Source: Serratia liquefaciens (GTDB lineage Bacteria; Pseudomonadota; Gammaproteobacteria; Enterobacterales; Enterobacteriaceae). From it: a stretch of 37,018 nucleotides of DNA. The notes below the pieces were generated by a model. That model did not search any database, was not told the DNA's origin, and saw nothing but the letters and a program-made list of their open reading frames with translations. Below are positions 1 through 37,018 of this stretch, in pieces. Numbering within the stretch: position 1 is the first letter of the stretch; every line of letters starts with the position of its first letter. The stretch covers positions 1-37,018 of the forward strand of contig JAAXZN010000064.1 in assembly GCA_012719855.1 (NCBI GenBank), in the 5' to 3' direction. Position numbers and translations under genes: made by a program.

Positions 1-361
1 AAAACACCCACTGGATGGTTTCATAGCGCAGGGCGGGATCCTGCGGCAGGAACTTGCCGCTTTTCTCCGCCAGATAAAGCAGGATAGCGCCAGACTCAAA
101 CAAAGGCAGAGGTTTGCCGCCGGGGCCATCGGGATCGATGATGGATGGGATCTTGCCGTTGGGGTTCAGCGACAGAAACTCTGGCGTCCAGGTTTCGTTT
201 TTGCCGATGTCGATCAGGTGAGCTTCATAAGGCAGGCCGATCTCCTCCAGCATGATGGAAACTTTTACGCCGTTCGGCGTGGGCAGCGAATAGAGCTGCA
301 GCCGTTCCGGATGCTGCGCCGGCCACAGTTTGGTGATGGGAAATTGGGTTTGACTGAGCAT
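1..361 (-). CDS. Glutathione S-transferase, N-terminal part (gene runs off the window)
   Basis: The reverse strand from the ATG at 361 reads open to the window edge, giving the first 120 residues of a cytosolic glutathione S-transferase. The thioredoxin-like N-terminal domain is recognisable: a TPNGVKVSIMLEE stretch near residue 28, then NPNGKIPSI and an ESGAILLYLAEK segment, which in this family bind the glutathione gamma-glutamyl group. These motifs place it near the Ure2p/YfcG/YncG-type GSTs that act in glutathione conjugation or disulfide chemistry. A GAGG ribosome-binding site lies 8 nt before the ATG. It follows the ArsR-type gene on the same strand after 62 nt, so the two may be co-transcribed. 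The C-terminal helical domain is outside the window, so substrate class cannot be judged. Confidence 0.88.
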   Translation of the reverse strand, partial: MLSQTQFPITKLWPAQHPERLQLYSLPTPNGVKVSIMLEEIGLPYEAHLIDIGKNETWTPEFLSLNPNGKIPSIIDPDGPGGKPLPLFESGAILLYLAEKSGKFLPQDPALRYETIQWVF

Positions 362-423
362 GGAGAGTCCTCGGGTTGACGGTTTGCCTATTGAGTATTG
401 CACCAAAACTACCCTGCCGCGGG

Positions 424-1107
424 TTAAACCCTGAGGTCAAAATGTGCTTTCAACGCTTTTTTCCCGCTGGCGGTGAGCTGCAGTTCACGGCTTTCCAACT
501 GGCGCTTAATCCAGCCGCGGCTGATGAAAGTCGTCAGCCGCGCGGCGCCCAATGCGCCACCCAGGTGGGCCTTGCGCTCACTCCAGTCCAGACAGCCGCA
601 GGCGAAGCGCCTTCGCGAAGGCGCAGGGGAACAGTCGACGCCTAACCGAGTAAGTGCCGCCAGGCCTGCCTGGCTTAGTCGGTAGTCTTCCTCACCTTCT
701 AACCAGGTTAGCTGATGCAGGCGTTCATGCAGTTTTACCGCCACCTCGCCGGCCAGATGGTCATAACAGGTGCGGGCGAATTGCAACGAAGTCGGGGTGG
801 TGCTTTTCACCACGGGTTTCTCGATACCGGCCAGCGCCATCAGCGTTTCCAGAGCTGTGGCTACTGCCGGTCCCGCCAGACGGAAATAACGATAGCGCCC
901 CTGCTTGACGCAGTCGATCAGCCGCTGTTCTTGCAGGCGCGCCAGATGGCCGCTGGCGGTAGAGGCCGCGACATCCACTGCGGCGCTGAGCTCGGTGGCG
1001 GTATAGGCGCGACCGTCCATCAGCAGGCACAGCATGCGCGCTCGGGTACGGTCGGCAATGGCGCCGCTCAGTGCCGCGAGACGATCTTCAATATCGATGT
1101 TATTCAT
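424..1107 (-). CDS. ArsR-family winged-helix transcriptional regulator
   Basis: A 227-residue protein with an N-terminal winged helix-turn-helix of ArsR/SmtB type (roughly residues 8-80: TRARMLCLLMDGRAYTATEL, then VAASTASGHLARL as recognition helix). It is about twice the length of classical metal-sensing ArsR proteins. The C-terminal half carries RRRFACGCLDWSERKAHLGG, a cysteine-containing segment seen in longer ArsR-like repressors whose ligand is generally unknown. No CxC metal box of the ArsR type is seen in the recognition helix. It is divergent from the monooxygenase-fold gene at 1204, and a perfect 9-bp inverted repeat covers its start codon, which suggests autorepression and joint control of both directions. 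The GST gene lies directly downstream. Confidence 0.85.
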   Translation of the reverse strand: MNNIDIEDRLAALSGAIADRTRARMLCLLMDGRAYTATELSAAVDVAASTASGHLARLQEQRLIDCVKQGRYRYFRLAGPAVATALETLMALAGIEKPVVKSTTPTSLQFARTCYDHLAGEVAVKLHERLHQLTWLEGEEDYRLSQAGLAALTRLGVDCSPAPSRRRFACGCLDWSERKAHLGGALGAARLTTFISRGWIKRQLESRELQLTASGKKALKAHFDLRV

Positions 1108-1130
1108 ACTTCGAGATTAGGCGAAGTATG
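1105..1130. promoter_or_regulatory. Inverted repeat over the ArsR start codon, candidate operator
   Basis: CATACTTCG at 1105-1113 and CGAAGTATG at 1122-1130 are perfect inverted repeats separated by 8 nt. The left arm includes the start codon of the ArsR-type gene (reverse strand). Dyads of this size and spacing in the divergent region are typical of ArsR-family operators. Operator function is inferred from position and symmetry only. Confidence 0.5.
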
Positions 1131-1203
1131 GCGGTGCGTCCACCGTTAGGATGGGTTCACAAAACGCACGAATACCTGAATTTACCTCTGACAGGAGCAC
1201 CCT

Positions 1204-1551
1204 ATGATTGCCGTTATTTTTGAGTTGCAGGCCGCTGACGGCCAGCGTGAGACCTACCTTGAATTGGCCGCCGATCTGAAGCCGTTGCTGGCAGAAATTG
1301 ACGGGTTCATTTCTATTGAGCGCTTTCAAAGCCTGGCCGATCCGCAGCGGCTGCTGTCACTGTCCTTTTGGCGCGATGAGGCGGCGGTGCAACAGTGGCG
1401 AAATATCGAACAGCACCGGGCGGCACAGAAACGGGGGCGCCATGGCGTGCTGGCGCAGTATCGCCTGCGGGTAGCGGAGGTGGTGCGGGATTATGGTTTG
1501 GATCAGCGAGCACAGATCCCGGATGACAGCCGCGGCTACCATGCAGGTTAA
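1204..1551 (+). CDS. Antibiotic biosynthesis monooxygenase (ABM) domain protein
   Basis: A 115-residue protein with the ferredoxin-like ABM fold: an N-terminal beta strand (MIAVIFELQAADGQ), a helix (YLELAADLKPLLAEIDGF), then FISIERFQSLADPQRLLSLS and FWRDEAAVQQWRNIEQHRAAQ, the classic second helix in which the W-R-x-x-x-x-H pattern is common. Small ABM proteins act on quinones, haem or aromatic metabolites, usually as dimers; substrate cannot be inferred here. AGGAG at 1193-1197 with 6 nt spacing supports the ATG. It is divergent from the ArsR gene, so it is a likely target of that repressor. The C-terminal tail after about residue 100 is polar and probably disordered. Confidence 0.82.
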   Translation: MIAVIFELQAADGQRETYLELAADLKPLLAEIDGFISIERFQSLADPQRLLSLSFWRDEAAVQQWRNIEQHRAAQKRGRHGVLAQYRLRVAEVVRDYGLDQRAQIPDDSRGYHAG

Positions 1552-1715
1552 TGGCGCGGTCTTTATCCGCTATGACTATGTTTGGCGCAGAGTTGTTGAC
1601 AATATTGGGTTATTTGCCTTATTGATAATGTATGAGCATAAACAAGGTTTCATTCGCGCAGATTATTATCACCATTCTCGGAGTGGTGGGCTAGCGCGTC
1701 TCTGTCATGCTAAAA

Positions 1716-1741
1716 CCCGCCGGTAAGGCGGGTCATCTTTT
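1716..1741 (+). terminator. Short GC hairpin with T-rich tail upstream of the kinase-like gene
   Basis: CCCGCC (1716-1721) pairs with GGCGGG (1727-1732) around a 5-nt loop, followed by a T-rich run (tcatctttt). It lies between the ABM gene and the kinase-like gene, and could end ABM transcription or act as a leader attenuator. The stem is only 6 bp, so the call is weak. The rest of 1552-1775 shows a TTGACA at 1596-1601 but no convincing -10 at the right distance. Confidence 0.35.
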
Positions 1742-1775
1742 CCCTCCTGCCGGTACTCACCTTCAGGAGAACGCT

Positions 1776-2270
1776 ATGAATAATTCCTCCCACGCCGTTT
1801 TACATGTGATGTGCGGCAAGGTCGGTTCCGGCAAATCAACCCTGGCAAATCGACTGGCGCAGCAGCCCCATACGCTGCTGATCGTTGAAGATAGCTGGTT
1901 GGCGACGCTGTACCATCAACAAATGACCACGCTTCAGGACTATGTTCGCTATTCCGCCAACCTGAGGCAGGCGCTGAGCGAGCATTTGGTGCAACTGCTG
2001 CGCAATGGTCTGTCGGTGGTTATGGATTTTCCGATGAATACGCCGGATCGGCGCTTTTGGGCCAGACAACTGGCGGAGGAAGCTGGTGTGGCGCACTGCC
2101 TGCATTTTCTGGACGTCAGCAATGCGCAGTGCAAGAGCCGGATAAAACACAGAAATGAACAGGGTGAACATCCCTTTGTGCTCAGTGAAGAGACCTTCGA
2201 CCTGCTCACGCAATACTTTGTGGCCCCCACCGAGGAAGAGTGTCTGACCCTTGTCAGATACGGTGAATAG
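1776..2270 (+). CDS. Small P-loop AAA/kinase-like ATP-binding protein
   Basis: A 164-residue protein beginning MNNSSHAVLHVMCGKVGSGK. The Walker A motif GKVGSGKST at residues 14-22 and the overall size fit the AAA_33/zeta-toxin-like group of small nucleotide or sugar kinases. Around residue 90 the segment VVMDFPMNTPDRRFW fits the second conserved block of these kinases, and CKSRIKHRNEQGEHPF resembles a lid with arginines. The frame is open further upstream, but ATG 1776 is preceded by AGGAGA at a good distance and starts right before the first beta strand, so it is the preferred start. The natural substrate is unknown. No antitoxin-like partner is next to it, so a toxin role is not supported. 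Confidence 0.8.
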   Translation: MNNSSHAVLHVMCGKVGSGKSTLANRLAQQPHTLLIVEDSWLATLYHQQMTTLQDYVRYSANLRQALSEHLVQLLRNGLSVVMDFPMNTPDRRFWARQLAEEAGVAHCLHFLDVSNAQCKSRIKHRNEQGEHPFVLSEETFDLLTQYFVAPTEEECLTLVRYGE

Positions 2271-2309
2271 ATGGGGTGAAACGCTGAGACTGCCGAGAAC
2301 AATATCCGT

Positions 2310-2336
2310 TGCCGGCGACGGTAAAAGTCGCCGGCA
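2310..2336. terminator. Hairpin between convergent kinase-like gene and cynS
   Basis: TGCCGGCGAC (2310-2319) pairs perfectly with GTCGCCGGCA (2327-2336) around a 7-nt loop. It lies between the stop of the plus-strand gene at 2270 and the stop of cynS at 2346, so it could end transcription from both sides. There is no strong T run on either side, so it may instead stabilise 3' ends. Confidence 0.45.
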
Positions 2337-2345
2337 TCGTCAGGA

Positions 2346-2816
2346 TCAGAAAGGCTTGGTCGGCAGGTATTTCCCGTCCAGGGTGATCACCGCGCGTTCA
2401 CCACCGTCCGGATCCGGCACTTTTTTGATATCCAGCTTGAAGTTAATCGCGCTGATAATGCCGTCGCCAAACTGTTCGTGCACCAGGGCTTTCAGCGTGG
2501 AGCCGTAAATCTGCACCATTTCATAAAAGCGATAAATGGTCGGATCGGTCGGTACGCCGCCTGGGATGCTGCCGCGCAGCGGAATGGTTTGCAGCAGACG
2601 GACAGCGTCTTCATCCAGATCCAATTTCTCGGCCACCACGAGTGCCGCCTGTTCTGGCAGCGGATGCTGGCCCAGCAGGGCGGCGGTGACGAAGGCCAGA
2701 CTCAGGCCGGTACCCTGGTTAATGGCTTCGAAGGTCAGGTTTTTGCGGATCTTGGCGGCCATGATGGTGTCGGTCAAGGTTTCGCGTGGGGATGAGTGAT
2801 GCAGTGATTGTGTCAT
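2346..2816 (-). CDS. cynS: Cyanate hydratase (cyanase)
   Basis: A 156-residue cyanase, the same size as the E. coli enzyme. It catalyses the bicarbonate-dependent decomposition of cyanate to carbon dioxide and ammonia (through carbamate) in the cytoplasm, as a decamer of dimers. The catalytic triad known from E. coli, Arg96, Glu99 and Ser122, is present at the same numbers (YRFYE, then [10 protein letters not shown]). The N-terminal part (residues about 18-80) is the helical HTH-like domain without DNA-binding function. The gene follows cynT after 18 nt on the same strand, so bicarbonate supply and use are coupled. Unlike E. coli, no cynX transporter follows and no cynR regulator is adjacent. 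Confidence 0.96.
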
Positions 2817-2834
2817 GTTGTCTCCTTATTCAAA

Positions 2835-3488
2835 TTAAAAACGGGATGCTGCAGGGGTTGCTGTAACCTCAGGATTGGTGGCTAACGGAATAAAACGGCG
2901 GGTTTCGCCATCCAGCGCGTCAATACAACCGCTGGCAATGTCATAGACCCAACCGTGCAACTTCAACCGTCCCTGTTCAAGCGCCAGCGCCACGCAAGGG
3001 TGGGTTTTGATATTGGTCAGTTGCGCGATGACGTTCTCGCGCACCATTGAACTGACGCGTTCACCTTCGGAGGCATGCGGATAGGCCTGATTGACCACTT
3101 TGGCGGCATCGGCATAACGCAGCCAGGTCGCCACCGTCGGCATATGATCCAGGCACTGGCAGCTGGCGATGGCGGTCATAGCGCCGCAGTCGGAATGCCC
3201 GCAGATCACGATGTCTTCCACGCCGAGCGCGGCGACGGCATATTCCACCGAAGCGGACACGCCGCCCGGTTCCGGGCCGAACGAAGGCACGATATTGCCG
3301 GCATTGCGGATCACGAACAGGTCGCCGGGCTCACGCTGGGTAATCAGTTCCGGTACCAGCCGGCTGTCGGAACATGAGATAAACAGGGTGCGTGGGTTCT
3401 GGCGGGTGGCCAACTGCCGGAACAGTTCGGAACGTTCAACAAACGCCTCGCGCTGGAACTTCAAAAACCCCTCGATAACCTCTTTCAT
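2835..3488 (-). CDS. cynT: Beta-class carbonic anhydrase
   Basis: A 217-residue beta-carbonic anhydrase that interconverts carbon dioxide and bicarbonate. The zinc ligands are visible: Cys39 and Asp41 in [10 protein letters not shown], and His98 and Cys101 in CGHSDCGAM. The Asp41-Arg43 dyad of the family is also present. Directly upstream of cynS on the same strand, it is best named CynT, which in E. coli prevents depletion of bicarbonate while cyanase runs. The family also includes the housekeeping enzyme Can, so the symbol rests mainly on context. Confidence 0.93.
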
Positions 3489-3576
3489 GCTGTCTCCATC
3501 AGGATGCTGTTAAGCGATTGCCGGAGAAACCGATGTAATAGAAATCCTAACCTACCAGGATGCGGGGGCCGTTTTC

Positions 3577-3780
3577 TTGCGTATTGCCAAGAATCCGCAG
3601 GCAACCCCAGAAGCTAAACTTTATGCTGCCTGCGGCTTAAAAAAGCTCAATAATAAAACCGGCGAACCCAATTTCACCCCAGTGTGGGATAAACAGGTTT
3701 CGGTATTGAAAGGGGATGTTTTGAGGAAAGAAAAGTTTAAAGATGTCTATTTCAGCATCTTAAAGCATGGGTGCTGGTGA
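3577..3780 (+). pseudogene. Remnant of an unrecognised gene (C-terminal part only)
   Basis: A 67-codon open frame starting only at a TTG, ending HGCW-stop. The frame stays open to 3514 upstream with no ATG, no credible ribosome-binding site and an in-frame stop at 3511. The translation (ATPEAKLYAACGLKKL, then FTPVWDKQVSVLKGDVLR) is regular, protein-like sequence rather than random frame. This pattern fits the 3' end of a gene whose 5' half was lost next to the cyn insertion point. I do not recognise the family with confidence. It could alternatively be a short intact gene with an unusual start. Confidence 0.45.
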
Positions 3781-3919
3781 GTGTCTTAACTGCCCCTTAA
3801 CCCGCCGATGGGATTTACTATATCCGGCCTCGTGGTAGCGCGTATTGTCTGGCTCCCTCTGCCGCCGCACCTTTGCTCAAATTGTCACCGAAACTTCCCG
3901 CGATCTCTGTTGCCCGTTA

Positions 3920-3928
3920 TGGCATAAT
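3920..3928 (+). promoter_or_regulatory. Extended -10 element of a likely ybiT promoter
   Basis: TGGCATAAT at 3920-3928 has a TG extension and a CATAAT -10 hexamer 43 nt before the ybiT start. No good -35 is seen at the normal distance, which fits an extended -10 promoter. Confidence 0.4.
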
Positions 3929-3970
3929 GCGCGCCAAATCACATTCCCAATGATATGAAGAGCGAGCGCT

Positions 3971-5563
3971 GTGTTAAGCACTAACAACATCACTATGCAG
4001 TTTGGCAGTAAGCCGCTGTTTGAAAACATCTCCGTTAAGTTTGGCGGCGGTAACCGCTATGGTTTGATCGGGGCCAACGGCTGCGGCAAATCCACCTTTA
4101 TGAAAATCCTGGGCGGCGATCTGGTGCCGAGCGGCGGCAACGTGTTCCTCGACCCCAACGAGCGTCTGGGTAAACTGCGTCAGGATCAGTTCGCTTTTGA
4201 GCAATACAGCGTGCTGGACACCGTTATCATGGGCCACCATGAACTGTGGGCAGTGAAGGAAGAGCGTGACCGTATTTACGCCATGGCCGAAATGAGCGAA
4301 GAAGACGGCTATAAAGTGGCCGATCTGGAAGTGGCCTACGGCGAGATGGACGGTTATACCGCCGAAGCACGTGCCGGCGAACTGCTGCTCGGTGTCGGCA
4401 TCCCGGTTGAACAACATTATGGCCCGATGAGCGAAATCGCACCGGGCTTCAAACTGCGCGTGTTGCTGGCGCAGGCGCTGTTCTCCGATCCGGAAATTCT
4501 GCTGCTCGACGAACCGACGAACAACCTGGACATCGACACCATCCGTTGGCTGGAGCAGGTGCTGAACGAACGTAACAGCACCATGGTTATCATTTCGCAC
4601 GACCGTCACTTCCTGAACATGGTTTGTACTCACATGGCGGATTTGGACTACGGCGAACTGCGCGTGTATCCGGGTAACTACGACGAATATATGACGGCGG
4701 CCACTCAGGCGCGTGAACGTCTGGTGGCGGATAACGCCAAGAAGAAGGCGCAGATTAACGAACTGCAATCGTTCGTGAGCCGCTTCAGTGCCAACGCCTC
4801 CAAATCCAAGCAGGCAACCTCGCGTGCCCGCCAGATCGACAAGATCCAGCTGGAAGAAATTAAGGCTTCAAGCCGTCAGAACCCGTTCATCCGTTTCGAA
4901 CAGGACAAAAAACTGTTCCGTAACGCGCTGGAAGTGGAAGCACTGACCAAAGGTTTCGACAACGGTCCCCTGTTCAGCAAGCTCAACCTGATGGTTGAAG
5001 TGGGCGAGAAAGTGGCGGTGTTGGGCCCGAACGGTATCGGTAAATCTACCCTGCTGAAAACGCTGGTGGGCGATACGTTGCCGGACAGCGGTACCGTGAA
5101 ATGGTCTGAAAATGCCAAGATCGGTTACTACGCTCAGGATCACGAATACGAATTCGATGACACCCTGACGGTGTTCGACTGGATGAGCCAGTGGAAGCAG
5201 GAAAAAGACGACGAGCAGGCGGTGCGCGGCATTCTGGGCCGTTTGCTGTTCAGCCAGGATGACATCAAGAAGAAAGTGAAGGTGTTGTCCGGGGGTGAGA
5301 AGGGCCGCATGCTGTTTGGCAAGCTGATGATGCAGCGTCCTAACATCCTGGTTATGGATGAACCGACCAACCACCTGGATATGGAATCCATCGAGTCGCT
5401 GAACATGGCGCTGGAAATGTATGAAGGCACGTTGATCTTCGTTTCTCACGACCGTGAGTTCGTCAGCTCGTTGGCGACCCGCGTACTGGAAATGACGCCG
5501 ACCAAGGTGATCGACTTTACCGGCAACTACGAAGATTATCTGCGTAGCCAGGGTATCGTGTAA
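3971..5563 (+). CDS. ybiT: ABC-F family ATPase YbiT
   Basis: A 530-residue soluble ABC-F protein, the same length as E. coli YbiT. Two ABC domains in tandem: Walker [10 protein letters not shown] at 34-42 and Walker [11 protein letters not shown] at about 176; second Walker [10 protein letters not shown] at 352-360, with LSGGEKGR signature and [10 protein letters not shown]. The linker at about 245-305 is the charged helical segment ([18 protein letters not shown]) that in ABC-F proteins contacts the ribosome E site and P-site tRNA. The first signature is the degenerate SEIAPGFK, which is also found in E. coli YbiT and is not damage. ABC-F proteins act on translating ribosomes and have no membrane domain. 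The start is GTG, reached from a weak AAGAG. It is monocistronic, closed by a strong terminator. Confidence 0.95.
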
Positions 5564-5629
5564 CCCAGCGGCAGGGGAGCGGCATGCTGCGCCCGAAGAT
5601 ATTACTGGTGACGGGCTTGTCATCAAACT

Positions 5630-5656
5630 AAGGCGGGAGCATTCCCGCCTTTTTTG
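5630..5656. terminator. Bidirectional rho-independent terminator, ybiT / moeB
   Basis: AAGGCGGGA (5630-5638) pairs with TCCCGCCTT (5643-5651) around GCAT, followed by a T run on the plus strand. On the reverse strand the stem is followed by TTAGTTTG. It lies between the convergent ybiT and moeB. Confidence 0.9.
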
Positions 5657-5662
5657 TCCCTG

Positions 5663-6418
5663 CTATTCCCCGCCGCAAACTTCGCACTGCGGATCCTTCG
5701 GCAGCTTCATCTCGCGGAACTGCATCGTCATGGCATCAAACATCAGCAGTTTTCCGGTGAGCGGTTGGCCGTACTGCGTCAGCAGTTTGATCGCCTCCAT
5801 CGCCTGCAGCGTGCCGATGGTGCCCACCAGCGGCGCCATGACCCCGGCCTCGACGCAGGTGAGGGCGTTGTCGCCGAATAACCGGCTCAGGCAGCGGTAG
5901 CAGGGTTCACCGGGCTGATAGGTGAAGACGCTGAGCTGCCCCTCCATGCGGATCGCAGCGCCGGACACCAGGGGTTTGCGATGAGCATGGCAGAGGCGGT
6001 TCAGCAGATTGCGCGCCGCCACGTTGTCGGTGCAGTCCAGTACCAAATCACAGGCGGCAATCTGCGCCGCCATCTGGTCGTCGTCCAGCTGTCCGTCAAC
6101 CGTTTCTATCTGAGTATGTGGGTTGATGGCAATGAGTTCGAGACGGGCCGATTCAACTTTCGCCATACCGATGCGCACGTCGCGGTGCAGGATTTGGCGC
6201 TGCAGGTTAGAGAGCGAAACGGTGTCGAAATCAACCAGCGTCAGGTGGCCGCCGCCCGCCGCGACCAGATAGGGAGCGGCGGCGCAGCCTAACCCGCCGA
6301 GGCCGACAATCAGCACCCGGGCGGCCTTCAGCTTTTCCTGGCCGTCGAAGTCAAAACCACGCAGGATAATCTGGCGGTTATAGCGCAGCGCTTCGGCATC
6401 GGTTAATTCCGGCAGCAT
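5663..6418 (-). CDS. moeB: Molybdopterin-synthase adenylyltransferase
   Basis: A 251-residue E1-like enzyme that adenylates the C-terminal glycine of MoaD, readying it to receive sulfur for molybdopterin synthesis. The nucleotide-binding GLGGLG loop is at residues 39-44, the conserved CTDN at 129-132, and the structural zinc cysteines are the pairs CYRC (173, 176) and CEVC (245, 248). The start follows the moeA stop by 2 nt, so the two are translated from one message. Length and order match E. coli moeAB. Confidence 0.96.
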   Translation of the reverse strand: MLPELTDAEALRYNRQIILRGFDFDGQEKLKAARVLIVGLGGLGCAAAPYLVAAGGGHLTLVDFDTVSLSNLQRQILHRDVRIGMAKVESARLELIAINPHTQIETVDGQLDDDQMAAQIAACDLVLDCTDNVAARNLLNRLCHAHRKPLVSGAAIRMEGQLSVFTYQPGEPCYRCLSRLFGDNALTCVEAGVMAPLVGTIGTLQAMEAIKLLTQYGQPLTGKLLMFDAMTMQFREMKLPKDPQCEVCGGE

Positions 6419-6420
6419 GC

Positions 6421-7659
6421 TCAGCTCCTCAGCAAGGCGTTGAAGGGCTCAATGTCCACTTTTTCGCCCACCGCCACGGAGCCGCGCTCGCGCTCCAGTA
6501 CGATAAAACAGTTCCCCTGGCTGAACGAACTGAACACGTGCGATCCCTGATGACCGGTGGTGCTCACTTCCAGCTCGCCCTGAGCGTTGCTGCTAAACAC
6601 GCCGCGTTGAAAATCAAGGCGCCCCGGCGCTTTCTTCAAGGGAGTCAGGGCCCGAGCCTGCAAACGCGGTGGCAAATGCCAATCGCTGTGGCCCGCCAGC
6701 TTCGCCAACAGCGGCTGCACCAGTTGGTAGAAAGTCAGCGCAGCGGAAACCGGGTTGCCCGGCAGGCCACAGAACCAGGCCTGTTTGAGCTTGCCGAAGG
6801 CAAAGGGTTTGCCGGGCTTGATCGCCAGCTTCCAGAAGCCGACTTCGCCCAGCTCATCGAGCATCTGCTTGGTGTAGTCGGCTTCACCGACCGAGACGCC
6901 GCCGCTGCTGATCACCACATCGGCCTGGCGATCCGCCTGCTCGAAAGCGGCGCGCAGCGCGTTTTGATCATCACGGATAATGCCCAGATCCAGCGTTTCG
7001 CACCCCAATTGTTCCAGCATCAGGCGCACGGCAAAGCGGTTGGTATCATAAATTTGCCCCGCCTGCAGCTGCTGTCCGACCGGCTGTAACTCGTCGCCGG
7101 TGGAGAACACCGCTACCTTCAGCTTACGCACCACCTGCACCTCGGCGACGCCGAGCGAGGCCAACAGCGGCAGCTGAGCCGCACCCAGCCTGATGCCGGC
7201 GGGTAACACCCCGGCACCCTGGCGAATATCTTCCCCCGCCAGGCGGATATTTTGCCCGTCTTGCACTTCGGCCGTGAAGCGCACGCCGGCTTCGCCGACT
7301 TCTGCCTGTTCCTGCATGATCACCGCCTCGGCTCCGGCAGGGATCGGTGCTCCGGTCATGATGCGAATACAGGTACCGGCTGGCCAGTGGCCTTCAAACG
7401 GCGCGCCGGCAAAAGCTTTGCCCGCGACCGGCAGCGGCGCGTTGGCTTGCAGATCGGCGAGGCGCACGGCATAGCCGTCCATGGCCGAATTGGCGAAGGG
7501 CGGCACATCAATCGGCGAAATGACCGGCGCGGCGGTAATGCGGCCGGCGGCGGCGGTCAGGGCAATGGATTCGGTTTGCTGAAGGGGGGAGATCTGGCTG
7601 AGCATCTTCTCCAGCGCCTGCTCCAGGGAAATAAGATCGGAAGTATGGCAATGATCCAT
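6421..7659 (-). CDS. moeA: Molybdopterin molybdenumtransferase
   Basis: A 412-residue MoeA, one residue longer than the E. coli protein. It inserts molybdate into adenylylated molybdopterin to give active Moco, in the cytoplasm. Residues known from E. coli are present with a constant offset of two: Asp61 (SAMDGYA), Thr102 (MTGAPIP), Glu190 (STGDELQP), Asp230 and Asp261 ([13 protein letters not shown]), plus KPGKPFAFG and GLPGNPVSA near 281-304. The frame is open upstream to 7800, but the ATG at 7659 has GGAG at a proper distance and starts where the family starts. First gene of moeA-moeB, divergent from the DUF924 gene. Confidence 0.95.
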
Positions 7660-7751
7660 AAGGAACTCCGTAATCAGGGTGCGCGACAAATAGCGGCAAA
7701 GTGGGGGTATTATGAAGGATGCTATGCTGAAGTAAACAACGGGAGGCAGTG

Positions 7752-8288
7752 ATGCACAGACAGGTATTAGACTTTTGGTTTGACGAGATCGAACCGGCAA
7801 TGTGGTTCAAAAAGGACGATGATTTCGATCGCCTGTTGCATACGCGCTTTGGTCAGATCTGGCAGGCCGCCGCCGCCGGCGAGCTGGCGCACTGGCGAGA
7901 AACCATCGAGGGGCGGTTGGCCGAGGTGATCGTGCTCGATCAGTTCAGTCGCAACCTGTTCCGCGGCACGCCGCGTTCATTTGCCAGCGACTGCATGGCG
8001 TTGGTGCTGGCGCAGGAAGCGGTGCGTAGTGGGCAATGTGAACGACTCACGCCAGAGCAACGGGGCTTTCTCTATTTGCCGTTTATGCATTCGGAGTCGG
8101 CGTTGATCCATCAACAGGCTTTGGCACTGTACAGCGAATTGGGCAATGCTGAGCAGTTGGAGTTTGAATCGCGGCATAAAGCCATTATTGACCGTTTTGG
8201 CCGTTACCCGCACCGCAATGCGATATTAGGCCGAGTCTCAACCCCGGAGGAGGAAGCATTTCTGTTGTTGCCGGGGTCAGGATTCTAA
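7752..8288 (+). CDS. DUF924 family protein
   Basis: A 178-residue all-helical protein of the DUF924 (TPR-like) family. Typical blocks are [19 protein letters not shown] at the N terminus, [20 protein letters not shown] in the middle, YLPFMHSE, and [20 protein letters not shown] near the C terminus. The biochemical role of the family is unknown. GGGAGG at 7741-7746 fits the ATG at 7752 (5 nt spacing) better than the GTG at 7749. It is divergent from moeA across 92 nt. Confidence 0.88.
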
Positions 8289-8697
8289 ATATTGATTATC
8301 TGCGTTCAGCCGGCTTAAAAACAGCAGGTTGAACGCACATCGGCTGGATATTTAGAGATATCGATTATTTTTTCCGGTAATTGCTGTGTGTCCCTCATGG
8401 GTTTTTACCAAAAATCCCAACCGTTATTCAAAGCGATTTTGCTACTTCATAACTATCTGTTTTTATTCCATTAAGCTATTTCAATGTGCGAAATAATCTA
8501 AGCGGGCTACGCTAAAAGCTGGGCGAAGACTTTATGCTTTACTTCGATTGCGCGGCTAAATATAGTCGGGAAAAGGCCGAATAATAATTATACCCGTCGC
8601 CTTGCCGACCGCCGCGTTGTGGGCTGCCGCCGAGGTGAATCTATTTCCCCTTCAATGAGGGGCGGGATTGTCAGGATTAACACAGGGTGTCAGGCAA
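8289..8697. other. 409-nt gene-free region before iaaA
   Basis: No protein or RNA gene is recognised. It is AT-rich in the middle (about 8340-8600), unlike the genes on both sides. TGCGTTCA (8301-8308) and TGAACGCA (8330-8337) form an 8-bp inverted repeat just after the DUF924 stop, possibly a transcript-end structure but without a T run. The promoter of iaaA-gsiABCD must lie here; I see no match good enough to name. Confidence 0.5.
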
Positions 8698-9654
8698 ATG
8701 AGCAAACCAGTGATTGCCATTCATGGCGGCGCGGGCGCAATTACCCGTGCGGCGCTGAGTGCTGAAAAGGAACAGGAGTATATTCAGGCGCTGTCCGACA
8801 TCGTCGCCGCCGGCCAGCAGATCCTGGCCCAGGGTGGCAACGCCCTGGACGCAGTCACCGAAGCGGTAAGACTGTTGGAAGAGTGCCCGCTGTTTAACGC
8901 CGGTAAAGGTTCGGTATTCACCCATCAGGGCACCCATGAGCTGGACGCCTGCGTGATGGATGGGCGTACCTGCGATGCCGGTGCCGTGGCCTGCGTCAGC
9001 CGGATACGCAATCCGGTGTTGGCTGCGCGCGCGGTGCTGGAAAACAGTGCGCATGTGCTGTTCGCCGGTGAGGGGGCAGAAAAATTTGCCGCCGCCCACG
9101 GGCTTGAAATGGTCGCTGCCGATTTCTTCTTTACCCAACCACGTTTTGACCAACTGCACCGCGCTCAGGCGGAACTGGGGCGCGTGCTGCTCGATCATGA
9201 TGGCGCAGCGCAAAGCGCTGAGCCGATCGACCCCGATCGTAAATTCGGTACCGTTGGCGCGGTGGCGCTGGATGCCCTGGGCAACCTGGCGGCCGCAACC
9301 TCGACGGGCGGCATGACCAACAAACAGGCCGGCCGGGTGGGGGATACGCCGATCATCGGTGCCGGTTGTTACGCCAACAATGTCACGGTGGCGGTCTCCA
9401 GCACCGGTACCGGGGAAACCTTTATGCGCGGCGTGTCGGCTTATGACGTTTCCGCGTTGATGGAGTACGCGGGGCTCAGTCTGCAGCAGGCCACCGACCG
9501 GGTGGTGATGGAGAAACTGCTGGCGATGGGCGGCAGCGGCGGCATGATTGCCATCGACAGTCACGGCAACGTGGCGCTGCCTTTCAACAGTGAAGGCATG
9601 TACCGCGGTTTCGGTTATGTCGGCGATGCGCCGTCCGTAGGGATTTACCGCTGA
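8698..9654 (+). CDS. iaaA: Isoaspartyl peptidase / L-asparaginase (Ntn-hydrolase)
   Basis: A 318-residue precursor of the plant-type asparaginase family that removes N-terminal isoaspartyl residues from dipeptides and cleaves asparagine. It self-cleaves before the nucleophile Thr185 in [11 protein letters not shown] to give alpha and beta subunits. The substrate-site motif [20 protein letters not shown], the GAGCYANN stretch and the C-terminal [10 protein letters not shown] are all present. The frame extends upstream to 8668, but [13 protein letters not shown] at ATG 8698 matches the family start. It lies 19 nt before gsiA as in E. coli, so peptide breakdown and glutathione/peptide uptake are one operon. 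Confidence 0.95.
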
Positions 9655-9673
9655 CCGATCGCCAGGAGGGTGC

Positions 9674-11551
9674 ATGACCGATGCCTTAATGCCGCTTGCG
9701 GCCGACGCCGGGCTATTATTGCCGCCGCAGCGCGTGCTGTCGGTGCGCGATCTGAGCGTCCAGTTTCAACAACAGGGCGATACCGTAGAAGCGGTGCGCA
9801 ACCTGTCATTCGATCTCGATCGCGGTGAGACGCTGGCAATCGTCGGTGAATCCGGTTCGGGTAAATCTGTCACCTCTCTGGCATTGATGCGCCTGGTCGA
9901 ACAGGGCGGTGGCAACATCGTCAGCGGGACGATGCCCTTTCGTCGGCGTAACGGCGAGGTGCTCGATCTGGCCCACGCACGTCAGGGCACTTTACGCACG
10001 GTGCGCGGTGCCGATATGGCGATGATCTTTCAGGAACCGATGACCTCGCTGAACCCGGTATTCCCGGTAGGGGAACAGATCGCCGAGTCCTTGCGCCTGC
10101 ATCAGGCGATGGACCACCGTGCCGCCAGACAAGCCGCCTTACAGATGCTCGATTTGGTGCGCATTCCCGAGGCCAAAGACGTACTTAACCGTTATCCCCA
10201 TCAGCTCTCCGGCGGCATGCGCCAGCGGGTGATGATCGCCATGGCGCTGTCTTGCAAGCCGGCCTTATTGATTGCCGATGAACCTACCACCGCGCTGGAC
10301 GTCACCATTCAGGCGCAAATCCTGCAGCTTATCCGCGTACTGCAGCAGGAAATGCAGATGGGGGTGATTTTTATTACCCACGATATGGGCGTAGTGGCGG
10401 AGATAGCCGATCGGGTACTGGTCATGCGTCAGGGGGAACAGGTGGAGCAGGGGCCGGTGCGCGAACTGTTTGCCGCGCCGCAGCAGCCCTACACCCAAGC
10501 GCTGCTGGCGGCGGTGCCCAGACTGGGATCAATGGCGGAGTTGGACTTCCCGGCGAAATTCCCGTTGCCGAACGGCGCAGACAATGGCAGGCCACAGGAT
10601 ACCGTACCGCTAGGGTCGACGCCGATCCTGCGGGTAGAAAATCTGGTTACGCGCTTTGACCTACGCAGCGGTATTTTAAATCGCGTCACCCGGCGAGTGC
10701 ATGCGGTGGAAAACGTCAGTTTTGATCTCTACCCCGGCGAAACGCTGGGGCTGGTGGGAGAGTCCGGCTGCGGCAAATCCACTACCGGCCGCTCGTTGTT
10801 GAAGCTGGTGGACAGCCAGCGCGGCACCATTACCTTTGACGGTCGTCAAATCAATCAGTTGAAAGGCCCGGCGCTGCAGCACCTGCGGCGGGACATCCAG
10901 TTTATCTTCCAGGATCCTTACGCCTCGCTCGATCCGCGTCTGACCGTCGGGTTCTCGATCATGGAACCGCTGCTGGTACATAACGTGGCGCGTGGCAAGG
11001 CGGCACAAGAGCGCGTGGCCTGGCTGCTGGAACGCGTCGGGCTTAAACCGGAGCATGCGCGTCGTTATCCGCATGAGTTTTCCGGCGGTCAGCGGCAGCG
11101 CATCTGCATTGCGCGCGCGTTGGCGCTCAATCCCAAGGTGGTGATCGCCGACGAATCGGTGTCGGCGCTCGACGTGTCGATTCAGGCGCAGACCGTCAAT
11201 TTGCTGCTCGATCTGCAGCGTGAGTTCGGCATCGCCTTTTTGTTTATCTCGCACGATATGGCGGTAGTAGAGCGCATCAGTCACCGCGTTGCGGTGATGT
11301 ATCTCGGGCAGATTGTCGAGATTGGCCCACGTCGGGCGGTGTTTGAGAACCCGCAGCATGCTTACACCCGCAAGCTGATGGCGGCGGTGCCGGTGGCCGA
11401 TCCTAACCATGCTTATAAACGCCAGCCGCTGCTGGTTGATGAAATCCCCAGCCCGATCCGCGCGCTGGGGGATGAACCCGTTACCGCACCGCTAGTGCAG
11501 GTTGGACCGGGGCATTTTGTCGCCCGCCATCCGATCGCCGGTGCCTTTTAG
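9674..11551 (+). CDS. gsiA: Glutathione ABC importer, fused double ATPase
   Basis: A 625-residue protein with two ABC domains of the oligopeptide type, energising glutathione import. Domain 1: Walker A GESGSGKS at 58-65, LSGG at 178-181, Walker B LLIADEP at 198-204. Domain 2: Walker A GESGCGKS at 362-369, followed by FSGGQRQR and [11 protein letters not shown]; each half ends with the peptide-importer tail containing PYTQALL or [13 protein letters not shown] lies just before the ATG. Second gene of iaaA-gsiABCD. In the second Walker B region the usual DEP is DES, which retains the catalytic Glu. Confidence 0.96.
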
Positions 11552-11574
11552 TGACCTCAGGAGAGACAAGCACC

Positions 11575-13113
11575 ATGAAGCACTCATTCAAACGTAAGGC
11601 ATTAGCGGGCGCCGTGCTGCTGGCGGCCGCGGTCGCCGGCCCAGCCTGGGCTGCGAAAGATGCGGTGATCGCCGTCGCGTCCAATTTCACCACGCTTGAT
11701 CCCTATGACGCCAACGATACGCTGTCGCAGGCGGTGGCCAAATCCTTCTATCAGGGCCTGTTCGGTTTCGATAAAGACATGAAGCTGGTGAACGTGCTGG
11801 CGGACAGCTACGAGGTGAGCAAAGACGGCCTGACTTACACCCTCAAGCTGCATCCGGGGGTGAAATTCCATGACGGCACCGAGTTTAACGCCGAAGCGGT
11901 GAAGGTGAACCTGGATCGCGCCAGCAACCCGGACAACCACCTCAAGCGCTACAACCTGTTCAAAATGATCGACAAAACCGAAGTGGTGGACGCCAATACG
12001 GTGAAGATCGTGCTGAAAGCGCCATTCTCGGCCTTTATCAATAACCTGGCGCACCCGGCGGCGGTGATCATTTCGCCGGCCGCGCTGAAGCAGTACGGCA
12101 AAGAGATCGGCTTCCACCCGGTGGGCACCGGTCCTTATCAGTTCGTGACCTGGAACCAGACCGACTTCGTCAAGGTGAAAAAGTTTGACGGTTACTGGAA
12201 ATCGGGGCTGCCGAAGCTCGACAGCATCACCTGGCGGCCGGTTGTGGATAACAATACCCGCGCCGCCATGCTGCAGACCGGTGAAGCGACCTTTGCCTTC
12301 CCGATCCCGTATGAGCAGGCCAAGGTGCTGGAAGGCAATGCCAAGCTCGATTTGGTGGCCGCGCCGTCGATCCTGCAGCGTTATATCAGCTTGAACGTGA
12401 CTCAAAAGCCATTCGATAACCTAAAAGTGCGTCAGGCGTTGAACTACGCCATCAACAAAGATGCGCTGATCAAGGTCGCGTTCTCCGGCTACGCCGTTCC
12501 GGCGGAAGGCCCTGTGCCGCCGGCGATCGATTTTGCCACCCGTTACCAGCCGTGGCCTTATGATCCGGCCAAGGCGCGCGAACTGCTGAAAGAGGCCGGT
12601 TATCCTAACGGTTTCACCACCACCCTGTGGTCGTCTCATAACCACAGCACCGCGCAGAAAGTGCTGCAGTTTGCCCAGCAGCAGCTGGCGCAGGTGGGCG
12701 TGAAAGTGACGGTGACGGCGATGGATGCCGGTCAGCGCGCGGCCCAGGTGGAAAGCGTTGGGGTGAAAGACACCGGCGTACGTATGTTCTATACCGGCTG
12801 GTCAGCATCAACCGGTGAAGCGGACTGGGCCTTGTCACCGCTGTTCTCAACCCAGGCTGCGCCGCCGAAGCAGTTCAATACCGCGTTCTACAGTAATCCG
12901 CAGGTGGATCAGGATCTGACCGGCGCGCTGGCGACCACTGACCGCGCCGAGAAGCAGAAACTGTACAAGGACGCGCAGGATCGAATCTGGGCAGATGCGC
13001 CGTGGATCTTCCTGGCTACCGAACGCTTGCTGTCGGCTAACAATAAACAGCTGAGCGGCTTTTACGTGATGCCGGATACCTCGTTCAACTTTGATAATGC
13101 CGATCTTAAATAA
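11575..13113 (+). CDS. gsiB: Glutathione-binding periplasmic protein
   Basis: A 512-residue class-C solute-binding protein, same length as E. coli GsiB. A Sec signal peptide (KRKAL then a hydrophobic core) ends at about AWA-26. The mature protein has the SBP_bac_5 signature [19 protein letters not shown] and the [11 protein letters not shown] block. It delivers glutathione to the GsiCD channel in the inner membrane. The frame is open back to 11551, but ATG 11575 with CAGGAGA in front gives a proper signal peptide. Confidence 0.95.
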
Positions 13114-13122
13114 GGCACCGAT

Positions 13123-13145
13123 CCCCGCTCTCCTGGAGGGCGGGG
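13123..13145 (+). other. Intercistronic hairpin between gsiB and gsiC
   Basis: CCCCGCTCT pairs with GGGCGGGG-type sequence (one T-G wobble) around CCTGG, with no T run afterwards. Hairpins between a binding-protein gene and its permease genes often protect the upstream message and set the higher level of the binding protein; that role is inferred here. Confidence 0.5.
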
Positions 13146-13163
13146 TGAAGGGACGCACCCAAG

Positions 13164-14084
13164 ATGCTTAATTATTTTCTTAAACGACTGCTGGGCCTGA
13201 TCCCGACGCTGCTGATTGTCGCGGTGTTGGTGTTTTTGTTCGTCCATATGCTGCCTGGCGATCCGGCGCGGCTGGCGGCAGGGCCGGAGGCTGACGAAGC
13301 GGTAGTGCAGCTGGTGCGTAAGGATCTGGGGCTGGACAAGCCGCTGCCGCAGCAGTTTGTGCACTTTTTTGTCAATGCGCTGCAGGGGGATTTCGGTACC
13401 TCGATGGTTTCCAAGCGTCCGGTGAGCGAAGAGATCGGCTCGCGCTTTCTACCGACCCTGTGGCTGACCCTGAGCAGCATGCTGTGGGCGGTGATTTTCG
13501 GTATGGGCATCGGCATAGTGTCTGCCGTGTGGCGTAACCGCTGGCCCGCTCGTCTCGGCATGACCCTGGCGGTCTCCGGGATTTCATTCCCCGCTTTTGC
13601 GCTGGGTATGCTGCTGATGCAGGTGTTTTCCGTCAATCTCGGTTGGTTGCCGACGGTGGGCGCCGACAGTTGGCGGCACTATATTTTGCCTTCCATCACC
13701 CTTGGGGCTGCGGTTGCGGCGGTGATGGCGCGTTTTACCCGCGCTTCGTTTGTCGAGGTGCTGCAGGAAGACTACATGCGTACCGCGCGCGCCAAAGGCG
13801 TACGCGAAATCATGGTGGTGGTGAAACACGGGCTGCGCAACGCGATGATCCCGGTCGTCACCATGATGGGGTTGCAGTTTGGCTTCCTGCTCGGCGGCTC
13901 GATCGTGGTGGAGAAGGTCTTCAACTGGCCGGGGTTGGGCAGGCTGCTGGTCGATTCGGTGGAGATGCGCGATTATCCGGTGATCCAGGCCGAAGTCTTG
14001 CTGTTCTCTCTGGAGTTTATTCTGATTAACCTGTTGGTGGACCTGCTGTATGCGGCAATTAACCCGGCAATACGATACAAATGA
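13164..14084 (+). CDS. gsiC: Glutathione importer permease
   Basis: A 306-residue inner-membrane permease of the DppB/OppB type, same length as E. coli GsiC. Six membrane helices are expected: one at residues 9-29 ([19 protein letters not shown]), four in the central BPD_transp_1 region, and a last one near 275-295. The EAA loop that docks on GsiA is visible around residues 195-225 ([20 protein letters not shown]). It pairs with GsiD to form the channel. Confidence 0.95.
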
Positions 14085-14093
14085 GGGCGCTGC

Positions 14094-15002
14094 ATGATTA
14101 AGCATTGGCGACGCGACGCCGTACTGAAGGCGATGCCGACAATTGACCCTAACGCGGTGCGAACGCCGTGGCATGAATTCTGGCGGCGATTCCGTCAGCA
14201 ACGCGTGGCGCTGGTCGCTGCGCTATTGGTGCTGCTGTTGGTGGTTGCTGCGCTGCTGGCACCCTATCTGGTTCCCTTTGACGCGGAAAATTACTTTGAT
14301 TACGACCGCCTGAACGAAGGCCCGTCCCTGATGCATTGGCTGGGTGTGGATTCGCTGGGGCGAGACATCTTCAGTCGCATTCTGATGGGGACCCGCATTT
14401 CGCTGGCCGCCGGAGTGTTCTCGGTGCTGGTGGGCGGGCTGATCGGTACGCTGCTGGGGCTGCTGGCGGGCTATTACGAAGGCTGGTGGGATCGCATTAC
14501 CATGCGTATCTGCGATGTGCTGTTCGCCTTTCCCGGCATCTTGCTGGCGATCGGCGTGGTGGCGATTATGGGCAGCGGCATGGCCAACGTGATTATCGCC
14601 GTGGCTATTTTCAGCATTCCGGCATTTGCCCGGTTGGTGCGGGGCAACACCCTGGTGTTGAAGCATCTGACCTACATCGAGTCGGCACGCAGCATTGGCG
14701 CGTCAGACTGGACCATCATCATGCGGCATATTCTGCCGGGGACAATTTCGTCGATTGTGGTGTATTTTACCCTGCGCATCGGCACTTCAATCATCACCGC
14801 TGCCAGCCTGTCGTTCCTCGGGCTGGGTGCCCAGCCGCCAACGCCGGAATGGGGCGCAATGCTCAACGAGGCGCGGGCGGATATGGTGATTGCACCGCAC
14901 GTGGCGATTTTCCCCAGCCTGGCGATATTTATCACCGTGCTGGCGTTTAACCTGCTGGGGGATGGCTTGCGCGATGCGTTGGATCCGAAGTTGAAGGGAT
15001 GA
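14094..15002 (+). CDS. gsiD: Glutathione importer permease
   Basis: A 302-residue DppC/OppC-type permease, one residue shorter than the E. coli protein as I recall it. One membrane helix at about 40-62 is followed by the five-helix core; the EAA docking loop is around 195-225 ([20 protein letters not shown]). It closes the iaaA-gsiABCD operon, 9 nt after gsiC. The last 67 nt before the stop are repeated 803 bp further on, beyond ccdAB. This copy is the complete, functional one and reads IFITVL where the duplicate reads IFLTVL. Confidence 0.95.
14934..15000 (+). repeat. Direct repeat, left copy (gsiD 3' end)
   Basis: These 67 nt, coding for [20 protein letters not shown] and on to the stop of gsiD, match 15737-15803 with a single difference (C at 14955, T at 15758). 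The copies are 803 bp apart and bracket ccdAB. Confidence 0.95.
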
Positions 15003-15041
15003 TTTTCGGTGGGCTGCGATCGGTTTGGGTGTACCCTCCGA

Positions 15042-15070
15042 TTGGCACCCCCCTGTGTTGCGAGTATAAT
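15042..15070 (+). promoter_or_regulatory. Sigma-70 promoter of ccdAB
   Basis: TTGGCA at 15042-15047 and a perfect TATAAT at 15065-15070 are separated by 17 nt, 45 nt before ccdA. An imperfect inverted repeat (CCCCTGTGTTG before the -10, CAACAGGGG at about 15095-15103) brackets the start region, as expected for a site bound by CcdA-CcdB, but no operator is proven. Confidence 0.75.
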
Positions 15071-15115
15071 TGATGATAATTTAATCCGCGTATACAACAG
15101 GGGTGAGGTATCACC

Positions 15116-15352
15116 ATGGTCAATAGTAGCTCTGCAAAGAAAACGGTAAACGTGACTGTTGACCGCGAGCTTTTCCAGAAAGCCAAGTCTCTCGGCGTCA
15201 ATGTATCTTCAGTACTGGCTGATGCTTTACATGCGCGAGTGCGCGATATTGAGATCCAACAATGGCGTGAGGAAAATCGTCCTGCACTGGAGGAACTCAA
15301 TCGCATTTCCGAAGAGAATGGTGTGTTATCTGATGAATATCGGGTGTTCTGA
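15116..15352 (+). CDS. ccdA: CcdA-like antitoxin
   Basis: A 78-residue antitoxin. The N-terminal part (KKTVNVTVDRELFQKAKSLG, residues about 8-27) is the ribbon-helix-helix DNA-binding domain. The C-terminal part (QQWREENRPALEELNRISEE then NGVLSDEYRVF) is the flexible arm that wraps and neutralises CcdB. GGGGTGAGG precedes the ATG. It is 2 nt from ccdB, so translation is coupled. Base composition is lower in GC than gsiD and the module sits between direct repeats, so recent acquisition is likely. Confidence 0.93.
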   Translation: MVNSSSAKKTVNVTVDRELFQKAKSLGVNVSSVLADALHARVRDIEIQQWREENRPALEELNRISEENGVLSDEYRVF

Positions 15353-15354
15353 GT

Positions 15355-15663
15355 ATGCAGTTCACGGTTTATCATAATACTCATCCCACATCGGCCTATC
15401 CCTATCTGCTGGATGTTCAAAGCGATCTCATTGATGCGTTGTCGACGAGGTTAGTGATCCCTCTCTACCCTATGGCCAAAGTCAGAACCCCAATTTCTGC
15501 GCGTTTATGTCCAGAAATTGAAGTTAATGGCGAGCGTTACCTGGCGATGACGCATGAAATGGCCAGCATAAGGCTATCGCAGATAGGAGATATCGCCGGC
15601 AGTGCCAATGAGCAGAGAAATCAAATTAAGGGCGCTATTGATTTTTTGATCGATGGTTTCTGA
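15355..15663 (+). CDS. ccdB: CcdB-like gyrase-poisoning toxin
   Basis: A 102-residue CcdB homologue (MQFTVYHN, LLDVQSDLIDALSTRLVIPL, RYLAMTHEMASIRLSQIGDI). F-plasmid CcdB stabilises the gyrase-DNA cleavage complex by contact with GyrA. The F-type C-terminal Trp-Gly-Ile needed for killing is replaced here by Asp-Gly-Phe (FLIDGF). From memory, the Vibrio fischeri type of chromosomal CcdB also lacks the Trp and is active, so the difference alone does not show loss of function. Both genes are intact in frame. Confidence 0.93.
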   Translation: MQFTVYHNTHPTSAYPYLLDVQSDLIDALSTRLVIPLYPMAKVRTPISARLCPEIEVNGERYLAMTHEMASIRLSQIGDIAGSANEQRNQIKGAIDFLIDGF

Positions 15664-15709
15664 TCCCGCTCGGTAGTTAGTTTGCCTTAATTTTTTATTA
15701 TTGTATGTG

Positions 15710-15805
15710 ATGTTTAGTGTGGCGGAGATATTCCTTACCGTGCTGGCGTTTAACCTGTTGGGGGATGGCTTGCGCGATGCGTTGGATCCGAAGTTGAAGG
15801 GATAA
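15710..15805 (+). pseudogene. gsiD: Regenerated gsiD tail (3' fragment)
   Basis: An in-frame fragment that could be read from ATG 15710 as [14 protein letters not shown] and onward into the gsiD C terminus, ending GGA-TAA where gsiD ends GGA-TGA. Upstream of the 67-nt near-identity the match to gsiD continues at protein level ([10 protein letters not shown] against SLAIFITVL) with one extra codon, so it is the tail of a slightly different gsiD allele rather than a fresh copy. It has no membrane core and is unlikely to work as a protein. Confidence 0.85.
15737..15803 (+). repeat. Direct repeat, right copy (gsiD 3' end)
   Basis: Right member of the 67-nt direct repeat (one mismatch to 14934-15000). 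Recombination between the copies would remove exactly one repeat unit plus ccdAB (803 bp) and leave gsiD intact. Confidence 0.95.
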
Positions 15806-15832
15806 CCGTTTTTTAGTCCAAAGGAGCTGGCT

Positions 15833-16060
15833 ATGAGCAATATGAGTAAAAAGGGAATTAAAACAGGCGTGCTGATTTACATCATCACCTATCTGGGGGG
15901 GCACAGCCTGGTACGCAATTCGTCGCTTCTGGTAGCCTACCCCGATATCAGCTATGTCGATGTGGTTATTGGTTTACTGGTGTATTTTGGTATCTGGAAG
16001 GTTTGTAACCTGATGCAAGCCTTTTACCGCTGGTATAACGGCATCGAAAATATTTCATGA
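15833..16060 (+). CDS. Small two-helix membrane protein, candidate immunity protein (paralogue 1)
   Basis: A 75-residue protein with two likely membrane helices (about 9-27, GVLIYIITYLGG, and 42-61, DVVIGLLVYFGIWKV) and a C-terminal YRWYNG. AAAGGAG at 15820-15826 supports the ATG. It is clearly paralogous to the protein at 16486: both share SSL, a following Pro, SYVD, FG, then FY-x-W and NG-x-E in the same order. Small two-helix membrane proteins next to a double-glycine peptide are commonly bacteriocin immunity proteins; that role is inferred, not shown. I do not recognise a named family. Confidence 0.75.
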   Translation: MSNMSKKGIKTGVLIYIITYLGGHSLVRNSSLLVAYPDISYVDVVIGLLVYFGIWKVCNLMQAFYRWYNGIENIS

Positions 16061-16228
16061 TTTTTAGCGTTAGAGAATACTAATGTACTGAATAAGATTA
16101 ATTCACCTCAAGATTATTATGCTAAGTTTTTAGTTTTTTAATTAAAGAGAGTGTTTTAGTGTTGTCGGTAAATAAATCCAAAACAGATGATTAATCCATT
16201 GCTCTCGTCACGTTTTTAATAATTAAAG

Positions 16229-16257
16229 TTTGCGCTTCTCTCTCATGATTATATTAT
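16229..16257 (+). promoter_or_regulatory. Possible promoter of the peptide gene
   Basis: TTTGCG (16229-16234) and TATTAT (16252-16257) with 17 nt between, in a very AT-rich 262-nt stretch (16061-16322) before the peptide gene. The -35 is weak. No other gene is seen in this stretch. Confidence 0.35.
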
Positions 16258-16322
16258 CGCCATGGTTGTCCGATGTATCTATTTGTGAGAGGTTAATAAC
16301 TTTAGTTCATGGAGTGAATAAT

Positions 16323-16439
16323 ATGACTATTCGTGAGTTAACATCGCATGATCTTGATTTAATTTCTGGCGGTGACGCTGACTCCGGGCCGAGGGGCGAC
16401 AGGATGTCCTGGGGGGAAATAATAGCCCTAATAGTGTGA
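16323..16439 (+). CDS. Double-glycine-leader peptide precursor (bacteriocin/microcin-like)
   Basis: A 38-residue peptide starting MTIRELTSHDLDLISGG. The first 17 residues match the double-glycine leader consensus cut by C39 peptidase-ABC exporters: Leu at -12, Thr at -11, Asp at -8, Leu at -7, Ile at -4, Gly-Gly at -2/-1. The core would be only 21 residues, polar and Gly/Asp/Arg-rich first (DADSGPRGDR), then hydrophobic (EIIALIV). GGAG at 16311-16314 lies 8 nt before the ATG; the frame is open upstream but has no other start with a site like this. It sits between two paralogous membrane proteins. The core is much shorter than known class II microcins, so a signalling peptide is also possible. 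No C39 exporter is in the window. Confidence 0.75.
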   Translation: MTIRELTSHDLDLISGGDADSGPRGDRMSWGEIIALIV

Positions 16440-16485
16440 ATGGTCAGTGCCGTTGGTAATATCTCCCGCATCAATGGAATATCAA

Positions 16486-16677
16486 ATGAAAGACGTTATA
16501 TATGTCGCTTTATGGATATGGATATCATTTGATTTAATTCAATACTCTTCACTGGCCCTTATTAAGCCTCATAATAGCTATGTGGATATTGCCGTGGCGG
16601 TTTTCGCCTTTTTTGGCGTGAAGGCGGTAATGACTTCAGTTGAGAATTTTTATTATTGGTTTAATGGCCGGGAATAA
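16486..16677 (+). CDS. Small two-helix membrane protein, candidate immunity protein (paralogue 2)
   Basis: A 63-residue protein from ATG 16486 (GGA 6 nt upstream); in-frame starts at GTG 16447 and ATG 16474 have poorer ribosome sites. Two membrane helices are expected at about 4-25 (VIYVALWIWISFDLI) and 33-50 (DIAVAVFAFFGVKAV), then FYYWFNGRE. It shares the order SSL-P-SYVD-FG-FY-W-NG-E with the protein at 15833, showing duplication of one gene around the peptide gene. It begins 46 nt after the peptide stop, so peptide and this protein are probably one transcript, which fits an immunity role. Confidence 0.72.
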   Translation: MKDVIYVALWIWISFDLIQYSSLALIKPHNSYVDIAVAVFAFFGVKAVMTSVENFYYWFNGRE

Positions 16678-16684
16678 GCGGTAG

Positions 16685-16734
16685 CCGTAATAAGTGCTTG
16701 CGATAGCAATTTTCGCAAGCACCGTTACGGTTTT
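16685..16734. terminator. Long hairpin terminator between the peptide cassette and yeiG
   Basis: GTGCTTGCGA (16694-16703) pairs perfectly with TCGCAAGCAC (16713-16722), extended by CCGTAA (16685-16690) with TTACGG (16725-16730) across a small internal loop, and followed by TTTTA. It separates the plus-strand cassette from the convergent yeiG. Confidence 0.85.
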
Positions 16735-16738
16735 ATGA

Positions 16739-17581
16739 TCAGCGGAACAGATGTTCGGCGTGGAAGCGCAGGTGGTCTTCGATAAAGCTGGCGATGGTGA
16801 AGTAGCTGTGATCGTAGCCCGGCTGAATGCGCAGGATCAGCGGCCAGTCGCGCTGGCGTGCCAGTTCGGCCAGTTTTGCCGGCTGCAGTTGATCCGCCAG
16901 GAACTGATCGTCGTCACCTTGATCCACCAATACCGGCATTTTTTCCGCGCCGTTGGCCAGCAGGTGGCAGCTGTCATACTGCAGCCACTGGCTTTCGTCG
17001 TCGCCCAAATAGGCGGCAAAGGCTTTACGTCCCCAGGGCACCTGACAGGGATTGACGATCGGCGCGAACGCCGATACCGACCGGAAGCGCTGCGGATTGC
17101 GGAACGCCATCATCAGTGCGCCGTGGCCGCCCATGGAATGGCCGAAAATCGACTGGCGATCGCTGACGCTGAAATGCTGGTTAATCAACGCCGGCAGCTC
17201 ATCGCTGATGTAGTCGTACATGCGAAAATGCTTGTCCCACGGTGCTTGGGTGGCATTCAGATAGAAGCCTGCACCCTGGCCCAAATCGTAGCCTTCATCA
17301 TTTGGCACGTCGTCGCCGCGCGGGCTGGTGTCGGCCATCACCAATACCAGGCCCAGCTCGGCGGCGATACGCTGCGCACCGGCCTTCAGCGTGAAGTTTT
17401 CGTCATTGCAGGTCAGCCCCGACAGCCAGTACAGCACCGGCGGCGGGTTATCATCGCGCGGTGGCGGCAGATAGATGCTGAAAGTCATGTTGCAATTCAG
17501 GCTCTGCGCCGCATGGCGGTAACGCTGTTGCCAGCCGCCAAACATGCGGTGCTCTTCGAGAAGTTCTAATGACAAGGTCAT
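16739..17581 (-). CDS. yeiG: S-formylglutathione hydrolase
   Basis: A 280-residue alpha/beta-hydrolase (esterase D family) that hydrolyses S-formylglutathione to formate and glutathione, the last step of glutathione-dependent formaldehyde detoxification. The nucleophile is Ser149 in GHSMGG, with His258 in PGYDHSY and an Asp near 224 in DQGDDDQFL; the oxyanion-side [12 protein letters not shown] is intact. Sequence and length resemble E. coli YeiG more than FrmB. It follows frmA by 14 nt on the same strand, so the two steps are encoded together (fghA is a synonym). Confidence 0.95.
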
Positions 17582-17595
17582 CTCTGCCTCCTGGC

Positions 17596-19669
<2,074 letters not shown>

Positions 19670-19776
19670 TATCTTCTCTTTTCGTGATGAACTTGATGAG
19701 TATTATTCAGTTTTTGTGAGTGTAATACTGCTGCATGATACTGGCAACTTTCTTTTAACAGTATGGATAACTCTAC

Positions 19777-20934
19777 ATGGCCTTAAGAATTGCCCTGAGC
19801 GGTTTTATCGCGTTGATCGTTGCGATGGGGATTGGGCGTTTCGCCTTTACTCCGCAGGTGCCGCTGATGATAGCCGAGCACCAGTTCACCCTGACCGGCG
19901 CCGGGCTGGTGGCCGCCATTAACTATCTGGGCTATCTGTGCGGCGCTTATGACGCCATGCGCGCCAGCCGACACGTGGAACGTCGGCTGTGGTTGGGCGT
20001 GTGGGGGGCGGTGATCTTGACGCTGCTTTCCGCCTGGGTGCAGGGGGAGTGGTGGCACGGTGCGGTGCGTTTCTTCATTGGATGGGCCAGCGGCTGGTCG
20101 ATGGTGCTGGTGGCGGCCTGGACCAACGAGCGGTTGGCGCACTATGGCCGACCGGCGCTCAGCGCGGCGGTATTTGCCGGCCCTGGGGCCGGGATTTTTA
20201 TCAGCGGCATGCTGGCGGTGGGGATCCACAGCCTGGCGTTGACCGCGTCACAGGCCTGGCTGGTCTACGGTGTATTGGCGCTGGTATTGATTGGCGCGAT
20301 CAGCATTAATCTGCCGAAGGCCGGCGAATTGCATCGTCCTGACGTGGCACCTGAGCCGCTGCTGCTGACCCCGGCGCTGAAACGCCTGGTGTGGAGCTAT
20401 AGCCTGGCGGGTTTTGGCTATATCCTGCCGGCGACTTTTCTGTCGCAAATGGCCGCTGCGCGTTTTCCCGGCAGCCTGTTCGCACAATTTGTCTGGCCGA
20501 TCTTCGGCGGTGCGGCGGTGTTGGGGATTGCTATCGGCATTATGACCCGTCACCGTCTGACCACTCAAACTCGCCTGGCGATAACCTTGTGGGTACAGGC
20601 ATTGGGGGTGTTAAGCGCGGAAATCGTGCCGGGGGTTGCCGGGTTGGCACTGGGCGCGTTGCTGACCGGTGGCGGCTTCCTCAGCGTGGTGCAGCTGTCG
20701 ATCCAGCATGGCCGTGAGTTGGCACCCAACCATGCCCGTTATATGGCGGGACTGCTGACCACCGGTTATGCGATTGGCCAATTGGTCGGCCCGACGCTGT
20801 CGGCGTTGTCAACCGCATTGACCCACAGGCTGGAACCGGCATTGTACGTGGCCGTGGCGGCGCTGATTGTGGCCGGCCTGCTGGTGGTCAATACGTCGGC
20901 CCGCGAACTGGCGCGAAAACCGATGACGCAGTGA
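19777..20934 (+). CDS. YbfB/YjiJ-family MFS transporter
   Basis: A 385-residue inner-membrane protein with about 12 hydrophobic segments. The start ALRIALSGFIALIVAMGIGR with GRFAFTPQVPLM is the hallmark of the YbfB/YjiJ (DUF1228) branch of the major facilitator superfamily, as is LVAAINYLGYLCGAYDA. Substrates of the family are not established. It is transcribed divergently from the LysR gene across 107 nt, an arrangement in which the LysR protein usually controls the transporter. The ribosome-binding site is weak (GGAT). Confidence 0.88.
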   Translation: MALRIALSGFIALIVAMGIGRFAFTPQVPLMIAEHQFTLTGAGLVAAINYLGYLCGAYDAMRASRHVERRLWLGVWGAVILTLLSAWVQGEWWHGAVRFFIGWASGWSMVLVAAWTNERLAHYGRPALSAAVFAGPGAGIFISGMLAVGIHSLALTASQAWLVYGVLALVLIGAISINLPKAGELHRPDVAPEPLLLTPALKRLVWSYSLAGFGYILPATFLSQMAAARFPGSLFAQFVWPIFGGAAVLGIAIGIMTRHRLTTQTRLAITLWVQALGVLSAEIVPGVAGLALGALLTGGGFLSVVQLSIQHGRELAPNHARYMAGLLTTGYAIGQLVGPTLSALSTALTHRLEPALYVAVAALIVAGLLVVNTSARELARKPMTQ

Positions 20935-21114
20935 TTAAATTCCGTACAAAAAACGTGGAATAGCCGCAGCCGGCCTGATTGTGCTAAATGCGAATATTTC
21001 ACCTGCGGATGAAACACAATCACTGGATAATCCCCTCGCTCTCATCTAGAGTGGGGGCAAAATCTTGACTGGGTTCACGTTATTAACTGCGGAAACTTCT
21101 GTCGTCAGGAGAGT

Positions 21115-21201
21115 ATGCAATTCATCCCTCTGCTCGGTAAAACAGCCGGATGGGTGAGTTCAAGTCCGTTGGAGAGAAGAAATGACATCATCATTAAGTA
21201 A
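21115..21201 (+). CDS. Upstream ORF overlapping the folE start
   Basis: A 28-codon ORF beginning [25 protein letters not shown] at 21107-21111 gives a better ribosome site than many genes here. It runs in another frame through the folE ribosome-binding region and stops 20 nt inside folE (TAA 21199-21201), so translating it would affect folE initiation by coupling or interference. Whether it is translated is not known; no similarity is recognised. Confidence 0.4.
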
Positions 21202-21850
21202 AGAAGCTGCACTGGTTCACGCAGCGCTCGAAGAGCGCGGTCTGGAAACTCCGTTACGCGGCGAAGTGCTGGATCGCGAGACGCGTAAACGTCGTATTAA
21301 AGAGCACATGACCGAAATCATGCAGCTGCTTAATCTCGATCTGTCCGACGACAGCCTGGCGGAAACCCCGCACCGCATCGCCAAAATGTATGTCGATGAG
21401 ATTTTCTCCGGCCTGGACTACGCCAACTTCCCAAAAATCACCGTCATTGAAAACAAGATGAAGGTGGATGAAATGGTGACGGTGCGTGATATCACGCTGA
21501 CCAGTACCTGCGAACACCATTTCGTCACCATCGATGGCAAGGCGACCGTTGCTTACATTCCTAAGGATGCGGTGATTGGCCTGTCGAAAATCAACCGTAT
21601 CGTGCAGTTCTTCTCCCAGCGCCCACAGGTGCAGGAGCGCTTAACTCAGCAGATCCTGGTGGCATTGCAAACCCTGCTGGGCACCAATAATGTGGCGGTA
21701 TCGATAGATGCGGTCCATTATTGTGTTAAGGCGCGCGGTATCCGTGACGCGACCAGCGCCACCACCACGACCTCTCTGGGCGGGCTGTTCAAATCCAGCC
21801 AGAACACCCGCCAGGAGTTCCTGCGTGCGGTGCGCCATCACCAGTCGTGA
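21182..21850 (+). CDS. folE: GTP cyclohydrolase I
   Basis: A 222-residue enzyme that converts GTP to dihydroneopterin triphosphate, the first step of folate (and pterin) synthesis, as a homodecamer in the cytoplasm. The zinc ligands are Cys110 and His113 in TSTCEHHF and Cys181 in [10 protein letters not shown]; the active-site [20 protein letters not shown] stretch is intact. GGAGAGAAG precedes the ATG. It lies upstream of yeiB as in E. coli. The 247-nt leader region holds an upstream ORF and an imperfect hairpin at about 21032-21056 (CCCC..CTCT with AGAG..GGGG). Confidence 0.97.
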
Positions 21851-21870
21851 TGGATTGACACAATGGTAAC

Positions 21871-21893
21871 AGGCGCCTGCGGGCGCCTTTTTA
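21871..21893 (+). terminator. Rho-independent terminator after folE
   Basis: AGGCGCC (21871-21877), loop TGCG, GGCGCCT (21882-21888), then a T run. Some read-through into yeiB (start at 21919) is likely, since no separate promoter is evident. Confidence 0.85.
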
Positions 21894-21918
21894 ATGAGCG
21901 GAATACAGCGATAAAATA

Positions 21919-23100
21919 ATGAACACTAGCTCAACGGCTCCTTTGCCGCGCATCGCCACGCTGGACTGCGTGCGCGGTATCGCCATCCTTGGCATTTTGC
22001 TGCTGAATATCAGCGCCTTTGGCCTGCCGAAGGCGGCCTACCTCAACCCGGCCTATCTGGGTCTGCCCTCAACGCGTGATGCCTGGACCTGGGCGCAGCT
22101 GGACATTTTCGCGCAGGCCAAATTCCTGGCAATGTTCGCCCTGTTGTTTGGCGCCGGGCTGCAGATGCTGCTGCGCCGCGGCAAAGGCTGGATACGCGCA
22201 CGGCTGTCGTGGCTGGTGCTGTTTGGCCTGGGGCATGCCATTTTCCTTTGGGACGGTGACATCCTGCTGGCCTATGGGCTGATCGGGTTGGTGTGCTGGC
22301 GGATGATCCGCGAGGCGAAAGAAACTTATCAACTGTTGAAAACCGGCGTGGTGCTGTACCTGATTGGCGTCGGGGTGTTGTTGCTGTTGGGCTTCATTTC
22401 ACACGGTGAGCCCGGCGGTTTCTGGCAACCCGGCGTAGCAGAGCTGCAGTATGAGAAGTTTTGGAAGCTGCAGGGTGGCATGGAAGCCTGGCGCAGCCGC
22501 ACTGATCTTCTCTCCTCCAGCCTGCTGGCCATTGGCGCGCAATACGGTTGGGAACTGGCGGGGCTGATGCTGTTCGGCGCCGGTTTGATGCGCAGCGGCT
22601 GGCTGCGCGGTACTTATTCGCCGAGCTACTACCGCCGTCAGGCGGCATGGTTGATACCGCTTTCATTGCTGATCCAACTGCCGGCCGTGGCGTTGCAGTG
22701 GCATCTTCACTGGGATTACCGTTGGAGCGGTTTTCTCTTGCAGGTGCCACGTGAGCTGGGTGCGCCGCTGCAGGCGATGGGCTATCTGGCGCTGTGCTAC
22801 GGTTTTTGGCCGACGCTGTCGCGCTTGCGCCTCGGGCATTGGTTGACACAGGTTGGGCGTATGGCACTGAGCAATTACCTACTGCAAACGCTGATCTGCA
22901 CCACGCTGTTCTACCGCTTCGGCCTGTATCAACAGTTTGACCGCCTGCAGCTGTTGGCCTTCGTTCCGCTGGTCTGGCTGGCTAACCTGTTGTTTTCAAA
23001 CCTGTGGCTGCGCTATTTCGAGCAGGGGCCGGTGGAGTGGCTGTGGCGCAAACTTACCGCCCTGGCTACCGGCAAGGTGGAGCCCAAGGTGGTGAATTGA
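21919..23100 (+). CDS. yeiB: DUF418 integral membrane protein
   Basis: A 393-residue polytopic membrane protein. It starts with the conserved RIATLDCVRGIAILGILLLN, followed by about ten hydrophobic segments, and ends with the DUF418 region (LSRLRLGHWLTQVGRMALSN, then LWLRYFEQGPVEWLWR). The function is not established; the fold is related to acyltransferase-like membrane proteins. Position between folE and galS matches E. coli yeiB. It begins 68 nt after folE. Confidence 0.92.
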   Translation: MNTSSTAPLPRIATLDCVRGIAILGILLLNISAFGLPKAAYLNPAYLGLPSTRDAWTWAQLDIFAQAKFLAMFALLFGAGLQMLLRRGKGWIRARLSWLVLFGLGHAIFLWDGDILLAYGLIGLVCWRMIREAKETYQLLKTGVVLYLIGVGVLLLLGFISHGEPGGFWQPGVAELQYEKFWKLQGGMEAWRSRTDLLSSSLLAIGAQYGWELAGLMLFGAGLMRSGWLRGTYSPSYYRRQAAWLIPLSLLIQLPAVALQWHLHWDYRWSGFLLQVPRELGAPLQAMGYLALCYGFWPTLSRLRLGHWLTQVGRMALSNYLLQTLICTTLFYRFGLYQQFDRLQLLAFVPLVWLANLLFSNLWLRYFEQGPVEWLWRKLTALATGKVEPKVVN

Positions 23101-23129
23101 GATCTGGCGCAGGTAGGTTAAAAAAATGT

Positions 23130-23145
23130 ATGTAAACGTTTTCTT
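23130..23145. promoter_or_regulatory. GalR/GalS operator upstream of galS
   Basis: ATGTAAACGTTTTCTT matches the Gal operator pattern GTG-N-AA-N-CG-N-TT-N-CAC in its core and left half, with the outer right bases changed. It lies 85 nt before galS, fitting autorepression. Confidence 0.7.
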
Positions 23146-23148
23146 TCC

Positions 23149-23164
23149 TGTGACGTAATTCACG
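23149..23164. promoter_or_regulatory. CRP site of galS
   Basis: TGTGACGTAATTCACG matches TGTGA-N6-TCACA at nine of ten positions. A possible -10 (TAGGAT, 23187-23192) would place it about 42 nt before the transcription start, a class II position. Confidence 0.75.
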
Positions 23165-23229
23165 CAGGGGAGGATGACAAACGGGGTAGGATAGCGCCAC
23201 TGTCAACTACCCCGACCTCAGGATCCTTC

Positions 23230-24267
23230 ATGACCTCTGTTCACCCAACCACCATTCGCGACGTGGCGAAGCGTGCGGGCGTGTCTGTGGCGACCGTCTC
23301 TCGCGTGCTGAACCACAGCGCCCTGACCAGCAAAGAGACGCGCGAGCAGGTGTTGAAGGCGGTAGCTGAACTGGGCTATCGGCCCAATGCCAATGCGCAA
23401 GCCCTGGCTACCCAGAGCAGCGATACCCTTGGGGTGGTGGTGATGGACGTCTCCGATCCCTTCTTCGGCGCGCTGGTGAAAGCGGTAGACACCGTGGCGC
23501 AGCAGCACCACAAATACCTGTTGATCGGTAACAGCTATCACCAGGCGGATAAAGAGCGCCACGCTATCGAGGTGCTGCTCCGCCAGCGCTGCAACGCCTT
23601 GATTGTTCATGCTAAAACCCTGTGTGATGCCGAGCTGATCGCCTTTCTCGATCAGGTACCGGGTATGGTGCTGATCAACAGAATCATTCCCGGCTATGAA
23701 CATCGCTGCGTCGGGCTCGATAACGTCAGCGGCGCACAGATGGCGATGCGTTTGCTGCTGTCGCAGGGCCACCAGCGTATTGGCTATCTGGGCTCGAACC
23801 ATCCAATCGAAGACGGGCCGCTGCGCCAGCAAGGCTATACGCAGGCGATGGCGGCGGCCGGGCTGGCAACGCCCGACAGTTGGCGCGCCTACGGTTCGCC
23901 GGACTTGCAGGGCGGGGAAGAAGCGATGATCGAACTGCTTGGCCGCAACCTGCATCTTAGTGCGGTATTCGCCTACAACGACGCCATGGCCGCCGGGGCG
24001 ATGGCGGTGCTGAAAGAAAACGGTATCACAATACCGCAAAACTTCTCGCTGGTCGGGTTCGACGACATCCCCATCGCCCGCTACACCAGCCCCAAGCTCA
24101 CCACGGTGCGTTATCCGATTGTCACCATGGCGACGCTGGCCACCGAACTGGCCTTGCTGGGCGCAGCAGGCAAGCTGGAGCCGCAGGCCCGCCATTTGTT
24201 TATGCCGACCCTGGTCCGACGCCATTCTGTGGCCCCTTGGCAAAGTGAGGCGGCGGTCACTCTCTGA
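23230..24267 (+). CDS. galS: Mgl repressor / galactose isorepressor
   Basis: A 345-residue LacI-family repressor. The HTH is [20 protein letters not shown] (residues about 8-27), with the hinge at ANAQALATQ, followed by the periplasmic-binding-like effector domain ([42 protein letters not shown]). Sequence is very close to E. coli GalS and the position just upstream of mglBAC confirms GalS rather than GalR. It represses mgl and itself, relieved by galactose. The N terminus has six extra residues before the HTH compared with E. coli. Confidence 0.95.
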
Positions 24268-24279
24268 ACATTTAATCTT

Positions 24280-24295
24280 GTGTAACCGTTTTCAA
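24280..24295. promoter_or_regulatory. GalR/GalS operator of mglBAC
   Basis: GTGTAACCGTTTTCAA matches the Gal operator consensus at all but the last defined base. It lies immediately upstream of the CRP site, so bound GalS would block CRP-dependent activation. Confidence 0.85.
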
Positions 24296-24297
24296 TC

Positions 24298-24313
24298 TGT
24301 GAGAAAATTCACA
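24298..24313. promoter_or_regulatory. CRP site of mglBAC
   Basis: TGTGAGAAAATTCACA is a perfect match to TGTGA-N6-TCACA. Its centre is 41.5 nt before the start predicted from the -10 TATGCT, the standard class II activator position. Confidence 0.92.
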
Positions 24314-24334
24314 GATTATTAACATCACGCCGTC

Positions 24335-24340
24335 TATGCT
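24335..24340 (+). promoter_or_regulatory. -10 element of the mglBAC promoter
   Basis: TATGCT at 24335-24340, with a poor -35 region (CAGATT) overlapped by the CRP site, as expected for a CRP-dependent promoter. The leader to mglB is then about 175 nt. Confidence 0.7.
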
Positions 24341-24521
24341 CTAGGCGTTTTCCAGCGTAAAGGCACTTGCCGCTGCTGTTTTATCTCACGCTGGCGCCAC
24401 ATTTTTCAGGAATAACATGATTCACGGATGACAGGGAAACTGCCAGGCCCGGTCGTGCATTCACCGCCGGTAACCCTTGGCCTAATACCGAGCAAGACCC
24501 TACATAAACCGGAGACACACA

Positions 24522-25514
24522 ATGAATAAGAAGGTTTTCACCCTGGCCGCGACGGCCGCAGCCATGATGTTTGGCGCCGCAGCTCACGCAGATACCCGTA
24601 TTGGCGTCACGATTTATAAATATGACGACAACTTTATGTCGGTGGTGCGCAAGGCAATCGAGAAAGACGCCAAGGCCTCTCCGGATGTCACCCTGCTGAT
24701 GAATGACTCGCAGAACGACCAATCCAAACAAAACGACCAGATCGACGTGCTGATCGCCAAGGGCGTTAAAGCGTTGGCAATCAACCTGGTGGATCCAGCG
24801 GCTGCTCCGGTGGTGATTGATAAGGCACGCGCAAACGATATCCCTATCGTGTTCTACAACAAAGAGCCTTCCCGTAAAGCGCTGGACAGCTACGATAAAG
24901 CCTATTACGTGGGCACCGACTCCAAAGAGTCCGGTGTGATCCAGGGTCAACTGATCGAGAAGCACTGGAAGGCCAACCCGAACTGGGATTTGAATAAAGA
25001 CGGTCAGATCCAGTACGTGTTGCTGAAAGGTGAGCCGGGCCATCCGGATGCAGAAGCGCGTACCACCTACGTGGTGAAAACGCTGAATGACGATGGGATC
25101 AAAACCCAGCAACTGCAGATGGACACCGCGATGTGGGACACCGCACAAGCGAAAGACAAGATGGATGCCTGGCTGTCCGGCCCTAACGCCAACAAAATCG
25201 AAGTGGTCATTGCCAATAACGATGCCATGGCGATGGGCGCGGTCGAAGCGCTGAAAGCGCACAATAAATCCAGCATTCCGGTATTCGGTGTCGATGCCTT
25301 GCCAGAGGCTCTGGCGATGGTGAAATCCGGCGCGATGGCGGGGACGGTGCTGAACGACGCTGACAATCAGGCCAAAGCCACCTTCGAGCTGGCGAAAAAC
25401 CTGGCGGCGGGCAAACCTGCTGCCGACGGTACCCAATATAAAATCGAAAATAAAGTGGTACGCATTCCTTACGTTGGCGTAGATAAAGACAATTTGTCCA
25501 AATTTGTTAAGTAA
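24522..25514 (+). CDS. mglB: Galactose/glucose-binding periplasmic protein
   Basis: A 330-residue solute-binding protein for galactose and glucose, also the ligand of the Trg chemoreceptor in E. coli. A signal peptide of 23 residues ends at AHA-Asp24. The EF-hand-like calcium loop DLNKDGQIQ is at 156-164, and sugar-binding residues lie in [17 protein letters not shown] and NNDAMAMG. First gene of mglBAC, controlled by CRP and GalS. Confidence 0.97.
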
Positions 25515-25525
25515 GTTCTGAACGG

Positions 25526-25586
25526 CCCCGCCTGCGGTGCGCTGCCCAGCGCCAACACCAGGAAAGCCGCCGGCGGGGTAATTTTT
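25526..25586 (+). other. REP-like intercistronic hairpin between mglB and mglA
   Basis: CCCCGCC (25526-25532) pairs with GGCGGGG (25572-25578) across a GC-rich, partly self-pairing middle, followed by taatttttctt. Such a structure would partly terminate transcription or protect mglB mRNA, giving more binding protein than ATPase and permease. The mglB-mglA gap is 164 nt. Confidence 0.6.
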
Positions 25587-25678
25587 CTTAAAATCACAGC
25601 CCAGACCCGATGAGTTTCAAGCTGCAGCTAATCAGGCGGTGGTTTGGAAGGCGGCGGGTCACATAGCCAGGTGTATTT

Positions 25679-27187
25679 ATGGCCGACAGCCCACGCGAAT
25701 TTTTGCTGGAAATGACCGATATCAGTAAATCATTTCCCGGCGTCAAGGCATTGGATAATGTGAATCTGCGCGTTCGTCCACACTCCATTCATGCATTAAT
25801 GGGGGAGAACGGCGCGGGGAAATCGACATTATTAAAATGCCTGTTCGGCATTTATAAAAAAGATGCCGGCAGTATTATTTTTCAGGGCCAGGAAATAGAT
25901 TTCAAAAGCTCTAAAGAGGCGCTGGAACACGGCGTGTCCATGGTGCATCAGGAATTAAACCTGGTCTTGCAGCGTACCGTGATGGACAACATGTGGCTGG
26001 GGCGCTACCCGACCAAAGGCATGTTTGTCGATCAGGACAAGATGCTGAAAGATACCCAGGCGATATTTGACGAGCTGGATATTGATATTAACCCGCGGGA
26101 TAAAGTGGGGACGCTATCGGTATCGCAAATGCAGATGATCGAAATCGCCAAGGCTTTCTCCTATGACGCCAAGATTGTCATTATGGATGAGCCCACCTCG
26201 TCGCTGACGGAAAAAGAGGTGAACCACCTGTTCACCATTATCCGCAAGCTGAAGGAGCGCGGCTGCGGCATCGTCTATATATCGCACAAGATGGAGGAGA
26301 TTTTCCAGCTGTGCGACGAAATCACCATTCTGCGTGATGGCCAGTGGATCGCCACCCAGCCGTTGGAAGGGCTGGATATGGACAAGATCATCTCGATGAT
26401 GGTGGGGCGTTCGCTCAGCCAGCGCTTCCCCGATCGGCAGAATACGCCGGGTGAGGTGATCCTGGAGGTGAAGAACCTGACGTCGTTGCGCCAGCCTTCG
26501 ATTCGCGACGTCTCTTTCGATCTGCATCAGGGGGAGATCCTGGGCATTGCCGGGCTGGTGGGGGCCAAACGTACCGACATCGTCGAAACCCTGTTTGGCA
26601 TCCGCGAAAAAATCGCGGGCACCATCAAATTGCACGGTAAGGCCATCAATAACCACAGCGCCAATGAGGCGATAAACCACGGTTTTGCGCTGGTCACCGA
26701 AGAACGTCGTTCCACCGGGATTTATGCCTACCTGGACGTGGGGTTCAACTCGCTGATCTCCAATATTCGCAACTACAAAAATAAAATCGGCCTGTTGGAT
26801 AACGCCCGCATGAAAAGCGATACCCAGTGGGTGATCGACGCTATGCGGGTCAAAACCCCGGGCCATCATACCCACATAGGTTCGCTGTCCGGCGGCAATC
26901 AGCAGAAGGTGATCATCGGCCGTTGGCTGCTGACTCAGCCGGAAATATTGATGCTGGATGAACCGACGCGCGGCATTGACGTAGGCGCCAAATTCGAAAT
27001 TTATCAGCTGATGACCGAACTGGCGAAGAAGGGCAAGGGGATCATTATTGTCTCGTCTGAAATGCCGGAGCTTTTGGGAATTACCGACAGAATACTGGTG
27101 ATGAGTAATGGTCAGGTTGCGGGCATCGTTAACACCAAACAGACCTCGCAAAATGAAATTTTACGTCTCGCATCCCTGCACCTTTAA
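25679..27187 (+). CDS. mglA: Galactose importer ATPase (double ABC domain)
   Basis: A 502-residue sugar-type ABC ATPase with two domains. Domain 1: Walker [10 protein letters not shown] at 42-50, signature LSVSQMQM, Walker [11 protein letters not shown]. Domain 2 has the degenerate Walker [10 protein letters not shown] and LSGGNQQKV signature that are normal for MglA/RbsA proteins. It energises import through MglC. Nearly identical in sequence to E. coli MglA apart from a shorter N terminus. Confidence 0.97.
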
Positions 27188-27198
27188 GGATCAGAATT

Positions 27199-28209
27199 AT
27201 GAACGCGCTGAATAAAAAAACTTTGTTCACCTATTTTAAGGAAGGTGGCATTTACGTGGTGTTGCTGGTGCTGCTGGCAATTATTATTATCCAGGACCCG
27301 ACCTTTCTCAGTTTAATGAACCTGAGCAATATCCTGACCCAGTCTTCGGTGCGTATCATTATTGCACTGGGCGTGGCGGGGCTGATTGTGACCCAGGGGA
27401 CCGACCTGTCCGCCGGGCGCCAGGTTGGCCTGGCGGCGGTGATCGCGGCGACGCTGTTGCAGTCGATGGACAACGTGAACAAGGTCTTTCCGCATATGGA
27501 AACCTGGTCGATCCCACTGGTGATCCTGCTGGTGTGCGCCGTGGGTGCGGTGATCGGTCTGGTGAACGGTTTGATCATCGCTTACCTGAATGTGACGCCG
27601 TTTATTACCACTCTGGGCACCATGATCATCGTTTACGGCATCAACTCGCTGTATTACGACTCCGTTGGCGCATCGCCAGTGGCGGGGTTTGATCCCAAGT
27701 TTTCCACCTTTGCCCAAGGGTTCCTGCGTTTTGGCGACTTTAAGCTGTCGTACATCACCTTCTACGCCATCATTGCGATTATTTTTGTCTGGATCCTGTG
27801 GAATAAAACCCGCTTCGGCAAAAATATTTTCGCCATCGGCGGCAACCCTGAAGCAGCCAAGGTTTCCGGCGTGAACGTGCCGCTGAACCTGATCATGATT
27901 TATGCGCTGTCCGGGGTGTTCTACGCCTTCGGCGGTTTACTGGAGGCGGGCCGTATCGGCAGCGCCACCAACAACCTGGGCTTTATGTATGAACTGGATG
28001 CCATCGCCGCGAGCGTGGTGGGCGGGGTGTCCTTTGCCGGCGGCGTCGGGACGGTGCTGGGGGTCGTGACCGGGGTCATCATCTTTACCGTTATCAACTA
28101 CGGCCTGACCTACATTGGCGTTAACCCTTACTGGCAGTACATTATCAAGGGCGGCATCATTATCTTCGCCGTGGCGTTGGACTCCTTAAAATACGCCAAG
28201 AAAAAATAG
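27199..28209 (+). CDS. mglC: Galactose importer permease
   Basis: A 336-residue inner-membrane permease of the BPD_transp_2 (RbsC/MglC) family with eight to ten helices. Typical segments are VTQGTDLSAGRQVGLAAVIA near 75 and NIFAIGGNPEAAKVSGVNV near 215, and the conserved GRIGSATNNLG. It lies 11 nt after mglA and completes the Mgl importer. Confidence 0.96.
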   Translation: MNALNKKTLFTYFKEGGIYVVLLVLLAIIIIQDPTFLSLMNLSNILTQSSVRIIIALGVAGLIVTQGTDLSAGRQVGLAAVIAATLLQSMDNVNKVFPHMETWSIPLVILLVCAVGAVIGLVNGLIIAYLNVTPFITTLGTMIIVYGINSLYYDSVGASPVAGFDPKFSTFAQGFLRFGDFKLSYITFYAIIAIIFVWILWNKTRFGKNIFAIGGNPEAAKVSGVNVPLNLIMIYALSGVFYAFGGLLEAGRIGSATNNLGFMYELDAIAASVVGGVSFAGGVGTVLGVVTGVIIFTVINYGLTYIGVNPYWQYIIKGGIIIFAVALDSLKYAKKK

Positions 28210-28227
28210 TTGTGTCTCAGTTATGAA

Positions 28228-28251
28228 AACGGCCAGCCAATGCTGGCCGTT
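28228..28251. terminator. Perfect hairpin after mglC
   Basis: AACGGCCAGC (28228-28237), loop CAAT, GCTGGCCGTT (28242-28251): a 10-bp perfect stem 18 nt after the mglC stop. There is no T run, so it may be a mRNA 3'-end stabiliser or weak terminator. A nearly identical hairpin lies at 28394-28415. Confidence 0.55.
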
Positions 28252-28347
28252 AAGACTGCTGACAAACATATAATGTTTGGCGGCAGGTGCTAAAGGTTAT
28301 AGAAAATAGATCAGGAAAAGCAATTTATTGATTTTCGGCTGATAACA

Positions 28348-28382
28348 CAAAGGGGGAAAAACCACGCTTTTATCCCCCTTTG
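28348..28382. terminator. CAAAGGGGGA/TCCCCCTTTG hairpin between mglC and sanA
   Basis: A perfect 10-bp stem (28348-28357 with 28373-28382) around a 15-nt loop, in the middle of the 230-nt gap between convergent mglC and sanA. It may stop transcription from either side. Confidence 0.5.
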
Positions 28383-28393
28383 TCAATAATTTG

Positions 28394-28415
28394 ACGGCCA
28401 GCAAATGCTGGCCGT
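28394..28415. terminator. Second ACGGCCAGC/GCTGGCCGT hairpin, after sanA
   Basis: ACGGCCAGC (28394-28402) pairs with GCTGGCCGT (28407-28415). Arms are identical to the hairpin at 28228-28251 and only the first base and the loop base differ. Lies 25 nt after the sanA stop on the reverse strand. Confidence 0.55.
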
Positions 28416-28439
28416 TGCTGTTTCCAGGGTGGGAAAAAC

Positions 28440-29186
<747 letters not shown>

Positions 29187-29301
29187 TTACGCGCACAGGG
29201 GCCAAAAAAGATGGCTCAAGGCTACTTTACCTGACAGGCCGACGCAAGCTTGAAGCCCTATCAAGCAAGCATTGCACCGCATTTTTAGGCGGTTTGAGCA
29301 T

Positions 29302-29325
29302 AAAAAAAAGCCCGGCGAGCCGGGC
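29302..29325 (-). terminator. Rho-independent terminator of maeA
   Basis: GCCCGG (29310-29315), loop CGAG, CCGGGC (29320-29325); read on the reverse strand it is followed by eight T. It lies 20 nt after the maeA stop. Confidence 0.9.
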
Positions 29326-29345
29326 CTGATGTTTAACTGCGCAAA

Positions 29346-31055
<1,710 letters not shown>

Positions 31056-31233
31056 TCAACGTATCGGATAACTTTATGGGGTAGATCCTAAAAGATCGGG
31101 AAAATATGTACAGCAATTGTTATCGGATCATGAGGTAAATTGGCGCAATTATCGACGATCAAGTCCTAATTTAACTAAAGAAAGTGTTTTAAGACGTGAA
31201 TGCCATTGTAATCGGCTGACGGGGCTGGTAACA

Positions 31234-31253
31234 GCGGTGCCGGGCGGCACCGC
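31234..31253. terminator. Hairpin downstream of cdd
   Basis: GCGGTGCC (31234-31241), loop GGGC, GGCACCGC (31246-31253), a perfect 8-bp stem 12 nt after the cdd stop on the reverse strand. No T run follows, so termination is only probable. Confidence 0.5.
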
Positions 31254-31265
31254 CAGAGGGCAGAC

Positions 31266-32150
31266 TTAGAAAGTGATACGGCTGACATTTTGACAGCCCA
31301 ACGCGGACAACGTCGCGCGGGTCGCATCCCATTGGGTGAGGATGGCGCTGTCGGGCTCGGCCAGCACCGCTCGAACCACTTTTTGACAGTCGCCGCCGGA
31401 GACGTTCATCAGAATCAGTGCGGCCTGCAATGGCGGCAGGCTAGGGTTGAAGGCTGCATTTTCCGCATAGCGACCGCTATAAACCTTCCCGTCTTCGGCT
31501 TCCAGTGCGACGCCGCTGTGGGCATTGCTGTAGGGCGCGTGGCTCTGATTGGCGGCAGCCAGCGCGGCCATCTCCAGCTCGTCGGTCAGCGTCAGTTGGA
31601 AACCATGATCGACGCGGTCCATCAGCAACGTGGCGATATTCAGGTCTTTCGGGCCAAAAGCATCCGGCAGATAGTCGCCTAGGGTGGCGGGCTCGCGGCC
31701 AGGCAGGCGAATTTTCAGCGCGGTGCCGCTGTTGAGCTCGTTCATAAACTGGCGGCAATGGCCGCAAGGGGTGTAATTAACGGTGATAGAGGCCAGAGCC
31801 GATTCACCACGCAGCCAGGCGTGGGTCACCGCGCACTGTTCCGCATGAATGGTTTGTTGCATCGGCGCACCGCTAAACTCCATATTGGCGCCAAAATACA
31901 GAGCCCCGCTCTGCCCGCGAGCAATGGCGCCGACATAAAACTGCGAAATCGGCGCTAACGAGCAGGCTGCCGCTAGCGGCAGCAGAGCAAATGCCAAAGC
32001 ATCATCATCCAGCCCGCAGCGCTGCTTGATAGCATCCACTTGATCCGCCTTGAGCATGGCCGGGAAATCAGGCGCATCAAAATAAGGCAGCAGGGCGGAT
32101 TGCAATGTGGCGGGCAGTTCAGCGAAAGCGGTTTGAAAACGCGGGTGCAT
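31266..32150 (-). CDS. cdd: Cytidine deaminase
   Basis: A 294-residue dimeric-type cytidine deaminase, same length as the E. coli enzyme, converting cytidine and deoxycytidine to uridine forms in pyrimidine salvage. The zinc site is complete: His102 and the proton-shuttling Glu104 in IHAEQCAV, Cys129 and Cys132 in PCGHC. The C-terminal half is the catalytically inactive repeat of the fold. A CRP site at -41.5 indicates activation by cAMP-CRP. Confidence 0.97.
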
Positions 32151-32181
32151 AGAAACTCTCTCTACAGGTTAACGGGATAAC

Positions 32182-32187
32182 ATTCTA
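32182..32187 (-). promoter_or_regulatory. -10 element of cdd
   Basis: TAGAAT on the reverse strand, 31 nt before the cdd start. No -35 match is present at the usual distance; the CRP site takes its place. Confidence 0.6.
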
Positions 32188-32208
32188 GGCAGCCCGGCGT
32201 GAATAAAG

Positions 32209-32224
32209 TGTGATTTAAATCTCT
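32209..32224. promoter_or_regulatory. CRP site of cdd
   Basis: On the reverse strand AGAGATTTAAATCACA: the right half is perfect and the left half weaker. Its centre is 41.5 nt upstream of the start predicted from the TAGAAT -10, the class II position also known for E. coli cdd. Confidence 0.65.
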
Positions 32225-32285
32225 TTATTGATGAAATCAATGCAATGAAAACCATAAATGCGAGATGTATCGCAAGTTTTAGGCC

Positions 32286-32981
32286 TCAGGCAAACAGGTG
32301 CAACAGCACCGGAAACAGAAACGGCGCCAGCAGCGAGGTAATAATCCCGCAGACCACCAGGGCCAGTGAACCAAACGCCCCTTCCTGATAGTCCATTTCC
32401 GCACAGCGCGCAGTGCCAAGCGCATGCGACGCGGTCCCCATTGCCAGCCCGCGTGCCGAGCGGGTGGTGATTTTCAATATTTTGAACAGCGTATGCCCGA
32501 ACACTGCGCCGAGAATACCGACGAAAATCACACAAACGGCGCTGATTGCCGGAATGCCGCCGAGCGACTCCGCGACCGCCATGGCGATAGGCGTGGTGAC
32601 CGATTTCGGCATGATGGAGGCGGCAATCTCCGGCGTGGCCCCCATCCATAAAGCGATGGCGCCGCCGCTGATCATCGCGGTCAGGCTGCCGATAAAGCAG
32701 ACGGCGATTATGGACTTCCAGCGCGCGCGGATCTGATGCAGTTGTTCATAAAGCGGGTAAGCCAGCGCTACCACCGCCGGTTGCAGCAAGTCATTGAGGG
32801 TTTTACTGCCTTGGAAATAACGCTCATAAGGAATGCCGGTCAGCAACAGCAGGGGGATGATCACCGCCATCGACACCAGCAGGGGGTTCAGCAACGGCAT
32901 GTTCAGCCATTGTGCCAGTTTGCGCGCTGCAAAATAGATGGCCAGCGTCAGCGGTAATGACCACCAGATTTCATGGATCAT
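32286..32981 (-). CDS. yohK: LrgB-family membrane protein YohK
   Basis: A 231-residue inner-membrane protein with about six helices, same length as E. coli YohK. LrgB/CidB hallmarks are visible: [41 protein letters not shown] and [18 protein letters not shown]. The family is linked to murein hydrolase control and, in several bacteria, to pyruvate or small-metabolite transport; the role in enterics is unsettled. Its start overlaps the yohJ stop by 4 nt (ATGA). Confidence 0.93.
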
Positions 32982-33385
32982 TTTTCGCCCTCCGTCGCAT
33001 CCGTCTTGCCGATGATGCGGCGCTCCCGGTGGAAATAATGTGAGGTATAGCCGACCACCACCAGCACCATCAGGGTGCTGACGATGCAGGACACCACCAG
33101 CGGGCCCAGATGCTCGATAATTTGGTCATAGTATTTCATCACGCCCACGCCGATAGGCACGAACAACAGCACCATATACCGGATCAGCAGGTGGCAACCG
33201 GGTTTGACCCATTTGGCCGGCAGAATTTGGGTGGAGAGCAGGGCGAAGAGCAATAGCATGCCGATAATGCTGCCGGGAATGGCGATCGGCAGCAGAGCCG
33301 CGATGGCATTTCCGGCGAACAGACAAAGGTAGATAAGGGCGAATGCCCTCAGGTATTTCCAGCACAGAGTGAGTAGCTTGGCCAT
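32978..33385 (-). CDS. yohJ: LrgA-family membrane protein YohJ
   Basis: A 135-residue holin-like membrane protein with four helices ([20 protein letters not shown], then [28 protein letters not shown] and [17 protein letters not shown]). It is the LrgA/CidA partner of YohK and is translationally coupled to it. Order yohJ-yohK-cdd is as in E. coli. A possible -10 (TATGAT, reverse strand, 33414-33419) lies about 30 nt upstream. Confidence 0.92.
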
Positions 33386-33511
33386 AACTTAATCCCGTTT
33401 AACCGATGCATTCATCATACAATTAAGATTTAAAATGCGCTACAGATCACAAAAGAGATTTTACCGCCAGGGCAGGTTAGGGGAGTTGTTTGGCAGAGGA
33501 AGAGAAGCAAG

Positions 33512-33546
33512 AGCGCTCACGCTGCTGGTTCGGCAGTGTGAGCGCT
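33512..33546. terminator. 14-bp hairpin after the polymerase gene
   Basis: AGCGCTCACGCTGC (33512-33525) pairs with GCAGTGTGAGCGCT (33533-33546) with one G-T wobble. On the reverse strand it is followed by a pyrimidine-rich stretch, fitting the end of the polysaccharide transcript. The remaining bases 33386-33574 hold nothing else recognised. Confidence 0.65.
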
Positions 33547-33574
33547 ATAAGAGGAAAAGGCTACTGGTAGGCCG

Positions 33575-34906
33575 TCAGTATGCCCGGTTGCCGGGGAGAG
33601 GCGGGGGCAAATCCTGGCGACTTTCCAGCGATTTTCGATGTAACACAAACGGAATTGCCACAAAGAGTATCAGCAGGATATTGTTGGGGAAATTATTCAA
33701 GCCAAGATTGTAGAACAGTTCGATGGTTAAAGTGAAAAATATAAAGTATCGGGCACCGAAAACATCAAATTTTTTAATCTTGTACAGCTTGAACTGTAAG
33801 TAAACTATAAATGCAAGATAGGTGAGGAAGCCAACAAATCCGTAATTACTGACCATGTAAATATAAGCGCTGTCTGTAGGGATAGCTTGTATCCCGAATT
33901 CGGATTTATCTAAGCCGAACGTGCCGTTCAAGCCAAGACCTGCGCCAAAGAGAATTTTCGCGGTAGAGTCAAGGTCACCTAAAATCTTTAAATGCTGCAC
34001 AACACGTAAATAAATGGAGTTGTATGCAGAATTCTCATTGTATTGTCTCACCATTTCATAAACTGTGAAGCTATGTGTTGAATAGCAAAAAATTGAAAAT
34101 ATGGTCAGACCCATAAAGAATACAATGATATTTGATGTTCTTTTAAAGAAAAACTCAATTATTTTAGTTGCAATGTATACCATTACCGCCAATATTGCAG
34201 TTTTATAGGTTGTACATATTATAGCAACCAAAAAAAGCGGTGAGAAAAATAATAATGGCCAACGCTTACCAGAAAATAAACTCTTGAACTCAACAGAAAC
34301 AACAAAACAGAAAAACATCAGTACGCCTGACATAGTAAAGGTTTGCTGGAATCCTATCGCCCGAATATTGCCTTCTGTTGAGTTCAGTCGTACCCCGCTG
34401 TCATTTCCCCACTCGCCTGCTTTGAGGCCGAGCAAACCCATGAAAGAATCGGGGAAAAGCTGTTGCAGAATGATCGCAATAGCATTCATTCCGCCGAAAA
34501 AAAGCATCATTTTGGCTATGCTTTTGCATAGAGATTCCAGATCTTCTAATGACTGCTTAGACAAAATAACCAAAACAGCAATTAAAAATGCTATTGGTAG
34601 TACGTCAAATTTTAACTGATAAAAGATTATAAAATTCTTACTGTTAAAATTGCTGGCGATGGTAAAAAGCGCAAATACCAGGATCGCAAAAAGAACTACT
34701 GTTGGTATAATTGATTTTTTACTGAGTCGTCCACCTGAATAAAGCAAGGCGACGACTAGCATCAAAGCCATAAACGCTTCTTTCCAGAGCTTTAAAAGAG
34801 CAATATTCAGCATTACCGAGACTAAACTGACAACCCCCGTAAAAAAAGATATCAGTAAGAATAAGAGTAAGATTTTGTTTGGTAAGTATGTGCGTCTTAT
34901 TTTCAT
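33575..34906 (-). CDS. O-antigen ligase / Wzy-like polysaccharide polymerase
   Basis: A 443-residue polytopic membrane protein with about eleven hydrophobic helices and a large loop near residues 285-350 (VRQYNENSAYNSIYLRVVQH, FGAGLGLNG), the arrangement of Wzy/WaaL (Wzy_C) proteins. It would join repeat units of an exopolysaccharide or transfer a glycan at the periplasmic face. Low GC and AT-rich codons contrast with yohJ next to it and are usual for polymerase genes of variable surface-glycan clusters. It follows wzc on the same strand after a 343-nt gap and is the last gene of the cluster on this side. Polymerase and ligase cannot be told apart from sequence. Confidence 0.8.
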   Translation of the reverse strand: MKIRRTYLPNKILLLFLLISFFTGVVSLVSVMLNIALLKLWKEAFMALMLVVALLYSGGRLSKKSIIPTVVLFAILVFALFTIASNFNSKNFIIFYQLKFDVLPIAFLIAVLVILSKQSLEDLESLCKSIAKMMLFFGGMNAIAIILQQLFPDSFMGLLGLKAGEWGNDSGVRLNSTEGNIRAIGFQQTFTMSGVLMFFCFVVSVEFKSLFSGKRWPLLFFSPLFLVAIICTTYKTAILAVMVYIATKIIEFFFKRTSNIIVFFMGLTIFSIFCYSTHSFTVYEMVRQYNENSAYNSIYLRVVQHLKILGDLDSTAKILFGAGLGLNGTFGLDKSEFGIQAIPTDSAYIYMVSNYGFVGFLTYLAFIVYLQFKLYKIKKFDVFGARYFIFFTLTIELFYNLGLNNFPNNILLILFVAIPFVLHRKSLESRQDLPPPLPGNRAY

Positions 34907-35249
34907 TGTAAAACTCTATGTATGGCTGTCATAAATTTCTTTCAATATGATAAAAGCTATCATGTAAGCTTCTCATTATTACTTTTTAAAATACTTAGTT
35001 TGAGAGTTTTTTTGCATACAAAAATGGTTTAAATTTAGTGACAATTGAGATAAAGCAGAGAACATTGATTTTAATCATTGTTAAACAATGAAATTACCAA
35101 AAAGTATATAAAGCACTCTATATTGACATCCAAATTTGGATGGCTGAATCATAACTGAAATGGAGTTTTTACTCTTTGCAGATATTTATGTGCATAATAG
35201 ATGCAGAGACGCACTCATTGTGTAAATACAATGAGTGCGTCGATAGGTC
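34907..35249. other. 343-nt AT-rich gap between wzc and the polymerase gene
   Basis: No gene is seen. It holds a perfect 16-nt palindrome CATCCAAATTTGGATG at 35127-35142 overlapping a TTGACA (35123-35128, plus strand), and the hairpin at 35208-35241. The unusual length for a gap inside a polysaccharide operon suggests that the polymerase gene has its own promoter or that a gene was lost here. Confidence 0.5.
35208..35241. terminator. Perfect 14-bp hairpin after wzc
   Basis: GACGCACTCATTGT (35208-35221) pairs with ACAATGAGTGCGTC (35228-35241) around GTAAAT, 8 nt after the wzc stop. No clear T run follows on the reverse strand, so it may attenuate rather than stop transcription. Confidence 0.6.
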
Positions 35250-37018
35250 TTAATTATTGTTTTTATAGCTATAGTTGTAATAACCATAGCCACCGTAGTA
35301 GCTGCTTGCACGCTTTTCTATGGCGTTCAAGATGACACCGCGTGTTTCAATGCCATTCTGCTGGAAGCGGTTAATACTGATTTCAATCTCTTTCGCGGTA
35401 TTAACGCCAAAACGGGCAACCATCAATACGGTTCCTGCCATGCGTCCAAGAATGGACGCATCGGTTACGGCGAGTACAGGTGGGGTATCAATTAACACAA
35501 TATCGTAATTCTCGCTGGCCCAGGTCAGCAGTGCATTACTGCGTTCGTTCATCAACAGTTCAGAAGGATTCGGTGGAATTTGTCCCCGAGGGATAAAGTC
35601 CATGTTCTCGACGTCTGTTTTACGAACAGCTTGTTCGATGGTCGCCTGGCCAGAAAGGATATCAGATAGCCCATTGTTCCAGTTGGTATTAAGCAATGCG
35701 TGCGAATAACCTTTGCGCATGTCAGCATCAATAACCAATATACGCTGGCCCGATTGGGCAATGACTGCCGCTAGGTTAATACTGACGAAGGTTTTACCAA
35801 TATTCGGGCTGGCGCCTGAAATCATCAGGATATTATTTTTGGACTCCAGCATGGCAAAGTGCAGGCTGGTACGCAGGCTACGAATAGCTTCGATAGCCAG
35901 ATCTGCCGGGTTTCCTATAGCCAAAAGCGATTCAGAACGCATATTGCGTTTCTTACCGGCACGCAGGAGCGTTTCTCTGTCGGATTTCTGCTGCCATTCT
36001 GACAATGGGATGCTGGCATAAACGTTGATGCCACGCTCTTCCAATTCTTCTGAGTTTTCCACCCCACGGTGCAACATGTTTTTCAGCAGAACCAGCGCTG
36101 AAGAGACAATAAGACCGATAATAGTTACGAGCAGAACAATTAAGGTTTTCTTCGGAGCAACCGGACGTAACTGAGTAACGGCAGAGTCGACAATACGCAC
36201 ATTGCCTACCGTACTGGCTTTGGTAATGCTCAACTCTTGCTGTTTATTCAGCAATTGCATGTATATTTCTTGGCCTGCCTGAACATCACGCGTCAGTTTC
36301 AAAATCTCCTGTTGCGTTTTAGGCATTCCGGACACGCGTTTATTCAGTTTTGCTTTCTCGTTCTCCAGCGTCTGACGTTTTTCCATCAGTGCACGATAAG
36401 CTGGGTGTTCCTTGGTATACAGTTTGGATATTTCTGCTTCTTTAAAAGTCAGCTCATTGAGCTGCGACTCTACGGAAACAATGGTATCAAGTACGGATTT
36501 AGCTTCAAGCGATAAATCAACAGAGTCATTGGCCTGTCTGAATTGGTTGAGTTTACTTTCAGCAGCATCCAGTGAATTGCGGACATCTGGCAGTTGTTTC
36601 TCAAGGAATTGCAGGCTTTTTCCTGCTTCTTCAGATTTACGCTCAACGTTTTGCAACAGGTAATTTTTGGTAATGCTGTCCAGCGTTTTACGAACCGCAA
36701 CAGGGTCTTCACCGGTAAAGCTTAATGCCAGAACGCCAGTGTCCTTTGCCTTGTCTTCAACCACTAATGACTTAAGCAGGGCGTTGATGGCTGAAAGTTT
36801 GGGTACTCGGGTTGCGGTGAATACGACTCCAGGCTTGCCGAGATACGAACTGACCAGCAGTGTGACGCCATGGGCCTGGGCGAACTGCCCTATCTGGCCT
36901 TTCAGGATTTCGGTGCCATCAAAGCTCAGAATATAGTCTTTATCGCTGCCAACGGTCAGTTCCAGCGGCTGACCAAGCATGTAATCCGGTACGGTGAAAC
37001 GCGATAAGGCAATTTGTG
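35250..37018 (-). CDS. wzc: Wzc-type tyrosine autokinase / polysaccharide co-polymerase (5' end outside window)
   Basis: The last 588 codons of a bacterial tyrosine kinase; the frame is open to the window edge (QIALSRFTVPDYMLGQPLEL precedes), so the first ATG inside is not the start. Parts in order: periplasmic Wzz-like coiled-coil domain; GNVRIVDSAVTQLRPVAPKK, the conserved entry to the second membrane helix (LIVLLVTIIGLIVSSALVLL); cytoplasmic kinase with Walker A SGASPNIGKTFVS, Walker A' VIDADMRKG and Walker B VLIDTPP. The C-terminal tail YYGGYGYYNYSYKNNN holds seven tyrosines, the autophosphorylation cluster. It controls chain length and export of exopolysaccharide together with Wza and a Wzb phosphatase, which should lie beyond the window. 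Confidence 0.95.
   Translation of the reverse strand, partial: QIALSRFTVPDYMLGQPLELTVGSDKDYILSFDGTEILKGQIGQFAQAHGVTLLVSSYLGKPGVVFTATRVPKLSAINALLKSLVVEDKAKDTGVLALSFTGEDPVAVRKTLDSITKNYLLQNVERKSEEAGKSLQFLEKQLPDVRNSLDAAESKLNQFRQANDSVDLSLEAKSVLDTIVSVESQLNELTFKEAEISKLYTKEHPAYRALMEKRQTLENEKAKLNKRVSGMPKTQQEILKLTRDVQAGQEIYMQLLNKQQELSITKASTVGNVRIVDSAVTQLRPVAPKKTLIVLLVTIIGLIVSSALVLLKNMLHRGVENSEELEERGINVYASIPLSEWQQKSDRETLLRAGKKRNMRSESLLAIGNPADLAIEAIRSLRTSLHFAMLESKNNILMISGASPNIGKTFVSINLAAVIAQSGQRILVIDADMRKGYSHALLNTNWNNGLSDILSGQATIEQAVRKTDVENMDFIPRGQIPPNPSELLMNERSNALLTWASENYDIVLIDTPPVLAVTDASILGRMAGTVLMVARFGVNTAKEIEISINRFQQNGIETRGVILNAIEKRASSYYGGYGYYNYSYKNNN

Follow-up and report, generated by a model that had tools for sequence, protein, structure and literature searches.

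Gene content of the gsiD-fghA gap

The window analysed here is a stretch of 37,018 nucleotides from Serratia liquefaciens, which lies on contig C59 of the strain's own genome (G000). It contains gsiD (14094-15002), followed by a small cluster on the forward strand and, beyond it, two genes on the opposite strand that we take to be fghA and frmA; these names, like gsiC and gsiD, are presumed from the gene sequences and their order. The first gene of the cluster, imm1 (15833-16060), is intact and encodes a 75-aa putative immunity protein. An intergenic stretch (16061-16322), which according to the alignment is also present in one genome of the same species (G007) and one of the same genus (G006), leads to the remains of a microcin gene. 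The 5' remnant (16323-16387) encodes a double-glycine leader and the first five core residues, the deletion junction (16388-16393) has net 196 bases fewer than G007, which changes the frame, and the 3' remnant (16394-16459) continues in another frame with GRQDVLGGNNSPNSVNGQCRW (16394-16456) and a stop codon. A 38-codon double-glycine frame can be read at 16323-16439 on the same strand. The last gene of the cluster, imm2 (16486-16677), is intact and encodes a 63-aa putative immunity protein, or one of 67 aa if the ATG at 16474 is the start.

The sequence-only reading had described the flanking genes as paralogues that encode small two-helix membrane proteins, and their paralogy was confirmed. 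The local alignment of imm1 and imm2 scored 104, while 1000 shuffles gave a mean of 25.7 (sd 5.1) and a maximum of 52, and a search with imm2 as query retrieved imm1 in its own genome (E 3e-7). A simple hydropathy scan showed two hydrophobic stretches in each protein. They are 97% (imm1) and 98% (imm2) identical to their G007 counterparts, imm2 being only one amino acid apart. Neither had a Pfam or NCBIfam match at E up to 1, or a PHROGs match at E up to 0.1. The locus tag of the imm1 homologue P0024 (S. liquefaciens SMI40_002001) adjoins that of microcin P0005 (SMI40_002000). A scan for promoters and terminators found 10 promoter-like sites (4.6 expected by shuffling) and two terminator-like sites (1.4 expected), and established no regulatory site.

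The imm1 gene contains a run of seven Gs (15895-15901), which is the only G or C run of at least seven in the window. The tract also has seven Gs in G007 and six in G006, where the frame is broken, and protein P0028 reads as if there were eight. Slippage or phase variation is a possible cause of this variable tract, and sequencing error is likewise possible. Upstream of imm1 lies a CcdA/CcdB pair (15116-15663; Pfam E 4e-25 and 7e-34) flanked by two copies of the gsiD 3' end (14921-15000 and 15724-15803; 80 bases, 94% identical). The pair is missing from G007 and G006, and looks as if it had been inserted with a duplication of the gsiD gene end. Diverged ccdAB genes also occur in the gsiD-fghA gap of G019 and G018; in G018 ccdB is split in two frames.

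Deletion and frameshift in the microcin gene

The 38-residue frame has Leu at -12, Leu at -7, Ile at -4 and Gly-Gly, and its leader matches the consensus as the sequence-only reading had stated. That reading's view of the frame as a complete precursor with a core of 21 residues did not survive the comparison with relatives, where the frame is the 5' end of a 110-codon gene. When the 38-residue peptide was searched against 30 genomes of the genus, seven gave matches at E up to 1, of which those in the strain's own genome, G007 (E 6e-8) and G006 (E 1e-6) were strong. In the latter two, only residues 1-26 were matched, within open frames of 152 codons (G007) and 142 codons (G006). All matches outside the window end at residue 26 or 31 and lie inside open frames of 117-152 codons. 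The membrane proteins are kept in relatives, whereas the 38-residue frame is not, an outcome that the sequence-only reading had named as refuting its proposal.

The intact microcin gene of G007 and G006 encodes 110 aa with the C-terminus NSVNGQCRW. Around it, gsiC, gsiD, imm1, imm2, fghA, frmA and the next two genes have the same order as in the window, with 95-100% identity; the exception is imm1 of G006, which is split in two frames. BLAST aligned window positions 16387 and 16393 to positions 4582050 and 4582252 of G007. These anchors enclose 201 bases in G007 and five in the window, so that 196 bases net are lost, which is no multiple of three; the multiple DNA alignment gave the same figure. 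The final 21 codons of the lost frame, with their stop, persist at 16394-16459, and a translated search found both ends of the microcin apart from each other (P0003 residues 3-41 at 79% and P0002 residues 90-110 at 95%). Only DADSG precedes the junction in its original frame and place; the other sixteen of the 21 core residues stand at the junction or out of frame. Because the deletion and frameshift left only these five residues in the original frame, the 21-residue core is, judged from the sequence, a deletion artefact. The window contains no complete microcin precursor frame and the gene is a pseudogene of its family, with the deletion being known only from one draft assembly of 70 contigs. 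Translation after the frameshift ends at 16439, upstream of the intact gene's stop, which would lie 14 bases before the ATG at 16474. This earlier stop could lower or change imm2 expression.

Twelve protein relatives of the microcin were found, with lengths of 87-130 aa. The organism was named for three, all Serratia (S. liquefaciens twice and S. proteamaculans once). The C-terminus is NSVNGQCRW in eleven and NSVNGQYRW in P0010. Nineteen family members were aligned, without P0003 and P0010, and all of them have NSVNGQC, followed by RW in 17, HW in one and R in one (a row clipped ahead of its last codon), while the middles vary widely. A coding-pattern scan of genome contigs for NSVNGQCRW gave at least seven stretches in five strains, all Serratia; the list is incomplete, as G008 and G021 bear the motif and are absent from it. 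With tblastn, 72,556 plasmid records yielded two matches, both Pantoea agglomerans. In the one record examined of the two, plasmid NZ_CP143403.1, the microcin gene lies directly behind genes for HlyD, a peptidase-ABC protein and ClpP. A search of 394 genomes of the order with the microcin profile gave the strain's own genome as the only match among the matches listed, which informs little about the range since at most 12 candidates per genome were scored in those rows and the sample holds few Serratia. The letters NSVNGQC, NGQCRW and NGQCHW were not found in one search of accessible main texts of papers.

Intact microcins P0001 and P0002 have a double-glycine leader. P0001 gave a weak match to Pfam Bacteriocin_IIc (E 0.0086; 16.5 bits, short of the cut-off of 27.1) and P0002 matched a pheromone model below its cut-off (E 0.16). 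The C-terminus NSVNGQC(R/H)W differs from the serine/glycine-rich end of class IIb (siderophore) microcins. Since their gene anatomy matches, as in the Pantoea relative behind HlyD, peptidase-ABC and ClpP genes, the intact relatives are, on sequence grounds, Serratia class II microcins. Two other C-termini, GGTCNW in the microcin at the exporter locus of G017 and GGKCSW in a microcin-like gene on contig C64 of the strain's own genome, suggest that G-x-C-x-W may be a wider pattern.

Immunity genes and exporters among the genomes

At E up to 0.001, the immunity profile gave 26 matches, which fall in 14 of the 30 genomes. Grouped by hand, these form 21 loci; a family microcin lies within 1.5 kb of 12 loci and of none of the other nine. 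A family microcin means here any of the 18 profile matches with E < 1e-14, and other microcin families fall outside the count. The nine include the window, a partial remnant with stop codons in G023 and a weaker match on contig C6 of G020. At the gsiD-fghA site itself an immunity gene is present in eight genomes, with the microcin intact in two (G006 and G007), deleted in one (the window) and undetectable in five (G004 and G017-G020). The gene at this site is of the imm2 type and open in G017-G020, and a single imm1-type gene in G004; searches for microcin remnants beside these genes gave only short matches at chance level. Among the imm2-type genes of G017-G020, dN was 0-0.049 and dS 0.025-0.295; in each of the six pairs, which differ by 1 to 16 changes, dN is the lower value. 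The G004 genome had no C39 match, so its imm1-type gene cannot be part of a C39 system that works in that genome. Two tandem imm-type genes follow a microcin in G020, and G018 has such a tandem pair where no family microcin was found (L045 and L046). In G017 (L040 6727-7534), a 114-aa family microcin lies between small hydrophobic frames of 65 and 72 aa that show no likeness to imm1 or imm2 by eye, and is a further example of a microcin flanked by a pair of small membrane proteins.

The sequence-only reading noticed no exporter, peptidase or modification gene close to the cluster. Likewise, reading of the window's open frames of at least 100 aa revealed neither a C39 exporter nor a modification gene. 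Contig C45 holds the genome's only Peptidase_C39 match, in a frame of 726 aa; ahead of it come a 422-aa frame that reads as HlyD-like and a small hydrophobic frame of 93 aa. Three genomes, G000, G007 and G006 (the last with imm1 frameshifted), were found to carry the peptide or what remains of it together with both membrane proteins, and each has one C39 match. This agrees with the co-occurrence that the sequence-only reading had proposed as a check, and runs against its second refuting condition, that no genome with the trio encodes a C39 exporter. In the whole set, at least one C39 match is present in each of the 13 genomes where the family matched at E < 1e-14, and 11 of the 17 others have one as well. 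The association of the microcin family with C39 across the 30 genomes is therefore consistent but not strong.

In G017, a gene for a 120-aa double-glycine peptide (L044 5200-5562) lies in front of the counterpart of the 93-aa small protein. The exporter loci of G000 and G007 retain the small protein, with no such microcin found there, and the small protein of G006 is itself broken. The 93-aa protein at the strain's own exporter locus (L035 6185-9914) is perhaps a second orphan immunity protein. The strain's own ABC exporter (L035 9636-9914) reads LDEANSHLD near the ATP-binding site, where G006, G007 and G017 have LDEATSHLD. The genome further contains microcin-like genes on C19 (113 aa, ending in NSVNGQCHW; E 2e-16) and on C64 (115 aa from its ATG, ending in GGKCSW; weak profile match, E 0.0019), and a small hydrophobic frame follows each (L073 1501-2101; L118 about 3928-4560).

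Probable toxin loss with retained putative immunity, and known systems

The locus is very probably a class II microcin that has become a pseudogene, beside putative immunity genes that were retained and are probably protective. What is observed is the deletion, the intact genes of relatives, the conservation of the neighbouring genes and the recurrence of the immunity family without a family microcin. The gsiD-fghA gap would once have held a complete chromosomal cassette of imm1, the 110-codon microcin gene and imm2, and an internal deletion with frameshift has destroyed the microcin gene in this strain, leaving both putative immunity genes open. By analogy with class II microcins in general, the precursor in relatives would be cut after Gly-Gly by the C39 domain during export, presumably in trans by the C39 peptidase-ABC transporter encoded elsewhere in the genome. 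The mature peptide would then enter related bacteria through a receptor and inhibit them, and the imm1 and imm2 proteins would sit in the inner membrane, block it and so protect the producer.

The sequence-only reading was right to see a double-glycine system of the C39-exporter type. Among its options were an undescribed minimal bacteriocin and a peptide signal, with processing of the 38-residue precursor into an active 21-residue core. The intact leader with its fit to the consensus and the presence of a C39 exporter in the genome agree with this idea. However, 16 of the 21 core residues stand at or past the junction and do not belong to the original frame, which can still be read alongside, and matches elsewhere leave the peptide at residue 26 or 31 within much longer frames. 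None of the results speaks for a peptide signal with receptors. A functional short peptide is thus extremely improbable, and we rejected it on the evidence for deletion and frameshift. That the strain truly has an intact microcin gene, and that the deletion is an error of assembly or sequencing, is conceivable for a draft genome in 70 contigs, but we consider it very unlikely: substitutions relative to G007 occur on both sides of the junction, including the leader, the contig runs without gaps through the locus, and the alignment showed no repeat of collapsible length at the junction.

It is harder to dismiss that the microcin is dead and that imm1 and imm2 are leftovers awaiting decay, which no longer protect the cell. 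The window and G007 are close, as shown by the single amino acid between their imm2 proteins, so little time has elapsed for decay, and imm1 is broken in G006 and an immunity remnant is broken in G023. On the other hand, open imm2-type genes are present in G017-G020 without a detectable microcin remnant, the imm1-type gene of G004 stands alone, and dN is below dS in every pair from G017-G020, albeit on few changes. We therefore regard simple leftovers as rather unlikely. Retained immunity is the reading we prefer. With imm1 and imm2 open and the microcin between them deleted, the window holds an orphan immunity set, one of three options that the sequence-only reading had left open, and the two genes probably still act against the microcin of sister strains. 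Since imm1 is broken into two frames in G006 while the microcin there is intact, imm2 is the likelier cognate immunity gene, and imm1 may serve against another microcin allele. A broader scheme seems doubtful at present: the gap would be a recurring docking site for microcin-immunity alleles and CcdAB, with immunity kept alone as a shield and imm1 switched by slippage of its G tract, and the microcins would form their own subclass, in which differing cores share the tag NSVNGQC(R/H)W for uptake or modification.

Class II microcins of S. marcescens with adjacent membrane immunity proteins were described in 2026 (Parker and others, PMC13101503). According to the accessible part of that report, putative class II microcins occur in 1,562 (96%) of 1,621 assemblies, usually several per genome, some are sited apart from the exporter genes, and a peptidase-ABC exporter is present in all but 5 of the 1,562; the immunity proteins are mostly unannotated and 17 microcins have shown activity. 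As far as described there, the S. marcescens microcins SM001-SM080 resemble the family studied here in their double-glycine leader, in the several microcins per genome, in the C39 peptidase-ABC exporter that is sometimes encoded elsewhere, in the small, mostly unannotated membrane immunity proteins beside the microcin and in the lack of a canonical class IIb C-terminus (PMC13101503). In G007, imm1 and imm2 likewise flank the microcin as adjacent small membrane proteins with a putative immunity function. Unlike SM001-SM080, the gene in the window is deleted and its peptide cannot be made. The P. agglomerans microcin on NZ_CP143403.1, annotated as 'hypothetical protein', aligns with the G007 microcin along its full length at 46% identity and ends in NSVNGQCHW, but in contrast to the window locus it stands directly behind its own exporter genes.

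The locus is of an ordinary kind, a class II microcin that decayed while its immunity was retained. Mapping it removes a false lead, the 21-residue bacteriocin, and replaces it with a mapped loss of a toxin whose immunity is kept, with modest added interest in the gsiD-fghA gap as an immunity site, the variable G tract of imm1 and the conserved C-terminal tag. Orphan immunity is described for E. coli plasmids, where the accessible text reports 243 plasmids and 53 orphan microcin immunities, some with heavily truncated toxin genes alongside (PMC12546727). The window resembles these in having immunity genes without an intact toxin; it differs, as far as that text goes, in lying on a Serratia chromosome at one conserved intergenic site where the toxin is intact, deleted or absent depending on the genome. 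This same-site series of intact, deleted and undetectable toxins would allow a chromosomal test of 'toxin loss or immunity gain', the question raised for the E. coli plasmids in the accessible part of that paper (PMC12546727).
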